A DNA stretch of 64,000 bases from Desulfurellaceae bacterium bin18. Its GTDB lineage: Bacteria > Desulfobacterota > Binatia > Bin18. The stretch covers positions 1 through 64,000 of the forward strand of contig MPMI01000018.1 in assembly GCA_002238415.1 (NCBI GenBank), written 5' to 3'. The position numbers and the translations under genes are program-made. A model generated the notes under the pieces. That model was not told where the DNA came from. It saw nothing but the letters and a program-made list of their open reading frames with translations, and searched no databases. How positions within the stretch are numbered: position 1 is the first letter of the stretch; each line of letters begins with the position of its first letter. Positions 1 to 64,000 of this stretch are shown piece by piece.

Positions 1-630
1 AAACAGGCCGGTGCGCGGAGTGTCGGTCGTATTCGTCCCCAGCCCGTGCAGGGTCTTGCCGAGCCACACTACCGCCGATCCCTGTGGCATGACGGCCTGG
101 GCGACTTCCTCTTCGCCGGCCTGCCGGTCTGCCGGCCAGCGATGGCTGCCCGGCACGAGCCGGGTTGCGCCGTTTTCGGCGCTGAAGTCGGAACCGGCGA
201 ACATGAAAAAGAGAATATACTCCGGGTCGTCCGGCTTGGGCTGGATAAACGGCGTGTAGGCGTCGAGTTCCCGGTGCAGCGGCTGATTCTGCCCGCCGCC
301 CCAGACCTGAATCGCTCCGGTGGCATGGAGTTGGTAGGTGTTACAGCTTGGTCCGAGAACCTTGTCCGCGAGGGCTTGAACGACCGGATTAAGCGGGAGT
401 TGGCTCAGCTCCGACCCGTGGGAAAACAGCGCGCCTATGCTGCGTTTGCGATAACCGAAAAACTCACCCCCGCCAGTTTTGCGCTCGGCGAGTCTGGGCG
501 CGACCCTGCCCATAATGTCCTGCATGGTGGCACGATCAATCAACTCCCGGATGATGACCACCCCGTCCCGTTCGAGAGTGGCAAGGATATCGTCCGGCGC
601 AGCAGTGCGCTCTACGCTTTGAATCGGCAT
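1..630 (-). CDS. Phytanoyl-CoA dioxygenase (PhyH) family protein, C-terminus cut by window edge
   Basis: The minus strand is open from the ATG at 630 to the first base of the window, giving 210 residues of a PhyH-type Fe(II)/2-oxoglutarate oxygenase. The double-stranded beta-helix core is recognisable. A proximal iron-binding segment PLHRELDAY places His119 and Glu121 where the family normally has H-x-D. A distal stretch TLHGLGTNTTDTPRTG gives the second His (195) and the Arg (206) expected to bind 2-oxoglutarate. PhyH relatives hydroxylate acyl-CoA or small-molecule side chains in the cytoplasm; the substrate cannot be told here. It is transcribed away from the hydrolase/LLM pair at 794-2835 only by position, since all three are on the same strand, so it could be the last gene of that unit. 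The fold assignment is fairly firm; the H-x-E variant is read directly from the bases. Confidence 0.8.
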   Translation of the reverse strand, partial: MPIQSVERTAAPDDILATLERDGVVIIRELIDRATMQDIMGRVAPRLAERKTGGGEFFGYRKRSIGALFSHGSELSQLPLNPVVQALADKVLGPSCNTYQLHATGAIQVWGGGQNQPLHRELDAYTPFIQPKPDDPEYILFFMFAGSDFSAENGATRLVPGSHRWPADRQAGEEEVAQAVMPQGSAVVWLGKTLHGLGTNTTDTPRTGLF

Positions 631-793
631 GGACTCCCTCCCTCAATTGTTGCCGTACGCTTTCCGCCATACCACTTCAGGCCGGTTGAGGAAAGGCGTG
701 GACAAAACGGGTGTCGCGGAGGTGGGAAAGTGGGCATGGGTGTAACGTCCGGGAGGAGTGACTTTGCCCCTCTCGGACGGTCGAGCCTGCCGT

Positions 794-1576
794 TTACTGC
801 AGAAAGGTCGTAACTGAACGAACAAACTCTTCCGGTTGTTCGTAGGGAAGCATGTGGCCGGCTTTTTCGATCTCAACAATCTTGGCGTTGGCAATTTGCG
901 CTTTGAACTGTTCTGCGTAGACCGGCGGAATGAGCGCATCACTCTTGCCCCAGACGAGCAGCGTTGGCGCGCTGAGACGGTACAGGCGTTTTGAAAGACG
1001 CCGGTTGGGAACCGGGAAAAGAATTTTTCCGGCCATGCTCAACCGGCGGGAATTGCCGATATAGAACTCTTTGAGCGCCTCGGGGTTTTTGAGGTCAAGG
1101 CCGCCGGTCAACATGGCCTCACCCTGGGACCGGTCATGAAACAGATACTGCGCGAACTCGTGTGGCAGGAAGGAAAAAATATCCGGAATCGGATGCTCCG
1201 GTAGCCACAGACCGGCTGGGGCGACCAGGACGAGCTTGGAAACATCGTTCGGCGCCAGGGCTGCCATTTCCGCGGCAATCATGCCGCCCATCGAATGACC
1301 GACAATATGCGGCCTGGTCAAGCCCAGCTCGTGCACCACATCCCAGCCGTGCAGGGTGAAGTCCAGCATATCTTCCAGCAAGGCTTCGCCGGTCGATTCA
1401 CCAAAGCCTGGGAATTCCGGGGCGAACACATGGTAGTGCTGGGCCAGTTGGTCGAGGAACGGATTCTCTGGGAACAAGCCGCCGGCGCCGTGCATAAAGA
1501 TCAGCGGCTCGCCGCTGCCCGCGTCGAGGATACGGACCTTGGTTCCACGTCCCGTCTCGATCATGCGGCTGTTCAT
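794..1576 (-). CDS. Alpha/beta hydrolase (meta-cleavage-product hydrolase-like)
   Basis: A 260-residue single-domain alpha/beta hydrolase. The oxyanion segment FMHGAGG (about 27-33) precedes the nucleophile elbow GHSMGG with Ser95. The acid is Asp213 in WGKSDAL, and the catalytic His241 is in AGHML near the C-terminus. Length and layout match BphD/MhpC-type C-C bond hydrolases and related esterases. Its ATG overlaps the stop of the upstream LLM monooxygenase by 4 bases (ATGA), so the two are translationally coupled and probably act in one degradative route: flavin-dependent oxygenation followed by hydrolysis. The substrate is unknown. There is no signal peptide, so it is cytoplasmic. Confidence 0.85.
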   Translation of the reverse strand: MNSRMIETGRGTKVRILDAGSGEPLIFMHGAGGLFPENPFLDQLAQHYHVFAPEFPGFGESTGEALLEDMLDFTLHGWDVVHELGLTRPHIVGHSMGGMIAAEMAALAPNDVSKLVLVAPAGLWLPEHPIPDIFSFLPHEFAQYLFHDRSQGEAMLTGGLDLKNPEALKEFYIGNSRRLSMAGKILFPVPNRRLSKRLYRLSAPTLLVWGKSDALIPPVYAEQFKAQIANAKIVEIEKAGHMLPYEQPEEFVRSVTTFLQ

Positions 1577-2835
1577 AGCGGCATCCTTGCGTCCTGACGC
1601 GCCTGCTCAATACCGTTCTCGGGTTGCAGCCGTTCGTCGAGCGGTTGGCACCACCAACGGTTGTCGTCCTTCCACTCCGGCCACATATCGCGCAGGTGGG
1701 GCATGACTTGTTCGGCAAAGAGCTTGGTCGAGTAGCGCGTTTTCCAGTCGGGCATATTGCCGATATGGATCAGGCAGAAGATATGTCCCACGCGCAGAGA
1801 CTTGATGAGGTCTTCCATGCGTTCGCGAACCGTGGCTGGGCTACCGGCAATGATATAGCCCTCGTCAACCAGTTCTTTCCAGGTCAGGTTCGGAAACAGA
1901 CTCTGCATCTCCTCGCTCAAAGCGTTGAGTACATCCGCCTTAATGGTCTTGATCGTGCGATAGCCCGGCGCGTCGGCAAAACCGCTGTGGACGTGGAGGC
2001 AGCGATTATAGAAATAGTTGACGTGTTCGGCGTACATCTCTTCGGCCTGCTGGTCCGTATCGGCAACGCAGATGGTCTGGGCAAAGGCCGCCCGATAGGG
2101 GGATTCGTCTTTGCCACGGGCCGCCACGCGGTCCCAATAGCCGTCCAGCAGTTTTTTCCCGCGCAGATAGCCGGTGAAGGACAGGTAGGAGTAGTTGTAG
2201 TCGTTATCCAGGCAGAAGTCCCAGGTCTCGACCGAACCGCCACCGGGGATATAGATTGGCGGATTCGGCTTTTGAATCGGCTTGGGCCACAGGTTGACAT
2301 AGCGCAGTTGGTTGTATTTGCCGTCAAAGGCAAACGGCTCGTCCTCGTGCCAGGCGCGCATGACCAACTCGTGCGCTTCGGCATATTTATCCCGGGTCAG
2401 ACCCGGAATCTGGCCGTAGCAATAATTGGTGTCCATCGAGGTCCCAACCGGAAATCCGGCCAGCAGGCGTCCGCCGGAAATGACGTCCAGCATGGCAAAT
2501 TCTTCGGCAACCCGAAGTGGCGGATTGTACAGGGCCAGCGAGTTGCCAATTACGGCCAGGGCGGCCTGGGAGGTGCGCCGGGCCAGACCAGCGGCAATGA
2601 TATTCGGCGAGGGCATCAGGCCATAGCCGTTCTGGTGATGCTCGTTGACGCCGATGCCGTCATAGCCGAGCGAGTCGGCGTATTCGAGCTGGTCCATATA
2701 CTCATGGTAGACAAAGTGGCCCTTGTGGGGGTCGTACAGCCTGTTGGGAATATCCACCCAGACGGAACGGTGTTCTTCGCGAAAATTATCCGGCAGACTC
2801 GGCCACGGCATGAGATTAAACCACGTGAATTTCAT
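1573..2835 (-). CDS. LLM-class flavin-dependent oxidoreductase
   Basis: A 420-residue TIM-barrel protein of the bacterial luciferase-like monooxygenase family. Family hallmarks are the N-terminal barrel strand, the GVNEHHQNGYG segment that follows the first helices, the LDVISGGRLLAGFPVG stretch that helps form the flavin site, and a C-terminal region typical of the long (about 400-residue) FMNH2- or F420-dependent members. Such enzymes oxygenate organic substrates in the cytoplasm. It is the first gene of a two-gene unit with the downstream hydrolase (4-base overlap). A good ribosome site (GGAGG) lies just before the ATG at 2835. It is one of five LLM paralogues in the window, none close enough to another to suggest recent duplication. 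The exact substrate and whether FMN or F420 is used are not decidable. Confidence 0.85.
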   Translation of the reverse strand: MKFTWFNLMPWPSLPDNFREEHRSVWVDIPNRLYDPHKGHFVYHEYMDQLEYADSLGYDGIGVNEHHQNGYGLMPSPNIIAAGLARRTSQAALAVIGNSLALYNPPLRVAEEFAMLDVISGGRLLAGFPVGTSMDTNYCYGQIPGLTRDKYAEAHELVMRAWHEDEPFAFDGKYNQLRYVNLWPKPIQKPNPPIYIPGGGSVETWDFCLDNDYNYSYLSFTGYLRGKKLLDGYWDRVAARGKDESPYRAAFAQTICVADTDQQAEEMYAEHVNYFYNRCLHVHSGFADAPGYRTIKTIKADVLNALSEEMQSLFPNLTWKELVDEGYIIAGSPATVRERMEDLIKSLRVGHIFCLIHIGNMPDWKTRYSTKLFAEQVMPHLRDMWPEWKDDNRWWCQPLDERLQPENGIEQARQDARMPL

Positions 2836-2928
2836 TGCTTCCTCCGTTTCGTGGGTGGTGGGTTTCCGACGATTGCCTGTTCCGAATCTAGCCGACCTTG
2901 GCGGAGAATTCTAGGCCGAACGCCTCCC

Positions 2929-5106
2929 CTAAGCTGCCTGTACCTTGCGGGGCGCGGTCAGCGCCTCCACCACATTATGCATCAAACGCAGGCCCAGGTC
3001 TTCCTGAAGGGTGAGGATGGACTCCGGATGAAATTGCACTGCGGCGACGGGCAGGTCGGTATGTTCAACCGCCATAACGACCCCGTCATTGCTCTCGGCG
3101 GTAATGCGGAGTACGCCGGGAAGCGCGTCGCGTATAGCAAAAAGAGAATGATAACGCGCCGCCCGAAACTCTCTAGGCAGATTGTCATATAGCTGCCCAG
3201 CACGAACATGGATACGCGACGGTTTGCCGTGTATCGGGTAGGGAAGGGTTGCGAGCCTGCCCCCAAAATACTCGACAATGCCCTGGAGGCCCAGACATAC
3301 GCCAAAGACGGGCAGATTTCGCTTCAGCACCGCGTCGAGCGTCTTCGAGAGGTTGAAATCTTTTGGTTCCCCCGGACCAGGGGACAGGACAACCAAGTCA
3401 GGTTGGTGGGCCTCAAACTCACGTTCGGGAAACCCGGCGCGCAGGGTGAGGACTTCGGCTCCGGTTTGACGCAGATAATTGGCCAGGGTGTGGACAAAGG
3501 AATCTTGATGATCGATCAGCAGGATTTTCTTATTCCGACCAACCGGAGCCAGGGGCATACCCTTTTCCGGGGTCAAGCCACGCGGACGGCGGATGGCGTC
3601 GAGAAAGGCCGAGGCTTTGATGTGGGTTTCTTCCTCTTCCGCTTGCGGGTCGGAGTCGTACAGCAGGGTTGCGCCGGTCCGAACTTGGGCCACGCCGTCT
3701 TTCAGGCGAATGGTCCGCAGCGTCAGGCCGGTATTCAGGCTACCGTTAAACCCAATCAGACCGACCGCGCCGCCGTACCAGGCGCGGGGCGATTTTTCGT
3801 GGTCTTCAATGAACTGCATAGCCCAGGCCTTGGGAGCGCCGGTGACGGTCACGGCCCAGGTATGGGCCAAAAAGGCGTCGAGTGCGTCAAACTCGTCTCT
3901 GAGATAACCCTCCACATGATCGACGGTGTGGATCAGGCGGGAGTACACTTCGATCTGACGCCGCCCGATCACGCGGACGCTGCCCGGTTTGCAAATGCGA
4001 GACTTGTCATTGCGGTCCACGTCGGTGCACATGGTCAGCTCGGACTCGTCTTTCTTTGAGGTCAGCAGTTCAAGAATCCGGTCGGCGTCGGTGATCGCGT
4101 CCTGCCCGCGGGCAATGGTGCCCGAGATGGGACAGGTCTCGACACGCCTGCCTTCGACCCGGACGTACATCTCGGGCGAGGCCCCTACCAAGTACTCGTC
4201 CTGTCCGAGGTTAATGAGAAAGCCGTAGGGAGACGGGTTGCGTTCCCGGAGTCGCCGGAACAGTTCCGCCGGAGAGGCCGTGCAGCCCTCAGAAAATGTT
4301 TGTCCCGGCACTACCTCAAACAGGTCGCCTTTTTTGAAGGCTGCTTTGGCTACGGCGACTCCTGCGGCATACTCCCCCGGCTCGTGGTCGCAGTCCTGCT
4401 TCACATGGTGGTTGCCCTGATACGCCTGGCTTTCGCCGGTGCGCGGGATGCCATGCGTCGAGTGTCCGTCTACTTCAAATTCATAGCTGCGGCGCATCGC
4501 CCGCTCGCGTCGATGGTCAACCACGATCAGTTCGTCCGGGAGATAGAGCACCAGGTCGCGCTGGTCGGCCGGGCGCTCCAAACGCAGTCGCAGCGGCTCA
4601 AACTGAAAGGCGAGGTCGTAGCCAAACGCACCATACAGACCCAGATGAGGCTCCGCGGTGCTATAAAAGAGCTGCACCAGCACGCGCAGTACGGAAAAAA
4701 GAGAGGGTTGCTGACTGCGTTGCTCCTCTGGGAAGCGTTCACGCGTTGGCGTGACGGAGCCAATCAGGTCCGGCCCCTGGACCTCCAACGCGGCAACTGC
4801 GGAAAGATTCTCAAGCACTGCGGTAATGGCCGGTAAGAGCAGGGCGCCGCGTTCGTTCAGGGCTGACACCCAGAAATGTAAGCCGCGCCCCCCGACCGCC
4901 AGGGGTGGGTTGATAAAGCCCATATCCCAGCGGGTGTAGCGCCCTGGATATTCATAGCTTGAGGCAAACAGGGCGCCGCGCTGACAGTCGAGCGCGTCCA
5001 GAACGGGTTCGATGGTGTCTGCCGCCGGCAGGTCGTCAATCACCCGATGAACGGTGATTCCCCCACGGGTATGGTAATGGTCTGTGTGTTGGAGCAGAGA
5101 TGTCAT
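2929..5106 (-). CDS. trpE(G): Fused anthranilate synthase, components I and II (TrpE-TrpG)
   Basis: A single 725-residue chain joins a chorismate-binding TrpE domain (roughly 1-520) to a class I glutamine amidotransferase TrpG domain (roughly 535-725). The TrpE half carries CPISGTIARGQD and the conserved catalytic stretch near SELTMCTDVDRND. The TrpG half has the nucleophile Cys in FGVCLGLQGI and the His in AVQFHPES. It makes anthranilate from chorismate and glutamine, the first committed step to tryptophan. Fused TrpEG enzymes are known from rhizobia and relatives. I start it at the ATG at 5106, preceded by a GAGG box. Upstream in-frame codons run back into the attenuator and are unlikely to be translated. 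The leader (trpL, two terminator hairpins) supports a role in Trp biosynthesis rather than phenazine or ADIC synthesis. No other trp genes are adjacent. Confidence 0.92.
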   Translation of the reverse strand: MTSLLQHTDHYHTRGGITVHRVIDDLPAADTIEPVLDALDCQRGALFASSYEYPGRYTRWDMGFINPPLAVGGRGLHFWVSALNERGALLLPAITAVLENLSAVAALEVQGPDLIGSVTPTRERFPEEQRSQQPSLFSVLRVLVQLFYSTAEPHLGLYGAFGYDLAFQFEPLRLRLERPADQRDLVLYLPDELIVVDHRRERAMRRSYEFEVDGHSTHGIPRTGESQAYQGNHHVKQDCDHEPGEYAAGVAVAKAAFKKGDLFEVVPGQTFSEGCTASPAELFRRLRERNPSPYGFLINLGQDEYLVGASPEMYVRVEGRRVETCPISGTIARGQDAITDADRILELLTSKKDESELTMCTDVDRNDKSRICKPGSVRVIGRRQIEVYSRLIHTVDHVEGYLRDEFDALDAFLAHTWAVTVTGAPKAWAMQFIEDHEKSPRAWYGGAVGLIGFNGSLNTGLTLRTIRLKDGVAQVRTGATLLYDSDPQAEEEETHIKASAFLDAIRRPRGLTPEKGMPLAPVGRNKKILLIDHQDSFVHTLANYLRQTGAEVLTLRAGFPEREFEAHQPDLVVLSPGPGEPKDFNLSKTLDAVLKRNLPVFGVCLGLQGIVEYFGGRLATLPYPIHGKPSRIHVRAGQLYDNLPREFRAARYHSLFAIRDALPGVLRITAESNDGVVMAVEHTDLPVAAVQFHPESILTLQEDLGLRLMHNVVEALTAPRKVQAA

Positions 5107-5131
5107 ATTGGCCTCGCTATCCTGTGTTGTG

Positions 5132-5185
5132 AAAGAGTGAACGTGCCAGCAACCCTGTATGGTGTGGAGCGCGCGTTTACTCTTT
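5132..5185. repeat. Dispersed palindromic element, copy 1 (54 bp)
   Basis: Imperfect inverted repeat whose ends read AAAGAGTGAACGTG on the left and CGCGTTTACTCTTT on the right. Copies at 38337-38391 and 41424-41475 share the terminal AAAGAGTRAACG/CGTTTACTCTTT arms, an inner CCAGC on the left side and a TGGAG on the right side, all in the same orientation. This copy lies in the untranslated leader of trpE(G), between the attenuator and the start codon. Being the most diverged copy, it may be older. Confidence 0.75.
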
Positions 5186-5202
5186 CCAGAGCCGGACCTA
5201 TA

Positions 5203-5276
5203 TAAAAAAGGCCGCAACCTTGGGAGAGGCGGCGGCCTAAAAAGAAGAAAAGCCGCCTCACATTTACAAGGCGGCT
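5203..5276 (-). terminator. trp attenuator: two tandem terminator hairpins
   Basis: Read on the minus strand, the first hairpin pairs AGCCGCC with GGCGGCT (arms at 5270-5276 and 5251-5257) and is followed by a T-rich run TTTTCTTCTTTTT. The second pairs AGGCCGC with GCGGCCT (5232-5238 and 5209-5215) and is followed by TTTTTT. Upstream, a GGTGGC segment in the last codons of trpL (about 5300-5310) can pair with the first terminator arm through one G-U, and a CCGCC just before the Trp codons can pair with GGTGG. This gives the 1:2, 2:3, 3:4 arrangement of classical transcription attenuation. The right arm of the first hairpin could also pair with the left arm of the second. Confidence 0.8.
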
Positions 5277-5294
5277 CCGAGTGCAGTCGTTATC

Positions 5295-5375
5295 CTACGT
5301 CCGGGCCACCTTCTTGGGCAGCCACCACCAATTCCGGCGGTTCTGGAGCGTATAGTAGTTCGGACGGCTCATCAT
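5295..5375 (-). CDS. trpL: trp leader peptide with three consecutive Trp codons
   Basis: A 25- or 26-codon reading frame (ATGATG start at 5375/5372, TAG stop at 5295) contains NWWWLPKK: three adjacent TGG codons placed just before the attenuator hairpins of trpE(G). This is the layout of rhizobial trpL leaders, where stalling at Trp codons lets an antiterminator form. The start codon lies only 9 bases beyond the -10 box, so the transcript would begin about 3-4 bases before the AUG and the peptide would be translated from a near-leaderless RNA, as known for Sinorhizobium trpL. No Shine-Dalgarno box is present. Identity rests on codon content and position, since leader peptides have little sequence conservation. 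Confidence 0.88.
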   Translation of the reverse strand: MMSRPNYYTLQNRRNWWWLPKKVART

Positions 5376-5384
5376 GGTTAGATT

Positions 5385-5413
5385 ATTATACCCGGTAAAA
5401 ACAAAAAAAACAA
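5385..5413 (-). promoter_or_regulatory. Sigma-70-type promoter of trpL-trpE(G)
   Basis: On the minus strand TTGTTT (5408-5413) is followed after exactly 17 bases by a perfect TATAAT (5385-5390). The start of transcription would fall near 5378-5379, directly before the trpL ATG. The sequence lies in the 71-base gap between trpL and the divergent acetyltransferase gene. Confidence 0.8.
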
Positions 5414-5446
5414 CGTTCCTGGGAGAGCAGAAGATGGAAAACTGAG

Positions 5447-5995
5447 ATGCCAAATGCGATTGCCGTTGGAAGCCGCCTCTATCTCCGCCCTCTGACACGC
5501 GCGGACGCCGCCGCCTTGGTGCCGTGGGTCAATGACCCTGAGGTAACTCGTACGCTGGCTATTGGGTTGCGTGTAATGGATGTCCGAGCGGAAGAAGTCT
5601 TTATAGAAAAGACCAATGCCAGTACACACGATGTGCTCTTCGGTATTGTCGCACGGGAGACAGACCAGCTTATCGGTTCAACCGGACTGGATCAGACCGA
5701 CTTTCAGAATCAGAGCGCCAGCTTTGGCATTATGATCGGCGAGAAAAGTGAATGGGGCAAAGGGTACGGAACGGAGGCGACAGCGCTGGTCGTGCAGTAT
5801 GCTTTCGAAGAACTCCATCTGAACCGTGTCCAGCTCCACGTATACGAATATAATCTGCGTGGCATTCGTGCGTACGAAAAAGTCGGTTTCCGGCGGGAAG
5901 GCGTGCTCCGACAGGAGCATGTATACGACGGCCGTTTTTGGGATACGATCATCATGGCGATTCTACGCGAGGAATGGGAGAAAATGAACTCTTAG
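5447..5995 (+). CDS. GNAT-family N-acetyltransferase (RimJ/RimL-like)
   Basis: A 182-residue single GNAT domain. It opens with the strand LRPLTRADAAALVPW typical of RimJ/RimL/SpeG-type enzymes. The acetyl-CoA loop is GEKSEWGKGYGTEA (about 97-110), and the family ending YEKVGFRREGVLRQ is followed by a hydrophobic last strand. Members acetylate protein N-termini, amino acids or small amines with acetyl-CoA. It is divergent from trpL and lies 62 bases before a paralogue at 6058. The acceptor substrate cannot be predicted. Confidence 0.85.
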   Translation: MPNAIAVGSRLYLRPLTRADAAALVPWVNDPEVTRTLAIGLRVMDVRAEEVFIEKTNASTHDVLFGIVARETDQLIGSTGLDQTDFQNQSASFGIMIGEKSEWGKGYGTEATALVVQYAFEELHLNRVQLHVYEYNLRGIRAYEKVGFRREGVLRQEHVYDGRFWDTIIMAILREEWEKMNS

Positions 5996-6025
5996 CCTTT
6001 GTCTGAGACCAACACAATCTGAAAA

Positions 6026-6045
6026 ATCCCCTCCCAAGAGGGGAT
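6026..6045 (+). other. Short perfect hairpin between the two GNAT genes
   Basis: ATCCCCTC and GAGGGGAT form an 8-bp stem with a 4-base loop. There is no T-run, so it is a weak terminator. Its right arm contains the only purine-rich box upstream of the next start codon, so it could instead hide the ribosome site of the second GNAT gene. Function not decided. Confidence 0.5.
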
Positions 6046-6057
6046 ATGTAATGAATA

Positions 6058-6600
6058 ATGCGGAACCCCTTTCGTATTGGAACGGTCTTCTATCTCCGAC
6101 CGCTGGAATCTGACGATCTTCCGGTCCTCACCGACTGGACAACCCAGTCAGCAATACGGATTACTCTAGACCTCTTTTACCGTCCATGTGACCAGTCCGC
6201 CGCAGAGCTGTTTCTGGAACGCACCAAAAGCGACGCGCACGATATCGCTCTTGGTATTATCACGCAGGAAACGGATAGCTTGATCGGTTTCATTGGCCTC
6301 AATCGCATTGACCAGGAAAACAGCCAGATCCAATTAGGACTTTTTCTTGGTGACCAAAAGGCGGACGGTAAGCGCTGTCTGGCTGAAGCTGTCGGCCTGA
6401 TGAAGAGTTATGTGTTTGAAACTCTGACTATGAACCGTGTGTGGCTGTACGTGGATGCCGCGGACGCTCAGACCATCAGCCTGCTGGAACGGCAGGGCTT
6501 CAGTCGTGAAGCAACCCTGCGGCAGGACCGCTATCGTAACGGACGATATTACGACACGGTCGTAATGGGACAGGTAAGGGGCAGAACGAGGGGAGAATAA
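6058..6600 (+). CDS. GNAT-family paralogue with an altered acetyl-CoA loop
   Basis: A 180-residue protein that aligns along its whole length with the preceding acetyltransferase (shared YLRPL start, SAAELFLERT, LIGFIGL, and the closing RQGFSREATLRQD). The pyrophosphate-binding loop, GKGYGTEA in the neighbour, reads GKRCLAEA here, so the second and third glycines of the R/Q-x-x-G-x-G/A motif are gone. It may be a tandem duplicate that has lost or changed activity. The start at 6058 lacks a well-placed ribosome site, the nearest purine-rich box being about 14 bases upstream within a hairpin. Confidence 0.75.
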   Translation: MRNPFRIGTVFYLRPLESDDLPVLTDWTTQSAIRITLDLFYRPCDQSAAELFLERTKSDAHDIALGIITQETDSLIGFIGLNRIDQENSQIQLGLFLGDQKADGKRCLAEAVGLMKSYVFETLTMNRVWLYVDAADAQTISLLERQGFSREATLRQDRYRNGRYYDTVVMGQVRGRTRGE

Positions 6601-6633
6601 CGCGTGGGGGTAGACTTCCCGCCCCCAGAACCT

Positions 6634-7824
6634 CTATCCCTTCGGTAACCCCAATACCCGCTCACCCATGATATTCTTCTGAATCTCACTCGTTCCGCCG
6701 GCAATCGTGTACTGTCGGGCGCTGAGGACACGGTTGAACCAGCGTGGGGCATCGGGAACGGTCTCGGTCGCCTGTTCGGTAATGGCGGCGCCGGCCAGGA
6801 GTTCGCTGGCAAACGCGGCAATATCAATGCCCAACTCCGAACCGCACAGCTTCAGCATGGAGCCTTCCGGACCGGGGGGCAAGCCCTTGAGCAGTTTGGT
6901 CAGGCCGCGCAAGCGGGTGTATTTCAGGGCCTGGCTTTCAATGTGAAATTGGGTCAGCTTCTGTCGCACCCAGGATTGCTCCCAAGCCGGCTCACCGTCG
7001 ATGGAGACCTGTTGGGACAGTTCCGCCAAACGGCCAATCTGGTCGTCATAATTCCCGACCCCGGCATAGGCGCGCTCGAACATTAACGTCGTCATGGCTA
7101 CCTTCCAGCCCTGGTTGAGCGGGCCAACCAGATTGGTCTTGGGCACGCGCACATCTTCGAAAAAGACCTCGTTGAAATGCGCATGGCCGTTCATCAACAC
7201 CAAGGGCCGGACCGTTACGCCGGGAGTTTTCATATTGACCAGCATATAGCTGATGCCGCGATGTTTGGGCGCGTCCGGGTCGGTCCGGACCAGCATGAAT
7301 ATCCAGTCCGCGTACTGGGCGCCCGAGGTCCAGACCTTCTGGCCGTTAATGATGAAATCGTCGCCCTCGGCAACGGCCTTGGTTTGGAGCCCGGCCAGGT
7401 CCGAGCCGGCGCCGGGCTCGGAATATCCCTGACACCAGACGTCATCGCCATTCAGTATCCGATTGAGGAAACGTTCCTTTTGTTCGTCCGTGCCCCAGTG
7501 CATGAGCGTCGGCCCGCACAGGGCAATGCCGGAATAGCCGGGTAGGACGGGGGCGTGGGCGTTGGTGTATTCTTCGTCAAAAATGACTTGTTCCAGCAGG
7601 CCGGCGCCGCGTCCGCCATATTCTGTGGGCCAGGCAACACCGACCCAGCCGCTGTCGTACATGGTGCGCTGCCAGAGACGGCGTTGTTCAAATGTTTCCC
7701 GGTCCGGGGCGACTCGCTCATCTTTGGGATCGTCGACACACAGGGTGGGATCCAGGTTCGCCGCCAACCAGTCGCGGACCTCAGCCCGAAAGGCGTCCTG
7801 TTCAGGTGTATATTGAAAATCCAT
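6634..7824 (-). CDS. Acyl-CoA dehydrogenase family protein
   Basis: A 396-residue flavoprotein with the three-part ACAD fold. An N-terminal helical domain is followed by the beta-domain signature YSEPGAGSDLAGLQT (about 135-150) and the WTSGAQYADWI strand. The C-terminal helical domain ends with QYTIAGGTSEIQKNIMGER, the FAD-binding and dimer segment. It oxidises an acyl-CoA to the 2-enoyl-CoA and passes electrons to ETF. The closest style is the actinobacterial/deltaproteobacterial FadE-like group used for branched or sterol-type acids. A flavin monooxygenase gene lies just upstream on the same strand (gap 33 bases), suggesting one degradative unit. Confidence 0.9.
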   Translation of the reverse strand: MDFQYTPEQDAFRAEVRDWLAANLDPTLCVDDPKDERVAPDRETFEQRRLWQRTMYDSGWVGVAWPTEYGGRGAGLLEQVIFDEEYTNAHAPVLPGYSGIALCGPTLMHWGTDEQKERFLNRILNGDDVWCQGYSEPGAGSDLAGLQTKAVAEGDDFIINGQKVWTSGAQYADWIFMLVRTDPDAPKHRGISYMLVNMKTPGVTVRPLVLMNGHAHFNEVFFEDVRVPKTNLVGPLNQGWKVAMTTLMFERAYAGVGNYDDQIGRLAELSQQVSIDGEPAWEQSWVRQKLTQFHIESQALKYTRLRGLTKLLKGLPPGPEGSMLKLCGSELGIDIAAFASELLAGAAITEQATETVPDAPRWFNRVLSARQYTIAGGTSEIQKNIMGERVLGLPKG

Positions 7825-7857
7825 ACTCTTCCTCTCTTTGTTCTGTACAGGGGCCGT

Positions 7858-8898
7858 TTATGCCAGCGTCTTGAGAGCCGGCAAGACTTCTTCGCCCAAC
7901 CGTTGGATGCATTCGATAACTTGCCCCGGCTGTGGTCCCATGGGGACCCGGCAGCGCAGCACGAAGTGTTCGACTCCGAGTTCCTTTTGCCACAGACTGA
8001 GATGTTCGAGCCAGTCGTCTTTGGTGCCGATCACCATATAGGGACGGACCTTATCCAGGGTGAAATCCGCTTCTGACCGAAAGTCTTTGGTCGGCGTGAG
8101 CATGCCCATACGCAGATAAAACTTGCACTCTTCAAGCCAGAGACGGCCAAACGTCTCCTCGGCTTCTTCCATGCTGGAGGCCAGCCAGCCGTCCCGCAGG
8201 AGGGCCACATGGGGCGTTTTCCCGGCCTGTATTGCCGCTTCCTGATAGATTTCCAGTTGGGCTTTGAGGGTATCAAAGCTGTCAAAAAACGGCGCCATCG
8301 ACCAGACGTCGCCCAAGCGTCCGGCCCGCGCGATGGACTTCGGACCAAACGCACCTATCCAAATGGGCGGACGGGGTTTTTGGTAGGGTTTTGGCGTGAT
8401 ATGGATCGCATCGTAATCGTAATACCGGCCGTGATGGGCAACCGGTCCCGGCGTAGTCCAGGCCTTGTACAGAATGTCGAGACACTCTTCAAAACGGCCC
8501 TCGCGTTGCCGAATCGAGACGCCAAAATGGTTGAAATAATCAACATGATAGCCCACACCAAGGCCCATGATGAGGCGTCCGCGCGACAGGACGTCAATCA
8601 TGGCGGCCTGCTCGGCCAGATGGACCGGATGGTACAGGGGCGGCATGATGACGTAGGAGCCGATCTTGACGCGCTGGGTGCGGGCAGCCAGCGCGGCCAT
8701 GAGGGTCAGGGTCGAGGGAAACATGCATTCCGTGCGGGCGTGTCGTTCGGGTACGAACAGAGTGTCAAAGCCGGCCTGCTCCGCCTGCTCGGCCTCGTGC
8801 AGTAATTGCTGGGCAAAATCGGCCGCACGCTCCGGGTCGGGTTCCGGCTGTTGATACGGGCCACCGTGGGTATCGGGGATATAGCCAACCGAAATCAT
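7858..8898 (-). CDS. LLM-class (probably F420-dependent) oxidoreductase
   Basis: A 346-residue luciferase-like TIM barrel. The sequence opens with the strand ISVGYIPDTHGG, continues through FDTLFVPERHART, and has the LSRGRLIMGLGVGYH segment characteristic of F420-type members, then RPPIWIGAFG. I choose the ATG at 8898 because an AAGGAG box lies 6 bases upstream; a longer in-frame extension upstream has no such site. It is co-directional with the acyl-CoA dehydrogenase downstream. Substrate unknown. Confidence 0.85.
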   Translation of the reverse strand: MISVGYIPDTHGGPYQQPEPDPERAADFAQQLLHEAEQAEQAGFDTLFVPERHARTECMFPSTLTLMAALAARTQRVKIGSYVIMPPLYHPVHLAEQAAMIDVLSRGRLIMGLGVGYHVDYFNHFGVSIRQREGRFEECLDILYKAWTTPGPVAHHGRYYDYDAIHITPKPYQKPRPPIWIGAFGPKSIARAGRLGDVWSMAPFFDSFDTLKAQLEIYQEAAIQAGKTPHVALLRDGWLASSMEEAEETFGRLWLEECKFYLRMGMLTPTKDFRSEADFTLDKVRPYMVIGTKDDWLEHLSLWQKELGVEHFVLRCRVPMGPQPGQVIECIQRLGEEVLPALKTLA

Positions 8899-9063
8899 GC
8901 TGTCTCCTTTTTCGCCACACGCGCTGGAACGCTCACCTGTTATACGCCCTTGGTCCGGCGGGCTCAATGCGAGAGGATTGGCTTGACCGGTGACAGTGGT
9001 GTCCAATAGGTAAGGGGAGAGCCGTGCGTATATGCGCAGCATAGGCCAAGGAAAGGGCGAGGT

Positions 9064-9735
9064 ATGATCAAACTCATGTCATTTTTTAAGCGCAAGCCAG
9101 GCATGTCGGTCGAAGCCTTCCAGGAATACTGGCGAACGAAACACGCCGGTGTGGTCGTTAAGTTGCCGGGCATTCAGCGCTATGTGCAGTCGCATACGCT
9201 GCTGTCCGGCTACCGCAAAAGGGAGCCCGTCTACGACGGCGTGGCCGAGGTATGGGTCGAGGATACCCAGGTGCTACGGGCTCAGGGTGCGACGCCGGAA
9301 TACACCGCGGTGCGGGCTGACGAGCCGAATTTCATCGACCTCTCGACAATGGGCAGCATTATCACCCAGGAGCATACGATCAAGGATGGGGGCGTCCCGC
9401 CCAATGCGGTCAAGAATATGGAGTTTGTCACGCATCGGGCCGACTTGTCGATCGAGGCGTTTCAGCAACACTGGCGGGAAGTTCACGGCCCGCTCGGTGC
9501 GGCCATTCCGGTGATCAAACGCTATGTGCAGAGCCACACCCGGCTCTCCGTGTATAAGGCCGGAAAAACGCCGGTCTATGACGGGGTGGCCATTACCTGG
9601 TTTGCTGATACGCAGGCCATGCGCACCTCAGCCAGCATGCCGGAATACGCAGCAACCCGGGCGGATGAAGCCAATTTTATCGATGGCACCAGACTGCCGT
9701 TTATCATTGCCCGAGAGCACGTCATCGCAGGATAA
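9064..9735 (+). CDS. Tandem EthD-domain protein
   Basis: A 223-residue protein made of two copies of the roughly 100-residue EthD ferredoxin-like barrel. Repeat 1 has IKLMSFFKRKPGMSVEAFQEYW, shown here only in part, with HAGVVVKLPGIQRYVQSHT; repeat 2 has LSIEAFQQHWREVHGPLGA and IKRYVQSHTRLSVY. Each half ends with a DEPNFID/DEANFID segment. EthD was first described from the ethyl tert-butyl ether degradation cluster. Relatives act as small dimeric isomerase- or cyclase-like proteins or accessory factors in the cytoplasm. The fused dimer would fold as one pseudo-symmetric barrel. A second tandem EthD gene is at 45457-46131. Confidence 0.85.
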   Translation: MIKLMSFFKRKPGMSVEAFQEYWRTKHAGVVVKLPGIQRYVQSHTLLSGYRKREPVYDGVAEVWVEDTQVLRAQGATPEYTAVRADEPNFIDLSTMGSIITQEHTIKDGGVPPNAVKNMEFVTHRADLSIEAFQQHWREVHGPLGAAIPVIKRYVQSHTRLSVYKAGKTPVYDGVAITWFADTQAMRTSASMPEYAATRADEANFIDGTRLPFIIAREHVIAG

Positions 9736-9764
9736 GGGTGACAGTACAGGACCGATTTTCTCGG

Positions 9765-11018
9765 TTAGGGAGTGCCGCTGGTTTCCTGCTGTTTCTGGAG
9801 GGTGACCAAGGTGGCGAGTTTGTTGACGGGAGGCAGACCTCGGATGAGCCGCCCGTTCACCACTAGGGTAGGGGTGGCTTTGATCTCAAGACGCAGGGCC
9901 TCGTCAATATCGTTCTTGACCAGCGCCTCGGTGTGCCCATCGTCCATGCACGCACTAAACTGCTCGAAATCCAGTCTGGCAGTTCTGGCATGGGCGTCAA
10001 AGTCGGCCCGCTTGAATTTGGCCTGATCCGCAAACAGCAGGTCGGCATACTCCCAGAATTTCCCCTGCTCAGCGGCACACTCGGCCGCCATCGACGCCGC
10101 ACAAGCGCCCGGATGCACCTGACCCTGCATACCGGTATTGCACTGCTGGTCAAGCGGATAGTGCCGGAACACGATACGGACATCGTCCGGGTTGGCATGC
10201 TGAAACTTCAGCAGGGTGTCCCGGGCATTGGCGCACTGCGGGCAGCGGAAATCAACGAACTCATGAATGGTGAGCGCTGCGTCCGCGGGCCCCTCGACGT
10301 GCCGTTCCGACCCACGCAGCACGACAGCCGGCTGGTCGTAGTAATAACGCACGAAACTCATGTCCATCTCTGCTGGAGGAGGAGCGAGATATTCCTGAAG
10401 TGGGGTCACGTGGGCGGCGTCCCCGGTCTGGGTCAGCCCGATGCCCAGCAGCACGATAGAAAAACCAAGCGCGGCGTAAGCCAGCCGAGGCAGGGTAATC
10501 GTATGATCCGCCCGTCCCTGCACAAGGGCGCTCACGAAGAGGCCTAGGTTCACCAGATACAGACCGGTACACAGGGGGCACACCGCCCCTATCGTGAAGA
10601 ATGAGACTGCCGCCATATACAGCGAGAAGACAAACATCCAGCCACACAGCAGAACGGTTAGCCCAGGCGCTGCCAGGAACGTGCTGGCGAGGAGGATCGC
10701 GTAGCTGCCGGCGGCGAGTACGGCAACAGGAATCCCAAAAAGAGTGGCATAGGCACTGCTCAGGACCAGGCTGCAATTGACCGTGGTCCCGCTGCCGCAA
10801 AAAGCCGATTCAATACTGCCGCTCGTCCCCGCCTGATAGTGGAGGACCGAGAGGTAGACCCCGAGGATGAGGCCGAGCGCTCCAAGGATACGGATGGCGA
10901 GCGGCGGCCAACTAGGAGCGTGACGCTGCGCGTGACGCGCTGTCTGCACGGCCGGATCGTGTGTGGCTGCCTTACGGCGGGACGCTTTTGCTTTCTTTGC
11001 TGACATGGGCTGAAGCAT
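9765..11018 (-). CDS. VKOR-DsbA fusion: disulfide-generating membrane protein with periplasmic thioredoxin domain
   Basis: A 417-residue fusion. The N-terminal half (about 40-195) is a vitamin K epoxide reductase homologue with several membrane helices, loop cysteines Cys74 and Cys82, and the quinone-side pair Cys147-Pro-Leu-Cys150. The C-terminal half (about 235-415) is a DsbA-like thioredoxin domain with Cys259-Pro-Gln-Cys262 in FVDFRCPQCAN and the cis-Pro stretch ATPTLVVNGR. VKOR takes electrons from the thioredoxin part and passes them to quinone, so the protein would oxidise exported thiols without DsbB. The start at 11018 is chosen because AAGGGG lies 7 bases upstream; two other ATG/TTG-type starts are close by. 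The neighbouring selenocysteine DsbA-like gene suggests a shared oxidative-folding job. Confidence 0.9.
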   Translation of the reverse strand: MLQPMSAKKAKASRRKAATHDPAVQTARHAQRHAPSWPPLAIRILGALGLILGVYLSVLHYQAGTSGSIESAFCGSGTTVNCSLVLSSAYATLFGIPVAVLAAGSYAILLASTFLAAPGLTVLLCGWMFVFSLYMAAVSFFTIGAVCPLCTGLYLVNLGLFVSALVQGRADHTITLPRLAYAALGFSIVLLGIGLTQTGDAAHVTPLQEYLAPPPAEMDMSFVRYYYDQPAVVLRGSERHVEGPADAALTIHEFVDFRCPQCANARDTLLKFQHANPDDVRIVFRHYPLDQQCNTGMQGQVHPGACAASMAAECAAEQGKFWEYADLLFADQAKFKRADFDAHARTARLDFEQFSACMDDGHTEALVKNDIDEALRLEIKATPTLVVNGRLIRGLPPVNKLATLVTLQKQQETSGTP

Positions 11019-11129
11019 TACCATACCCCTTTCCGAATCGCCAAGAGGGGGAGGAGAGACGGGCTGCCTTGCGCGACGCAGTGAAAGCGGGTAGGGGCGA
11101 ACAGACCGCTGTGTAGAAAGGGAACGGGT

Positions 11130-11378
11130 ATGGAGAGTGATGATCTTGGCTGGATTCCCCGACCTGTTCGAGCCAAGCTCGATCAGGTCGGAGTCAAACT
11201 CCACTTAAAAGAATGGCAGGCCTTCCCCCTGGAGGACCGCCAGGCCTTGTGCGCTTTGCCCTGCCAGACCTCGGTTGAAAAAAAGGCGTTCCAGGAACGC
11301 CTCGATACCTTAGCTCTACGCCACTGTGGAGCACTGCCGCGGCGGCTGCCTCCAGAGAGACCGGGTGGGGCAGCCTAG
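11130..11378 (+). CDS. Nitrate reductase-associated family protein (PF09655-like), short form
   Basis: An 82-residue protein whose segment IPRPVRAKLDQVGVKLHLKEW and following LEDRQALCALPC resemble the core of the family called nitrate reductase-associated, which usually runs to about 150 residues. Here only the first half is present before the stop, so it is a short member or a truncated one. Function is unknown in the family; the name comes from gene neighbourhood in cyanobacteria. No nitrate reductase is in this window. It is divergent from the VKOR gene. Confidence 0.6.
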   Translation: MESDDLGWIPRPVRAKLDQVGVKLHLKEWQAFPLEDRQALCALPCQTSVEKKAFQERLDTLALRHCGALPRRLPPERPGGAA

Positions 11379-11408
11379 GGGCAACCGGCAGGTCACCCCC
11401 CCCACAGA

Positions 11409-12434
11409 CTACTGCGCCGCCAGCATTTCCTCGATCAATTCGGCAAACGCCGAGTAGGGTTGCGAACCGGACAGAAAACGTCCGTTCACAAAAAAGGCCG
11501 GTGTGCCGCTCACCCCGAGTTGAGTGCCGAGCGCCAGGTCCTTGCTGACTGCTGCGGTATAGGCGTTATTGTCCAGGCAGGCCGCAAACTGCGCCGGGTC
11601 CAGTTTGAGGTCGGCGGCGTATTGTTTCAGTTCATCGGGCTGTAAGGCTTTAATATTGGCAAACAGGATATCGTGGTACTCCCAGTATTTGCCCTGATCT
11701 CCGGCACAGCGCGCAGCCTCAGCCGCTTTATACGCCTGGGGATGAAGCCGGGTTAACGGAAAATCCCTGAATACAAATTTAACTTTATCCTTGTAGTTTT
11801 CCTGAACTTGAGAGAGTGCAGACTGCACTCGGGCACAATACGGTCATTGATAGTCGGAGAACTCAACCAGCGTAATGGGCGCGTCCTGTGGTCCTTTTGC
11901 TGGTGCTCCGGCGGTCGGGACATCAACAATCGGTGGTGCCAGCGTAAAGTCGATCGTGGTCGCTTTGCGCAGTTCGGCAGCAAATGCCTGTTGGCGCTGT
12001 TGCTGCTTGCGGCCCTGAAGGGATTGTTTGAGCTGCGCCTGCACCTCTTCCAGTTTTCTCTCTCCAAACCGGGCTTTGTTCTTAGTATAGTAATCCTCTA
12101 CCTCTGCATCGCTCACCGGTTCTGTTTTATCGGTCACTTCCTGCTGGCGGAGTTGTTGGCGGGTAATGCCCCGCTTCTTTGCCTCCTGCTCTTGCAGATG
12201 CGCGTCGATGATCGCATCGACCGCTTTCTTTTTGAGCGAGTAGATTTGGTTGTGCAAACGGAGCATCTGGCCTTTAATCTGGTTTTCAATCTCCGCCTCG
12301 GTGATGCTTCTTTCGCCGACCGTGGCCAGCACCGCGTTGGTGGCATCGGCCCTGAGTGCGCCCGGAGCCAGCACCACTCCTGCTAGGAGGAAGGCACTGA
12401 CAAGGCGGAGGCTCTTCTGCCCGTGTGGTTTCAT
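11409..12434 (-). CDS. Selenocysteine-containing DsbA-like thioredoxin-fold protein (Sec-Pro-Tyr-Cys), with SurA-like N-domain
   Basis: Two open stretches in one frame are separated only by a TGA at 11844-11846. Upstream of it the protein ends LVEFSDYQ and downstream it continues PYCARVQSAL, so the TGA sits exactly where DsbA/BdbD proteins have the first Cys of CPYC. Read as Sec197-Pro-Tyr-Cys200, the 341-residue product is complete: a signal peptide (about 1-30), a charged helical SurA-like region (about 35-165), and a DsbA domain with the cis-Pro loop SGTPAFFVNG. A perfect 7-bp hairpin 13 bases after the TGA looks like a bacterial SECIS element. The ATG at 12434 has an AAGGAG box. It probably reduces or isomerises disulfides in the periplasm. 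The alternative, a nonsense mutation, is made unlikely by the exact position and the hairpin. Confidence 0.85.
11814..11830 (-). promoter_or_regulatory. SECIS-like hairpin of the DsbA-like selenoprotein
   Basis: On the RNA strand GAGUGCA GUC UGCACUC forms a perfect 7-bp stem with a GUC loop, starting 13 bases after the UGA. The apical part GCAGUCUGC closely resembles the SelB-binding tip GCAGGUCUGC of the E. coli fdhF element, which is at a similar distance from its UGA. Confidence 0.8.
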
Positions 12435-12460
12435 TATTGCTCCTTCTCTGAATACTGCTA

Positions 12461-12559
12461 CTAGCCGGTAAAGGTCAAAATAAGAAAGAAGAGCAGCAAG
12501 GGGACGAGCATCCACAGTAGAAAAACAACCCAGGCCGGTCCTTGTCCCTGATTTTCCAT
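12461..12559 (-). CDS. 32-residue single-span membrane peptide
   Basis: A short frame with a strong GGAGGAG box 5 bases before its ATG encodes a polar start (MENQGQGPAW) followed by one hydrophobic helix made of Val, Leu, Phe, Trp and Ile to the end. It lies 26 bases upstream of the selenocysteine DsbA-like gene on the same strand and 103 bases downstream of the DedA gene, so it is likely co-transcribed. Such peptides often regulate or anchor a partner. I know no named family for it. Confidence 0.6.
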   Translation of the reverse strand: MENQGQGPAWVVFLLWMLVPLLLFFLILTFTG

Positions 12560-12662
12560 ATCGTCTCCTCCAATTGAAGCGGTTTGATTGCAGGCCCCTA
12601 CCATACGGAAAACCGCGCTCCGACTCAATGTGGTCGGTTGTGACACAAGCGAGCGCGTCCTA

Positions 12663-13340
12663 CTAGGGTTGGTCGAAAAGGGACTGCCGGGTGATCCAGA
12701 ACCGGATGAGGCTCCAGATGATAATAGCGACGAGCAGCAGGCTCCATGCAACGTGCCCAAGACGCTGGATAGAAACGAGGGCAGCGTCAATCTCGGCGCC
12801 AAAAGAATAGGCCAGCGTAAAAATGACTGGCACGTAGACGGCGATGGCAATCAGAGAAATCCGGACATAGATAAGCGTCGGCATCCCGTGTGCACCAACA
12901 ATAATATGTGCGGGAAGTCGCAGGCCGGGCAAGAATCGGGTCAAAAAAAGCGCCCGGTTCCGATACTGGTCAAGCCAAGTCTTAAATCGCTCGACCCATT
13001 TGCTGCGATGGAGAAAGAGAAACGCTGAGCGTGGACTTCTGCCCCTCCAATGTCGTCCTACCCAAAAACCAACAAAATCGCCGCAAAAAACGCCCAGGCC
13101 GAGCAGCATGAGCATGGTGGTCAGCTGAACTTGGTCCGAGTAGTAGAGATAGCCGGCGGCAACGAGGGCGATTTCCTCGGCGAGCGGAATGAACCATATC
13201 CCCGCAATAAGCAGCAGAAATATGGTTATATAGGGTGAGTACGTAAGGTAAGAAACCCAGTAATCAATAGCGGATGCCGAGAACAATTCAAACACGGGAG
13301 CAGAGACTTTCTTGCAATGATACTGCCTGGCGCTCAACAA
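12663..13340 (-). CDS. DedA/VTT-family membrane protein
   Basis: A 225-residue integral membrane protein with the SNARE-associated (VTT) domain. It shows WFIPLAEEIALVAAGYL, the re-entrant loop acid region near GDFVGFWVGRHW, and the conserved basic motif FLTRFLPGLRLPAHIIVG (about 135-152), followed by C-terminal helices. DedA proteins of this type act as undecaprenyl-phosphate or phospholipid translocases and affect envelope integrity. The start is a TTG at 13340 without a clear ribosome site, so an internal start is possible. It is followed on the same strand by the small membrane peptide and the selenoprotein. Confidence 0.85.
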   Translation of the reverse strand: MLSARQYHCKKVSAPVFELFSASAIDYWVSYLTYSPYITIFLLLIAGIWFIPLAEEIALVAAGYLYYSDQVQLTTMLMLLGLGVFCGDFVGFWVGRHWRGRSPRSAFLFLHRSKWVERFKTWLDQYRNRALFLTRFLPGLRLPAHIIVGAHGMPTLIYVRISLIAIAVYVPVIFTLAYSFGAEIDAALVSIQRLGHVAWSLLLVAIIIWSLIRFWITRQSLFDQP

Positions 13341-13519
13341 GAAAAACAGCGCGGCGCATTCCAGGAGAATGTAAGCCTTATTATACCGAGATCAAGTCCC
13401 GTGGAAAATACCGGGAGCGGGACAACACCACTCAACATCGTCATGGGGCATTATTCTTTCCTTCTCGGACTGTTCTGAGTATATTAAAAATTTACTTCAG
13501 CAACGCTGGAGGATGAAGA

Positions 13520-14728
13520 ATGACATGGTGGATAGTGTTTCTGAGCGGTATGCTCTGGGTACAGTCGGCCTGGGCAACCGCGGATATTTCTCCTGCTCTC
13601 TTGGGCATGTACCGTAAGACCATTGAGATCGAGACTGGTCTCTTCACCCATGCAGCCCGCTACGGGGTAGACCATCGGCTCGCTCGGGCCGTGATTCTAC
13701 AGGAATCGGGCGGGAACGCCGAATGGGTCTCCCCAGGCGGAGGTGTCGGGTATTTCCAAATGCCCCCCGGAATCGTCCGCTTACTCGGCAGTCCAACCAA
13801 TATTGAAGCCGGTATACAATACCTGGCACAGTTGCAAAACCAGTTCACGCGTGAGGACTATGTGCTGGCCGCCTATAAGCTCGGTCCTGACCGGGTGCAA
13901 GAAGACGAGCCCATCCATTTCAAGACGCTGCAATATATTGTGAGTATTGGGTATTATAAATCCGTTTTGCAGGAATATGAGCCCGAAGTGCGTCGTCGGG
14001 CAGGACAGCTTGAGCTCAGAAAAGTCCAGCCTGGGGAGTCGTGGGAATCCACGGCCCAGGCCCTTCGGCTTACACCAACCGTCCTGCGTTTGTACAACCC
14101 GATGCTGGCGAAGCGTTTTCTCCAGGGAGGCTCGACTGTTGCCTATCCCACGGAGGTACCTGCGGACTTGGCCGGTGTGGGGGAAAAGCCGGTGTATGTG
14201 GTTCGTATTGGGGATACGCCCGAGTTGTTGGCCAACGTCTTTCAGGTTGATCCGCAGACGTTTCGCCAGCAGCATCAGCTGTGGTATTTACATCCACTCG
14301 CGGCTGGAAAAGAAATCTCCCTTCCAACGCCCCCGGCGGAAGCGCCGGATAGACGGACGGTGGCGTCCCTGCCGCCACAGATTCCCTCTGCCGCAGGACG
14401 TGGCGCGGAAGAAAAGAAAAACGGGCAGGACCTCCGATATACCGTGCGTCGCGGGGATTCTCTGGAGAGAATTGCCCGGCGTTACGGGACGACGGTGCGT
14501 GCTCTGAGGGCAGCAAACAGCCTGCGCGGAACCCAGATTAACATAGGCGCGGTGCTGCGGATTCCCACCGGCCAAACCGAGACGACGCTCTACCGGGTGC
14601 AATGGGGGGACACCCTAGGGAAAATTGCGCAACGGTATAATACAACGATTGCGACCCTAGTACGGATCAACAACCTCCGTAATCACCGTATTCAGGCGGG
14701 CAGGGTGCTGCGTATCCCCTCCTCATAA
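13520..14728 (+). CDS. Lytic transglycosylase with LysM repeats
   Basis: A 402-residue secreted murein hydrolase. Signal peptide about 1-20. The SLT domain has the catalytic Glu62 in AVILQESGGNAEW and the GYFQMPPGI motif, with the tyrosine-rich AAYKLGPDRV stretch behind it. Two clear LysM modules follow (about 309-353, YTVRRGDSLERIARRYGT; and 357-401, YRVQWGDTLGKIAQRYNT). Two further LysM-like segments between about 187 and 280 are more degenerate. It would cleave peptidoglycan glycan strands in the periplasm. GGAGG precedes the ATG. It is divergent from DedA, with about 180 bases between holding a possible TATATT -10 box near 13478. Confidence 0.9.
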   Translation: MTWWIVFLSGMLWVQSAWATADISPALLGMYRKTIEIETGLFTHAARYGVDHRLARAVILQESGGNAEWVSPGGGVGYFQMPPGIVRLLGSPTNIEAGIQYLAQLQNQFTREDYVLAAYKLGPDRVQEDEPIHFKTLQYIVSIGYYKSVLQEYEPEVRRRAGQLELRKVQPGESWESTAQALRLTPTVLRLYNPMLAKRFLQGGSTVAYPTEVPADLAGVGEKPVYVVRIGDTPELLANVFQVDPQTFRQQHQLWYLHPLAAGKEISLPTPPAEAPDRRTVASLPPQIPSAAGRGAEEKKNGQDLRYTVRRGDSLERIARRYGTTVRALRAANSLRGTQINIGAVLRIPTGQTETTLYRVQWGDTLGKIAQRYNTTIATLVRINNLRNHRIQAGRVLRIPSS

Positions 14729-14754
14729 AGGGAGGAGACAGGCGCGAGCAGCCT

Positions 14755-15747
14755 TCACTCAGATGTGTCAAGCCGTGCGGGGTACTGATCCTCTATGGCT
14801 CTGACCGCCCGATAGGCAAACTCGGTGTAGGGAACGGGAATGCCGAGGCGTCGGCCTTCCTTGAAGACGTGGCCGACGGTTTCCTCGATCTCCGTTTTTT
14901 TCCCTGCCAGCACATCCTGGAGCATGGACGGAATGATGTGGGTCCGCCCGCTCCGTGCCACCTGTTGGCCCACCCCGACGAGCATTTGTACTGCCTCGTC
15001 GAACGGGGCGTCCCGAAGCGTCTGCTGCTTGAACAGGCTCCAGGCCGCATGGTCGGACAGTGGAATGCCGAGGGCATCCGCAACGGCCGCAACTTCTCGA
15101 AACATATGGATTGAGAGGGTCGCCAGTTCCGGGCTCGACCATACCAGATGGACGGGCAGGCGGGTCAGGGCCGCCAGCGGGGCAAAGGGGTTTTGGATAG
15201 CCTGTTTCGTCCATTCGATCGAGACGATATTCTCGACCGCGGCAGCCTTGAGTCCGGCGTCAACAAACGTCTGAGCCAGACGGTCCACTCGTTTTGAGCG
15301 CGTGCCGTCCGGTTCGCCAAAGAACGTAATCCCATCCAGGGTATAATGGACCTCGCCATCGCGGACGAGGGTCGCGCCGATCATCGTGGTCGCGCCAACG
15401 ACAGTGTCCGCACCAAAAACGCGCACCATCTGGTCGTTCTTCACCACGCCATTCTGGAGTGAGGCGACACTGCCGATCCGCAGATGTTTGACGCTGGCTA
15501 GGGCGCGCGACATATCCTTGGTCTTGACGCAAATCAGCACGACATCGGCGCTGTCGAGTATTGACGCATCGGCGTAGGCTGGCAGCCGGACCCGAAAGTC
15601 AGACAGTCCGGTGAGTCGCAGCCCGTTTTGCCGGACAGCCCGCGCGTGGCCCGGCCGGGCGATCATCACCACGTCTACTCCATGCCGGGCGAGATGCCCG
15701 GCGACAACCGAACCCACACCCCCGGCCCCCAGAATCACAACCCGCAT
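14755..15747 (-). CDS. Ketopantoate reductase (PanE/ApbA family)
   Basis: A 330-residue NADPH-dependent 2-dehydropantoate 2-reductase homologue. The N-terminal Rossmann motif ILGAGGVGSVVAGHLARHG is immediate. CVKTKDMSRAL and the LQNGVVKND segment match the ApbA N-domain, and the C-terminal helical domain contains the lysine in SIEWTKQAIQNPF and the family end SMLQDVLAGKKTEIE. The start at 15747 has a GGAGGGT box. It may make pantoate for coenzyme A or reduce another 2-oxo acid; paralogues are common. Confidence 0.9.
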   Translation of the reverse strand: MRVVILGAGGVGSVVAGHLARHGVDVVMIARPGHARAVRQNGLRLTGLSDFRVRLPAYADASILDSADVVLICVKTKDMSRALASVKHLRIGSVASLQNGVVKNDQMVRVFGADTVVGATTMIGATLVRDGEVHYTLDGITFFGEPDGTRSKRVDRLAQTFVDAGLKAAAVENIVSIEWTKQAIQNPFAPLAALTRLPVHLVWSSPELATLSIHMFREVAAVADALGIPLSDHAAWSLFKQQTLRDAPFDEAVQMLVGVGQQVARSGRTHIIPSMLQDVLAGKKTEIEETVGHVFKEGRRLGIPVPYTEFAYRAVRAIEDQYPARLDTSE

Positions 15748-15822
15748 ATCTACCCTCCCGTATTTTATTGGCACGGGATTATGGCGGGTCCGGCTCGGCG
15801 TTGTCAACGAAGGCGCTGAGGT

Positions 15823-16530
15823 CTAGGAATGCTCCGGGAAGCGGACCCGATACACCCGCGCCAGATGGATAAAATACCCCTCTCCCGGTTGCAACCTTTC
15901 GAGGTCTTCGGGTGCAACCTTTCTGCCGACGGTCTGACTGATCGCCTCGGCCTCAGCTCCCGCTGCGTGCAAGAGCAGCGTTGTTTCGTACCGCCCGAAG
16001 ACGAGGCAGGCCGGATGCGGAAGAAGTTCGACCACCACCGTTCCGGTGCGTAAGAAGAAGGTGAGCGTGTGCTCCCAGTCGGCAGTCTCTCGTGCGCCAT
16101 CAATGATGAGCAGGGGAGGCAGGGAAGGCGTCGCCCCAAGACCGGTCTGAAGGGTTTGAAGCACCTGCTGCGCGATACTGTCCGAAACCGTGCCCTCCGC
16201 CGGCAGGGGAATATAGGCGGCGTCTTCACGCAGTAGGAGCCGAAAGGTCATTTCGAGTTGCTGACGGCCGTGGGCGTCCAGACACACCACCACGCCGTGT
16301 TGGCGCGCTTGACGCAGGGCGAGGCTCAGGCATAGCTCGGTCCGGGCGCGTAGCTGTCCGCCCAGCACGGCCAGACGGCCACTGAGGTCGGGCAGCGGAA
16401 AGAGACGCTCCTGGGCCATGGAGCGGAGAGCATAGCGCCTCTCCCGCCGCAGGGAAAGTTGACCAACTCTCGACCATGCACCGTCTCCTCCCCTACTCAG
16501 ACCGTGCCGAACCGCGTATAAGATTTGCAT
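15823..16530 (-). CDS. Unknown protein with a degenerate P-loop NTPase-like fold
   Basis: A 235-residue protein I do not recognise by name. The stretch VLGGQLRARTELCLSLA has the spacing of a Walker A loop but with the last Gly and Lys changed (A-R-T instead of G-K-T). About 90 residues later PLLIIDGARE resembles a Walker B strand. The C-terminus, VGRKVAPEDLERLQPGEGYFI, is in the style of VirB4/HerA-type ATPases. The most economical reading is a catalytically dead relative of that superfamily. The ATG at 16530 shares bases with the ATG of the divergent gene at 16529. An in-frame start upstream at 16584 is also possible. Confidence 0.55.
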   Translation of the reverse strand: MQILYAVRHGLSRGGDGAWSRVGQLSLRRERRYALRSMAQERLFPLPDLSGRLAVLGGQLRARTELCLSLALRQARQHGVVVCLDAHGRQQLEMTFRLLLREDAAYIPLPAEGTVSDSIAQQVLQTLQTGLGATPSLPPLLIIDGARETADWEHTLTFFLRTGTVVVELLPHPACLVFGRYETTLLLHAAGAEAEAISQTVGRKVAPEDLERLQPGEGYFIHLARVYRVRFPEHS

Positions 16531-16990
16531 GGCAACGGCGCGCTCATACAAAGGTGTTTTCCTGGTGCTCGGGCTCCTGACCATAGGCGTGGTAGCGGTG
16601 ACGATTACCTATCGTCATCGCACTCCACCCCCAGAAACCTTACAGAGTGTCCTGCAAGCCCGTGGTATGCCCGCGGCAAAACGGGGGATGCGGCTTTCCC
16701 AAGCCGGACGCCAGCTCTTGGCGCCCGCCGAGCGGGCCGAAATGGATGCGATCTATGCCGAGGCCCTCCGGTCGCTACCCGAGCGGGAACGGCTGAAATT
16801 TGAGGAGCTGTTGAAGCATGGTGCCGAGGCCGGCGAGCAGGAGGTGACGGAGATGGGTCAGTTGGTCCAAAAGGCGCTTCAGGCTCTGCCACCGGAAAAA
16901 AATCAGCGTCTGTTCGCTCTGGTCGAAAAGGCGGTTGACCTCCAGCTTGCAAAACAACAAGCTGCCACCCAGAGCGCACAGCCGAAGTAA
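16529..16990 (+). CDS. Unknown membrane-anchored helical protein
   Basis: A 153-residue protein with one membrane helix at about 9-27 and a charged, helix-rich outer part full of Glu, Ala, Leu and Gln (for example FEELLKHGAEAGEQEVTEMG). The rest contains no motif I know. It probably sits in the inner membrane facing the periplasm. It is the first of three closely spaced plus-strand genes (gaps 5 and 10 bases) ending with a SUMF1-like protein. Confidence 0.6.
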   Translation: MATARSYKGVFLVLGLLTIGVVAVTITYRHRTPPPETLQSVLQARGMPAAKRGMRLSQAGRQLLAPAERAEMDAIYAEALRSLPERERLKFEELLKHGAEAGEQEVTEMGQLVQKALQALPPEKNQRLFALVEKAVDLQLAKQQAATQSAQPK

Positions 16991-16995
16991 GTGGT

Positions 16996-17499
16996 ATGCG
17001 ACCGCCGTTCTCCGTACACCACGCGGCTGTCGCCCGCCTCCGCCTGCTGGGCGTGCTCGTCTGTCTGGCCTGGCCCGCCCCGGTTGCCGGCATCCGCTCT
17101 GACGCCACGACGCTGTTCGGGATTGAAGGTTTTCGGGTGGCTATTGCGGCCGTGAGCCTTCCGGCGCGGCGACTGGGGTTTTCGGAAACCCAGCTCCACA
17201 CGCTGGCTGTCACCCATCTGCGCCGTAACGCGCTGACGAACGGAGATTTCCCGGCCGTGCTGAATATTTCGCTCCGGGTTGTGGAACACCCGGCCTCCGT
17301 GTTGGCCTATTCGCTCGAACTGCAAGTACAACAAGTCGTCCATCTGAAACGAACCGAGCAGGTCCATTTAATGGCCCCAACCTGGACGGAAGGGACGCTG
17401 ACCATGGTGCCACGAGCCGGGTTGAGACGGAGCGTTGAAAGTGCCCTGGCCGAGCTGTTTGACTCGTTGGGACGCGATTATCGTCTGGTCAACTCATGA
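16996..17499 (+). CDS. Unknown secreted protein
   Basis: A 167-residue protein with a signal peptide (about 1-32). The mature part is beta-rich and begins GIEGFRVAIAAVS, then alternates helix GFSETQLHTLAVTHLRR with strands LNISLRVVEH and AYSLELQVQQVVHL. This layout is common in small periplasmic proteins of unknown function. It sits between the membrane-anchored protein and the SUMF1-like protein and is likely co-transcribed with both. Confidence 0.6.
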   Translation: MRPPFSVHHAAVARLRLLGVLVCLAWPAPVAGIRSDATTLFGIEGFRVAIAAVSLPARRLGFSETQLHTLAVTHLRRNALTNGDFPAVLNISLRVVEHPASVLAYSLELQVQQVVHLKRTEQVHLMAPTWTEGTLTMVPRAGLRRSVESALAELFDSLGRDYRLVNS

Positions 17500-17509
17500 A
17501 GGGCTGCGC

Positions 17510-18235
17510 ATGAATCACCTGCTCAACCCACAAGACGGCAGTCTGCTCGTCTGCATCCCCGCGGGTGAGTGCTGCATCGGAAGCGAGAACGGAACGCCGC
17601 CCGAGCGGCCGTCCCACCGGGTCTCGCTGGGGAGTTTCTATATTGCCCAACACCCAGTGACGAACGCCCAGTACCGGCAGTTTATCCTCGATACCGGCCA
17701 TCGCGTGCCTTATCTCGATGACGCTCGGGCGGAACGCGAGAATTGGGACCAGGAACGAAACGTACCGCCGACAGGACGAGAAGACCATCCAGTGGTCCTG
17801 GTGAGCTGGTACGACGCCCAGGCGTACTGTGCCTGGGCCGGGGGGCGGCTGCCGACCGAGGCCGAATGGGAAAGCGCCGCCCGTGGCGGGTTAGCAGACC
17901 AGCCCTATCCGTGGGGAGACGGGATCTCTCGGGAGCTGGCAAATTATGACAATCGGGCCGGGACCACCCCGGTCGGGAGCTATCCACCCAATAACTACGG
18001 TCTGTATGACATGGCCGGTAACGTCTGGGAGTGGGTGGCGGACAGGTACGCTCCGCAGTACTATACGGTCTCTCCGACCGAAGACCCGCAGGGCCCCGCA
18101 ACCGGAACGGTCAGAGTGTTACGCGGAGGAGCCTGGCTGCTCTTCCCCGAGTTTTGCCGGGTATCTTACCGTTTTCGCAACAACCCCAATTTTCGTTTCA
18201 ACCTGATTGGCTTTCGTCTGGCGAGGTCGGCCTGA
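17510..18235 (+). CDS. SUMF1/formylglycine-generating-enzyme-like protein
   Basis: A 241-residue protein covering one C-type-lectin-like SUMF1 domain: VCIPAGECCIGSE, QHPVTNAQYRQF, VSWYDAQAYCAWAGGRLPTEAEWE, shown here in part, NNYGLYDMAGNVWEWVAD, and the terminal NLIGFRLAR. True formylglycine-generating enzymes use two Cys in the last quarter. Here the segment GGAWLLFPEFCRVSYRF keeps only the second one, so ordinary Cys-to-formylglycine conversion is unlikely, and no sulfatase is nearby. Relatives include sulfoxide synthases, regulators and carbohydrate-binding proteins. No signal peptide is seen. Its 3' end overlaps the 3' end of qhpG by 38 bases, tail to tail. Confidence 0.8.
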   Translation: MNHLLNPQDGSLLVCIPAGECCIGSENGTPPERPSHRVSLGSFYIAQHPVTNAQYRQFILDTGHRVPYLDDARAERENWDQERNVPPTGREDHPVVLVSWYDAQAYCAWAGGRLPTEAEWESAARGGLADQPYPWGDGISRELANYDNRAGTTPVGSYPPNNYGLYDMAGNVWEWVADRYAPQYYTVSPTEDPQGPATGTVRVLRGGAWLLFPEFCRVSYRFRNNPNFRFNLIGFRLARSA

Positions 18236-19694
18236 GCAGGCCCTCTTGATACAGCTGGGCCAGGACCTGACGTACCTGGGCAGGAACGCTCTGCCGCCCG
18301 TCGGGATGCTGCTGATAGGCATCCAGAATGTCCGCCACAGAACGCTGTGTCTGCACACAGCGCAGCAGGGTCGGGACGTTTACCCCGGACAGAAAGCGTA
18401 GGCCGCGTGGGTAACGTGGAGTCACGACAGCGGGCCGGAGCTCCACATACGCGCCTTCGATAACAGGCTGCTCCCGGATACGCAGGTCCGGCGTGACCGC
18501 CAGGTGCGAAACCGGCTGTGAATCAAACGGAGAAAAGGCAGCGGACGGTGGCCGCTGCGAAGCGGCGGGACCCGGGGCGGATTTAAGGCGCGGGCGACGA
18601 TACTGCCAAAAGGGACGGTCCGGCCAGCGGCCCTCTTCCGCATAATAGCGGGCCGACTGCCGGTAGTGGCTGTGATAGGTGTCTCGCTGCCCGGATTCGT
18701 ACAGCTCGGTGGCCTGGGGCTGCATGGCAGGTCGCTGGAGGACGGTATTGATAACGACAGCGCCGGTAATGGCTGATGCCATGGCTTTGCGGACCCCCTC
18801 CGAGGACAAGGGGTCAATGAACAGGCCGGCGTCACCGACAAGGAGGGTGCGACCGGCGGCAAACTGCCGCGCGGTATACAGGCTGGCATCAAAGACCTGG
18901 GGTGGGTGGGGGAGGCGTGCATCAGCCAGAAAGCCCGAGACATAGGTCGCCTTACGGACTTCCTCGATATAAAAACGTTGCAGTCCGGTCCGCTTTATGG
19001 CGCGGCTGTGCCGCCAGTCAATCAGCAGCGTGACGTTCCGCTCGCCTGTGTGTAGCGGGACTGACCAGACCATGCCGTCTGCATAGGCTTCAAGCAGGGT
19101 GTTGGCAAAGTCCACACCGGGTGGATTCCTAGCGTTTTGCCAATAGCCCGTCAGGGCCAGGGTTTGAAAGACACTGTCTCGCTGGCGGAGGTTCTCACGG
19201 GCGTATATGCCCGCGTGGCCGGTCGCATCAACACAGAAGGCGGCCCGAATGTGCTCTCCCGAACCATAGCGGACGATCACGCCGTGCTCTCCGTCAGGCC
19301 GGACGTCTCGCACGGGCTGTCCCTCCACAACCTGGACCCCGGCCTGGCGGGCGTGATTGAGTAGAATCAGGTCAAAATCGGCGCGCACGGACTGAAAACC
19401 GCGCCGGTGGTGATCCGGGCTATAATATGCGATGCGTGGCCGGGCCGAGCCCCAACACACGCTGTGACCGGCCATACGCAGAAAGCCGGCCTGTTCCACC
19501 TGGGTCCGGATGCCCAGAAAGTCGAGGAGGGGAAAGATGCTCGGTGTCAGGGACTCCCCAATCTGGTGCCGCGGAAAACGGCGCTTCTCAATCAGCACGA
19601 CGCGATAGCCGAAGCCCGCGAGTTGGTGGGCGATGGTTGCCCCGGCCGGACCGCCACCGGCAACCACGATGTCTGCTGTGGGAGGGAGTGTCAC
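18198..19694 (-). CDS. qhpG: FAD-dependent tryptophan monooxygenase for CTQ formation (QhpG-like), with C-terminal winged-helix-like extension
   Basis: A 498-residue flavoprotein. The FAD fingerprint IVVAGGGPAGATIAHQLAG starts at residue 9, IGES follows near 48, and the second nucleotide motif is LLVGDAGLFIDPLSSEG near 290, as in tryptophan-halogenase-like monooxygenases. In Paracoccus denitrificans QhpG dihydroxylates the Trp of the amine dehydrogenase gamma subunit that becomes cysteine tryptophylquinone. The setting beside qhpF, qhpE, qhpA, qhpD, qhpC and qhpB supports that role. After a Pro/Ala-rich linker (about 385-400) a segment of roughly 100 residues (SVADILDAYQ, VRQVLAQLYQEGLLRP) looks like a winged-helix peptide-recognition domain. 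It is divergent from qhpF, with about 170 bases between the starts. Confidence 0.85.
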   Translation of the reverse strand: MTLPPTADIVVAGGGPAGATIAHQLAGFGYRVVLIEKRRFPRHQIGESLTPSIFPLLDFLGIRTQVEQAGFLRMAGHSVCWGSARPRIAYYSPDHHRRGFQSVRADFDLILLNHARQAGVQVVEGQPVRDVRPDGEHGVIVRYGSGEHIRAAFCVDATGHAGIYARENLRQRDSVFQTLALTGYWQNARNPPGVDFANTLLEAYADGMVWSVPLHTGERNVTLLIDWRHSRAIKRTGLQRFYIEEVRKATYVSGFLADARLPHPPQVFDASLYTARQFAAGRTLLVGDAGLFIDPLSSEGVRKAMASAITGAVVINTVLQRPAMQPQATELYESGQRDTYHSHYRQSARYYAEEGRWPDRPFWQYRRPRLKSAPGPAASQRPPSAAFSPFDSQPVSHLAVTPDLRIREQPVIEGAYVELRPAVVTPRYPRGLRFLSGVNVPTLLRCVQTQRSVADILDAYQQHPDGRQSVPAQVRQVLAQLYQEGLLRPTSPDESQSG

Positions 19695-19862
19695 GTCAGA
19701 CCTATAAGACTGCCAATAGGAAATCGTGGGATTATTGCCTGGAGCTTATGCCGTCGGACCAGGAAGAGCAACTCAAGCGCTGCGTCTATTTCGTCTCAGA
19801 CCAAGCTACTGTACAGTCGCCTTGGTATCCGTCCGTTCGAACGGGCCGTCAGGACTGCTGCT

Positions 19863-21602
19863 ATGCACCTTGCCTCGATACTCTCCCGCTTCTATCGGCT
19901 GTCGCCCTTTGTGAAGCCGTATATACGAAGAATCGGCCTCGTCTTCCTCCTGTCTTCCTTCGGCACTGTTCTCGGCCTGCTCTGGCCGCTGTTCACCAAA
20001 ATCCTGATTGACGATGTGTTGCTCGCGCGGAATGGGTCGCTGCTGGTGACGCTGTGCGGGATCATGCTGGGTGTTACGCTGCTCGGTTACGGGGTAGGGG
20101 CGGTCAACCGCTACCTTTACACCCAGGTCACGGCGCGCGTTTTATTTGCGCTTAGACAGCATCTCTTCTCACATTTGCAGAAACTTTCTCTCCGCTTCCA
20201 TACTCAGGTCAAAGTGGGCGATCTGCTGTCACGGCTGAATACCGATATTGCCGAGATTCAGTCCGTCCTGACCGATGCGGCCTTCACCTTTGTCACCAAT
20301 ATTTTTGTCCTGCTGGCAACCGTGGGGTTTCTCCTCTGGCTCAACTGGCAGCTCTTTCTGGTCAGCCTGATCGTTATCCCGCTCCAAATATATGGGGTAC
20401 GCAAAATACAGCCGTATATGGTCGAGGAAACTCGTAAGGTGCGAGAGTTGAATGCCTCGATTTCAGCCTTTCTGGTTGAGTCGCTGTCGGCCATAAAATT
20501 CGTCAAGCAGTTCGGCGCGGAGCGCATCCAGTTGAACCGCTTGGGTCGCCTGGGTCAGCGTTTTGTCGCGCTTGTGACGCGGTTTGAGATGATCGGCTAT
20601 ATCGGTAGCACGACCGCGACGGCCACGACGTTTCTCGGCAGCACCCTGGTCACCCTGTACGGTGGTTATCTGGTCATTGAGGGCCAGATGAGTATTGGCG
20701 GACTGGTTGCTTTCTCGGCCTACCAGTCACGCGCCTTCAGCCCCATTCAGGTCTTGATGGACCTGTATCTGCGCATCGAGCGGGCTGGTGTGTCTGTGGA
20801 CCGCGTGTTCGAGTTTCTGGATATCGGGCAGGAATATACCGAACCGTCCGATGGGACCGTACGCCTCGAAGACCTGCGGGGCGAGATTGAATTTCGTGAC
20901 GTGTCGTTCGGCTATCAGACTAACGCTCCAGCCAGTCAGCCGGTGCTCCGCCGGGTGAGTTTTCGGGTCGCGGCCGGGCAGCGCCTGACCATTCTGGGGC
21001 CGAGTGGAACGGGCAAATCCACGCTGGTCGATCTCCTGGTGCGGCTGTATGAACCCCAGGCCGGAACCATCCGCCTGGACGGTCACGACGTGAGAGAGTT
21101 GGACCTGGGCTGGCTGCGCCAACACGTGGTCGTCATCGGCCACGAGCCCTTTCTGTTTCACGCGTCGATTCTTGAAAACGTGTCGTACGCCAGCCCCGCG
21201 GCAACTCGTGAGGAGATCATTGCGGCGGTCACAGCGGCTGGCCTGCACGCGTATGTGACCGCTTTACCTGACGGCTACGATGCCACCGTGGGCGAACGGG
21301 GCACGCGCCTGTCGGCTGGGCAGCGCCAGCGCATTGCCCTGGCGCGCGCCATTCTCAAAAAGCCCCGGATTCTGGTGCTGGACGAAGCCCTGTCCGGCCT
21401 TGATGTCGAAAGTGAAGCCGATGTCCGCCAGACCTTGTCTGCGTTGATGCAGCGCTGCACGACTCTGGTGGTGACCCATCGGTTCACTTCACTCCACGCT
21501 GACGATGCAGTTCTCGTGCTTAGGCACGGTGCGGTTGAGTGGCAGGGGACCTACCGGGAATTGACACAATCCCCCGATATAGTACAGGCCGCGACCGAGT
21601 AG
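19863..21602 (+). CDS. qhpF: ABC exporter for the QHNDH gamma subunit (QhpF-like)
   Basis: A 579-residue half-transporter: six membrane helices (about 15-310) fused to an ATPase. The ATPase has Walker A GPSGTGKST, signature LSAGQRQRIALARAI, Walker B ILVLDEALSGLD and switch His in VVTHRF. In Paracoccus, QhpF exports the cross-linked gamma subunit, which has no Sec signal, to the periplasm. No peptidase C39 domain is fused here, consistent with a separate protease, QhpE. I start it at the ATG at 19863 (AGGA box 8 bases before); the frame stays open far upstream but there it overlaps qhpG antisense. It faces qhpE tail to tail. Confidence 0.85.
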   Translation: MHLASILSRFYRLSPFVKPYIRRIGLVFLLSSFGTVLGLLWPLFTKILIDDVLLARNGSLLVTLCGIMLGVTLLGYGVGAVNRYLYTQVTARVLFALRQHLFSHLQKLSLRFHTQVKVGDLLSRLNTDIAEIQSVLTDAAFTFVTNIFVLLATVGFLLWLNWQLFLVSLIVIPLQIYGVRKIQPYMVEETRKVRELNASISAFLVESLSAIKFVKQFGAERIQLNRLGRLGQRFVALVTRFEMIGYIGSTTATATTFLGSTLVTLYGGYLVIEGQMSIGGLVAFSAYQSRAFSPIQVLMDLYLRIERAGVSVDRVFEFLDIGQEYTEPSDGTVRLEDLRGEIEFRDVSFGYQTNAPASQPVLRRVSFRVAAGQRLTILGPSGTGKSTLVDLLVRLYEPQAGTIRLDGHDVRELDLGWLRQHVVVIGHEPFLFHASILENVSYASPAATREEIIAAVTAAGLHAYVTALPDGYDATVGERGTRLSAGQRQRIALARAILKKPRILVLDEALSGLDVESEADVRQTLSALMQRCTTLVVTHRFTSLHADDAVLVLRHGAVEWQGTYRELTQSPDIVQAATE

Positions 21603-21626
21603 TGTCCGCACTTTTTCTCGCCCTAC

Positions 21627-22340
21627 TTACGCACGACTCGTCTGCTGGAGATAGGTCCGGGCTGTTTCTGCCGTCAGGTCTGGGTGGTGCTCGGCCCGCA
21701 GGGCGAGGGCGGCGGCAATATGCGCGGAGGCAAAACTATGACCGTAAAAGTTCTGCGTCTGGGCCGGCCCGGGTAGGGGCCGCGGATAGGGATGGGCGCG
21801 AAAGGGAACCGGGCTGTCTGTGAGGGCACGGCATTCGTCCCAGGCGCAGCTTTCATCCGCGGCCACGCCTATGACACCGGGTAAGGTGGCGGGTAAAACA
21901 TCCGAGCGGTCCGGGGGAGAAGACGCAATCAGGATGAGATTTGCTTCTTGCGCCCGGGTGACGATGGTCGAGAGCGGCTGGCGATGCTGCGCATTAATCA
22001 GCCCCAGACTCAGATTGATAATTTTCATGCGCTGTCCAATAGCCCATTGTAGGGCCGCTTCCAGAACCGGAAACGAGGTGGCCAGATGGTCGGTAAATAT
22101 CTTGACCGCGTACAGCTTAGCCTGGGGAGCTTTGGCACGCACCACACCGGCGAGGGCGGTCCCGTGCCCGATGTGATCGGGATACTCCGGGCTGGTCTGG
22201 ACCTCGTTCTCCTCGTCCAAGAAAAAATGGATACCGCCCGCGACGCCTCCCACATGGGAATGCTGGGCATTCACCCCGCTATCGATAAGCGCGACTTTGA
22301 CACCTGCCCCGGTTGGCGTCCGGTCCTCGTCCTGACCCAT
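21627..22340 (-). CDS. qhpE: Subtilisin-like protease for gamma-subunit leader removal (QhpE-like)
   Basis: A 237-residue S8-family protease without signal peptide. The catalytic Asp is in VALIDSGVN (about residue 20), His in DHIGHGTALAG, Asn in the IASSPPDRSD region's usual oxyanion position is not obvious, and Ser is in YGHSFASAH. Known QhpE is cytoplasmic and cuts the leader off the gamma subunit once its thioether bonds are made. I choose the ATG at 22340 because AGGAG lies 6 bases upstream; an alternative at 22424 with GGGAG would add 28 residues. It is divergent from qhpA, whose start at 22509 leaves about 170 bases for regulation. Confidence 0.82.
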   Translation of the reverse strand: MGQDEDRTPTGAGVKVALIDSGVNAQHSHVGGVAGGIHFFLDEENEVQTSPEYPDHIGHGTALAGVVRAKAPQAKLYAVKIFTDHLATSFPVLEAALQWAIGQRMKIINLSLGLINAQHRQPLSTIVTRAQEANLILIASSPPDRSDVLPATLPGVIGVAADESCAWDECRALTDSPVPFRAHPYPRPLPGPAQTQNFYGHSFASAHIAAALALRAEHHPDLTAETARTYLQQTSRA

Positions 22341-22508
22341 GCTCTGCTCCTGTGAGACAAGCATACCAAATATGTCCGCTGATGCGAGGGAGAAAACGGC
22401 ATGTGCAACTTCGGTTCTTTCCATTTGACTCCCACTCAGAGAGGTATAGAATCCGGCTATTGCGTCAGAGACGGAGCCCAGTGTTCCAGCCTGGAGGAGA
22501 GGACAGGT

Positions 22509-24188
22509 ATGCCGACCGGAAAAACAGAGAAACGTATGAGATGGCACATCTGGGTGTTGCTCGTGTTGGCGGGGCTCGTTGGTACGATCCATGATGTCAG
22601 GGCCGCAGAACACCAAGCAACGCCTTCCGCCCGAGAAACATTGGTGGTCCGCTGTATACGTTGCCACGCGCCGCAAGGAGAGAATGGCAAGCTTGACGCG
22701 ATTGAAGCCCAGCGCAAGTCACCCGAAGGCTGGAGCATGACGCTCAGCCGTATGGTCCGAACGCACGGGGTCGAATTGCAGGACGGAGATGCCCGCGTTC
22801 TGGTCAAATATCTGAGCGATCACTACGGCTTGGCTCCCAAAGAAGTCGAGCCCTATCGCTTTATTCTCGAACAGCGCAATACCCGCACCACCCAGGACGT
22901 GCCCAAACCCCTCCAGGCCGGCTGTATCCAGTGTCATACCTACGCGCGGATTGCCTTGCAGCGCCGGACGCAGGACTCGTGGGAGCGGCTGCCGGACGCC
23001 AAGGTCGCGCTCATGGCGAATATCGGCAGTGAGACCGCCTCCGCCGGTCAGTTGAAGGATTATTGGTTTGATGATGCAAAGAACAGCGCGGTTCCCCATC
23101 TGATCAAGCACCAGCCGTTTGAGACCGAAGCCTGGACGGCCTGGCAGGCTGTCAAAAAGCCAAGCTATGCCGGAACCTGGCTGGTGGTTGGTCACGACCC
23201 CGGACGCGGCGGAGATTACACCGGACAACTCACCCTGACCGCCGGGGAGGACGATCAATACACGGGCGAGTTTTCCTATACGTTCGCCGACGGCTCGCGG
23301 ATGGAGGGCTCCACGACCGGGACGATATACACCGGCTTTCAATGGCGCGGCGTTGCCCAAGCCAAGGAGGGCGGAGCGGCCGGTCGGGAGATGCGGCAGC
23401 GCGAGATTTTCTTTGCCTCCGAGGACGGGAACACCATTTCCGGTCGGCGCCTCCTGACGAACCTCGGCGACCTGGGCATGAACGAAACCTGGTATCGCCG
23501 CCAAGGTGGAGCGCGGCTGTTGGCGGTCAGCCCGGCCATGATCCAAACCGGCTCGCCCCAGAAAGTAAAACTTCTCGGGATGGGATTCTCCGGGGATATT
23601 CTGTCAGCCGACAAATTTTCCTTTGGCGAGAGCGTGGGCGTGTTGTCCCTGCGGCTCGATGACAACCAGACGATAGTGGCGGAAGTCTTTGCCAAGGCAG
23701 GCGTGACAGAAGGACCGCGTACGGTCTCCATTACCGGGGTTGTGGGAACGGGGCAGGTCGCGGTGTATGAGGCGGTCGATTATATCCGCATCACTCCGGA
23801 ACGGGGCTTCGCTCGCCCCGGCGGCATTCGGACGCCGAAAATTTTTCAGCAGTATGAAGTGGTGGGCTATGCGAACGGCCCGGATAATGCCAAGGGCACG
23901 GACGACGATGTCAAGCTGGGACGGATCGGCCCGGTCAAGTGGAATCTGGAAGAATATGTGAAACGTCCGAATGACGACGATATTCAGTATGTCGGTTCAG
24001 TCGATCAAACCGGCTTGTTTCACCCCAACGAGGATGGGCCGAATCCCAAACGACACCTGATGGAAGGCAATGTGGGCGATGTCTGGGTGGAAGCCTGGTA
24101 TACGCCCGAGGGCGCGAAACGGCCCATGGGGGCGCGTGCCCACCTATTGGTGATGCCGGCCAAATTTGTCTTCCCACCAATCGAATAG
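22509..24188 (+). CDS. qhpA: QHNDH alpha subunit, di-haem cytochrome c, copy 1
   Basis: A 559-residue secreted protein. A signal peptide covers about 1-33 after an Arg/Lys-rich start. Two c-type haem sites follow: Cys49-Ile-Arg-Cys52-His53 and Cys139-Ile-Gln-Cys142-His143. The rest (about 170-559) is beta-rich and matches the barrel domains of the quinohemoprotein amine dehydrogenase alpha subunit, including MEGSTTGTIYTGFQWRG and the closing PMGARAHLLVMPAKFVF. The alpha subunit carries electrons from the CTQ cofactor to periplasmic acceptors such as cytochrome c or azurin. It opens the operon qhpA-qhpD-qhpC-qhpB-nitroreductase. A paralogue is at 30031. Confidence 0.92.
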   Translation: MPTGKTEKRMRWHIWVLLVLAGLVGTIHDVRAAEHQATPSARETLVVRCIRCHAPQGENGKLDAIEAQRKSPEGWSMTLSRMVRTHGVELQDGDARVLVKYLSDHYGLAPKEVEPYRFILEQRNTRTTQDVPKPLQAGCIQCHTYARIALQRRTQDSWERLPDAKVALMANIGSETASAGQLKDYWFDDAKNSAVPHLIKHQPFETEAWTAWQAVKKPSYAGTWLVVGHDPGRGGDYTGQLTLTAGEDDQYTGEFSYTFADGSRMEGSTTGTIYTGFQWRGVAQAKEGGAAGREMRQREIFFASEDGNTISGRRLLTNLGDLGMNETWYRRQGGARLLAVSPAMIQTGSPQKVKLLGMGFSGDILSADKFSFGESVGVLSLRLDDNQTIVAEVFAKAGVTEGPRTVSITGVVGTGQVAVYEAVDYIRITPERGFARPGGIRTPKIFQQYEVVGYANGPDNAKGTDDDVKLGRIGPVKWNLEEYVKRPNDDDIQYVGSVDQTGLFHPNEDGPNPKRHLMEGNVGDVWVEAWYTPEGAKRPMGARAHLLVMPAKFVFPPIE

Positions 24189-24227
24189 CATGGTAGGGGG
24201 TATAGGTACGGATTCTGGGAGGGCATA

Positions 24228-25694
24228 ATGGAATTACACTTCCGCGCGGAAAACGCCCACGCCATAACGCAGGACGACCAGAACATTCTGGTCGCGGCCA
24301 AGAGCATGTCCATGTTTGTCATGGACCCGGTCTCACACGCCGTCCTGGAGTATGCGCAGGCGCATCCGCACGCGACCCAAGAGGAACTGACGTCTACCCT
24401 CGCTGCGCACTTCCCGCTGGACGAAATAACCGAGACGATCCAGGAGTTTATCGCCTTAGAGATTCTGCAAACCCAGGAGCGTTCTCCTTCTCCTTCCGCT
24501 CCCCTGCCGGTGCTCGACGTTGAACATTTCCCGGTGAGTTCGCTGGTCGTCAACGTGGCCAATAAGTGCAACCTCCACTGTACCTACTGCTATGAACCCG
24601 AGGGAGCGAAATACGGTCCGTCACCGGTCCAGATGGATTGGGAGACCGCGCGTGACAGTGTCGATTTTCTGTTTAGGAAGTCCGGTGCCAGCAAAGAGGT
24701 CAATCTGATTTTCTTTGGCGGCGAGGCGCTGCTGAACTTCAAGCTCATGCGTCGGACCGTCGCCTATGCGGAAGAAAAGGCTCAAGCCGAGGACAAGGTC
24801 GTCGACTTTTCGCTTACGACCAATGGGACGCTGTTGACCGACGAGGTGATTGATTTTTTCCAGGCTCATCGCTTTGGCGTGACCATCAGCATCGATGGCC
24901 CCAAAGACCTGCACGACAAACGGCGCATTTTTCTTACCAAGCGGGGCGAACAAAAAGGCTCCTACGATCTCTTACGGCCCCGCCTGGAACGCCTGCTGGA
25001 ACGTTATACGGTCCGGCCGGTGGTCGCACGGGTGACGGTCACAAAAGATGCCATCGATGTCGTGCGCACCTACGAGCATCTGACCCAACTCGGTTTTTTT
25101 GAGGTCGGCTTCTCGCCGGTCACCGCCCAGGCCGAGACCGACTACGGTTTGGAGCCTGCCGATTTGCGTGAACTGCTGCGGCAGTTTCGCGAGCTTGGTG
25201 CGGTGTATGTCGAGCGAGCGCTCAACGGGCAGTACACCGGGTTCTCTAATCTGAGTACCATGCTGACCGATATTCATCTGGGCACCAATAAATTCTTTCC
25301 GTGTGGGGCCGGCCTGGGCTTGTTGGACGTGGACGGTAACGGTGATGTGTATTTATGCCACCGTTTTCCGGGCACGGAGGAGCAAAAATACGGCAATGTC
25401 AAAGACGGTATTGAATACGACCGTCTGAACACCTTTATCAATAGTGCCCATCTGGGCAATAAGCCGGTGTGTCAAACCTGCTGGATTCGGGGCCTGTGCG
25501 GCGGCGGGTGCTATCATGAAGCCATGACCGAGTTTGGGGATACGACGCTGCCGAATCTGCACTACTGCGATTTCTTGCGGGAATGGACGGAATATGGCAT
25601 CGGCGTGTATATGCAGTTGCAAGCGCAAACCCCTGGGTTTGTCGAGCAGTATGTGCTACGCGGGCGTGGCGATGCACCAAAAGAATTGACCTAA
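24228..25694 (+). CDS. qhpD: Radical SAM thioether-bond-forming maturase (QhpD)
   Basis: A 488-residue radical SAM enzyme. Residues about 1-85 form a PqqD-like peptide-recognition region. The SAM cluster is Cys114-x3-Cys118-x2-Cys121 in KCNLHCTYCYEP. A SPASM region near the C-terminus has CGAGLGLLDVDGNGDVYLC and CQTCWIRGLCGGGCYHEAM plus a last Cys, enough for two auxiliary iron-sulfur clusters. QhpD installs the three Cys-to-Asp/Glu thioether bonds in the gamma subunit before export. A GGGAGG box precedes the ATG. It lies directly upstream of its substrate gene. It is the only such maturase in the window although there are two gamma subunits. Confidence 0.93.
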   Translation: MELHFRAENAHAITQDDQNILVAAKSMSMFVMDPVSHAVLEYAQAHPHATQEELTSTLAAHFPLDEITETIQEFIALEILQTQERSPSPSAPLPVLDVEHFPVSSLVVNVANKCNLHCTYCYEPEGAKYGPSPVQMDWETARDSVDFLFRKSGASKEVNLIFFGGEALLNFKLMRRTVAYAEEKAQAEDKVVDFSLTTNGTLLTDEVIDFFQAHRFGVTISIDGPKDLHDKRRIFLTKRGEQKGSYDLLRPRLERLLERYTVRPVVARVTVTKDAIDVVRTYEHLTQLGFFEVGFSPVTAQAETDYGLEPADLRELLRQFRELGAVYVERALNGQYTGFSNLSTMLTDIHLGTNKFFPCGAGLGLLDVDGNGDVYLCHRFPGTEEQKYGNVKDGIEYDRLNTFINSAHLGNKPVCQTCWIRGLCGGGCYHEAMTEFGDTTLPNLHYCDFLREWTEYGIGVYMQLQAQTPGFVEQYVLRGRGDAPKELT

Positions 25695-25713
25695 AAGGCA
25701 GGGAGAGCGTGGT

Positions 25714-26061
25714 ATGAAACACCTCAAGGCAGCAAACTCCAAGGCTCGGGCCGTCACCGCCAGTGTGGCGCAAGCGACGAGCAAAACCGTAGAGGAAGAC
25801 GTCATCGGAATGGCCCAACCCATCGGCTGTACGACGATCTTCAATCCGGGCTGGGAGGCCAATCCGTGGGGCGGGGCCAGCAGCATGTGCGCCCCCATGG
25901 AGGCCGACCTGCTGAGCTGTGCGAATCTGTGCTGGTGGCCGGCTCAGGTGCCGGACAGCCTCCAGAACGCCCCCGAGTGGGCGAAGGGCTGCTCGGGCAT
26001 GAACCAGGAAGACTGGCGCAACCTCGACGTTGTTTTCCCCAAGACCGATACGTCAGGATAA
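25714..26061 (+). CDS. qhpC: QHNDH gamma subunit, CTQ-bearing, copy 1
   Basis: A 115-residue precursor of the catalytic gamma subunit. After a leader of about 32 residues, rich in Ala, Lys and Ser and lacking a Sec signal, the mature part keeps every cross-linking residue at the known spacing: Cys39-Glu48, Cys59-Asp65 and Cys73-Asp81 for the thioethers, and Cys69-Trp75 for cysteine tryptophylquinone. Numbers are those of the crystal-structure gamma subunit plus 32. A further Cys93 is not one of the cross-linked residues. The product is modified in the cytoplasm, exported by QhpF and assembled with alpha and beta in the periplasm. Confidence 0.95.
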   Translation: MKHLKAANSKARAVTASVAQATSKTVEEDVIGMAQPIGCTTIFNPGWEANPWGGASSMCAPMEADLLSCANLCWWPAQVPDSLQNAPEWAKGCSGMNQEDWRNLDVVFPKTDTSG

Positions 26062-26086
26062 ACGCAGCGGGCGGAAGGAGCGGGTG

Positions 26087-27178
26087 GTGCACGGGAAAAA
26101 CAGGCTGCTGCTGGGGGTTGTGCTCTTTGTGTTCGGGCTGCTGGTCCTGCCGCAGCCGACCTGGGCCAAGTGGTATCTCCTGGCCAGTACGCATCCCAAC
26201 AACCTGGTCGTCGTCGATACCGAAACAGACACGGTGGTCAAGGACATTGCCCTTGAGGGCCGCGGGCCGTCTCTGTATATTGCGCCGAACCCGGCCCAGC
26301 CGCAGTTCGCCTATGTCGTGAACAACCTGGCCAAAAGCGTTGCCATGGTCGATCTGGACGAGGGCAAGCAGGTCAAAAGCTTTGACCTGTCGAGCGACAA
26401 CGAGCTCGTGCGGACCATGGCGATAGACGTGAATACGCAGGGCACCCGGCTGTTCGTGCACGAAATGCCGATCACGCAAGACCTGGGTCGCTATACGGCC
26501 CAGGACAACCGGATACGGGTCATTAACCTGGAGACCACCGAGACAGTGACCACGTTTTCCGCACCCCGCCAGGTGATGGGGCTGGCCTCCTCAAAAGACG
26601 GCAAACGCCTCTATCTGTTCAGCGTCGGGCAAGACATTTTTGTGCATAGCACGGAAGACGGCAGCCTGCTCGACATCATTCCGCTGGCAAACCGTAACAT
26701 CAGCGGCGTTGCCAGAACCGATGGCCTGCCGCTCGGCGGGACCTATCAGGAAAGTGGCCACCTCGTCTCTTTCGGGACCTTCACCACCGACTCCATCACC
26801 AACCAGGTGACGCTCGGTATTGGCTCGCTTGACCTCACCCAGGAAGACCCGGAGCTGAAAATCGTTGAATTACAGCCTTTTGTTGAGGGCGATTATGTGC
26901 TCACGGGTGCGCTGTCGCCGCATACGAACAAGGCATATTTCGCGTACAACAGTTTGTGGAAGGTTGACCCGACAACTCGCCATATCGAGAAAAAGGTGTC
27001 GCTGTCCAACACCTATTTTGCGCCGCTCGTCCACCCCGAAGGCAAGAAGGTCTACTGCGGCAGTAACTGGCACGATGTCGCGGTCTACGACGCCGAATCC
27101 CTGGATCTGATTACCAAGGTCCCCCTGGGTCATTCGCAGACCGGAGGGGTGAGCGTCTTGCGATTTGTGAATCGTTAG
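26087..27178 (+). CDS. qhpB: QHNDH beta subunit, seven-bladed propeller, copy 1
   Basis: A 363-residue secreted beta-propeller. I choose the GTG at 26087, 6 bases after GGAAGGAG; it gives a clean signal peptide ending QPTWA before KWYLL. Repeated YVTN-type blades begin VVVDTETDTVVKDI, FAYVVNNLAKSVAMVDL and continue to KVYCGSNWHDVAVYDAE. In QHNDH the beta subunit holds the small gamma subunit and lines the active site. It follows qhpC directly and is followed after 8 bases by a nitroreductase gene. Copy 2 is at 32980. Confidence 0.9.
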   Translation: MHGKNRLLLGVVLFVFGLLVLPQPTWAKWYLLASTHPNNLVVVDTETDTVVKDIALEGRGPSLYIAPNPAQPQFAYVVNNLAKSVAMVDLDEGKQVKSFDLSSDNELVRTMAIDVNTQGTRLFVHEMPITQDLGRYTAQDNRIRVINLETTETVTTFSAPRQVMGLASSKDGKRLYLFSVGQDIFVHSTEDGSLLDIIPLANRNISGVARTDGLPLGGTYQESGHLVSFGTFTTDSITNQVTLGIGSLDLTQEDPELKIVELQPFVEGDYVLTGALSPHTNKAYFAYNSLWKVDPTTRHIEKKVSLSNTYFAPLVHPEGKKVYCGSNWHDVAVYDAESLDLITKVPLGHSQTGGVSVLRFVNR

Positions 27179-27186
27179 CGCCCGGC

Positions 27187-27819
27187 ATGTCCCAGACAAC
27201 ACTCACCCGCCGGCATATACTCCAGGGGCTCGGCACCGCTGCCCTCCTCGGCCAGGCGTACAGTCTGGCTCATGCTGTTGAAAATGGGGATACCGCCAGC
27301 TTTGCTGCGGTCGTAAAACGCCGGCGCATGATCCGCAAGTATGAGGACAGGCCGGTTCCTGAAGAAGAGATCAAAAAACTGCTGCACTACGCAGTGCGCG
27401 CGCCCAGCGCGGGCAATCTCCAGCCGTGGGAGTTTATTCTGGTACGCGACCCCGAGGTCCGGGCCGAACTCGCCAAGGCGGCGATGAATCAGAACTCGGT
27501 TGCTACCGCGCCGATTATCATTGCCACCTGTGCCGATATCCAGCGTATGGGCGATAAATACGGCACGCGCGGGGCTTTTTACAGTTTGGTGGATACCGCG
27601 TTTGCCTCCTTGCTGATTCTGTTAGGAGCAACCGAGCAGGGGCTCGGAGCCTGTTTTGTTGGTGCGTACAATCCGGAAGAAGTCGCCAGGATATTCCAAC
27701 TGCCCAGCCACGTCCGCCCGGTCGGACTCATCACCCTCGGCTATCCCGCAGAAAAACCGCGCAAACCCAGTAATAAAAAAATCTCGCTTGAGAACCTGAT
27801 CCACGAGAATACGTGGTAG
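27187..27819 (+). CDS. Nitroreductase-family protein with Tat signal
   Basis: A 210-residue protein: about 35 residues of twin-arginine type signal (TRRHILQGLGTAALLGQA) followed by a nitroreductase fold with KRRRMIRKYEDRPVPEEE, the FMN-binding APSAGNLQPWEFILV and the helix LLILLGATEQGLGACFVGAY. Family members are homodimeric FMN enzymes that reduce nitro groups, quinones or flavins. Export of a folded, cofactor-loaded flavoprotein by Tat would put it in the periplasm with the amine dehydrogenase. The 8-base gap from qhpB suggests one operon. It is not part of the standard qhp set I know. Confidence 0.82.
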   Translation: MSQTTLTRRHILQGLGTAALLGQAYSLAHAVENGDTASFAAVVKRRRMIRKYEDRPVPEEEIKKLLHYAVRAPSAGNLQPWEFILVRDPEVRAELAKAAMNQNSVATAPIIIATCADIQRMGDKYGTRGAFYSLVDTAFASLLILLGATEQGLGACFVGAYNPEEVARIFQLPSHVRPVGLITLGYPAEKPRKPSNKKISLENLIHENTW

Positions 27820-27868
27820 GCGCGAGCATAGGCCCCCTGGCAAGAGCTTGTAACTGAGGGATGAGGAA

Positions 27869-28513
27869 GTGGAGTTGCCGAGAGCCTTGGATAAGGGCTA
27901 TGTGAACCGACGCGCTATTCTTCCCTATGGGCTTACCGTAGAAGAAGTCGAGAGAGCGGTTGCGGAGACGTATCGTCTTTTCCACGGTCTGAACGACTAT
28001 CTCAAGCAGAGTGGATTTCGCCCCTTGGAAGAGTTGCTCCTTGGTAACTCCCTGTCGGGGATCATATCCGAATTCTTGGTCAAGAATATTGCAAAATCTT
28101 CTTCTGTGCTTGAAGCAAATACGAAGATAGGTGGGCACCCTGACCTTCTCCCGAAAGATTATTATACGTCGAGCGCCGTTTTGAAGGGAGAGCATGGGAT
28201 CGAGGTCAAATGCTCTATCCAGAAGGGTGGCTGGCAAGGACACAATCCGGAGGAGTGTTGGTTAATGGTTTTTCGGTATGTTGTCGGAAAGCAGAGAAGT
28301 GGAGAAATTCTTCCTTTTACTTTTGTCGAAATCCTCTGCGCCGAACTGACAAAAGCCGACTGGTCTTTCTCTGGACGGAAAGGGGAATCGCGGCGGACTC
28401 CGACTGCCTCAATCACAACGGGCGGCGTTGAGAAACTCCGAAATAATTTCATATATCGGAGCTCTGGGGCTGGGGTGGGAAAGCATCGTTCGATTTTTGC
28501 GAGCGGCTCATGA
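27869..28513 (+). CDS. Type II restriction endonuclease, PD-(D/E)xK type
   Basis: A 214-residue protein with the nuclease core Pro91-Asp92 in GGHPDLLP, then after 19 residues Glu112-Val-Lys114 in GIEVKCS, the PD-(D/E)xK layout. It starts with a GTG behind a GAGGAAG box. It is tail to tail with a DNA methyltransferase gene, 25 bases apart, which is the usual companion. The recognition sequence is unknown. Its base composition is visibly more AT-rich than the flanking amine dehydrogenase genes, so the pair was probably acquired separately. Confidence 0.8.
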   Translation: MELPRALDKGYVNRRAILPYGLTVEEVERAVAETYRLFHGLNDYLKQSGFRPLEELLLGNSLSGIISEFLVKNIAKSSSVLEANTKIGGHPDLLPKDYYTSSAVLKGEHGIEVKCSIQKGGWQGHNPEECWLMVFRYVVGKQRSGEILPFTFVEILCAELTKADWSFSGRKGESRRTPTASITTGGVEKLRNNFIYRSSGAGVGKHRSIFASGS

Positions 28514-28538
28514 TTCTTAATGAGCCGACTAAGACGGA

Positions 28539-29870
28539 TTACGAAAATAGGGCAGGTTGCCGGTCCGCGTGTCCACGGGAGAGGTGCGAAGGGCCTTTTC
28601 CGTTATCGAGGTCAAGGGTCGCAAGCTTTGGTATGGCCTGAACAGCCATTTTGTAATACTCTTGGTCCATTTCGATCCCAATGCTGCGATACCCTACCAC
28701 ACTGGCCGCTGCTATTGTCGCCCCACCACCCATAAAAGGATCAAGGATAATCCCTTCCCCCAAGGGAAGGGCGGCACGAACAATCTGCCGCATGAACGCC
28801 TGCGGTTTCAAGGATGGATGAGAAGCGATTTCTCGCTCTATCCCTCTGGTCGGAGCGCTTTTGATGACATCCCCAAAAGGCTGCTCCTCCGAGAGACGCC
28901 GCAAGCCGCCTGTCTTCCATTTGCGAAGATTATCCTGCACTCGACCTCGACATGGCTTTCTAAAGAGCCCCCAAGGTTCCCAACAGGAGCGAGGCATGAC
29001 GGTGACGTTCTCAAATTCCTTATGGGCATTCTTTGGTCTATCACCACCCCGGAGAGTCTGTACGAGACGGATAATCTCTCCTCTTTTCTCGAATCCGGCC
29101 TCTTCCAAGGCAGTATATATGAGATGGGAGAGAAGGGGGTTGGTCGCAATGAACACATGTCCACCGGGGACGAGAACGCGCTGAATTCTTATCGCCCACT
29201 GTGCAAAGAACTTCTGTAAGGAATCTTTCTCTTCATGCGTCAGAACGGTGAAGCGAGGCAGCGGACTCCGGGTATATCCATTAAGGGCTGGTGGTATGCG
29301 CCAGACGCCACCACGCCCGCGCCGGAGTTTTTGCTTTTCCTCGGATGTGTACTCTTTCAGACCGTAGGGCGGATCGGTGACGACAGCATGGATGCTGTCG
29401 GGAGCGCGGTGTTCCAGCCAGTCAAAACAGTCGGCCTGAATGAGTTCATACAGCTCCTTTTGAAGCGGCTCTCTGCGCTGTTTCTTTTGAGGAATGCTCT
29501 TCGCTGAATTGTCGGATTTACGAGCAGGAGCGGGAGAACCATACTCTCCGAACGTCTCTCGAAGAAGGGTGGGGGCGTCTTCAGGATGATGATAGAGAAT
29601 CTGCCTTACGTCATCGGGGAGGTCGCCGGCAAGAACTTTAAGCGGACCCGGATCAATCTTCAGAGCGTGGGCTATCGACTCGATAATGCCCTTCGAGGGT
29701 TTCGCTTTACCTCGCTCCAGGCGAGAAAGATAGCCTTTTGTGACTTGTAGCGCCTTGGCTAGGTCTGACAGCGAGCGGCCTGTTGCCTGACGCTCTTCAC
29801 GGAGACGCTGCCCAAACGCAGCGCTCTCTTCCGGGCTGGGCTTGATTCGTTGACTCTGCTGGGCGCTCAT
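28539..29870 (-). CDS. DNA methyltransferase (beta-class, N4-C or N6-A) with N-terminal XRE-type helix-turn-helix
   Basis: A 443-residue fusion. Residues about 18-75 are a Cro/C1-type helix-turn-helix (RLREERQATGRSLSDLAKAL, LSRLERGKAKPSKGII). The methyltransferase part has the catalytic motif Asp166-Pro-Pro-Tyr169 followed late in the chain by the SAM-binding motif DPFMGGGATIAAA at 377, an order typical of the beta class. It would protect host DNA from the convergent nuclease. The HTH half probably represses its own promoter, since two palindromes lie immediately upstream of the start codon, comparable in principle to known methyltransferases with regulatory N-terminal extensions. Confidence 0.88.
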   Translation of the reverse strand: MSAQQSQRIKPSPEESAAFGQRLREERQATGRSLSDLAKALQVTKGYLSRLERGKAKPSKGIIESIAHALKIDPGPLKVLAGDLPDDVRQILYHHPEDAPTLLRETFGEYGSPAPARKSDNSAKSIPQKKQRREPLQKELYELIQADCFDWLEHRAPDSIHAVVTDPPYGLKEYTSEEKQKLRRGRGGVWRIPPALNGYTRSPLPRFTVLTHEEKDSLQKFFAQWAIRIQRVLVPGGHVFIATNPLLSHLIYTALEEAGFEKRGEIIRLVQTLRGGDRPKNAHKEFENVTVMPRSCWEPWGLFRKPCRGRVQDNLRKWKTGGLRRLSEEQPFGDVIKSAPTRGIEREIASHPSLKPQAFMRQIVRAALPLGEGIILDPFMGGGATIAAASVVGYRSIGIEMDQEYYKMAVQAIPKLATLDLDNGKGPSHLSRGHADRQPALFS

Positions 29871-29872
29871 AG

Positions 29873-29908
29873 TCTCTAATTTAGAGAGGTTTACTTAAAA
29901 AGTAAACC
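29873..29908 (-). promoter_or_regulatory. Two adjacent palindromes, likely operators of the HTH-methyltransferase gene
   Basis: TCTCTAA-T-TTAGAGA (29873-29887) and GGTTTACTT-AAA-AAGTAAACC (29888-29908) are perfect inverted repeats lying end to end, 2 bases upstream of the methyltransferase start. Their position over the ribosome site and probable promoter fits autorepression by the fused HTH domain. Confidence 0.65.
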
Positions 29909-29941
29909 CTTTTCCTGCCCACCAATATTGAGCCTTATCTG

Positions 29942-29969
29942 TTGACATGAATTTTGAGTGGCCTATAGG
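29942..29969 (+). promoter_or_regulatory. Possible sigma-70 promoter for the second qhp cluster
   Basis: TTGACA (29942-29947), 16 bases, TATAGG (29964-29969), 61 bases before the qhpA2 start. The -35 matches the consensus fully and the -10 at four of six positions. Confidence 0.5.
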
Positions 29970-30030
29970 TGTTGAGAAGTTTGAGACATATTCGGGTGTG
30001 AACGCATAACCGGAACGGGGGGGAGCGATC

Positions 30031-31680
30031 ATGAATACCGTCTGGAGGAGACGCAGTTTGTTGCTGGGCAAACTCAGCGGATTCGTCTTGGGCTTCACGC
30101 TCTGTCTTTGGGGACAACCCGCCTGGGGCCAGGAGATGACCGGGCCGGCCCTGCTGGAGACGCGCTGCTCGGGCTGCCATCCTCCCCATGAGGAAGGCGG
30201 CAAGCTTGACGCGATCGAACACCAGCGCAAGCCCCCCGAAGCCTGGGAGATGACCATCTATCGCATGCTGCGTACCCACGGGGCGAATCTGGAAGCGGGG
30301 GAGGCCCGCATCCTGATCAAATACCTGAGCGATCGGTATGGCCTGGCACCGTCGGAAGTCAAACCCTTTCGGTATGCCTTAGAGAAACGCAATAACACCA
30401 TAGAGCAACATGTGCCCAAGGAAGTGAAGGGCACCTGCGTCGCCTGCCACTCCTATGCGCGCATCGCCTTGCAGCGCCGTACGCCCGAATCGTGGGGACG
30501 CTTGCCGGACCTGACCGCGGCCCTGCTGCCGAATATCGAAAATCAGGTCGCCTCAACCGGTCTGCTGGGCGACTTCTGGTACACGCTGGTGCGGAAGGAT
30601 ACCGTCCCCTATCTGACTCAGACCTACCCGTTTGACTCAACCGCCTGGAAGCAGTGGCAGGCCAAACCCAAACCGGACTACGCCGGGGTCTGGAATGTGG
30701 TCGGTCACGACCCTGGAAAGGGCGGGGCCTACACCGGTCGTATGACGCTCACCGCTCTGGGGAACGATAACTATGAGGGCCAGCTCGCTTACGACTTTGC
30801 CGACGGGTCGCGCATGACCGGGAAAAACACTGTGACGATGTATACCGGCTTCCAGTGGCGGGGTGTGGCCGAGGTCGATGGCGGCCAGACCCACAAAGAA
30901 ATCTTCTTTGCCAATGAGGACGGAACGGTCGTAAGTGGCAGACGGCTGCTGACGCTTGTTGGCGATCTGGGTATGGAGGAAACCCTGTACCGGAATACCG
31001 GCCAGGCACGATTTTTTGCCGTCAGCCCGACCGCGCTTAAAGTGGGAGAGCGCTCCACGCTCAGGCTGTTTGGCATGAACCTCCCCGAGAGTCTGGCCGC
31101 GGCTTCGGTTTCCCTGGGACCGGGCGTGACGGTCCAGTCCCTGCGGCGGGTTGATGCTGATACGGTCATGGCCGACGTAGTTGTGGGGAAAAAGGCAAAA
31201 GTGGGCGCTCGCCAGGCTCGGATTCAGGGGGTTGATGGGGAACAGCCGCTGGCTGTCTACAATACGGTTGACTATATTCGTCTCTCTCCGGAACAGGCGT
31301 TTTCTCGGCCCGGCGGCATCCGCACCCCAAAGATTTTTCAGCAGTTCGAGGCGGTCGGGTATACCAATGGTCCGGACAGACGAAAGGGAACTGACGACGA
31401 TATGAAGCTGGGGCGCGTCGGTCCGGTGACGTGGAAACTGAACGAGTATGTGAAGCGCGTCAACGATGACGACGTGCGGTTTGTCGGTGCCATGAATGCC
31501 CACGGTCTTTTTACGCCGGCCGAGGACGGCCCAAATCCGAAACGCCACTTGTCACAGGGCAATGTCGGCGATGTCTGGGTGGAGGCATGGTACCAGCCAA
31601 ATGGCGCCCGTCGGCCCATGGGAGCGCGTGCCCACCTGCTGGTGATGCCGGCAAAATATAATTTTCAACCGATTGAATAG
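30031..31680 (+). CDS. qhpA2: QHNDH alpha subunit, di-haem cytochrome c, copy 2
   Basis: A 549-residue paralogue of the gene at 22509, similar over its whole length. A signal peptide ends near PAWG at 30-33. Haem sites are Cys46-Ser-Gly-Cys49-His50 and Cys136-Val-Ala-Cys139-His140. The beta-rich part keeps the same landmarks (MYTGFQWRGVAEV, RPGGIRTPKIFQQFEAVGY, PMGARAHLLVMPAKYNF). It heads a second structural operon with qhpC2, an unknown gene and qhpB2. Differences are spread evenly, so the duplication is not recent and substrate preference may have changed. Confidence 0.9.
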   Translation: MNTVWRRRSLLLGKLSGFVLGFTLCLWGQPAWGQEMTGPALLETRCSGCHPPHEEGGKLDAIEHQRKPPEAWEMTIYRMLRTHGANLEAGEARILIKYLSDRYGLAPSEVKPFRYALEKRNNTIEQHVPKEVKGTCVACHSYARIALQRRTPESWGRLPDLTAALLPNIENQVASTGLLGDFWYTLVRKDTVPYLTQTYPFDSTAWKQWQAKPKPDYAGVWNVVGHDPGKGGAYTGRMTLTALGNDNYEGQLAYDFADGSRMTGKNTVTMYTGFQWRGVAEVDGGQTHKEIFFANEDGTVVSGRRLLTLVGDLGMEETLYRNTGQARFFAVSPTALKVGERSTLRLFGMNLPESLAAASVSLGPGVTVQSLRRVDADTVMADVVVGKKAKVGARQARIQGVDGEQPLAVYNTVDYIRLSPEQAFSRPGGIRTPKIFQQFEAVGYTNGPDRRKGTDDDMKLGRVGPVTWKLNEYVKRVNDDDVRFVGAMNAHGLFTPAEDGPNPKRHLSQGNVGDVWVEAWYQPNGARRPMGARAHLLVMPAKYNFQPIE

Positions 31681-31769
31681 AGATCGAACAAACGCTGGCA
31701 TTGTAGCGGACGGTATGCTATGAGGCTGGAAGGAGGGGCGAGAATTCTCCGTCCGTCCAAGGAGGGGTT

Positions 31770-32105
31770 ATGAAACATCTCAAGGCCGCGAACCATAAAG
31801 CGGAGAGAGTCGAAACCGCCCCGGCCGTCGCAAAACGGCAGGTTCAGGAAGACGTGCTGGGCATGGCTCAGCCGATGGGATGTACGACGATTTTTAACCC
31901 CGGCTGGGAGGCGAACCCCTGGGGCGGCACCGCGGGTATGTGCGCGCCAATGGAGGCCGACCTGCTCGGCTGTGCCAATGTGTGCTGGTGGCCGGCTCAG
32001 GTGCCTGACAGCCTGCAAAACTACCCTGAATGGGCCAGTGCCTGCTCGGGGGTCAACGCCGAGGACTGGCGCAGCCTGGAGTTGGTCTTCCCCGAAAAGA
32101 AATAG
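31770..32105 (+). CDS. qhpC2: QHNDH gamma subunit, CTQ-bearing, copy 2
   Basis: A 111-residue precursor very close to copy 1 in the mature part (GCTTIFNPGWEANPWGG, CWWPAQVPDSLQN). All cross-link residues are kept: Cys38-Glu47, Cys58-Asp64, Cys72-Asp80 and Cys68-Trp74. The extra Cys92 is also kept. The leader (first 31 residues) shares MKHLKAAN with copy 1 and then diverges, consistent with recognition of its N-terminus by a common maturase. An AGGAGGGG box precedes the ATG. No qhpD lies next to it, so modification probably depends on the enzyme encoded 6 kb upstream. Confidence 0.94.
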   Translation: MKHLKAANHKAERVETAPAVAKRQVQEDVLGMAQPMGCTTIFNPGWEANPWGGTAGMCAPMEADLLGCANVCWWPAQVPDSLQNYPEWASACSGVNAEDWRSLELVFPEKK

Positions 32106-32158
32106 CCGCATAGGACCGGCTTCACAATCCGTGTGGTGAACAACGAGGGGTTTCCAAT

Positions 32159-32983
32159 ATGAACCCTGAGCAAAGACAGCGTCTATGGACCCGAGGCGTT
32201 TGCTTTGCCGGACTGTTGCTACTCCTGCACGGCTTCCCCGCGCGCGTTGCGGCGGGCTGGTATATCGCCTCGACGACCATCCCGCCAAACTCTTCTCCGT
32301 CTGCCTGGCCAACTCCTCAGATTGTGACGCGGGTTGCTCAGAACCGGCTGACCTACGAGACCCGCGCCTGGACGCAGATTATCGACCTCAACACGCAGCA
32401 ACTCTCGGTTATCAGCCATCTGGGGCAGGCATATTGGCAAGGACCAATCGAGGCATACGCCACGCTGATGGCCGCGCGCACCCAGGAACGGCGGGCACGG
32501 GCGGAACGATTGATGAATCAGCTCCCGCGCAGTCCGCAACGACTCGCGGCAAGACGTGCCGGCCCATTTGATAGTCTGAGCCCTAAGCTGACGATTATCG
32601 TCACCCCGCTGTCGGAGGCAGAATCGGTCGCCGGGTATACGGCCCACAAGTATCGTATCCAGCGGAATGGTATCGCGTATGAAGAAACCTGGCTGGCTGA
32701 AAAGATAGACTTGGGGACGGACGTTGATATGTCCAAGCTGAATGCGTTTATCGGCAAGCTACGGACCTCTCGAACGACACCGCCAGGAGCCGTGCTCGCC
32801 GAGTTGACCGAACTGATCAATCGAGGCTACCCGGTCAGGACGGTCAACTTGGTCACCCAGGTGGTTAAGGAAGTGGTGCAGGTAGAGCAGCGGTCGATTA
32901 GAGCCGAGGCGTTTCTGGTGCCGAATGGCTATGCCCACAAGGCGCTGGTTGAGATCATGTTTCCAACAAGGAGGCGTTTATGA
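32159..32983 (+). CDS. Unknown secreted protein inserted between qhpC2 and qhpB2
   Basis: A 274-residue protein with a signal peptide (about 1-32, ending VAAGW). The mature part looks like an LolA/DUF4412-type half-barrel: TRAWTQIIDLNTQQLSVISH resembles the strand that reads out modified lipid or ion state, followed by a basic helix (ARTQERRARAERLMNQL) and YTAHKYRIQRNGIAYEETWLA. No cofactor motif is visible. Its stop overlaps the qhpB2 start (ATGA), so it is co-translated with the beta subunit and likely acts in the periplasm on, or with, the second dehydrogenase. It has no counterpart in cluster 1. The fold suggestion is tentative. Confidence 0.65.
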   Translation: MNPEQRQRLWTRGVCFAGLLLLLHGFPARVAAGWYIASTTIPPNSSPSAWPTPQIVTRVAQNRLTYETRAWTQIIDLNTQQLSVISHLGQAYWQGPIEAYATLMAARTQERRARAERLMNQLPRSPQRLAARRAGPFDSLSPKLTIIVTPLSEAESVAGYTAHKYRIQRNGIAYEETWLAEKIDLGTDVDMSKLNAFIGKLRTSRTTPPGAVLAELTELINRGYPVRTVNLVTQVVKEVVQVEQRSIRAEAFLVPNGYAHKALVEIMFPTRRRL

Positions 32984-34083
32984 AGGGCAAGAGTCTGGCA
33001 TGGATAGTGTCAACGCTGAGCGCGCTGATCCTCGTTTGCAGTCTACCCGGCCTGGTGTGGGCCAAGTGGTATATCCTGACTGGAGCCCATCCGAACTCCG
33101 TATATGTGATTGATGCAGAAACCGATACGGTCGTAAAGACCATCCCGCTTGAGGGCAGCGGGCCCATCTTTACGGTGGCGCCCAATCCGGCCCGGCCCCA
33201 ATTCGCCTATGCGGTCACCAACCTCAGTCAAAGCGTGGCCCTGGTTGACCTGGACGAGGGCAAAGAGGTCCTGCGCTTCAACCTCTCCAATGACAATGAG
33301 CTGGTCAGGACCATGGCCATTGATGTCAACCCCCAGGGCAACCGCCTCTACATTCATGAAATGCCGCTGAAGAAAGACTTGGGCAAATACGAGATGCTGG
33401 AAACTCGTATCCGCGTCATCGATTTGGACACTAATACGGTCGCCAACGTCTTTCCCGCGCCCCGCCAAGTGATGGCGTTGGCCTCATCTCAAGACGGGAA
33501 AAAGCTGTACGCCTTTAGCGTGGGCAAGGATATCTCGGTGCTGAATCCGGAGACGGGTCAGGTTGAGGACGTTATTCCCATGGCGGACTGGAACGTAACC
33601 GGCGCTGGGAAGCTGGAGGGACTGCCCTTATGGAATCCCTATCAGGAAAACGACTACCTGGCCTCGTTTGCCGTATATATGACGGACACGATTACCCAGC
33701 ATGCCACCGTTGGGGTCGCCACCCTTGACCTCAAACAGGACAATCCCGACCTGCAAGTGGTTGAGCTTCAGCCCTACGAGGCTGAGTGGTGGACCGCCCA
33801 TGGCGCGGTATCGGCCAAAACCCAGAAGGCGTATCTCGGCTGGGACAAGCTGTGGAAGATGGACATCCCGACGCGCCAGATGGAAGAAGTGACGCAGTTC
33901 GACACCAACAGCGTCTTTGGCTCTTTCATCCATCCCGACGGGACCAAAGTCTACTGCGGCGGGAACTGGAGTGCCTTGTCCGTGTTTGACGCCGACACGC
34001 TCAAGCTTCTCAAGAAGATTGATCTTGGACACTCGCAAGCCGGGGCGGGCATCCGATTTGTCAACCGCGAGAACGGGTTTTAG
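32980..34083 (+). CDS. qhpB2: QHNDH beta subunit, seven-bladed propeller, copy 2
   Basis: A 367-residue paralogue of the gene at 26087. The signal peptide ends GLVWA before KWYIL, at the same place as in copy 1. Blades repeat YVIDAETDTVVKTIP, FAYAVTNLSQSVALVDL and KVYCGGNWSALSVFDAD. An AAGGAGG box lies before the ATG, which overlaps the previous stop by 4 bases. It would pair with qhpA2 and qhpC2 to form a second periplasmic amine dehydrogenase. Confidence 0.9.
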   Translation: MKGKSLAWIVSTLSALILVCSLPGLVWAKWYILTGAHPNSVYVIDAETDTVVKTIPLEGSGPIFTVAPNPARPQFAYAVTNLSQSVALVDLDEGKEVLRFNLSNDNELVRTMAIDVNPQGNRLYIHEMPLKKDLGKYEMLETRIRVIDLDTNTVANVFPAPRQVMALASSQDGKKLYAFSVGKDISVLNPETGQVEDVIPMADWNVTGAGKLEGLPLWNPYQENDYLASFAVYMTDTITQHATVGVATLDLKQDNPDLQVVELQPYEAEWWTAHGAVSAKTQKAYLGWDKLWKMDIPTRQMEEVTQFDTNSVFGSFIHPDGTKVYCGGNWSALSVFDADTLKLLKKIDLGHSQAGAGIRFVNRENGF

Positions 34084-34171
34084 CGGAGGCGTGCCGAACC
34101 GTGCTGGCCCCGGATACAGGTCGGCGGGCGGAGCCTGATTCAACACCACCGAACGGAAAGCGGGACTGCCG

Positions 34172-35332
34172 ATGCAATACGATCTGCTCATCAAGGGCGG
34201 CCGGGTCATTGACCCCGGCTGGCCGTCGTACCAAACCCTCCAACCCGCGGACGTGGCGATTCGGAACGGCAAAATAGCGGCTGTCGCCGCCGACATCCCC
34301 GCGACGCAAGCCGCTCGCGTACGCGACGTGTCCGGCAGAATTGTCTGCCCTGGGTTGATCGATATTCATGCGCACACCTTTGTGAACGCCCACGATATGG
34401 GCACCGAAACCGACCGGCGCTGTGCCGCGAGTGGGGTGACCACGCTGATTGATGCCGGCAGCGCCGGTTCAGCCACCTTCCCCGGACTTCGGCAGTATGT
34501 GGCGAATGCGAGCGAAGTACGGCTGCGCTGTTTCATTCATCTGTCGGCCCTGGGTCTGATTCATCTTCGGGTCGGCGAGCTGATGCATATGGATTATGCC
34601 GACCCTGAGGGCTGTGCACGCACGATTACGGACAACCGTGACCTCGCCATTGGCGTCAAGCTGCGCTTCAGCAATAACGTCGTGCCGGACGCTGCCGGGA
34701 CCGAACCGCTGCGTCTCGCCCGCCAGGCGGCCGATATGGCCGCCGTGCCCTTGATGGTGCATATCACCGACGCGCTGCTGCCGGTCCCTCAGATTCTGGA
34801 ATTCCTCAAGCCGGGCGATGTGGTGACCCACTGCTTCCACGGATTTGAATACGGCATCATGGGACCGGAAAAGAAAGCTATTCTCAAAGAAGTCTGGGCG
34901 GCCCAGAAAGAGGGGATTGTTTTTGACTGCGCGCATGGGCGTATGCACTTCCCGTTTCCGTTTGTCCGGCAGGCCCTGGACGCCGGATTTTTGCCTGACA
35001 CGATCGCGACCGACCTGACGCTCCCCAGCGCGACCAAGGGACCGGTCTTCGATCTGCCGACGACGATGTCCAAACTCCTCAATCTGGGCATGAGCCTGGA
35101 AGACGTAATCCGCTGCGTCACCACCAATCCCGCCCGCGTGATTGGAGAGGCGGAGCAACTCGGAACGCTCAGGCCCGGTGCAACTGCCGACGTTGCCGTG
35201 CTCAGCCTTGAACAAGGGGAATTCGATTTCGTCGATACCGACCAGAACCATATGGTCGGCGAGAAAAAAATCGTTGCTCAATTGACGGTCAAAGATGGGC
35301 GGGTGTGGTATCAGGCCGACCGAGCGAGATAA
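34172..35332 (+). CDS. Amidohydrolase/deacetylase-family metallohydrolase (dihydroorotase-like)
   Basis: A 386-residue cyclic-amidohydrolase fold. An N-terminal small beta domain (LLIKGGRVIDPGWP) precedes the metal-binding VCPGLIDIHAHTF (His-x-His). Further ligands are suggested by LMVHITDALL and VVTHCFHGFEYGI, and the late FDCAHGRMHFPF. The C-terminus returns to the beta domain with LRPGATADVAVLSLEQGEF. Such enzymes hydrolyse amide or lactam bonds of small molecules. It starts 88 bases after qhpB2 and could be read through from it. Its substrate is unknown; a product of amine oxidation is not implied. Confidence 0.85.
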   Translation: MQYDLLIKGGRVIDPGWPSYQTLQPADVAIRNGKIAAVAADIPATQAARVRDVSGRIVCPGLIDIHAHTFVNAHDMGTETDRRCAASGVTTLIDAGSAGSATFPGLRQYVANASEVRLRCFIHLSALGLIHLRVGELMHMDYADPEGCARTITDNRDLAIGVKLRFSNNVVPDAAGTEPLRLARQAADMAAVPLMVHITDALLPVPQILEFLKPGDVVTHCFHGFEYGIMGPEKKAILKEVWAAQKEGIVFDCAHGRMHFPFPFVRQALDAGFLPDTIATDLTLPSATKGPVFDLPTTMSKLLNLGMSLEDVIRCVTTNPARVIGEAEQLGTLRPGATADVAVLSLEQGEFDFVDTDQNHMVGEKKIVAQLTVKDGRVWYQADRAR

Positions 35333-35445
35333 GGTAGTCTGCCCAAGTTGGGTGTCATCCGTATACCGGATGAGGAAAACCTCCCCCCAACGAAGTCCAC
35401 TGACAGTACTTCTCAATCCTGTGCTCCGTTCGCTGGCACGACCTC

Positions 35446-35478
35446 GGCGGACGTGGTAAGCAGACAGCCACGTCTGCC
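35446..35478. other. Long imperfect hairpin before the MaoC gene
   Basis: GGCGGACGTGG and CCACGTCTGCC pair with one mismatch around an 11-base loop, flanked by CACG/CGTG that can extend the stem. There is no T-run. A further hairpin TCATCCG-TATAC-CGGATGA lies at about 35357-35375. The 181-base gap also holds a possible TATACT -10 box near 35494. Function unknown. Confidence 0.45.
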
Positions 35479-35513
35479 CGTGTGTGAGTGGGCTATACTG
35501 TAAGGAGGATCGC

Positions 35514-35975
35514 ATGGCCGGAAAGCATTTTGAAGAACTGAACGTTGGGGACGTCTTTCAGCATCAACCCGGACGAACAATTACCGAGACCGATAACCTG
35601 TTGTTCTCGACTATGACCCACAACCCTCAGCCGCTCCATCTGGATGAGGAGTTCTCAAAAAAGGCCGAGTTTGGCCAACGCCTGGTGAACAGTATCTACA
35701 CCTTGGGGCTTGCGGTGGGCCTGTCTGTTGGTGATACCACCCTGGGAACAACGGTCGGCAACCTCGGCTTTGAAAAGGTGGTTTTTCCTAAGCCTGTTTT
35801 CATTGGCGATACCTTATATGCCGAGTCCGAAGTTGTCGAAAAACGAGAATCACGCTCCCGCCCCCAATGGGGGATCGTGACCTTCGAGCACCGGGCCAAA
35901 AACCAGCGGGGCGAAATTGTGATGAGCTGCCGCCGGGGTGCCATGATGCGCAAGAAAGAAGCCCAGATCTCATAG
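35514..35975 (+). CDS. MaoC-family (R)-specific hydratase
   Basis: A 153-residue hot-dog protein with the hydratase motif [15 protein letters not shown], which supplies the catalytic Asn/His pair, and the central strand [25 protein letters not shown] start at the ATG at 35514 because AAGGAGG lies 6 bases before it. The gene directly downstream is a CitE-like lyase. MaoC/CitE neighbours are typical of mesaconyl-CoA or related hydratase with beta-methylmalyl/citramalyl-CoA lyase, so a hydration-then-cleavage pair is likely. Confidence 0.87.
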
Positions 35976-35991
35976 CGAGAGAGGGGAGAGT

Positions 35992-36894
35992 ATGACCCGC
36001 TTACGCCGTGCCGTCCATTTCGTACCTGGGGCCAATGAAAAAATGCTCAATAAATCGTTGGCTCTGGAAGCGGACACGCTTGTGCTGGACCTCGAAGACG
36101 CGGTCACACCGGACAATAAGGACGCCGCTCGGGAGACCGTGACAGACTGGCTCCGGCATGTGGACTTTGGTCGTCAGGAACGCATGGTCCGCATGAACCC
36201 GCTGGATACCCCCTGGGGGGTTACCGATCTCGAAGTGACGATGCACGGACGACCCGATTCCTACCTCGTCCCCAAGGTGAGAACGCGGGATGACGTGCTC
36301 AAAATTCATACGATTATCAGCCGCATGGAAAAGGAGTACGGCTATCCGCAGGGCGAGGTCAAGCTGGTGGTATTAGCCACCGAGACGCCCGAGGGCTTAC
36401 TGAATATCAAGGATTTCGGCTCCTGCCCGCGGGTCGATGCGCTGTCGTGGGGGGCTGAGGACTTGTCGGCCGCGATTGGCGCCCGACGGAACCGGGCTGA
36501 AGACGGCAGCTTTCTCGAAGTGTTCCGCTATGCGCGGATTATGACCTTACTGGCGGCAACAGCCGCGGGCGTTCAGCCGCTGGATACGGTCTTCGTCGAT
36601 ATCCGAGATAGCGCCGGGTTACGCCAGGAATGCGTCGAAGGGGCGTGGATGGGCTTTACCGGAAAAATCACCATCCACCCCAATCAGGTGGGAGTCGTCA
36701 ACGAAGTGTTTACGCCTTCGGCGGAAGAGGTCGCGGAAAGCCAGGAGTTGTTGGCGGCTTTTGAAGAAAACCAAAAGGCTGGAAAAATGGCGTTTAGCTT
36801 CAAGGGACAGATGGTTGATGTGCCGCATCTCACGCGGGCGCGGACTATCCTTGAACGGGCCAGGCAGGCCGGGCTGGCAGAGGCCGAACGATGA
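35992..36894 (+). CDS. HpcH/HpaI aldolase/CitE-like CoA lyase
   Basis: A 300-residue TIM barrel of the CitE/malyl-CoA lyase family. It has LRRAVHFVPGANEKMLNKSL, LVLDLEDAVTPDNKDAAR with the acidic metal residues, the Arg in RMVRMNPLDTPWG, and VDALSWGAEDLSAAIGARR. GFTGKITIHPNQVGVVNEVF is the conserved C-terminal motif. It cleaves or forms a 3-hydroxy-acyl-CoA such as malyl-, methylmalyl- or citramalyl-CoA using Mg. It lies between the MaoC hydratase and the HMG-CoA-synthase-like gene, whose ATG overlaps its stop by 4 bases. Confidence 0.9.
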   Translation: MTRLRRAVHFVPGANEKMLNKSLALEADTLVLDLEDAVTPDNKDAARETVTDWLRHVDFGRQERMVRMNPLDTPWGVTDLEVTMHGRPDSYLVPKVRTRDDVLKIHTIISRMEKEYGYPQGEVKLVVLATETPEGLLNIKDFGSCPRVDALSWGAEDLSAAIGARRNRAEDGSFLEVFRYARIMTLLAATAAGVQPLDTVFVDIRDSAGLRQECVEGAWMGFTGKITIHPNQVGVVNEVFTPSAEEVAESQELLAAFEENQKAGKMAFSFKGQMVDVPHLTRARTILERARQAGLAEAER

Positions 36895-38291
36895 TCGGCA
36901 TTACCAGCTGCGGCTATCATGTGCCCTTCTGTCGCCTGGAGCGCGCGCACTTCGGTCAGGCCTGGAATCGCCGGGTCGGGAAGGGGGAGCGGGCCGCCAT
37001 CTATTTTGACGAAGACGCGCTGACCCTCGGCTTTGAGGCGGCCCAGCGCTGCCTGGAATACGTTGGGAACAAAAAAGTCGATGCCCTCTTCTTTGCTTCA
37101 ACCTCCGCCCCGTTTTGGCAGCGTTCGACCGCCAGTTTTCTGGCTGCGGCCTGCGACCTGTCGGCGGCGTGCGAAACCTCGGACTTTGGTGGCAGCTTAC
37201 GCTCAGCCACCGCCGCCCTACGCGCGGGGGTAGACGCGCTCAACAGTCGCCGCCTGTCCACCCTCTTGGTCGCCACCGGCGAGGTGCGCGACGGCCAGCC
37301 GGGCGAAACCGAAGAAGAATGGTTCGGCGATGCCGGCAGTGCGGTTACCCTGGGGCGGGAGAACGTGCTGGCTGAAATTATGGGTCTGGCGACTTACTCC
37401 AGCGACTTCTGGGATGAGTGGCGGCGCGACGGAGATGCCTTTATCCAGACGCAGGCGTCCCGATTTTCAACTGAGCGGGGCTACCAAAAAAGCCTCATCG
37501 CGGTCGGAAAATCTCTGCTTGAAAAGCATGGTGTGCAAGCCCAACAGGTGGCGAAGGTGATCCTTCCTTCTCCGAATGGTCGAGCCCATGGCGCGACTGC
37601 TAAGAAACTCGGCTTTCAAGAGGCGCAGATTCTCGATCCGTGCTTTGCGGAGATTGGCGCCCCCGGCAGCGCCGCTCCTTTTCTCTTGCTGGCAGCCGCC
37701 TTGGAAGTGACAAATCCGGGCGACCTGCTGCTGCTGCTCAACTATGGCGACGGTGCGGACGGCGTCCTGCTGCGCGTGACTGAAGAGATTCGGAAACGTC
37801 CGCTTTCATCCTCGCTCTCGGACCATCTCAGCGAGAAGCGGCTGTATTCCTCCTACCAGATTTTTCAAAAAATGCGCTCGTACTATAAGCACCATCAGGA
37901 GGCGGCCGAGCTGTCCAACGTCCTCCTGGAAAAAGAGGAGAGTCAAAATGTTCGTCTGCACGGCACGCTGTGTCTGCGTTGCGGGACGCGCCAATACCCT
38001 CTCACCCAGGTCTGCGGTGGGTGTAAGAACCGCGACTCCCTTCACGAGGTCCCGCTCGAACATACGGGCCGGATTTTTACCTTTACCCGCGATCATCTCT
38101 ATGTGGCTCCTGACTCCCCGACCATTATGAGTGTGGTCGATGTAGATCAGGGCGGTCGTCTCTATCTCCAGATGACCGATGTTGACCCGGAAGACGTCCG
38201 GGTGGAGGACCCGGTTGTCTTGACCCTCAGGCGCAGGAAGGAAGGACCCACGATGCATAACTACTACTGGAAATGTCGGCCGGCACGCTAA
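36891..38291 (+). CDS. HMG-CoA-synthase-like thiolase-fold protein with C-terminal zinc-ribbon/OB domain
   Basis: A 466-residue protein. Residues about 1-330 have a beta-ketoacyl-synthase III/HMG-CoA synthase fold (IGITSCGYHVP start, WFGDAGSAVTLGRE, LGFQEAQILDP, LLLLNYGDGADGVLL). The tail (about 355-466) is a DUF35-type domain: zinc ribbon CLRCGTRQYPLTQVCGGCKN, then an OB fold. Where family members have the catalytic Cys before the buried helix, the sequence reads SDFGGSLRSATAAL without Cys, so it may not condense acyl groups itself. Zinc-ribbon/OB proteins usually assist thiolases and the next gene is a thiolase, so a two-protein complex is likely. Confidence 0.82.
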   Translation: MIGITSCGYHVPFCRLERAHFGQAWNRRVGKGERAAIYFDEDALTLGFEAAQRCLEYVGNKKVDALFFASTSAPFWQRSTASFLAAACDLSAACETSDFGGSLRSATAALRAGVDALNSRRLSTLLVATGEVRDGQPGETEEEWFGDAGSAVTLGRENVLAEIMGLATYSSDFWDEWRRDGDAFIQTQASRFSTERGYQKSLIAVGKSLLEKHGVQAQQVAKVILPSPNGRAHGATAKKLGFQEAQILDPCFAEIGAPGSAAPFLLLAAALEVTNPGDLLLLLNYGDGADGVLLRVTEEIRKRPLSSSLSDHLSEKRLYSSYQIFQKMRSYYKHHQEAAELSNVLLEKEESQNVRLHGTLCLRCGTRQYPLTQVCGGCKNRDSLHEVPLEHTGRIFTFTRDHLYVAPDSPTIMSVVDVDQGGRLYLQMTDVDPEDVRVEDPVVLTLRRRKEGPTMHNYYWKCRPAR

Positions 38292-38336
38292 TCTCGGTCT
38301 GGCGAAAGGCGACGCGCTCGGCTAGCATGAGGCGAC

Positions 38337-38391
38337 AAAGAGTAAACGGGTCCAGCTTTGTATGTTTGTTTGGAGGACACGTTTACTCTTT
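38337..38391. repeat. Dispersed palindromic element, copy 2 (55 bp)
   Basis: Left arm AAAGAGTAAACGGGTCC pairs with right arm GGACACGTTTACTCTTT (17 bp with one mismatched step) around a loop containing GTATG and TTTGG. It sits 20 bases before the thiolase start. The inner right side GGAGGA resembles a ribosome site, but the start codon is too far for it to be used directly. Confidence 0.85.
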
Positions 38392-38411
38392 CCGGAAGGG
38401 AGAATACGCAG

Positions 38412-39578
38412 ATGGGGACAACACTCAAGGATCAAGTCGCGGTTATTGGTGTTGGCTGTATCAAGTTTGGCGATAATTTCGATCAGGGCTATGAAGACAT
38501 GGCGGCCGAGGCGGCGTACGCAGCCTTTCATGACGCCCGCATTGCCCCGGAAGAGATCGATGCCGCCTGGCTCGGCACCTACTCGCCGGCGCAGGGCCAC
38601 GGCAAGGCCGCGGTTTCCCTAGGTGATGCGTTGCGTTTGTACAACAAGCCGATTTCGCGGGTAGAAAATTTCTGCGCGACCGGGACCGATGCGTTTCGGC
38701 ACGCCGTCCTTGCGGTCGCCTCCGGCATGTATGATACGGCGCTTGTCTTGGGGGTTGAAAAATATAAGGATCGCCCTGGGCGCGGCCTCGCCCGAGAGGG
38801 TGTGCATCCGTATTATCACGACGGCTCAACCGCCCCGGGCCTGTTCGCCTTGGCCGCCACCCGCTATATGCACGAGTTTGGCCTGACCCGTGAAACCCTG
38901 GCCAAAGTGGCTGTGAAGAACCACCGCAACGGCGCGCTCAATGCCAAAGCCCACCTGCAGAAGGAAGTCACCCCGGAAGCCGTCCTGACGGCACCGATTG
39001 TGGCCTATCCGTTTGGGCTGTACGACTGCTGTCCAACGACTGATGGCGCGGCCGCGGCCGTGGTGTGTCGGGCCGATCTGGCGAAAAAATATCGTGCCGA
39101 CCACATCCTGGTCAAAGGCGTGGGGCTGTCCGTGACGAGTGGGCGACCGTTCATGGACCCGAATTTTGACTATCTCGGTTTTCGGGCTACCCAGAACGCC
39201 TCGGCCCAGGCTTATGCCATGGCCGGTATTACCGACCCACTGAAGGAGATCGATGTTGCCGAGGTGCACGACTGCTTTACCTGGACGGAAATTTCCAACT
39301 ATGAAGACCTGGGTTTTGTTCAAAAAGGCCAGGGGGCGAAGTTGATTGAAGAAGGACGCACCGCCCTGGAGGGGGATATCCCGGTCAACCCCAGCGGTGG
39401 ACTCAAGTCGTTTGGCCATCCCATCGGTGCGAGTGGGGTGCGCATGGTGTATGAGATTGTGACCCAACTCAGAGGGGAAGCCGGACCGCGTCAGGTCACA
39501 GATCCGAAGCTGGGTCTGGTGCATAATGTGGGTGGTCCTGGGGCCGTATCGTGCGTGGCCGTGCTTAGCCAGCCCTAA
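38412..39578 (+). CDS. Thiolase-family acyl-CoA C-acyltransferase (SCP-x-like)
   Basis: A 388-residue thiolase with the nucleophilic Cys in ENFCATGTDAFRHAVLAV (about residue 85), the VAEVHDCFTWTEI segment bearing the central His, and GGLKSFGHPIGASG with the third catalytic His. It ends GGPGAVSCVAVL with the last Cys. This is the non-decarboxylating, sterol-carrier-like type that commonly partners with DUF35 proteins. The ATG at 38412 has AAGGGAG 9 bases upstream. It probably removes acetyl- or propionyl-CoA in the catabolic pathway encoded by this gene run. Confidence 0.9.
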   Translation: MGTTLKDQVAVIGVGCIKFGDNFDQGYEDMAAEAAYAAFHDARIAPEEIDAAWLGTYSPAQGHGKAAVSLGDALRLYNKPISRVENFCATGTDAFRHAVLAVASGMYDTALVLGVEKYKDRPGRGLAREGVHPYYHDGSTAPGLFALAATRYMHEFGLTRETLAKVAVKNHRNGALNAKAHLQKEVTPEAVLTAPIVAYPFGLYDCCPTTDGAAAAVVCRADLAKKYRADHILVKGVGLSVTSGRPFMDPNFDYLGFRATQNASAQAYAMAGITDPLKEIDVAEVHDCFTWTEISNYEDLGFVQKGQGAKLIEEGRTALEGDIPVNPSGGLKSFGHPIGASGVRMVYEIVTQLRGEAGPRQVTDPKLGLVHNVGGPGAVSCVAVLSQP

Positions 39579-39616
39579 AGCCGGACTGGGAAGCGAGTAG
39601 ATAAGTGAGGAGCAGT

Positions 39617-40324
39617 ATGTCACAGACTTCCATTGTTGATGTCATTTGCCAGCGTGCCCTTGAGATTGCCCCCGAGGTGCCCTGGCTGGTTGAGCCGCTG
39701 ACTCCGGGGCGGGGCCAGGCATTTATCCTGCAACATATTCTGCGAAACCGGCTGTTCAGTGCGGTCATCCGTCCGTCTTGGATAAGTCGGTGTCCCGACT
39801 TGGCCATCGTCCGCAAGACCATTGGACAGATGCGGGAAGAGCTGGTGTTTGATGACGAGATCGCGCAGCCCCATACTACCCTGTTGTGGGAGATGGGCCG
39901 CAACGTCGGCTTGACCAATGAAGAAATGGACAATACCCGGGCCGTACCGCTGGTCGATGTTGCGCTGAACGTGTGGGAGAATATTGCCCGCTCAAAACAC
40001 TGGGTTGCGGGCTGGCTGGCAACTTCGGTGGATGAATTTATGCTGACGGCCATGTCCGGCGAGCATAATTATCGGCCCGAAGCCTGGCAGGCCACCTTTC
40101 ATCTCAATGATGAGCAGGTGTTCTTTTTTTCCTACCATACCAAGGCCGACGACGACCATGCCGGTCGCAAGGTCTGGGAGCCCATCGCCCGGCATGTGAC
40201 CACTGAGGCTGAGCGTCGAGAAGTCCTGGATGGCATGGAACTGGCGCTGACGGCGGACAAGCTGTTCTACCAGGGTATTTGCGAGTTGGGCGATCATATC
40301 GATGCCAATAAAAATGCCGCCTAG
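39617..40324 (+). CDS. Haem-oxygenase-like diiron oxidase (HDO) family candidate
   Basis: A 235-residue all-helical protein of the TenA/PqqC-like superfamily. Candidate metal ligands are in MREELVFDDE, QPHTTLLWE, the SVDEFML helix and KADDDHAGRKVWEPI, in the order expected of the haem-oxygenase-like diiron oxidases. HDO enzymes activate O2 for C-C cleavage or hydroxylation. The GAGGAG box supports the ATG at 39617. It is followed after 34 bases by a ferritin-like protein. The family assignment is good; the diiron claim is inferred. Confidence 0.72.
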   Translation: MSQTSIVDVICQRALEIAPEVPWLVEPLTPGRGQAFILQHILRNRLFSAVIRPSWISRCPDLAIVRKTIGQMREELVFDDEIAQPHTTLLWEMGRNVGLTNEEMDNTRAVPLVDVALNVWENIARSKHWVAGWLATSVDEFMLTAMSGEHNYRPEAWQATFHLNDEQVFFFSYHTKADDDHAGRKVWEPIARHVTTEAERREVLDGMELALTADKLFYQGICELGDHIDANKNAA

Positions 40325-40358
40325 CGCAGCAGAGCGCATGGGCTGAGGCAGAGTTCGG

Positions 40359-41135
40359 ATGCCGATAGACGAAAATCTCAGACAACTGGTTGATCTTGCC
40401 GCTCCTTTGTGGGCAGGCGAGGAGGAGATTGTCTGGACCTATTTTCAGAGCTCGCAGCGTACGAACGAGTCCGATCTGCTGTGGCTCAAACGGCAGTGTT
40501 TCAAGGAGATCTGGGGTTCGGGTATCGGCGATAAGAAGAAGGGTCTCTTTCAGGGACCGGTCACCTACCTGGACGATGTCTTTGCCAAGATTGACCGTGG
40601 GGTTGACCGCCATACGGTCCTGGACGTTATCGACGACTTGCGCTCCGAATTCTATCACTACTGTTTGTTTGCCGACATCTACGACTATATCAGCGCCACC
40701 AGGCTGAACCCGCAGCAACTCACCGGCTGGCAGGCGGACGAGACGCTCGCCCGGCTGCGCTACGACTGTAAGGAGCAGCGGGGGCAACTGGGCCACTTTG
40801 CTTCGCGCTTTACCGAGGGCGGGTATTGCAGCATGTTTGTTGCAGGGATGCGGCTGGCGGGCACGGGCGAACTCAACGATCGCATCGCAAAAGCGTGTGA
40901 GCAGGTCTATAACGACGAAATCGGGCATATGCGCTTAGGCTTTGTCGGGCTGGCGCAGCAGACCCTGTCTGCCGAGGAGTGGGACGCGGTCGCTGACATG
41001 GTCCGCACGATTCTGATCCAGCGGCTCCATATGCGCAACGAACAATTCGGCTATCCGCTCTCAGATGCTCGCCTGAATGGCATTCAGGCGGGTGATATCG
41101 AGCCTATGTCGTTCGACTACTCCGGTCTTGAGTAG
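40359..41135 (+). CDS. Ferritin-like diiron-fold protein
   Basis: A 258-residue helical bundle. Two helices carry metal-type residues: DDLRSEFYHYCLFADIYDYI (Glu in an ExxxY setting) and YNDEIGHMRLGF (ExxH). Upstream Glu residues in AGEEEIVWTYF could complete a site. Ferritin-like proteins of this kind are oxygenases, reductases or iron carriers. It is paired with the HDO candidate and may provide or share iron chemistry. I know no named subfamily for it. Confidence 0.65.
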   Translation: MPIDENLRQLVDLAAPLWAGEEEIVWTYFQSSQRTNESDLLWLKRQCFKEIWGSGIGDKKKGLFQGPVTYLDDVFAKIDRGVDRHTVLDVIDDLRSEFYHYCLFADIYDYISATRLNPQQLTGWQADETLARLRYDCKEQRGQLGHFASRFTEGGYCSMFVAGMRLAGTGELNDRIAKACEQVYNDEIGHMRLGFVGLAQQTLSAEEWDAVADMVRTILIQRLHMRNEQFGYPLSDARLNGIQAGDIEPMSFDYSGLE

Positions 41136-41176
41136 GAGGTTGGCCTACGCCGGCTTTCACAGCGGATCCAAGAGCC

Positions 41177-41425
41177 ATGCGGAAATCCCGACAAGCGCCC
41201 CTCAGAGAACCGGCCCGCGCGTGGATATGGGGGACCTTTGTTATCCTGCTGTTTGTGTGTGTGCCGTATGGGTTCGTCGGCAGCTATCAGCCGCTCGTCT
41301 TCGGCCTGCCGCTGTGGTTCCTGGTGACGCTGTTGGGCTCCTTCCTTTTAGGTGGATTCACCATGTATGTGGCGTTCCGGCACTGGCGCCTGGCCGCTGT
41401 CATCCTTGACGAGGAAACGGACTAA
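41177..41425 (+). CDS. DUF3311-type small subunit of a solute symporter
   Basis: An 82-residue membrane protein with two helices (about 17-40 and 45-68) and short polar ends. Small DUF3311 proteins are encoded directly upstream of sodium:solute symporters and are required for some of them. The symporter gene follows after a 52-bp palindromic element. Confidence 0.78.
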   Translation: MRKSRQAPLREPARAWIWGTFVILLFVCVPYGFVGSYQPLVFGLPLWFLVTLLGSFLLGGFTMYVAFRHWRLAAVILDEETD

Positions 41426-41475
41426 AGAGTAAACGTGTCCAGCATCTCATATATTGGAGGATACGTTTACTCTTT
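41424..41475. repeat. Dispersed palindromic element, copy 3 (52 bp)
   Basis: Left arm AAAGAGTAAACGTGTCC and right arm GGATACGTTTACTCTTT pair over 17 positions with one mismatch around an 18-base loop. Its first two bases belong to the TAA of the small symporter subunit, and it ends 9 bases before the symporter start. Same orientation as copies 1 and 2. Confidence 0.87.
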
Positions 41476-41484
41476 AGAGGTCGC

Positions 41485-43041
41485 ATGAGCAGTCCGGCTG
41501 AGACTGTCGGCCTGGGTTTTGGCGCCCTGGTTCTCTTGTCGGTGTACCTGCTGAGCAATCTGCTCATCGGGTTTTTGGCCTATCGATCAGGGGAGACCTG
41601 GACGGCCCGCGACTATTTTCTGGGCGGGAAAACAACCGGCGCGCTGGTTCTGTTCTTCGCCATGCTGGCGACCAAATTCAGCGGCAACACGTTTTTCGGT
41701 CTGCCCGGACAAGCCTACCGGGTCGGCTTGATGTCGATCCTGCTCGTGCCATTCATGCTGGCGATTGCGGTGGGTTTTCTCTCCTACGCGCCCCGGCTGT
41801 ATGTCTTGTCAAAGAAATATGACTACCTGACACCGGCCGATTTCTACGCCGACCGCTTTCAGAGCCGACCCTTGCGCCTCCTCGTCGCCTGCTTCCTGAT
41901 CCTGTCGGTTATCCCCTATCTGATGATTCAGACTACGGGCATGGGCCACGCCTTCGTCGGATTCACCAACGGCCAGTATTCGTTCACCAGCGGAGTCGTC
42001 TATATCTCCACCGTCATGCTGTCTTATGTGCTGCTGAGTGGTTGGCGCGGCGTTGTCTGGGCCGAGGTGTTACAGGGGAGTCTGCTCCTGGGCTCAATCG
42101 TGATTGCCGCAGTGGTGCTGGTCGCGTCCGAAGGTGGGCTGGCCAATGTCATTCAGCAGGCGGTTCGGGTCGCGCCTGAAAAAGTGGAGGTCGTAAGCTC
42201 TTATAGCACGCTGACACGCTCCTACCTCTTGTACGCAGTGGTTTTTGCGCTGGGGGGCTGCATGTATCCTCAGATCATCCAGAGCGTGTACGCCGCCAAG
42301 ACTGAGGCTGATTTACGGCGTAGCGTCGCTCTGATGATCCCGAACTACATCCTCATCCTGCTGTGCGTCGTGTTAATCGGGCTGGTCGGGGTAGTGCGAT
42401 TCCACGAGCTGGGAACCATACAGGCCGACCAGATTCTGGGCCTGCTGCTCGGCCAGCAGGCCCAGAATCTGTACTGGGTCGTCGTGCTGGTCTTTATTGG
42501 AGCCGCGGCGGCTATCATGTCTACCGCGGCGGGCGTCCTGCTCACCCTCTCGTCTATTGTGACGCACGATCTCTACCGGCATTGCTTTCGTCGCGATGCG
42601 AGTGAAGACGAGATTGCCCGTGCCGGGCGGATTTTTACCGTGCTGCTCCTCCTGCTTGTCATGGGGCTCTCGCTCCAGCCCATCACCACCTTGTGGCAGC
42701 TCACGATCATCAAATTTGAATTTCTGATGCAGCTCTATCTGCCCCTGATCTTGGGCTTGTACTGGCCGCGATTCACGCGCCGGGCGGCCTTTGCCGGGAT
42801 TCTCGTCGGAACCCTGAGCGTGACTGCTATGCTGCTGGTGGGCTGGAAGCAGGTCTTGGTCTTTGACGCTGGCCTGGTCGGCTTTCTGCTCAACGCGGCT
42901 GGGTGCGTCAGTGTTACCCTGCTGACACGACCCAATGCGGACGAACAACGCTGGGTACGGGAACGGTTCTTTTCCCTTTTTGACAGGGCGCGCGCGATCC
43001 AAGAAAAATCAACAAAGCATCCATGTCTCTCCATCACCTAA
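41485..43041 (+). CDS. Sodium:solute symporter (SSS family)
   Basis: A 518-residue integral membrane protein with about 13 helices. Family landmarks are YRSGETWTARDYFLGGKTTGALVLF, shown in part, in the first loop, TKFSGNTFFGLPGQAYRVG, and the long helices around 255-300 with GGCMYPQIIQSVYAAKTEADL. It takes up an organic acid or similar solute with Na+ or H+. It is coupled with the DUF3311 gene upstream. The catabolic genes preceding it suggest that it imports their substrate. Confidence 0.92.
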   Translation: MSSPAETVGLGFGALVLLSVYLLSNLLIGFLAYRSGETWTARDYFLGGKTTGALVLFFAMLATKFSGNTFFGLPGQAYRVGLMSILLVPFMLAIAVGFLSYAPRLYVLSKKYDYLTPADFYADRFQSRPLRLLVACFLILSVIPYLMIQTTGMGHAFVGFTNGQYSFTSGVVYISTVMLSYVLLSGWRGVVWAEVLQGSLLLGSIVIAAVVLVASEGGLANVIQQAVRVAPEKVEVVSSYSTLTRSYLLYAVVFALGGCMYPQIIQSVYAAKTEADLRRSVALMIPNYILILLCVVLIGLVGVVRFHELGTIQADQILGLLLGQQAQNLYWVVVLVFIGAAAAIMSTAAGVLLTLSSIVTHDLYRHCFRRDASEDEIARAGRIFTVLLLLLVMGLSLQPITTLWQLTIIKFEFLMQLYLPLILGLYWPRFTRRAAFAGILVGTLSVTAMLLVGWKQVLVFDAGLVGFLLNAAGCVSVTLLTRPNADEQRWVRERFFSLFDRARAIQEKSTKHPCLSIT

Positions 43042-43082
43042 GCTAATGACACCGGCCGCATAAAGCGAACACACTGCAAACC

Positions 43083-44141
43083 ATGGAATTCGGCCTGCAA
43101 TTTTTTCCTGACGTCAGTCCGGCCCAGCGCTCTGGAGAAGAGTATTGGGCCGATGCGCTCTACCTCAGCCAATTAGGTGAAGAGCTGGGTTTCACATCTA
43201 TTCGGACAGTCGAACATTATTTCCACCCATACGGAGGATACAGTCCCAACCCCCTGTTGTTCCTGGCTGCGGTGGCCATGATGACCGCTAAAGTCCGGCT
43301 GATTACTGGCGCGGTCTTACCGGCGTTTAATCATCCGCTCAAACTGGCAGGTGAAATCGGAATGCTGGATGCGATCTCACATGGCCGCTTAGAAGTCGGA
43401 TTTGCCCGGGCGTTTCTCCCGCATGAATTTGAGCGTTTTGGGGTCACGCCAGACGAAAGCAATGCGCGGTTTGAAGAAGGGATTGCACTTGTTCGGCGTC
43501 TGCTTGAGGAAGAACATGTGTCTGCTGAGGGACGATTTCACCAATTCAGAGATGTGACCTCTTTACCCCGTCCGACCCAAACTCCACGTCCTCCGTTTTG
43601 GCTTGCTGCATTGGCGACATCCTCTAGCTTTGAGCGTGCCGGACGGCTGGGCTACGATGTGATGGCTATTCCCCTAGCCGGTGGCCAAATGGCCGACCTG
43701 ATCGGCTGTTATCGTGAAGCACGCCGACAGGCTGGCCACACCGGGCCAGGCCGTGTCATGCTCGCCTTTCATATGTTGTGTGCTGCCAGTGAGGAGCAAG
43801 CGATCAACATAGCCCGCGGTCCTTTGAATGCGTATCTCCAATCTCTGGTGGACGGTGCATCGGGCTGGTTGGCAGGTCCATCATCTGCGGACTACCCCAA
43901 CTATGACAAGATTATTGCCGTGCTGTCCAAGGAAACCTTTGAAACGCAATGTGAGAAGGGCGCAGCCTGGATAGGCACGCCTGACGCCGTCAGCCAGCAG
44001 ATCAAAGACTATTACTCCAGTGTGGGTGGTTTTGATATTGCCTCGATGCAGGTGAATTTTAATGTATTGGGGCGGGTAGAGGCCGAAGCGTCCATGCGTT
44101 TATTTGCCGCCCAGGTCTTGCCTCAATTCACGCACCAGTAA
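43083..44141 (+). CDS. LLM-class flavin-dependent oxidoreductase
   Basis: A 352-residue luciferase-like barrel opening with the strand MEFGLQFFPDV and continuing RTVEHYFHPYGGYSPNP, then DAISHGRLEVGFARAFLP for the flavin pocket and RPPFWLAALAT. It resembles alkanal-type members more than F420 types. It has no clear ribosome box before the ATG. The gene is somewhat richer in A/T at third codon positions than its neighbours, which may mean separate origin. Confidence 0.83.
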   Translation: MEFGLQFFPDVSPAQRSGEEYWADALYLSQLGEELGFTSIRTVEHYFHPYGGYSPNPLLFLAAVAMMTAKVRLITGAVLPAFNHPLKLAGEIGMLDAISHGRLEVGFARAFLPHEFERFGVTPDESNARFEEGIALVRRLLEEEHVSAEGRFHQFRDVTSLPRPTQTPRPPFWLAALATSSSFERAGRLGYDVMAIPLAGGQMADLIGCYREARRQAGHTGPGRVMLAFHMLCAASEEQAINIARGPLNAYLQSLVDGASGWLAGPSSADYPNYDKIIAVLSKETFETQCEKGAAWIGTPDAVSQQIKDYYSSVGGFDIASMQVNFNVLGRVEAEASMRLFAAQVLPQFTHQ

Positions 44142-44254
44142 CGTACCGAAAGCAAAGCAGGAGAACCCCGGCTTGCACTCATGCTGCAAATCCCACATGG
44201 TGATGGCAAAATAATCTAGCTCAATTGCTATTATACACAGGAGAAAGAGCGTCC

Positions 44255-45391
44255 ATGTCAGCCCAAGAACCCCGCTTTGCCATTATCACCGATGAAGCCC
44301 TGGATTCCTTGCGCAAGCTTATTGGTGTCCCTATCGAGGATACCCTGGAGCCGTGGTGCTATGAGGCCACGCGCGACAATATCCGCCATTATGCGCACGG
44401 CATAGGGGACGATAATCCCCTGTGGTGCGACCCGGACTATGCCGCCACAACCCACTACGGCACGATTACCGCCCCGCCGTCGTTTGTCTTTCCGCTCAAT
44501 CGGGTCTTGAGCGGATATGTGGGTGGACTGCCGGGCATTCACGCCATGTGGGCCGGCGCGGATTTGACCTGGCATAAGCCCATATTTCGCAATGATGCCT
44601 TTACGACCAGAGCCTACTTAAAAGACCTGGTCGAGCACGAGACGCGCTTTGCCGGTCGCGCGATTCAGCAAATCTATCACGTCGATTATTATAACCAGGA
44701 TAACGAGTTGGTGATCGCAGGCGATAGCTGGTGTTTTCGGACCGAGCGTGACACCGCTCGGGAGCGCGGCACAAAATACACCGAGGTCAAACAGCAAGCG
44801 CCGGTCATTTATAGCCGCGAGCAAATCGCCGAGATCTTCGCCCAGTACGCGCAGGAAGAAGTGCGCGGAGCAACGCCGCGTTATATCGACGAGGTCAGCG
44901 TTGGCGACAGCCTGCCGACCATGGTCAAGGGACCGATGACGGTCACCGGCTTTATCGCCTACGCCCAGGGCTGGGGCGGGCTGTATATCCGGGCCAACCG
45001 CCTGGCCTGGAAGCAACTCCACAAACATCCTGGGCTGGGCATTCCTGACCGCTTTGGCATTCCCGACGTGCCCGAGCGCGTCCACTGGGATACCGACCTG
45101 GCCCAACGGGTCGGCACGCCCGAAGCCTACGACTACGGCCCGGAGCGTACCTCGTGGATGACCCACCATCTGACCGACTGGATGGGCGACCGGGGCTTTC
45201 TACGCCAGATTTCCGTCAAGATACGGCGTCACAATCCGGTCGGCGATACGCTCTTTATCAACGGTGAGGTGACTCGGATTTTCGAGCAAGACGGCCAGCA
45301 CTGCGTCGAGGTACAGCAAAACGCCAAAAACCAGGACGGCGAACTGTCCGTGCTCAGCACGGGCGTGGTGCGCTTGCCGTCCCGGATCTGA
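44255..45391 (+). CDS. Double hot-dog MaoC-type dehydratase/hydratase
   Basis: A 378-residue protein with an N-terminal FAS1-like dehydratase half (RHYAHGIGDDNPLWCDPDYA, shown here to 20 residues) containing the hydratase Asp/His region, and a C-terminal MaoC-like half (about 215-378, EVSVGDSLPTMVKGPMTVTG). It hydrates an enoyl-CoA or dehydrates the 3-hydroxyacyl-CoA. I use the ATG at 44255 with AGGAG 11 bases upstream; an earlier in-frame start has no box. No partner is adjacent. Confidence 0.82.
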   Translation: MSAQEPRFAIITDEALDSLRKLIGVPIEDTLEPWCYEATRDNIRHYAHGIGDDNPLWCDPDYAATTHYGTITAPPSFVFPLNRVLSGYVGGLPGIHAMWAGADLTWHKPIFRNDAFTTRAYLKDLVEHETRFAGRAIQQIYHVDYYNQDNELVIAGDSWCFRTERDTARERGTKYTEVKQQAPVIYSREQIAEIFAQYAQEEVRGATPRYIDEVSVGDSLPTMVKGPMTVTGFIAYAQGWGGLYIRANRLAWKQLHKHPGLGIPDRFGIPDVPERVHWDTDLAQRVGTPEAYDYGPERTSWMTHHLTDWMGDRGFLRQISVKIRRHNPVGDTLFINGEVTRIFEQDGQHCVEVQQNAKNQDGELSVLSTGVVRLPSRI

Positions 45392-45456
45392 GGCCCGTGG
45401 GGATGGAGACTCAATCTGGGAGTGCAGGTACTATCCTGTTGTAGCGCAGAGGGACG

Positions 45457-46131
45457 CTACACAATCCGGTATTCTTCGGTAATCAGAGTGAACGTTGATG
45501 TTGGGTCAACGAACTTTGCACCGTCCGGCTGGGCCTGATCTTTGTACGCCGAAGATGTCAGAGCAAAATTCAGATCGCCCAAGGTCTCAAACCATAGCTC
45601 GGCCACCCCATCGTACTGCGGCTCGCCCTGCTCATACGCCGAAGGCAGGGCGTGGCACTGGACATAGCGCTGTAGACCAGGCAGGGCGAGTGCCAGTGGG
45701 CCGTGCACGTCTTTCCAGTAGCGGAAGAACTCATCCCGGTCCCAGTCGGGCTTCCGTTTGATGAAAGACAGCCGTTTGATCCGTGGCTCGGGGCTGGTAT
45801 GCTCCTCTCCCTCGCGCAGCACTTGGTCTGTGGTGACGAGTCGCACCACGTTTTTGACATCCGCAAAATTCGGCTCATCCGCGTACGCGCCTTCACGATA
45901 TTCCTTGCTCCGAAAGGCGGCTGTGATGGCTTCCTCGCTGTCCATCCAGATTTCCACCACACCGTCATAGGCTTGGCGCCGGCTTACCACGGATGAACTG
46001 TGGTTTTGGACATAGCCGCGCAGGCCGGGCATCTGTTTGGCGAGTGGAGCGTGCACCTCGCGCCAGTGGCGTGAGAAGTCCGCCAGACTGAGACCATCTT
46101 TCCGCTGAAAGGCAATGAGTAAGTGGGCCAT
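45457..46131 (-). CDS. Tandem EthD-domain protein
   Basis: A 224-residue protein with two EthD barrels, parallel to the gene at 9064. Half 1 has LLIAFQRKDGLSLADFSRHW and LRGYVQNHSSS; half 2 has LSFIKRKPDWDRDEFFRYW and LQRYVQCHALPSAY. Each half keeps the His-rich KHAG/EVHAPL or DVHGPL turn. The start at 46131 lies 9 bases from GAGGAGG; another ATG directly after the box is too close. It is co-directional with the iminopeptidase-like gene. Confidence 0.83.
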   Translation of the reverse strand: MAHLLIAFQRKDGLSLADFSRHWREVHAPLAKQMPGLRGYVQNHSSSVVSRRQAYDGVVEIWMDSEEAITAAFRSKEYREGAYADEPNFADVKNVVRLVTTDQVLREGEEHTSPEPRIKRLSFIKRKPDWDRDEFFRYWKDVHGPLALALPGLQRYVQCHALPSAYEQGEPQYDGVAELWFETLGDLNFALTSSAYKDQAQPDGAKFVDPTSTFTLITEEYRIV

Positions 46132-46241
46132 TGTGTCCATCCTCCTCGCGGTAGGGAGGGTATGATTTTTTCACAGCCTGAGCAAGCTCGAATCGGTTGC
46201 GCCGATGTGCCTACGGGAGAGTGGCGGGACATGGAAAAGGG

Positions 46242-47141
46242 TCAGAACGACTCTGCCTCGACGTCCTGAATGAATTGCACCACGTCCCGAAAATACGCCT
46301 CCTGATCGTCATACATGGCGCAATGGCTGCCGTTTTCACATATGGACACGCGTGAGTTGGGGATCAACTCGCCCATGCGTTCAATCTCGGACACGCGCAT
46401 GGTGTCGAAGCGCGCGCCGGAGACCAAGGTCGGACACTGAATCCGGTGCAGATCTTCCCATCGGTCCCAGTCCTTGAAGGTGCCGGTCACAACAAATTCG
46501 TTCGGGCCCTGCATGGTGTTATAGACCGGCTTGGCCAGGTTGCGAAACATGCGCACCAGCGGTTCCGGCCAGGGATCGAGCCGGCACAGATGCTGCCGGT
46601 ACACATGGGTGAACAGGGCCTCCTCGTATTCCGGAGCGTCATAGTCTTCGGTCGCCTCATATTTTTCGAGAACACGCAGGACCTCGGGCGGCTGCTGGGC
46701 GCGTAACTCGTTGATATACGCGACATAGGCCGGAATACTGGCGGTCATATTGGAGAGGATGAGTCCCTTGATGTGCTGCTGATAGGCTAGGGCGTACTCC
46801 ATACCGAGCAGCCCGCCCCAGGAATGGCCGAGCAGATAGAAGTGCTCAAGCCCAAGCGCAAGCCGGACCTGCTCGACTTCTTCCCGAAAACGCTCTACCG
46901 TCCACAGGCTGGTATCGTCCGGCTGGTCGGAATAGGCCGAGCCGAGCTGGTCGTAGTAAATAATCTGAATATCATGCTGCGGCAGGAAGTCTTCAAAACA
47001 CTCAAAATACTCATGCGTGCAGCCGGGCCCGCCGTGCAGGGTGAGCAGGGGAATCGATCCGGAGCCAAGGCGCTTGGTCCAGACGGTGTATTTGCCATCA
47101 ATCGGGATCATCTCAACCCCACCGGTTTTGACATTTTGCAT
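46242..47141 (-). CDS. Proline-iminopeptidase-family alpha/beta hydrolase
   Basis: A 299-residue S33-type hydrolase. The oxyanion motif LTLHGGPGCTHEYF is diagnostic of the family. The nucleophile Ser is in LLGHSWGGLLG, the acid in SGARFDTMR, and the His in ENGSHCAMYDD. A helical cap lies between about 145 and 235. Members remove N-terminal proline or hydrolyse amides and esters of small molecules. The start at 47141 is preceded by AAGGGG; upstream in-frame sequence is likely untranslated. It is divergent from the GST gene. Confidence 0.86.
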   Translation of the reverse strand: MQNVKTGGVEMIPIDGKYTVWTKRLGSGSIPLLTLHGGPGCTHEYFECFEDFLPQHDIQIIYYDQLGSAYSDQPDDTSLWTVERFREEVEQVRLALGLEHFYLLGHSWGGLLGMEYALAYQQHIKGLILSNMTASIPAYVAYINELRAQQPPEVLRVLEKYEATEDYDAPEYEEALFTHVYRQHLCRLDPWPEPLVRMFRNLAKPVYNTMQGPNEFVVTGTFKDWDRWEDLHRIQCPTLVSGARFDTMRVSEIERMGELIPNSRVSICENGSHCAMYDDQEAYFRDVVQFIQDVEAESF

Positions 47142-47346
47142 AGTCTTTTTCCCCTTGATTGTGTGGTGTGCCTGCCTGGTCTCCCGTATACCATTGCTCG
47201 GCCTGGCCTGACCAGAGCGCCCCGCGTTTCCCCCTTGACTCTCCTCGGGCTTCAGGATTAGGGGAGCAGACGCCAACCCGGAGCCGTTCAACGCAAACCC
47301 GGCCCTGAGACCCCTGAAATGCACACGACAACCAAGGAGGAAAAGC

Positions 47347-48021
47347 ATGATTACGCTCTATACCTCACCAACTCCGAACGGCTGGAAAGCGTCCATTACC
47401 CTCGAAGAAATGGGCCTCGATTACACGGTCAAGGCGATAGACCTGGCCAAGGGTGAACAAAAAGAAGACTGGTATGTCGCCCTCAACCCCAACGGCCGTA
47501 TTCCGACCATCGTCGATCATGACAACACTGACTTCTCGGTCTTTGAGACCGGCGCGATCATGGTGTATCTGGCCGAGAAAACCGGCCTGCTCATGCCGCA
47601 AGACGAAAAAGGGCGCTCGCTGGTCATGCAATGGCTGATGTTCCAGATGGGTGGTATCGGGCCGATGATGGGTCAGGCCAATGTGTTTTACCGGTACGCG
47701 CCTGAGAAAATTCCGTTTGCGATTGAGCGCTACCAGCGGGAAGGGCGACGACTCTTCGAGGTGCTGGACACGCGACTCAAAGAGCACGAATACCTGGCCG
47801 GCGAGTACTCGATCGCCGACATTGCCCACTGGAGTTGGGTGCATACCTATACCTGGTCGGGCATTAACGCCGACGGCCTCGTCCATCTCAAACGTTGGCG
47901 CGATGCGCTCCGGGCACGTCCGGCAGTCCAAAGAGGCCGGGCTGTGCCAGAGCTCCTTGATCTCGAAAAAGAGGAAAATAAAGACACGTTTATTCAGGGC
48001 GCGCAGAAGATGCTGTCCTGA
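47347..48021 (+). CDS. Glutathione S-transferase-family protein (YfcG/Nu-like)
   Basis: A 224-residue protein with an N-terminal thioredoxin-like domain ([20 protein letters not shown], where TPNG is the Nu-class active-site turn, [14 protein letters not shown], and [14 protein letters not shown]) and a C-terminal helical domain ending with [12 protein letters not shown], the N-capping box. Nu-class enzymes reduce disulfides or conjugate glutathione in the cytoplasm. AAGGAGG precedes the start. Confidence 0.9.
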
Positions 48022-48163
48022 GGTATGACTCGGCATCAGACGGCCCTCCAGCGTCAAATCGCTGAAAATGAGAAACCTCTAATCTTGGTCTCATCTTCCT
48101 CTCATATGCAGTTGCCATACTGAACGTCAAAGAACACAGCAATCTCATACGAGGAGGAGTACG

Positions 48164-49648
48164 ATGCAGACGAAGAAAAAAATACTGGCTGGAGCACTGG
48201 CAGTTTCTCTGGCGCTAGGTGGCTTTACCCTGGGTCGGCTGACCCCAATGGATGTGGTCCAGGCGGCGCCGGAAACGGCAGCCCCCAGAATCACCGTAAC
48301 GCCGTCCGGATTACCCTCATTTGCCGACTTGGCCGACCATGTCTCGCCGGCTGTGGTCCACGTCCGCGTTGTTGGCGTAGAAAGAGCGTCTGAGCGTGGC
48401 CACCCCTCTTTTGAGAGAAGAAGGGGCGGCCCACGGAATCCGTTCGGTCCCCAATTCCCGTTCCCGCCTGGGTTTGGCGGCCCACGTCCCCACCAGGGTA
48501 TACCGCGCCGCAGCTCCGGCTCCGGATTTATCATCCGCAACGACGGGCTGATCATCACCAATAACCATGTGGTTGAGAGTGCCAGCGAGATTATGGTGAC
48601 TCTTCCGGATGAGCGCGAATATCAGGCAAAGATTCTCGGCCGTGACCCCAAAACCGACCTGGCTGTACTCAAGGTTGAACCCGAGCGGGATTTGCCGGTC
48701 GCGAACCTGGGCGATTCCGAAGACGTCCGCGTCGGTGACTGGGTCATGGCCATTGGCAACCCGTTTGGGCTGAGCAATACCGTGACCGCGGGCATCGTCA
48801 GTGCCAAAGGCCGAACCATCGGGGCCGGACCGTACGATGACTTTATTCAGACCGACGCCTCCATTAACCCCGGCAACTCGGGAGGACCACTATTTAACGA
48901 AAAGGGCGAAGTGGTTGGCATTAACACCGCAATCTTCGGCAATGGCGGCGGGAATATCGGTATTGGTTTTGCCATCCCGATCAATCTGGCCAAGCAACTC
49001 GTGCCCGACCTGGAGACCAAAGGCCATGTGACGCGCGGCTGGCTGGGAGTGACTATACAGAAGATGACCACAGAGCTGGCGGAATCCCTCGATCTCGATG
49101 GTCCAAATGGTGCCCTGGTTGCCGATGTCACCCCAGACAGCCCGGCCGATAGGGGAGGCCTGGAACGCGGCGATGTTATTGTCAGCTACGACGGCCACAC
49201 GGTGAAAGAAAATGCCGACCTGCCGCTGCTGGTCGCCAACACGAAAGTCGGGATAAAAGTTCCTATTGACGTGGTGCGCGACGGAAAGACCAGGACACTC
49301 ACCGTCGAAATTGCCAAACTTGACGAGCCTGAAGTCGCCAGCGGACCTGCGGCTGCCAAAAGAGGCAAGTGGGGGATGGCGCTGCGTGACCTCACTCCGG
49401 AGGAACGAGACCGGATGCGCCTCAAAGCCGGTGAAGGAGTCATCGTGGCTGGCGTGCGGCCCGACAGCCCGGCTGCGGACGCGGGAGTCCGTGAGGGAGA
49501 CGTGATCCTTGAGGTCAACCGGACGCCGGTCAAAACGGTGGACGAACTCAAGAAGGCAATCGCCACGGTGGCGGAAGACAAATCGCTGCTGCTCCTGCTC
49601 CGGCGGAACAACGGGGTGAACCAATACGCCTCGCTGTCGGCACCATAG
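48164..49648 (+). CDS. DegP/DegQ-type periplasmic serine protease (HtrA)
   Basis: A 494-residue trypsin-like protease with a signal peptide (about 1-35). The triad is His135 (ITNNHVV), Asp165 (KTDLAV) and Ser239 (INPGNSGGPL). A Pro/Gly/Arg-rich loop of about 40 residues precedes the first protease strand, in the place of the LA loop of DegP. Two PDZ domains follow (about 290-375, GWLGVTIQKMT; and 395-490, KWGMALRDLTPEERDRM). It removes or refolds damaged envelope proteins. GGAGGAG precedes the ATG. Confidence 0.93.
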   Translation: MQTKKKILAGALAVSLALGGFTLGRLTPMDVVQAAPETAAPRITVTPSGLPSFADLADHVSPAVVHVRVVGVERASERGHPSFERRRGGPRNPFGPQFPFPPGFGGPRPHQGIPRRSSGSGFIIRNDGLIITNNHVVESASEIMVTLPDEREYQAKILGRDPKTDLAVLKVEPERDLPVANLGDSEDVRVGDWVMAIGNPFGLSNTVTAGIVSAKGRTIGAGPYDDFIQTDASINPGNSGGPLFNEKGEVVGINTAIFGNGGGNIGIGFAIPINLAKQLVPDLETKGHVTRGWLGVTIQKMTTELAESLDLDGPNGALVADVTPDSPADRGGLERGDVIVSYDGHTVKENADLPLLVANTKVGIKVPIDVVRDGKTRTLTVEIAKLDEPEVASGPAAAKRGKWGMALRDLTPEERDRMRLKAGEGVIVAGVRPDSPAADAGVREGDVILEVNRTPVKTVDELKKAIATVAEDKSLLLLLRRNNGVNQYASLSAP

Positions 49649-49664
49649 GACATCGGCCTCAATT

Positions 49665-49687
49665 CCCCTCTCCCTCTGGGAGAGGGG
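49665..49687. repeat. Perfect G/C palindrome of the CCCTCTCCC/GGGAGAGGG type
   Basis: CCCCTCTCCC-TCT-GGGAGAGGGG, a 10-bp perfect stem with a 3-base loop, 17 bases after the htrA stop. It lacks a T-run. A related, more degenerate CCCTGGCCCTCTCCTT stretch occurs after the next gene at about 50632-50647. Such short intergenic palindromes are common in many genomes. Confidence 0.6.
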
Positions 49688-49767
49688 AGGGGTATTGCAG
49701 AAACGTTCGGAACGGGTCAGGCTTACGGGCAGACGGTGAATTTACGATAGAAGAAGGAGAAGGATTC

Positions 49768-50622
49768 ATGCAGACAACATTCGCATCTCGGTTTTCTCAC
49801 TGCTGCCTCGCCCTGAGTCTTGGCCTGCTCTTCGCCGGCCAGGTTCGCGCCGACCATCACGCCGCGGCAGAAGGCGTCGATCCTGCCCTGCAAGCCGCCA
49901 TTGACGGGGAGCATCGCTCGGCCGAGTACAAGGCGCGCGACCAATACCGCCATCCCGCGCAAACGCTGACCTGGCTGGGACTCAAGCCGGATATGACGGT
50001 AGTCGAAATCTCGCCGTCAAGAGGCTGGTACACCGAGATTCTGGCTCCCTATCTGAAAGACCAGGGACGCTTATATCTGGCCGGATTCGATAGAGAGTCC
50101 GAGGTTGCGTACATGAAGAAATTGAACGCCCTCCTCGACGAGAAGCTGGCCGCCAAGCCCGAAGTGTACGGCACACCCACGGCGACCGAACTCGCTCCGC
50201 CCAACAAGGTCGATATCGCCCCCGCAGGCTCGGCGGACATGGTGCTGACCTTTCGTAACGTCCACAACTGGATGAGCGCCGGGACGTCTGACGGAGTTTT
50301 TGCTGCCATGTATGCGGCGCTCAAGCCCGGCGGGATTCTCGGTCTGGTGGAGCACCGGGCCGATCCCAACACGGAACAGGACCCTAAGGCGTCTTCGGGT
50401 TATGTCACCGAAGCGGCGACCGTTCAAATGGCAGAAAAAGCGGGCTTCAAGCTCGTGGACCAGACTGAGATAAACGCCAATCCGAAAGATACGCGCGACC
50501 ATCCCAAAGGCGTGTGGACCCTGCCACCCTCCCTGTCGCTCGGAGACGAGGATAGGGAAAAATATCTGGCGATTGGAGAGAGCGACCGCATGACGCTCAA
50601 GTTCAAGAAGCCGGCGGAGTGA
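49768..50622 (+). CDS. Predicted secreted SAM-dependent methyltransferase-like protein (COG4798 style)
   Basis: A 284-residue protein with a signal peptide (about 1-29, ending VRADH). The mature part is a class I methyltransferase fold: MTVVEISPSRGWYTEIL replaces the glycine-rich motif I, followed by LTFRNVHNWMS and LKPGGILGLVEHR. Members of this group are exported though no S-adenosylmethionine is known in the periplasm, so catalytic activity is doubtful or the cofactor differs. The GGAGAAGGA box precedes the start. Confidence 0.8.
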   Translation: MQTTFASRFSHCCLALSLGLLFAGQVRADHHAAAEGVDPALQAAIDGEHRSAEYKARDQYRHPAQTLTWLGLKPDMTVVEISPSRGWYTEILAPYLKDQGRLYLAGFDRESEVAYMKKLNALLDEKLAAKPEVYGTPTATELAPPNKVDIAPAGSADMVLTFRNVHNWMSAGTSDGVFAAMYAALKPGGILGLVEHRADPNTEQDPKASSGYVTEAATVQMAEKAGFKLVDQTEINANPKDTRDHPKGVWTLPPSLSLGDEDREKYLAIGESDRMTLKFKKPAE

Positions 50623-50667
50623 GGGATCCTCACCCTGGCCCTCTCCTTGAGGAGAATGGCGGTTGTT

Positions 50668-51150
50668 CTATTCGCTGCTTGTCTGCGCGACTTCCTGAAC
50701 CGCCTTGACAATGCTGGCATAGCCGGTGCATCGACACAGATTGCCGGCTATGCCGTGCCGGATATCCGCCTCGGTCGGCTGCGATTTTTCCTGTAAAAGT
50801 TGCTGCACCGACAACACCATGCCAGGGGTGCAAAAGCCGCACTGTAAGGCGTGGTGTTTGACAAAGGCATCCTGAATCGGGTGCAGGTCGCCCGATTGCC
50901 GGGCGGCTTGTGTCCAACCTTCAATGGTGGTGACTGTGGAACCCGCAACGTCGGCCGCCAGAATGGTACACGCCTTGACCGTCAGACCGTCGAGCATAAC
51001 GGTACACGCGCCGCAATTGCCGGTGGCACAGCCGAGGTGGGTCCCGGTTAGGTCGAGTTGATCGCGCAAAAAATCGACCAGAAGCGTGCGCGTATCGACC
51101 GTGGCTTCACACGGAGTATTGTTCACTATGAGCTGAATGGTGGTCTGCAT
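50668..51150 (-). CDS. Molybdenum hydroxylase small subunit, 2x[2Fe-2S] (CoxS-like)
   Basis: A 160-residue protein with a plant-type ferredoxin cluster site (Cys41, 46, 49, 61 in GCATGNCGACT and the following strand) and a second, all-helical cluster site (Cys104, 107, 139, 141 in LQCGFCTPG and GNLCRCTGY). It passes electrons from the molybdenum subunit to FAD. It is the last of a large-medium-small gene order with the two genes upstream. Confidence 0.94.
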   Translation of the reverse strand: MQTTIQLIVNNTPCEATVDTRTLLVDFLRDQLDLTGTHLGCATGNCGACTVMLDGLTVKACTILAADVAGSTVTTIEGWTQAARQSGDLHPIQDAFVKHHALQCGFCTPGMVLSVQQLLQEKSQPTEADIRHGIAGNLCRCTGYASIVKAVQEVAQTSSE

Positions 51151-51169
51151 AGCCTTCCCATACCGTTCC

Positions 51170-52048
51170 TTAATCCGCCCGTTCCCAGGCCGTCTTCACC
51201 GCCCGACGGGTAAACACCCGGACCATCTCTCGTTTGTAGTCCGCATCGGCGTGCAACTCTGCGACTGGGTCGTGAGCCGACTCATACGCGGCAGCCGCAA
51301 CCACCTCAACAAAGGCGTCGTCCACGGCCTTGCCTGTCAGCGTGTCCTCGATAGCGGTCAAACGGACCGGGACGGGGGCTGCGCCACAGATGCCGACCCG
51401 GATGGACCGACAGGTGTTATCCGGGTTGAGCCTCAGACATGCGCCTGCGCCGACAATGGCAAAGCCGCCCTCTACCCTGGTGAACTTCACGTAGGCCGTA
51501 CCAGTGTCCGAGGGTAGGGCCGGGACGCGAATTTCGGTCAGGACCTCATCCGCGCTCAGACTCGTCGTCATATAATCAACAAAGACGTCTTTGGCGGCAA
51601 CAGTTCGCTCTCCACTTGGGCTAACAATCTGACAGGCTGCATCAAGCAGGACGAGTACGGGCGGATAGTCAGCCGCGGGATCAAAATGGCCAATCGAGCC
51701 GCCCAACGTCCCCCGGTTGCGAACCTGGACATCACCAATACAGGCTGCGGTCTCGCTGAGAATCGGACAGTGGGCTTGCACGACCTCGGATTTGGCCAGG
51801 GCATGATGGGTAGTCCCTGCTCCGATGGCGAGCATATCCCCGTCCTGGCGAATGGAGTCGAGACCGGCAACATGGTTGAGGCTGACGATATGGGCCGGCG
51901 CGACCAGGCCGAGGTTCATGCTTGGCATCAGCGACTGCCCCCCGGCCAGCAGCTTTACGTCTTCACCGTTTTGTACGCACTGGGATAAGAGACGGACGAC
52001 TTCGTCGATCGAGTGTGGCCTATGGAACTGAAAGGGTACGCGTATCAT
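51170..52048 (-). CDS. Molybdenum hydroxylase medium subunit, FAD (CoxM-like)
   Basis: A 292-residue FAD-binding protein. The N-terminal PF00941 domain shows KLLAGGQSLMPSMNLGL and NRGTLGGSIGHFDPAADYP (about 115-133), both FAD contacts. The C-terminal CO-dehydrogenase flavoprotein domain follows from about 180. It accepts electrons from the small subunit. Its ATG overlaps the stop of the large-subunit gene (4 bases). Confidence 0.93.
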   Translation of the reverse strand: MIRVPFQFHRPHSIDEVVRLLSQCVQNGEDVKLLAGGQSLMPSMNLGLVAPAHIVSLNHVAGLDSIRQDGDMLAIGAGTTHHALAKSEVVQAHCPILSETAACIGDVQVRNRGTLGGSIGHFDPAADYPPVLVLLDAACQIVSPSGERTVAAKDVFVDYMTTSLSADEVLTEIRVPALPSDTGTAYVKFTRVEGGFAIVGAGACLRLNPDNTCRSIRVGICGAAPVPVRLTAIEDTLTGKAVDDAFVEVVAAAAYESAHDPVAELHADADYKREMVRVFTRRAVKTAWERAD

Positions 52049-54438
52049 GCGTCCGCCCCTCCGTTAGTGCCATTCTTGGCCGCTTGAATCATGCGCCAGA
52101 CGCGTTGCGGTGTCAGCGGGGTATCGTGAATTCTCACCCCAAAGGGCGCAAGGGCGTTTTCTACCGCGCTGACGATGGTCCCAAATGGGCTGGACACGCC
52201 GGACTCGCCCGCACCTTTGGTGCCGAGTGGCGTGAACGGACTTGGGACTTCCTGGTGGTGAATCTCAACACTCGGCACTTCCACGGCGGTAGGCAGGGTA
52301 TAGTCCATGAACGTCCCGGTCTGGAGTTGGCCGTTGTCATCATAGCTGAGCTGTTCATAGATCAGCCCGCCGAGTCCCTGCGCGACGGCACCCTGAAATT
52401 GTCCTTCGACCAGTAAGGGATTAATGACTGTGCCGCAGTCGTGGACGGTCACATAGCGTAAGAGGGTGATGACGCCGGTTTCAACATCGACCTCAACCAC
52501 GGCCACACAGGCCGCATAGGGGTAGGACGGATAAGTGTTGATCCGGCCCTTGTCATCCGGCACGTGGTGGATATTGCCCATGCGGAAATAGCGTGTGGAC
52601 TCCAAGCCCGGTTCCATATCAAAGGCGTGATGGTCGAAGGCGCGTTTGTGGACGTACTCGGCAATATCGTTGAACGCGACCTCACGGTCAGCCTGCCCCT
52701 TGACGCGGATGCGGCCCTGTTCGCAGTCCAGATCTTCAGGCGCCGTTTCTAACATGCTCGCCGCAACCCGTAGAACCTTATGCTGCACTTCCCGTGCGGC
52801 ATACAGCGAGGCCGAGCCGCCCATGAACAGGCTGCGCGAACTCCAGTTGCCCAGGCCATACGGGCAGGCCTGGGTATCGCCCTGTATGACCCTGACAGTG
52901 CCGAGCGGGACGCCGAGGGTATCCGCCACAATCTGGGCAATGCCGGTTTCATTGCCCGAGCCGGGCGAGGTGACACCGGTCAGGACGGTGACCTGGCCAC
53001 TCGGGCTGACGCGGACGGTGGCGCCTTCATAGCCGCCGATAAAAGAGTCGGGGATGCAGCCGCCTTCGGGCGTGAGTTCAAAGCCCACGCCCATACCGAT
53101 ATGCCGGCCTTGGTCTCGGAGGCGCTGTTGTTCCTCGGCGAAGGTCTGGTAGCCGGCTTTGTCCATGACGTCTTGCAGCGCCTTGACATAATCTCCGCTG
53201 TCCAGGGTGGCGCCCGAGATTTGCACGTAAGGAAACTCGTCTTTGGGTACAAAATTCTTGAGCCGTACCGCGGCGCGGTCCATCCGGACCGTATCGGCGA
53301 CCCGGTCCATGACGCGGTCCATGAGAAATGAGGCGGCCTCCTTGCCGAACCCACGATAGGCATTCCAGGGGCCCTTGTTGGTCACCACGATGGACAGGTC
53401 TACCTCACAGTTCGGGATTTTGTACGGGCCGGGCACGACAAAGGACGCCACATAGGACATACCCCAGCCGGCCAGCGCGGCCAGGGCCCCGACATCGCCG
53501 ATGATACGAACCTTGAGGCCGGTCACGCTTCCGTCTGCCTGGCAGGCGACCGAGAACTTGAGGGTCTGCTCGCGAGCGTGACCGCCGGCCATCAAATGTT
53601 CCGTGCGCTCTTCGATCCATTTGACTGGCTTGCCGGTCCGTTTCGATAGCAGGCAGGCCAGCGGGTCTTCCTGATAGGTCGGAATCTTAACCCCAAACGC
53701 GCCACCCACCTGGGGCTGAATCACCTGGATGTCGTTCTCATCCATCTGCAAGGTGTTGGCCAAGGTTGTGCGCAGGGGATGGGGCGCTTGGGTGGAGACC
53801 CACAGGGTCAGACGTTCGGCGCGGTCGTCATAATGCGCCAGGGCCGCGCGCGGTTCCAGCGGCGTGGCCGTATGGCGGTGCAGGCGAAGGGTATCGTCCA
53901 GGACATGGTCGGCGTCGGCAAAGGCTTGCTCAACATCACCGCCCTGAAAGCGTACATGCATCAGTTCGTTGGTTTCCCATTCGGGATAGAGCAGGGGGGA
54001 ATCCGGCTCCAGAGCCTGTTCGGCATCGATCACCACCGGCAGGTCTGCGTACTCGACTTCGATAAGATTGGCCGCCTCGGTCGCGGCGTGTCTGGTATCG
54101 GCGACCACCGCGGCCACCGGTGTTCCGACATAATGCACCCGGTCAATCGCCAGGCAGTAGATGTCGGTCGTTTTTCCCCCAAAGGCGCTGGGGTTCAACG
54201 TGTGCGGAATAGGCTTGCTCCACTGCTGGATATCCGCCCCGGTGACAACGATACGCACGCCTGGGTGCCGCTGCGCCGCTCCGGTGTCGATGTTGATAAT
54301 CCGGGCGTGGGCATAGGGGCTGCGGACAACGGCCATATAGCCCATGTCCGGCAGACTCACGTCTGCGGTGTATTGTCCCTTGCCGGCCACGAGTTTGGTA
54401 TCCAGGATGCCACTGACCGCACTGCCGATATATGCCAT
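52045..54438 (-). CDS. Molybdenum hydroxylase large subunit (xanthine dehydrogenase/CoxL superfamily)
   Basis: A 797-residue Mo-molybdopterin-cytosine-dinucleotide-type subunit. Domain 1 (about 15-120) precedes the molybdopterin-binding domain (130-790). The active-site loop reads AYRGFGKEA rather than the AYxCSFR of form I CO dehydrogenase, so this is not a true CO oxidiser. The catalytic Glu is Glu745 in GTKGAGESG. Substrates of such enzymes are N-heterocycles, aldehydes or similar; which one here is unknown. It forms an operon with the hydroxyacyl-CoA dehydrogenase upstream, 60 bases away. Confidence 0.93.
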   Translation of the reverse strand: MAYIGSAVSGILDTKLVAGKGQYTADVSLPDMGYMAVVRSPYAHARIINIDTGAAQRHPGVRIVVTGADIQQWSKPIPHTLNPSAFGGKTTDIYCLAIDRVHYVGTPVAAVVADTRHAATEAANLIEVEYADLPVVIDAEQALEPDSPLLYPEWETNELMHVRFQGGDVEQAFADADHVLDDTLRLHRHTATPLEPRAALAHYDDRAERLTLWVSTQAPHPLRTTLANTLQMDENDIQVIQPQVGGAFGVKIPTYQEDPLACLLSKRTGKPVKWIEERTEHLMAGGHAREQTLKFSVACQADGSVTGLKVRIIGDVGALAALAGWGMSYVASFVVPGPYKIPNCEVDLSIVVTNKGPWNAYRGFGKEAASFLMDRVMDRVADTVRMDRAAVRLKNFVPKDEFPYVQISGATLDSGDYVKALQDVMDKAGYQTFAEEQQRLRDQGRHIGMGVGFELTPEGGCIPDSFIGGYEGATVRVSPSGQVTVLTGVTSPGSGNETGIAQIVADTLGVPLGTVRVIQGDTQACPYGLGNWSSRSLFMGGSASLYAAREVQHKVLRVAASMLETAPEDLDCEQGRIRVKGQADREVAFNDIAEYVHKRAFDHHAFDMEPGLESTRYFRMGNIHHVPDDKGRINTYPSYPYAACVAVVEVDVETGVITLLRYVTVHDCGTVINPLLVEGQFQGAVAQGLGGLIYEQLSYDDNGQLQTGTFMDYTLPTAVEVPSVEIHHQEVPSPFTPLGTKGAGESGVSSPFGTIVSAVENALAPFGVRIHDTPLTPQRVWRMIQAAKNGTNGGADA

Positions 54439-54498
54439 GCTGAAGAATCCCTTTTCATCTGTATAGTGCTGGAGCCTAGCGCTATGAGGTTTTCAGTG

Positions 54499-55485
54499 TC
54501 AATGCGGTTTAGCCCGATCTTGTTGCCCTGCTTGCTGTGTCCACTTCTCCGTTTCAACCAAGGCGTGGGCGATCCGTTGGCGTAGGGCGTCAGCCGACTC
54601 TGGTGTCCAGTCATAGAACCCTTTGCCCGTTTTTACCCCAAGCTCGTCCTGGACAACTTTCGCGGAGAGGACCGGCGGGATCTTCTGCGACGTTGTGAGA
54701 TGTGGATACAGCCCTTGCATGGCGGCGGAGATCAAGTCCCAGCCGGCCAGCTCAAAAACCTCAAAAATCCCGGCAACCGCCCAGCGTCGGCCAATACTGT
54801 TCTTCATGGCCGTATCAATATCCTGCGGGCTGGCAATACCGTTTTGCACCATGTAAAGGGCTTCACGCAGCAGCGCACCCTGCAAACGATTGAGAATAAA
54901 GCCCGGCACTTCTTTTTGCACGACGACGGGTCGTTTGCCCACGCTCGTGAGTAATCCGGACAGGGTGTCGAGGGTCTCATCTGACGTGGCCGGCCCACGC
55001 ACAATTTCAACAATGGGAATGAGATAGGGGGGGTTGGCATAGTGCGCGACCAAGACCTTGTCGACGCGCTGCACGGTATGCATGAACTGGCTGGGCATGA
55101 GCGTCGAGGTATTGCTGGCCAGGATGGTATGCGGAGGACAAAGCAGGTCAAGCTGCTCAAAGATGTATCGCTTTAGTTCTCCCTCTTCAAACACAGACTC
55201 AATCACAAGATCGGCATCCTCGACCGCTCCTTTCAGATCAAGCTCGGCCCGAATATGGGACAGGACCGGCCTGGCCCGGTCCTCAGTCAGCGCGCCGAGT
55301 GCGATCAGGCGGGCAAGATTGGCCTGGATATTTTCCTCCGCTCGGGTCAGACTGGCTTGGGTGCGGGCATGCATGGTCACGCGATAGCCGGCCAAGGCAA
55401 ACTCCTGTGCAATACCATGGCCCATTAAGCCTGCGCCAACGACGCTAATGCGTTTGATCGCCTGATCGCTTATGTAATTGCTCAT
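54499..55485 (-). CDS. 3-hydroxyacyl-CoA dehydrogenase family protein
   Basis: A 328-residue NAD-dependent dehydrogenase. The Rossmann motif VVGAGLMGHGIAQEFALAG starts at about 16. LVIESVFEEGELKR, LASNTSTLMPSQF and HYANPPYLIPIVEIVRGP follow, with the catalytic His in the last but one. VVVQKEVPGFILNRLQGALL joins the helical dimerisation domain. It oxidises a 3-hydroxyacyl-CoA, or reduces the keto form, in beta-oxidation-like steps. It is the first gene of the unit leading to the molybdenum hydroxylase. Confidence 0.93.
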   Translation of the reverse strand: MSNYISDQAIKRISVVGAGLMGHGIAQEFALAGYRVTMHARTQASLTRAEENIQANLARLIALGALTEDRARPVLSHIRAELDLKGAVEDADLVIESVFEEGELKRYIFEQLDLLCPPHTILASNTSTLMPSQFMHTVQRVDKVLVAHYANPPYLIPIVEIVRGPATSDETLDTLSGLLTSVGKRPVVVQKEVPGFILNRLQGALLREALYMVQNGIASPQDIDTAMKNSIGRRWAVAGIFEVFELAGWDLISAAMQGLYPHLTTSQKIPPVLSAKVVQDELGVKTGKGFYDWTPESADALRQRIAHALVETEKWTQQAGQQDRAKPH

Positions 55486-55590
55486 GAGTGAGTGATTAGC
55501 GCACTCTTCGCGCTACTCCTAGTGCCGAGGTTATAGCCTCTTTGTCCCAAGCGTGGTTGTATACGGGCGAAAAAATACTGAGGAGACAGT

Positions 55591-56733
55591 ATGACACCAG
55601 CGCTCACCGACATGTTTGGTATCGAATATCCCATTTTTGCCTTCACGCACTGCCGCGACGTTGTTGTCGCAGTCAGTAAGGCTGGTGGACTCGGCGTGCT
55701 GGGGGCCGCGATTCACACCGACGAACGCCTGGAAATCGATCTGCAATGGATAGACGATCAACTCGGCGACATCCCGTATGGCGTAGACCTGATGATGCCG
55801 TCAAATTACGTTGGCGCTGCAACCGGCGGGATGGGTCAAAAGGCACTCCGGGAGTACATCCCGGACGAGCATCGGCAGTTCGTGGAGAAACTCCTGGAGA
55901 ACGCCGGGGTGCCTGCCTTGTCGGAACATCTGACCGCCTCCAAAAAGGAACGTGGCTTACGCTATTCCCAGAAACAGGCCAAAGGTATCGTGGATATCGC
56001 GTCTGAGCACAAGGCCAGGTTTCTGGTGAGCGCGCTCGGCACGCCGCCGGCTTGGGTCACTGAGGCGGCCCATGAGCGGGGCCTCTACGTCGGGGCCTTG
56101 GCCGGCAAGAAAAAGCACGCCGAGCGCCACAAAGCCGCGGGTGTGGACGTGATTATCGCCCAGTCGTACGAGGCCGGGGGACACACCGGAGAGATCGGCG
56201 GCATGGTGCTGATCCCGGAAATTGTGGATGCCGTTGCCCCGACCCCGGTACTCGGCGCCGGCGGCATAGGCAGCGGGCGGCAGATGGCCGCTGCCCTGGC
56301 GCTCGGCGCTCAAGGCGTGTGGTGCGGTTCCGTCTGGTTGACAACGGCCGAGTCCGAACTGGACCGGATGGCCAGGCAAAAGCTGCTGGCCGCGGGGACG
56401 GATGACACGGTGCGAACCCGGTCCATGACGGGCAAACACGCCCGTTTTCTACGCTCCGCCTGGACCGAAGCCTGGGATCGGCCCGACACCCCGGACCCGC
56501 TCAAAACTCCCCTCCAAAGCGTTCTGAATTACGATTCTCTGCGCCGCATCAACCACGCCATGAAGGCCCCCGGTGTCACTCCGGAGTCCGGGGCGTATCA
56601 GTTGTATTCCTATCCCACCGGACAGGGCATCGGCGCGCAAAACAGCGTGCGGGCCACCCGCGACGTCGTGCGGGAAATGGTTGAGGGCTATGTCGAAGCC
56701 ATTGCCAGATTGAATGAACAGCTTGAGAGCTAG
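55591..56733 (+). CDS. Nitronate monooxygenase-family FMN protein
   Basis: A 380-residue TIM barrel of the 2-nitropropane dioxygenase/enoyl-reductase group. It has the N-terminal FGIEYPIFAFTHCRDVVVA, the phosphate-binding AQSYEAGGHTGEIGGMVLIP (about 190-210) with the catalytic-type His, and APTPVLGAGGIGSGRQMAAAL, shown as the FMN loop in part. It may oxidise nitronates or act on an enoyl substrate. AGGAGAC precedes the ATG. It is divergent from the hydroxyacyl-CoA dehydrogenase. Confidence 0.88.
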   Translation: MTPALTDMFGIEYPIFAFTHCRDVVVAVSKAGGLGVLGAAIHTDERLEIDLQWIDDQLGDIPYGVDLMMPSNYVGAATGGMGQKALREYIPDEHRQFVEKLLENAGVPALSEHLTASKKERGLRYSQKQAKGIVDIASEHKARFLVSALGTPPAWVTEAAHERGLYVGALAGKKKHAERHKAAGVDVIIAQSYEAGGHTGEIGGMVLIPEIVDAVAPTPVLGAGGIGSGRQMAAALALGAQGVWCGSVWLTTAESELDRMARQKLLAAGTDDTVRTRSMTGKHARFLRSAWTEAWDRPDTPDPLKTPLQSVLNYDSLRRINHAMKAPGVTPESGAYQLYSYPTGQGIGAQNSVRATRDVVREMVEGYVEAIARLNEQLES

Positions 56734-56756
56734 GCCGCAGTTCCCACCCACGCGTC

Positions 56757-57836
56757 TCAATACCTGCGCATCACCAGCTCGGCAAATTCCGTCAGCATCT
56801 CCCGGTTTGTCTCGGTCGGAGGCAGGACGGTCAGCTCGCGCATACCCGCTTGCTCGGCCGCACGGATGCGTTCGATAATCTCCTCCGGCGTCCCGACCAG
56901 ACTCGTGCCCTGAATCGCTCGGGGCGTCACAAAGCGCCGCTCGGCCGGCACCAGATAGGTGCTGTGGCCGTCGTGGAGTTGGAGATAGCGTTTGTCGGCC
57001 GGGGTCGGCATCTGATCGACGTAGGCGCAGTACTCTTCCCAGGTGTCCTGAAACGCGGGCGGAATGACTTCCTCATTCTTGGTCAACTGATAGACCTCAT
57101 ACACAAAATGGAGTGCTGTGGTGACCCAGGCGCCGCAGGCATTGATGACCCGGTCCGATTCCAGGGTTTCGCCCGGATGTAGAATCACGGCGGCGGTGAC
57201 GGCAGAAACATGAAAGGGGTCCGGCAGGCTGCGTTCGGCCTTGGCCGCGCCTGCCCGGATCAACTCCAAATGACTGCTCAGGGCGCTGGTATCTTCGTAG
57301 AGTAGAGTCGTGACGCCATCCCCGAATTCCCCTGTGAGGCCGAGCGCCCGTGGCCCGTTGGCGGCAACATAAATCGGGATGGGGTCCTCCAGGTTGATAA
57401 AGCGCAGGTCCTGGTGGAGAAAGCGTATCGTGCGGGTGGTGTCACCAAACGTGTAGTCAACCTCTTCTCCGCGCAGGAGGGCGCGCACAACCCGCAGATA
57501 CTCACGGAAGGGTTTGATGCGCATGGGCTTCATCCCCATGACGCGCATGGCGGTATGGCCGGTGCCGAGGCCGAGGAAGACGCGACCCGGCGCAATCTGG
57601 TTAATCGAGGCAATGGAATGGGCCGTGACCGGAGCAATGCGGCTGCCGGGAATCGAGACTCCGCTGCCAATATGAATCCGCGAGGTGTGATGCGCGGCCA
57701 GAGCCAGGGTGGCATAGCAGTCCGACCAGATCATCTGGGAGTCCGGGACCCAGGCGCGGTCATAGCCCAGGTCCTCGGCGTCTTTCACCAATTGCCAATC
57801 ATCGATGCGGGTGGGGAAGATAATACCAAACTGCAT
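56757..57836 (-). CDS. LLM-class F420-type oxidoreductase
   Basis: A 359-residue luciferase-like barrel. It opens MQFGIIFPTRIDDWQLVKDA, has YDRAWVPDSQMIWSD, the HIGSGVSIPGSRIAPVTAHS strand pair and APGRVFLGLGTGHTAMR, a flavin-contact segment of F420-dependent members such as methylene-H4MPT reductase relatives. It is followed on the same strand, after 60 bases in the upstream direction, by the 2-hydroxyacid dehydrogenase, so the two could form one unit. Confidence 0.86.
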   Translation of the reverse strand: MQFGIIFPTRIDDWQLVKDAEDLGYDRAWVPDSQMIWSDCYATLALAAHHTSRIHIGSGVSIPGSRIAPVTAHSIASINQIAPGRVFLGLGTGHTAMRVMGMKPMRIKPFREYLRVVRALLRGEEVDYTFGDTTRTIRFLHQDLRFINLEDPIPIYVAANGPRALGLTGEFGDGVTTLLYEDTSALSSHLELIRAGAAKAERSLPDPFHVSAVTAAVILHPGETLESDRVINACGAWVTTALHFVYEVYQLTKNEEVIPPAFQDTWEEYCAYVDQMPTPADKRYLQLHDGHSTYLVPAERRFVTPRAIQGTSLVGTPEEIIERIRAAEQAGMRELTVLPPTETNREMLTEFAELVMRRY

Positions 57837-57897
57837 AGGTCCTCCTGTGTGCGGATTTAATCAGGCTATGCGTCTCTTTTGGATTGAAGCCGCCGGC

Positions 57898-58935
57898 TCA
57901 ATACACCACCGGGCGGACCAGATTCGGCTCCAGAGTGCGCACGCTGGTCTGCCCGCACAAGGCCAGGTTGGTTTCCAGTTCGTCGCGGAATAATTCGATT
58001 GTCCGGTGTACCCCGGCCGCGCCGTCCGCGGCCAGACCCCACAGCATGGGCCGACCCATGGCAACCAGATTCGCTCCCAAGGCCAGGGCTTTAATGATGT
58101 CCGTGCCCCGCCGAAAGCCGCCATCAATCACGATCTGAGCTCTACCCCCAACCGCTTCGACGATGTCCGGCAAGGCATCAATTGTTGCCAGGGTGGAATC
58201 GAGCTGGCGGCCACCGTGGTTCGACACCCAGATGATTTCGGCTCCGACCTCAACGGCGAGCTTGGCATCTTCCGGGGTGAGGATGCCCTTTAAGCCCAGT
58301 GGAACCGACAGAATGCTTTTGAGCCAAGCCACATCGTCCCAGGTCAGACGGGTCTGATAGTCGAACTCAGGCGGCTGCTCGTTGGGGGCGATTGTCCGTG
58401 CCCGCTGCGGATCAAAACGCAGCTCAACGTCCCGCTCACGGCGGCTATAGGTCTGTACGTCAACCGTCAGGCAGACAGCGTGATAGCCCGAGGCTTCCAC
58501 CCGGGCGAGCAAATCCTGACACCAGGAACGGGGGCCGCTCCAGTAGAGCTGATATATTAAGGGGCCGCGGGCGGCCTGAGTCAGGTCTTCGACCGGCCAA
58601 CCGGTGACCCCGCTCACAAAGGCGAGGTTGCGGCTGGGGCTTGCTCCGCGCACCATTTCGAGGTCGCCTTCCGGATGAAAGAGGACCAGACCGCCCATCG
58701 GCGCGATGGCAAAGGGAGTAGGTAGTTCGAGGCCCAGAAAGGTCGTGCTGATATCGATATGGCGGACATCGCGCAGCACCCGCTGGCGGATAGCCAGACG
58801 CTTGAGCGCCCGGCGGTTGCGACGGCGCGTGGTTTCCGTTTCCGCGCCCCCAGCGCCAAACGCCCACGGTCCAGGTGGCAGAATGGTTTTTGCGGCGCGT
58901 CGAATTTCGCGCAAGGTCATAAAGCGGTGTGGCAT
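57898..58935 (-). CDS. FMN-dependent alpha-hydroxyacid dehydrogenase/oxidase
   Basis: A 345-residue member of the lactate/glycolate/mandelate oxidase family. It has FAIAPMGGLVLFHPEGDLEM, the substrate-orienting YQLYWSGPRS, the flavin lysine in LGLKGILTPEDA, and the catalytic His in SNHGGRQLDSTLAT. IVIDGGFRRGTDIIKALALG binds the FMN phosphate. It oxidises an S-2-hydroxyacid to the 2-oxoacid. It is upstream of the F420-type gene on the same strand. Confidence 0.92.
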   Translation of the reverse strand: MPHRFMTLREIRRAAKTILPPGPWAFGAGGAETETTRRRNRRALKRLAIRQRVLRDVRHIDISTTFLGLELPTPFAIAPMGGLVLFHPEGDLEMVRGASPSRNLAFVSGVTGWPVEDLTQAARGPLIYQLYWSGPRSWCQDLLARVEASGYHAVCLTVDVQTYSRRERDVELRFDPQRARTIAPNEQPPEFDYQTRLTWDDVAWLKSILSVPLGLKGILTPEDAKLAVEVGAEIIWVSNHGGRQLDSTLATIDALPDIVEAVGGRAQIVIDGGFRRGTDIIKALALGANLVAMGRPMLWGLAADGAAGVHRTIELFRDELETNLALCGQTSVRTLEPNLVRPVVY

Positions 58936-59132
58936 GGCAGAGTCCTTTCAGGCGGGCCTTTTTTACTTTCCATACCATACTCTTTCAGAGGCTGCTCGGT
59001 CTCTTTGGCTTTCCCCACTTGGGCCATTCCACAAGGCGGGGGAAGGCGTGATATTTCGGGTCGAGCCCGGCATGACGAGGACGCATCCGGGCGGTAAAGC
59101 GCGTACGCTCAGCCCTGGAGTATCGGGACAAC
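58936..59132. other. Intergenic stretch with no recognisable gene
   Basis: About 200 bases between the hydroxyacid dehydrogenase and the DUF5615 gene. A direct start-to-terminus of no frame has a family match. It contains several GC-rich short palindromes but nothing I can name. Confidence 0.5.
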
Positions 59133-59495
59133 CTATGAAGAAGTGGCCGACGCCGGGCGAATGCATAATCTGCCGGGCTCGGCGGTAATGATCGCTCCAG
59201 CTTCCAAATCCGTACCATGCGTGGTGAGGACTTGAATGCAGACATCTGCTTGTTGACGTGCTGAGAGATTGACGAGGCGAAGAATGCCTGCATGGCGTTG
59301 GCCGCGGACGATAACAAGTTCGCCAAAGTCCTTATCTAAGGTCACGAGGATACGACTGTCACGGAAAGCTCGCCTGAGAATTTCTTCATCGCCGGGGTCT
59401 TCATCCCACTCGCCCGCCCACAGGACATCATGACCAGCGGTTCTTATATCCTGGCGGACTCCGCCCCAGACACAGCTATCAAGCAGAAGCCTCAG
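59133..59495 (-). CDS. DUF5615 PIN-like toxin, lacking a standard start codon
   Basis: A 120-codon frame encoding a typical DUF5615 PIN-like nuclease: LLLDSCVWGGVRQDI at the start, HDVLWAGEWDEDPGDEEIL, then the hallmark VTLDKDFGELVIVRGQRHAGI. The Asp residues of LLLD, DED and DKDF fit a PIN metal site. No ATG, GTG or TTG is in frame between the upstream stop (at about 59507) and residue 51; the expected first codon is a CTG at 59495. It overlaps the stop of the DUF433 partner (CTGA where ATGA would be usual). Either CTG is used or the gene is silenced. The alternative internal GTG at 59345 would drop half the domain. Confidence 0.75.
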   Translation of the reverse strand: MRLLLDSCVWGGVRQDIRTAGHDVLWAGEWDEDPGDEEILRRAFRDSRILVTLDKDFGELVIVRGQRHAGILRLVNLSARQQADVCIQVLTTHGTDLEAGAIITAEPGRLCIRPASATSS

Positions 59496-59743
59496 GCGGG
59501 GGGCTTAACAAAGAATGGCTCGACGCGTTCATGACCAACAAGCTGCCGCGCATAGAGCAGGCAAGCCTAGATGTCTTCCGGCTCAAGCCAAGCATAGCCT
59601 GAAAGTATGGTCTCGGCTGTATCTCCCGCTGCCAGCATACCAAGAACATGCTCGACCGCGAGTCTTCGTCCTCGGACAATAGGCTTGCCGCCGAAGATTT
59701 TTGGATTGATAGTAATACGTTCGAGCAGCTTTGCCTCACTCAT
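59492..59743 (-). pseudogene. DUF433 antitoxin with an in-frame amber stop
   Basis: An 83-codon DUF433 gene starting at the ATG at 59743: MSEAKLLERITINPKIFGGK, VRGRRLAVEHVLGMLAAGDT and YAWLEPEDI, then a TAG at 59567-59569 (codon 59), then ACLLYARQLVGHERVEPFF in the same frame to a TGA at 59492. Family members usually have a Gln, Arg or Lys codon at the TAG place, so a single base change (for example CAG to TAG) explains it. Truncation removes the last helix. It is the cognate partner of the DUF5615 gene just downstream. Confidence 0.75.
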
Positions 59744-59855
59744 GCCGGTCTCCCCAAAACATGCTCCAAGGCTCTCCGTATATTGTTGTCATTGTACTGG
59801 CTCCTGACTCTCGTGCAATGCTTATGCTATGAGACTCTGAAGCGTCTGAGGTTAT

Positions 59856-60890
59856 ATGGACGAACACATACCCCCAACCGACCCGGCTGAAGCCGCGGCC
59901 TGGGTTGAGTTCTATTACCAGCAGGGCTGGAGTGACGGGCTGCCGTTCGTCCCGCCAACCGAAGAGTCGGTCCGGGCGATGCTGAAGGTCGGACAGGTCG
60001 AGGCGGATGAGGGTCTGGGAACGATTGCGGAACGCAACGTGACCATCCCGGCCGAGAAGGTGGCCATCAACGCGGTGATGGCCGGCTGTTTGCCCGAGTA
60101 TTTCCCCGTTGTGCTGGCTGCGGTACGGGGGCTGTGCCGACCCGAGTTTCACTATCACAATCCGGCAACCAGCACCGGCGGGTCGGCGATCACCCTGATC
60201 GTGAATGGCCCGATTGGTCCCGCGCTCGGGATCAACGCGGCCCATAACGCCTTTGGGCCGGGATTTCGCCCCAATGCGACCATCGGCCGGGCGCTGCGCC
60301 TGGTCATGCTCAACGTGCTCAATACCCGGCCAGGGCTGCTGGACAAGGCCACCTTGGGTTCACCGGGGAAATATGCCTTCTGTTTTGCCGAGAACGAGGA
60401 CAACCATCCCTGGCAACCGCTCCACGTTGAACGCGGCTTTCGACCCGAGGACAGTACGGTGACGTTGTACGCCTCCAATACCCTCATGGGGGTGTATAAC
60501 CAGCTTGCCAGTACGCCCGAACCCCTGTTGCTGGAATTTGCGGATGCCGTGTGTAATCTCGCCTCACCGAACGTGTATGGGTTTAATCAAAGCCTGCTGG
60601 TGCTCGCCGGCGAGCACGCCGCAATCATAAAACACAGCGGTTGGAGCCGGCGGCAGGTCCAGGAGGGTGTGATTCAACAGGCGCGGCGGAGCGTGGCCGA
60701 TTTCAAACGGGCTGGGCGGCTGCCGGGCGAGATTAGTCCCGAAGATGAAACAACCTGGCGCTATGTGATGCGTGACCCAGATGATGTGCTGATTGTCTGC
60801 GCGGGGGCCCAAGGCGGGAGCTGGTCGGCGTGTTTACCCGGCTGGGGGAATAAGTGGACGCGCAGCGTGACTGAATTGGTACGGGTGTAA
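59856..60890 (+). CDS. Conserved partner protein of the UGSC selenoprotein, function unknown
   Basis: A 344-residue cytoplasmic protein (no signal) with an acidic N-terminal helix (YYQQGWSDGLPFVPPTEESV) and a conserved-looking core rich in Asn, Gly and Thr: NPATSTGGSAITLIVNGPIG, AHNAFGPGFRPNATIGRAL and a late VCAGAQGGSWSACLPGWGN. I do not recognise a named domain. Its stop lies 25 bases before the UGSC gene, and the two look like one operon. A role as the other half of an enzyme with the Sec protein is inference from position. Confidence 0.65.
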   Translation: MDEHIPPTDPAEAAAWVEFYYQQGWSDGLPFVPPTEESVRAMLKVGQVEADEGLGTIAERNVTIPAEKVAINAVMAGCLPEYFPVVLAAVRGLCRPEFHYHNPATSTGGSAITLIVNGPIGPALGINAAHNAFGPGFRPNATIGRALRLVMLNVLNTRPGLLDKATLGSPGKYAFCFAENEDNHPWQPLHVERGFRPEDSTVTLYASNTLMGVYNQLASTPEPLLLEFADAVCNLASPNVYGFNQSLLVLAGEHAAIIKHSGWSRRQVQEGVIQQARRSVADFKRAGRLPGEISPEDETTWRYVMRDPDDVLIVCAGAQGGSWSACLPGWGNKWTRSVTELVRV

Positions 60891-60915
60891 CTGAGACGAT
60901 AAAGGAGGAAGACGA

Positions 60916-61458
60916 ATGCGTCGTACGGTTTTTGATCCGACTCTTCCCTTGGAAACGCAGGAATTTGCGTATGCGCCGCGGCCCGGCGCGTTCCGGGGAC
61001 TCCGAGTCGGACTGGTCGAAAATACCAAGTTCAATTCCAAGGAATTGCTGTGCAAGGTGGCCGAGCGCCTGGAGCAGCAACACGACATGCGCTTGGTGTC
61101 CGTGAATCGCAAGCTGTCATCCGGCCACGCCGTCAGCCAGGAGGCGATTGCGCTGTTTCAGCAACAGGTCGATATTGTTCTGGCCGGCGTGGGTGATTGA
61201 GGGTCGTGCAGTTCGAGCAGTGTGCTCGACGGCCTGAAATTGGAGCGCGCCGGTATTCCCACTGCGTCTATCGTGACCACACCCTTTATTGCAACTGGTC
61301 GCGCCATGGCAACCAGTTGGGGGGTCCAGGACTATCAGTTTCTGGTGACTGCCCACCCCATCGCCAATCTGACGGAAGACGAGTTGGACACGCGGGCGGA
61401 CGAACTGGCAGCACAGGTGCTGGACTTTTTTCAAAACGCCGGTCCTGCTTCGGATTGA
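60916..61458 (+). CDS. UGSC-family selenoprotein (Sec-Gly-Ser-Cys)
   Basis: Two frames in the same phase are joined by a TGA at 61198-61200. Read as selenocysteine, the 180-residue product reads LAGVGD-Sec95-Gly-Ser-Cys98-SSS, the motif that gives the known UGSC (seleno)protein family its name; Cys-containing relatives have CGSC. The Rossmann-like remainder has GLVENTKFNSKELL near the start and ERAGIPTASIVTTPF after the motif. A perfect 7-bp hairpin 12 bases after the TGA fits a bacterial SECIS element. GGAGG precedes the ATG. The biochemical role of the family is unknown to me. Confidence 0.93.
61213..61229 (+). promoter_or_regulatory. SECIS-like hairpin of the UGSC selenoprotein
   Basis: UCGAGCA GUG UGCUCGA, a perfect 7-bp stem with a GUG loop, begins 12 bases after the UGA. 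The loop starts with GU, as does the one in the DsbA-like selenoprotein (GUC), and stem length and distance nearly match. Confidence 0.82.
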
Positions 61459-61543
61459 CACCCCCGGAGGGGCACGGTAACAATAACGCCTCATACGAAC
61501 GGGAGTTTCCAATACGCACAGGCGCATTGACGGAGGAGGGAAG

Positions 61544-62698
61544 GTGTTTCAAACCTCACGGCTACCGTATGCAGGGGCCATTGATGCCGATGGCCATATC
61601 AACGAACCCGCCGATCTGTGGGAACGGTATATCGATCCGGTATATCGTGATCGGGCCATTCGGATTCGGCCCGGCCCGGACGGACTCGACCATCTGGAAT
61701 TGAACGGCCAACGCTCGCGCTATTTTGACGCGGAAATCCTGGCCCGTGGCACCAGCATGGGCAGTACGTTTGAAGAGCGCAGTGGTATCAAGCAACAGGG
61801 CTACACCAAAGGTGTCCCCTTTGGGGGAAAAGATCCCCAGGAACGTCTGATCCTGCTCGATCAGGAAAACCTGACCAAGGCGCTGATCTATCCGACGATC
61901 TGTCTGGAGTGGGAAGCCGAAGTCACCGAGCACGATCTGGCCCAGGCGTATACCCGCGCCTATAATCGCTGGATCGTCGATTTTTGTTCCGACTCCGGTG
62001 GCCGGCTGATTCCGATTGCTCACATCTGTCTCACTTCTGGTGAAGCCGCGGCCCAGGAACTGGAGCGCGCCGTCAAAGCCGGGGCCAAGGGCGCTTTTAT
62101 CTCACCCTATACGCTGACCGACAAGGCCCACGCGCATACGGACCACGATCCGTTCTGGGCCACGGCACAGGACTTGGGAGTCCCGATCGGGATTCATCCC
62201 GTGGCCGAACCGCCCAAACGGCGCGTCTACCAGCGGTTTCGGGAGATGTATAAATGGGGCGAATGGTGGGTGGATATGCTGGGCGGCCAGGGTCCCCAAC
62301 AGGCCTTTTTGGGGCTGTTCCAATACGGCCTGTTCGATCGTTTCCCCAGCGTAAAAGTTGTCGTGCTCGAATCCGGGGCGGGCTGGATCGGACATATGCT
62401 TGATCGCATGGACGCGGCGTATAAGACCGCGCTCGGCCGAAGTGTCCCGCTCAAAGAAGTCCCGAGCTATTACTTCCAGCGTCAGTGTTGGATATCGGCC
62501 GACCCGGATGAACGCGCTCTGCCCTACCTGATTGAGTATATCGGCGCGGACAAATTCTTCTGGGCGAGCGATTTTCCTCACGACGATCATACCTGCGACT
62601 ATATTAAAGACCTGACGAATATGGTGGCGCCGCTGTCTGAAGAGAGCCGGCGTAAAGTCTTAGGTGAGAATGTGGCCGGCGTGTATGGATTGTCCTGA
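61544..62698 (+). CDS. Amidohydrolase family 2 (ACMSD/decarboxylase-like) protein
   Basis: A 384-residue metal-dependent TIM barrel. The first motif AIDADGHINEPADLWERY (His in place of the usual H-x-H second ligand, with Asp nearby) is of the type found in 2-amino-3-carboxymuconate semialdehyde decarboxylase relatives. VPIGIHPVAEP supplies a His and FFWASDFPHDDHT a terminal Asp/His. It starts with a GTG behind GAGGAGGG. It probably decarboxylates or hydrolyses a carboxylated substrate. The LLM gene downstream and another amidohydrolase at the window end suggest a catabolic cluster. Confidence 0.87.
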   Translation: MFQTSRLPYAGAIDADGHINEPADLWERYIDPVYRDRAIRIRPGPDGLDHLELNGQRSRYFDAEILARGTSMGSTFEERSGIKQQGYTKGVPFGGKDPQERLILLDQENLTKALIYPTICLEWEAEVTEHDLAQAYTRAYNRWIVDFCSDSGGRLIPIAHICLTSGEAAAQELERAVKAGAKGAFISPYTLTDKAHAHTDHDPFWATAQDLGVPIGIHPVAEPPKRRVYQRFREMYKWGEWWVDMLGGQGPQQAFLGLFQYGLFDRFPSVKVVVLESGAGWIGHMLDRMDAAYKTALGRSVPLKEVPSYYFQRQCWISADPDERALPYLIEYIGADKFFWASDFPHDDHTCDYIKDLTNMVAPLSEESRRKVLGENVAGVYGLS

Positions 62699-62757
62699 TC
62701 CGACGCGTGTATCTGTATGGGGAGAGAAACGAACGACCAGCAAAAAAGGAGTACGCT

Positions 62758-63876
62758 ATGCAATTCGGTCTTTTATACGAAATGGAAACGCCCCGCCCGT
62801 GGAACAAGCTGAGCGAGTACAATGTCTACCACGAAGCCCTGGCCCAGATAGAACGGGCCGACCAGATTGGCTTTGACTATGTGTGGGAGGTTGAGCACCA
62901 TTTTCTGGAGGAATACTCCCACAGCCCGGCCCCCGAAGTGTTCTACGGTGCGGTCTCGCAGCGCACCAAGAACATCCGCATCGCCCACGGTGTGCGCCTC
63001 CTGCCGCACCGCTTCAATCATCCCATCAAGGTGGCGGAACAGGCCGCGGTGCTCGACATTCTGAGCAATGGGCGGATGGACCTGGGCACGGGCCGGTCAA
63101 CCACGGCTCAGGAGCTGGACGGCTTTGGGGTTGATTATGATCGGACGCGTGAGGAGGTGCGTGAGGCCCTTGACGTGATCGTGAAGGCCTGGACTGAAGA
63201 AATCCTGGAATACAACGGCAAAACGATTCAGGTCCCGCCCAGGCGGGTCGTACCCAAACCTATTCAAGAGCCGCACCCGCCGATGTGGATGGCCTGCGTG
63301 GCACCGGACAGCTATGAGATGGCGGCCGACCGCGGCCTGGGCGTGCTCAGCTTCAATCTGAACTGGGAACAGGTCCAGAAGACCATGGACACCTATCGTG
63401 AGAAGTGCAAAGACCGCAGCGACGTGGTGTCGCAGGTGATTAACGAGCGGTTTGCCGGGGTGGCCATCTGTCATGTGGCCGAGAGCAAAGAGGAAGAGAC
63501 GATCGGGATCGCCGGGGCGCGCTGGTTTCTGCACAACGTGGCCAAGTTATTCGAGCCCCTGATGGTCAAGAATAATCTGTACTCGTATGAATATCTGCGC
63601 AGCCTGTTCGACCTGGACGCGGATGCCAACGATTTGAGCGACGCGCAGATCAAAGAGCACCCCATGGTCACGGTCGGCAACCCGGATGAGGTCAACCGCA
63701 AGCTCGAAACCTTTGATCAGGCCGGGCTGGACCAGGTGATTTTCTTCAAGCAGGCCGGTCGGATTCCGCACAAGAACATCATGCGCTCGATTGATCGGAT
63801 CGGACAGTACGTGATTCCGTATTTCAATCCGCACAAAGCAACGCCGACCGAGGAGACGCTGTTCTCGGCAAAATAA
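62758..63876 (+). CDS. LLM-class flavin-dependent oxidoreductase
   Basis: A 372-residue luciferase-like barrel opening MQFGLLYEMETPRPWNKL, followed by YVWEVEHHFLEEYSHSPAPE, LDILSNGRMDLGTGRS and PPMWMACVAPDSYEM. The conserved His in VEHH is at the usual place of the catalytic or substrate-binding His in this family. The ATG at 62758 has AAAGGAG 7 bases upstream. It lies between two amidohydrolases and probably works with them. Confidence 0.87.
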   Translation: MQFGLLYEMETPRPWNKLSEYNVYHEALAQIERADQIGFDYVWEVEHHFLEEYSHSPAPEVFYGAVSQRTKNIRIAHGVRLLPHRFNHPIKVAEQAAVLDILSNGRMDLGTGRSTTAQELDGFGVDYDRTREEVREALDVIVKAWTEEILEYNGKTIQVPPRRVVPKPIQEPHPPMWMACVAPDSYEMAADRGLGVLSFNLNWEQVQKTMDTYREKCKDRSDVVSQVINERFAGVAICHVAESKEEETIGIAGARWFLHNVAKLFEPLMVKNNLYSYEYLRSLFDLDADANDLSDAQIKEHPMVTVGNPDEVNRKLETFDQAGLDQVIFFKQAGRIPHKNIMRSIDRIGQYVIPYFNPHKATPTEETLFSAK

Positions 63877-63902
63877 GGCCGCTACACAAGGAGAAGCACT
63901 AC

Positions 63903-64000
63903 ATGCTCAAACCCATTATCTCTTCTGATTCGCATATCACCGAACCACCGGGCACCTATGTGGATCGTATTGACAAGAAGTATAAAGATACCGCGCCGCA
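63903..64000 (+). CDS. Amidohydrolase N-terminus, cut by the window edge
   Basis: The last 98 bases open with MLKPIISSDSHITEPPGTYV, the start style of amidohydrolase-2 proteins (S-D-S-H-I-x-E-P). It parallels the gene at 61544. AAGGAGAAG lies 8 bases before the ATG. Only 32 residues are visible. Confidence 0.75.
   Translation, partial: MLKPIISSDSHITEPPGTYVDRIDKKYKDTAP

Follow-up and report, generated by a model that had tools for sequence, protein, structure and literature searches.

Selenocysteine predicted in the active site of an exported SurA_N-DsbA protein of Binatia

Sec-containing "DsbA-like" and "DsbG-like" families with a UxxC motif were described in 2005-2008 (PMC1088965, PMC1794560, PMC2398784). 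The DsbA-like ones have been seen in the Sargasso Sea and GOS surveys (PMC1088965, PMC2398784); DsbG-like is a recognised bacterial selenoprotein family (PMC1794560, PMC2398784, PMC13188914), for which a 2026 review gives NF041057 as the model (PMC13188914). The protein analysed here is encoded in the window, i.e. the whole stretch of 64,000 nucleotides under study, and resembles the DsbG-like selenoproteins (COG1651/Thioredoxin_4; NF041057 "Rcas_1661 family thioredoxin-like (seleno)lipoprotein") in its thioredoxin subfamily, in a predicted Sec as first residue of UxxC and in predicted export. It scores 122.7 bits with NF041057 against a curated cut-off of 190, and is therefore related to that family without being a member of it. 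Unlike the NF041057 lipoproteins, it has no lipoprotein Cys in its signal peptide and carries a SurA-like N-domain of about 130 residues. With the DsbA-like selenoproteins (COG2761/PF01323, FrnE group) it shares UxxC and the DsbA fold, but it belongs to another subfamily.

Two further systems are close. VKOR-DsbA fusions and the VKOR/Rv2969c pair of M. tuberculosis likewise place quinone-linked machinery beside a DsbA-type protein (PMC3792642), whereas here the adjacent DsbA has the predicted Sec and, in three related genera, so does the fusion itself. ScsC and other proteins in which a DsbA fold follows an N-terminal oligomerisation domain have the same catalytic fold and a helical N-terminal extension, but the N-domain of the window protein is of SurA/PrsA type and not a ScsC trimer stalk. 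The sequence-only reading had held that secreted Sec-DsbA proteins with a SurA-like N-domain are at most rarely described. This is too sweeping for the active site, since UxxC Sec proteins of DsbA/DsbG-like type have been catalogued since 2005-2008, but it stands for the architecture: no report of SurA_N-DsbA(Sec) or of Binatota selenoproteins, and no description of Sec in bacterial VKOR proteins, was found in the literature searched. The architecture, its occurrence in Binatota and a Sec VKOR-DsbA thus appear undescribed in that literature.

Other candidate Sec proteins of DsbA fold were seen in these genomes. One (locus L023; genome G000, contig C65, about 4328-4528) has UPWC, its U being an in-frame TGA, with GGCCGC-gga-GCGGCU as hairpin; it looks closer to the FrnE group (COG2761/PF01323), and similar weak TGA matches occur in most genomes of the family. 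Another (L063; G015, contig C29, 36592-37272) is DsbA-like, short and lone, with UPFC; it is Rcas_1661-like (107 bits) and has a hairpin CACGUC-cguga-GACGUG. In the class, families f3, f7 and f9 likewise have lone DsbA-like matches containing one TGA.

Reading frame, recoded codon and Sec machinery

12434..11409, minus strand: SurA_N-DsbA gene, predicted to contain Sec; 341 codons, a single in-frame TGA
11846-11844, minus strand: TGA (predicted Sec), codon 197, first residue of U-P-Y-C; TGA in 11 orthologues of four genera
12440..12445, minus strand: Shine-Dalgarno-like AAGGAG just 5' of the ATG; motif present in most congeners/orthologues

The minus-strand frame 12434..11409 is translated as MKPHGQKSLRLV...EFSDYQUPYCARVQ...GVSGTPAFFVNG... 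It is open for 196 codons 5' and 144 codons 3' of the TGA at codon 197, with no other stop. Thus the two observations first made on the letters alone, i.e. a TGA in place of the first Cys codon of CPYC and a frame complete on either side, are borne out at 11846-11844 on the minus strand. Within the genus the dN/dS of the gene is 0.127 before the TGA and 0.080 after it, which indicates that the codons after it are translated and under purifying selection. One base change from TGC to TGA, whether a sequencing error or the mark of a decaying pseudogene, would look alike in one genome, and the sources are assembled metagenomes. But the same TGA is found in seven congeneric genomes, assembled separately, and in three further genera. 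Together with the low dN/dS after a TGA that is the only stop, this refutes such an origin in practice, and we give it a negligible probability.

The 64,000-nt window was searched for further in-frame TGA codons that are Cys-like and have frames on both sides, and no other convincing one was found. A conceptual frame of 82 aa (11130-11378, plus strand) lies opposite to and between the two Dsb genes.

The source genome is a 5.24-Mb Candidatus Binatia MAG, 96% complete. The check for selA, selB, selC and selD proposed from the sequence found all four: selA (602.8 bits, cut-off 268), which adjoins tRNA-Sec on contig C49; selB (382 bits, cut-off 242), with its winged-helix domains; tRNA-Sec (selC) with anticodon TCA (UCA in RNA); and selD (310 bits, cut-off 125), within a 755-aa frame. 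The N-terminal part of this frame resembles an FAD/NADH dehydrogenase and looks like an Ndh-SelD fusion, whose SelD (G000:C78:56985-57902; L018 262-2529) has Cys, not Sec, in its active site. For comparison we used the 16 genomes, nearly all of them MAGs, of the same family (f1; genera g1 to g7, g1 being that of the window). All 16 have selA and 15 have selB above cut-off, the one exception being an 84%-complete assembly. Second SelB-like matches of about 190 bits, some with internal TAA/TAG, occur in genomes that also have selB above cut-off (G005:C1:3499173-3500333, G006:C1:855557-856714, G015:C16:12693-13799, G011:C262:4341-5204).

The frame would also be open if UGA were read as some other amino acid, through a reassigned code or a leaky stop. 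However, UGA remains a normal stop, ending 16 of the 47 long frames in the window; the aligned non-Sec homologues have Cys at this position; and the full Sec machinery accompanies a SECIS. On these grounds reading as another amino acid is rejected as extremely improbable.

The SECIS hairpin and the Sec and Cys forms among relatives

11814..11830, minus strand: SECIS hairpin GAGUGCA-GUC-UGCACUC, 13 nt after the TGA, perfect 7-bp stem
11830-11824, minus strand: 5' arm of the hairpin
11823-11821, minus strand: loop GUC
11820-11814, minus strand: 3' arm of the hairpin

A perfect hairpin starting 13 bases past the TGA had been noticed from the sequence, and it is present at 11830-11814. The published bSECIS model asks for a loop of 3-9 nt, a stem of 4-16 bp and an MFE of at most -7.5, with a G in the first two loop positions and 16-37 nt from UGA to loop (PMC13188914). 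The hairpin fits throughout, with a 3-nt loop starting with G, a 7-bp stem and 20 nt from UGA to loop. Its fold energy is -8.4 kcal/mol alone and -9.8 for 40 nt. This is ordinary relative to shuffled sequences (z = -1.4; 21 of 200 shuffles equally good), so the case for a SECIS rests on the comparison among orthologues. Scanning 8 kb of surrounding sequence with Rfam gave no real match and no SECIS family.

At the homologous codon, TGA is found in 11 genes (7/7 congeners of g1, two from g3, and one each from g6 and g7) and TGC/TGT in four genes of three genera (two in g2, one each in g4 and g5); the gene was not found in one g6 genome among the 16 searched. The comparison with homologues that the sequence-only reading had called for thus returned TGA or TGC/TGT at the equivalent of codon 197. 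The hairpin is present in 11/11 Sec orthologues, from four genera, versus 0/4 Cys orthologues, and the stem cells are paired in 100% of cases in the former versus 46% in the latter. The seven-pair stems, all at the same place, are GAGUGCA/UGCACUC in g1, GGGUGCA/UGCACUC in g6 and GAGUUCA/UGAACUC in g3 and g7, with loops GUC (g1), GGA (g6), GUC (g3) and GGG (g7). They differ by one pair changed on both sides from G-C to U-A and by one A-U to G-U change; the G-C to U-A covariation is a single pair, common to two related genera. A stem of at least 7 bp arises in 0.4% of random synonymous recodings, an approximate value as codon usage was taken from the orthologues themselves. Four-fold sites in the stem are invariant among congeners (6/6, versus 63% overall), which is suggestive only. 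As to the loop, its tip had been likened to fdhF and does resemble that of E. coli fdhF, but is not conserved, being GGA and GGG in sister genera.

Could the UGA be a true stop, ending a 196-residue SurA-like protein followed or not by a separately started DsbA piece (a 139-aa GTG frame)? Gene finders would call two ORFs, and stand-alone SurA-type domains exist. But the TGC/TGT orthologues are one continuous protein, and the SECIS stem is kept only alongside TGA. Moreover the thioredoxin fold begins ahead of the TGA and has its first active-site residue at it, so a split there would leave neither piece functional as a DsbA. We consider termination at this codon very unlikely. By sequence comparison, then, the SurA_N-DsbA gene with its TGA is a genuine selenoprotein gene whose recoding is conserved in relatives.

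Beyond the family, the class matches listed include about 90 full-length orthologues, all without a stop, even though 123 of the 148 genomes in the class have a selA scoring above cut-off. This marks the Sec form as derived in the family, i.e. as a family-level conversion from Cys to Sec, judging from these alignments. In the protein tree, computed with the active-site residue masked, the family forms one clade (98/98). At least three Sec/Cys changes are needed; a single gain with two losses is as parsimonious as three gains. In g5 the Cys gene has one arm from each version of the stem (GGGUGCA/UGAACUC) and thus resembles a SECIS decayed after reversion from Sec to Cys; SECIS remnants of such a kind have been described (PMC1794560). 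This decayed stem favours losses, and reversions from Sec to Cys within the family are probable. In the SelA+SelB tree g2 takes another position, so that any exact history of Sec and Cys is tentative.

Protein domains and the VKOR-DsbA neighbour

12348..12434, minus strand: signal peptide, about residues 1-29; ALRA/DATN boundary read from sequence
11955..12338, minus strand: SurA/PrsA-type N-domain, about residues 33-160; profile matches, no parvulin domain
11421..11903, minus strand: DsbA/Thioredoxin_4 domain, residues 178-338; PF13462 E 1.9e-32, PF01323 E 5.7e-25
11499..11504, minus strand: Thr311-Pro312, expected cis-Pro loop, invariant in 26 homologues
11706..11708, minus strand: Cys243, invariant in homologues
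11577..11579, minus strand: Cys286, invariant in homologues
9765..11111, minus strand: VKOR-DsbA fusion, CPQC (Cys form), start uncertain, downstream of the SurA_N-DsbA gene

The AlphaFold model has a mean pLDDT of 89, with 273 residues at or above 90 and the DsbA domain mostly above 95; the signal peptide segment is of low confidence and helix-free. A SurA-like N-domain, proposed earlier from the sequence, finds support in profiles: SurA_N_3 matches 22 of 26 homologues (E up to 0.01), the window protein alone falling below Pfam's cut-off, and the N-domain matches the SurA-like PPIase HP_0175 (E 6e-8). In fold searches PrsA and SurA rank first with weak matches (E >= 0.1). No catalytic parvulin (Rotamase) domain was found in the protein, the sole trace being a sub-cut-off match to a Rotamase_2 fragment, and a PHROG match was uninformative. 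The catalytic domain has Pfam matches above cut-off, the CxxC position and the cis-Pro loop of the DsbA/Thioredoxin_4 class, and its Foldseek matches are DsbA, BdbD and ScsC. The Sec/Cys pair of the CxxC motif is invariant among the 26 homologues aligned, the non-Sec ones having Cys at the Sec position. Cys243 and Cys286 may form a second, perhaps structural, disulfide; one of such a kind exists in M. tuberculosis DsbA (PMC3792642).

The SurA_N-DsbA and VKOR-DsbA genes lie within a few kilobases of each other in g1, g2, g3, g5, g6 and g7, separated in most by a luciferase-like oxidoreductase gene and sometimes by an SDR gene. From what is known of such families, the fusion is a likely quinone-linked partner of the SurA_N-DsbA protein. 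It is of Cys form in g1, g2, g4 and g5. A UGA occupies its first active-site codon (U-P-Q/A-C) in both g6 genomes, in g7 and in g3 (L134/L135 in G014 and G013, L145 in G015, L147 in G010), each time with a SECIS-like hairpin after it (5-7 bp; loop CGUGA or CGUGC). In g4 the Cys fusion (G011, L136) still has GCGCC-CGUGA-GGUGC at the hairpin site, a possible SECIS relic. Among the class matches listed, no VKOR-DsbA gene outside the family has a TGA. It is conceivable that the family put Sec into an envelope disulfide relay, namely into the SurA-DsbA carrier and, in g3, g6 and g7, also into the DsbA domain of VKOR-DsbA, and that both genes gained and lost Sec as one functional unit; we hold this tentatively, at well under an even chance.

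VKOR-DsbA lies about 4-8 kb from selA in about 19 genomes, spread over six other Binatia families. The three such regions that were read (L155, L157 and L158) have the order selA, selB, PpiC-type PPIase, VKOR-DsbA. This linkage, absent from the window's genome, ties the Sec machinery to envelope folding genes.

Proposed mechanism and direction of exchange

In the mechanism that we propose, SelB would bring Sec-tRNA-Sec to UGA codon 197, guided by the hairpin 13 nt downstream, and the signal peptide would export the full 341-residue protein. By analogy with its families, the product would act as a periplasmic DsbA-fold thiol(selenol)-disulfide exchanger in which Sec197 attacks, most likely on substrate disulfides or oxidised cysteines, and Cys200 resolves; alternatively the Se-S form (Sec197-Cys200) would take electrons from substrate thiols. 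The SurA/PrsA-type helical N-domain, judging by homology, probably binds or presents unfolded clients or mediates self-association. The process served would most likely be envelope protein folding, alongside VKOR-DsbA, which can hand electrons to quinone. What Sec may bring, as in related families, is faster exchange and an active site recoverable after over-oxidation. That the product is a Sec-containing exported thiol-disulfide exchanger is predicted with high confidence, an estimate that bears on the exchange and not on its direction.

For the direction, two roles that both keep Sec have to be weighed. The protein could be a DsbA-type oxidase, re-oxidised by the adjacent VKOR-DsbA. The conserved neighbour argues for oxidative folding, and oxidases, namely BdbD and corynebacterial DsbA/TsdA, are among the solved structures closest to it; but VKOR-DsbA has a DsbA domain of its own and may need no second. 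Also against an oxidase is CPYC combined with Thr before the cis-Pro, which we take to be a DsbG/DsbC-like combination. We put this role somewhat short of an even chance. To the other role, a DsbG/DsbC/ScsC-type isomerase or sulfenic-acid reductase reduced via a CcdA-TlpA-like membrane protein, we give about an even chance. It accords with CPYC and Thr-Pro, with an N-terminal domain as in ScsC/DsbG architectures and with ScsC structures among the fold matches. The genome also encodes a CcdA-type protein whose thioredoxin domain has WCGPC, so a reducing route may exist. However, no genetic link to the CcdA-like gene is seen, and the related M. tuberculosis DsbA shows that oxidases are possible (PMC3792642). 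The initial preference for a reductant or isomerase over a plain oxidase agrees with CPYC and Thr-cisPro but goes beyond the evidence, the neighbour being a VKOR-DsbA oxidase fusion. We would lean only slightly to an isomerase or proofreading role (DsbG/ScsC-like) over a plain oxidase.

With these results Binatota joins the lineages for which a Sec-containing enzyme of envelope folding is confidently predicted. Closely related genera that differ in having Sec or Cys at one active-site position, and do so in two adjacent partner genes, amount to a natural experiment; genera with either form all keep selA, and nearly all have selB above cut-off. Such matched Sec/Cys pairs make the contribution of Sec to disulfide exchange, and its gain and loss, directly testable.
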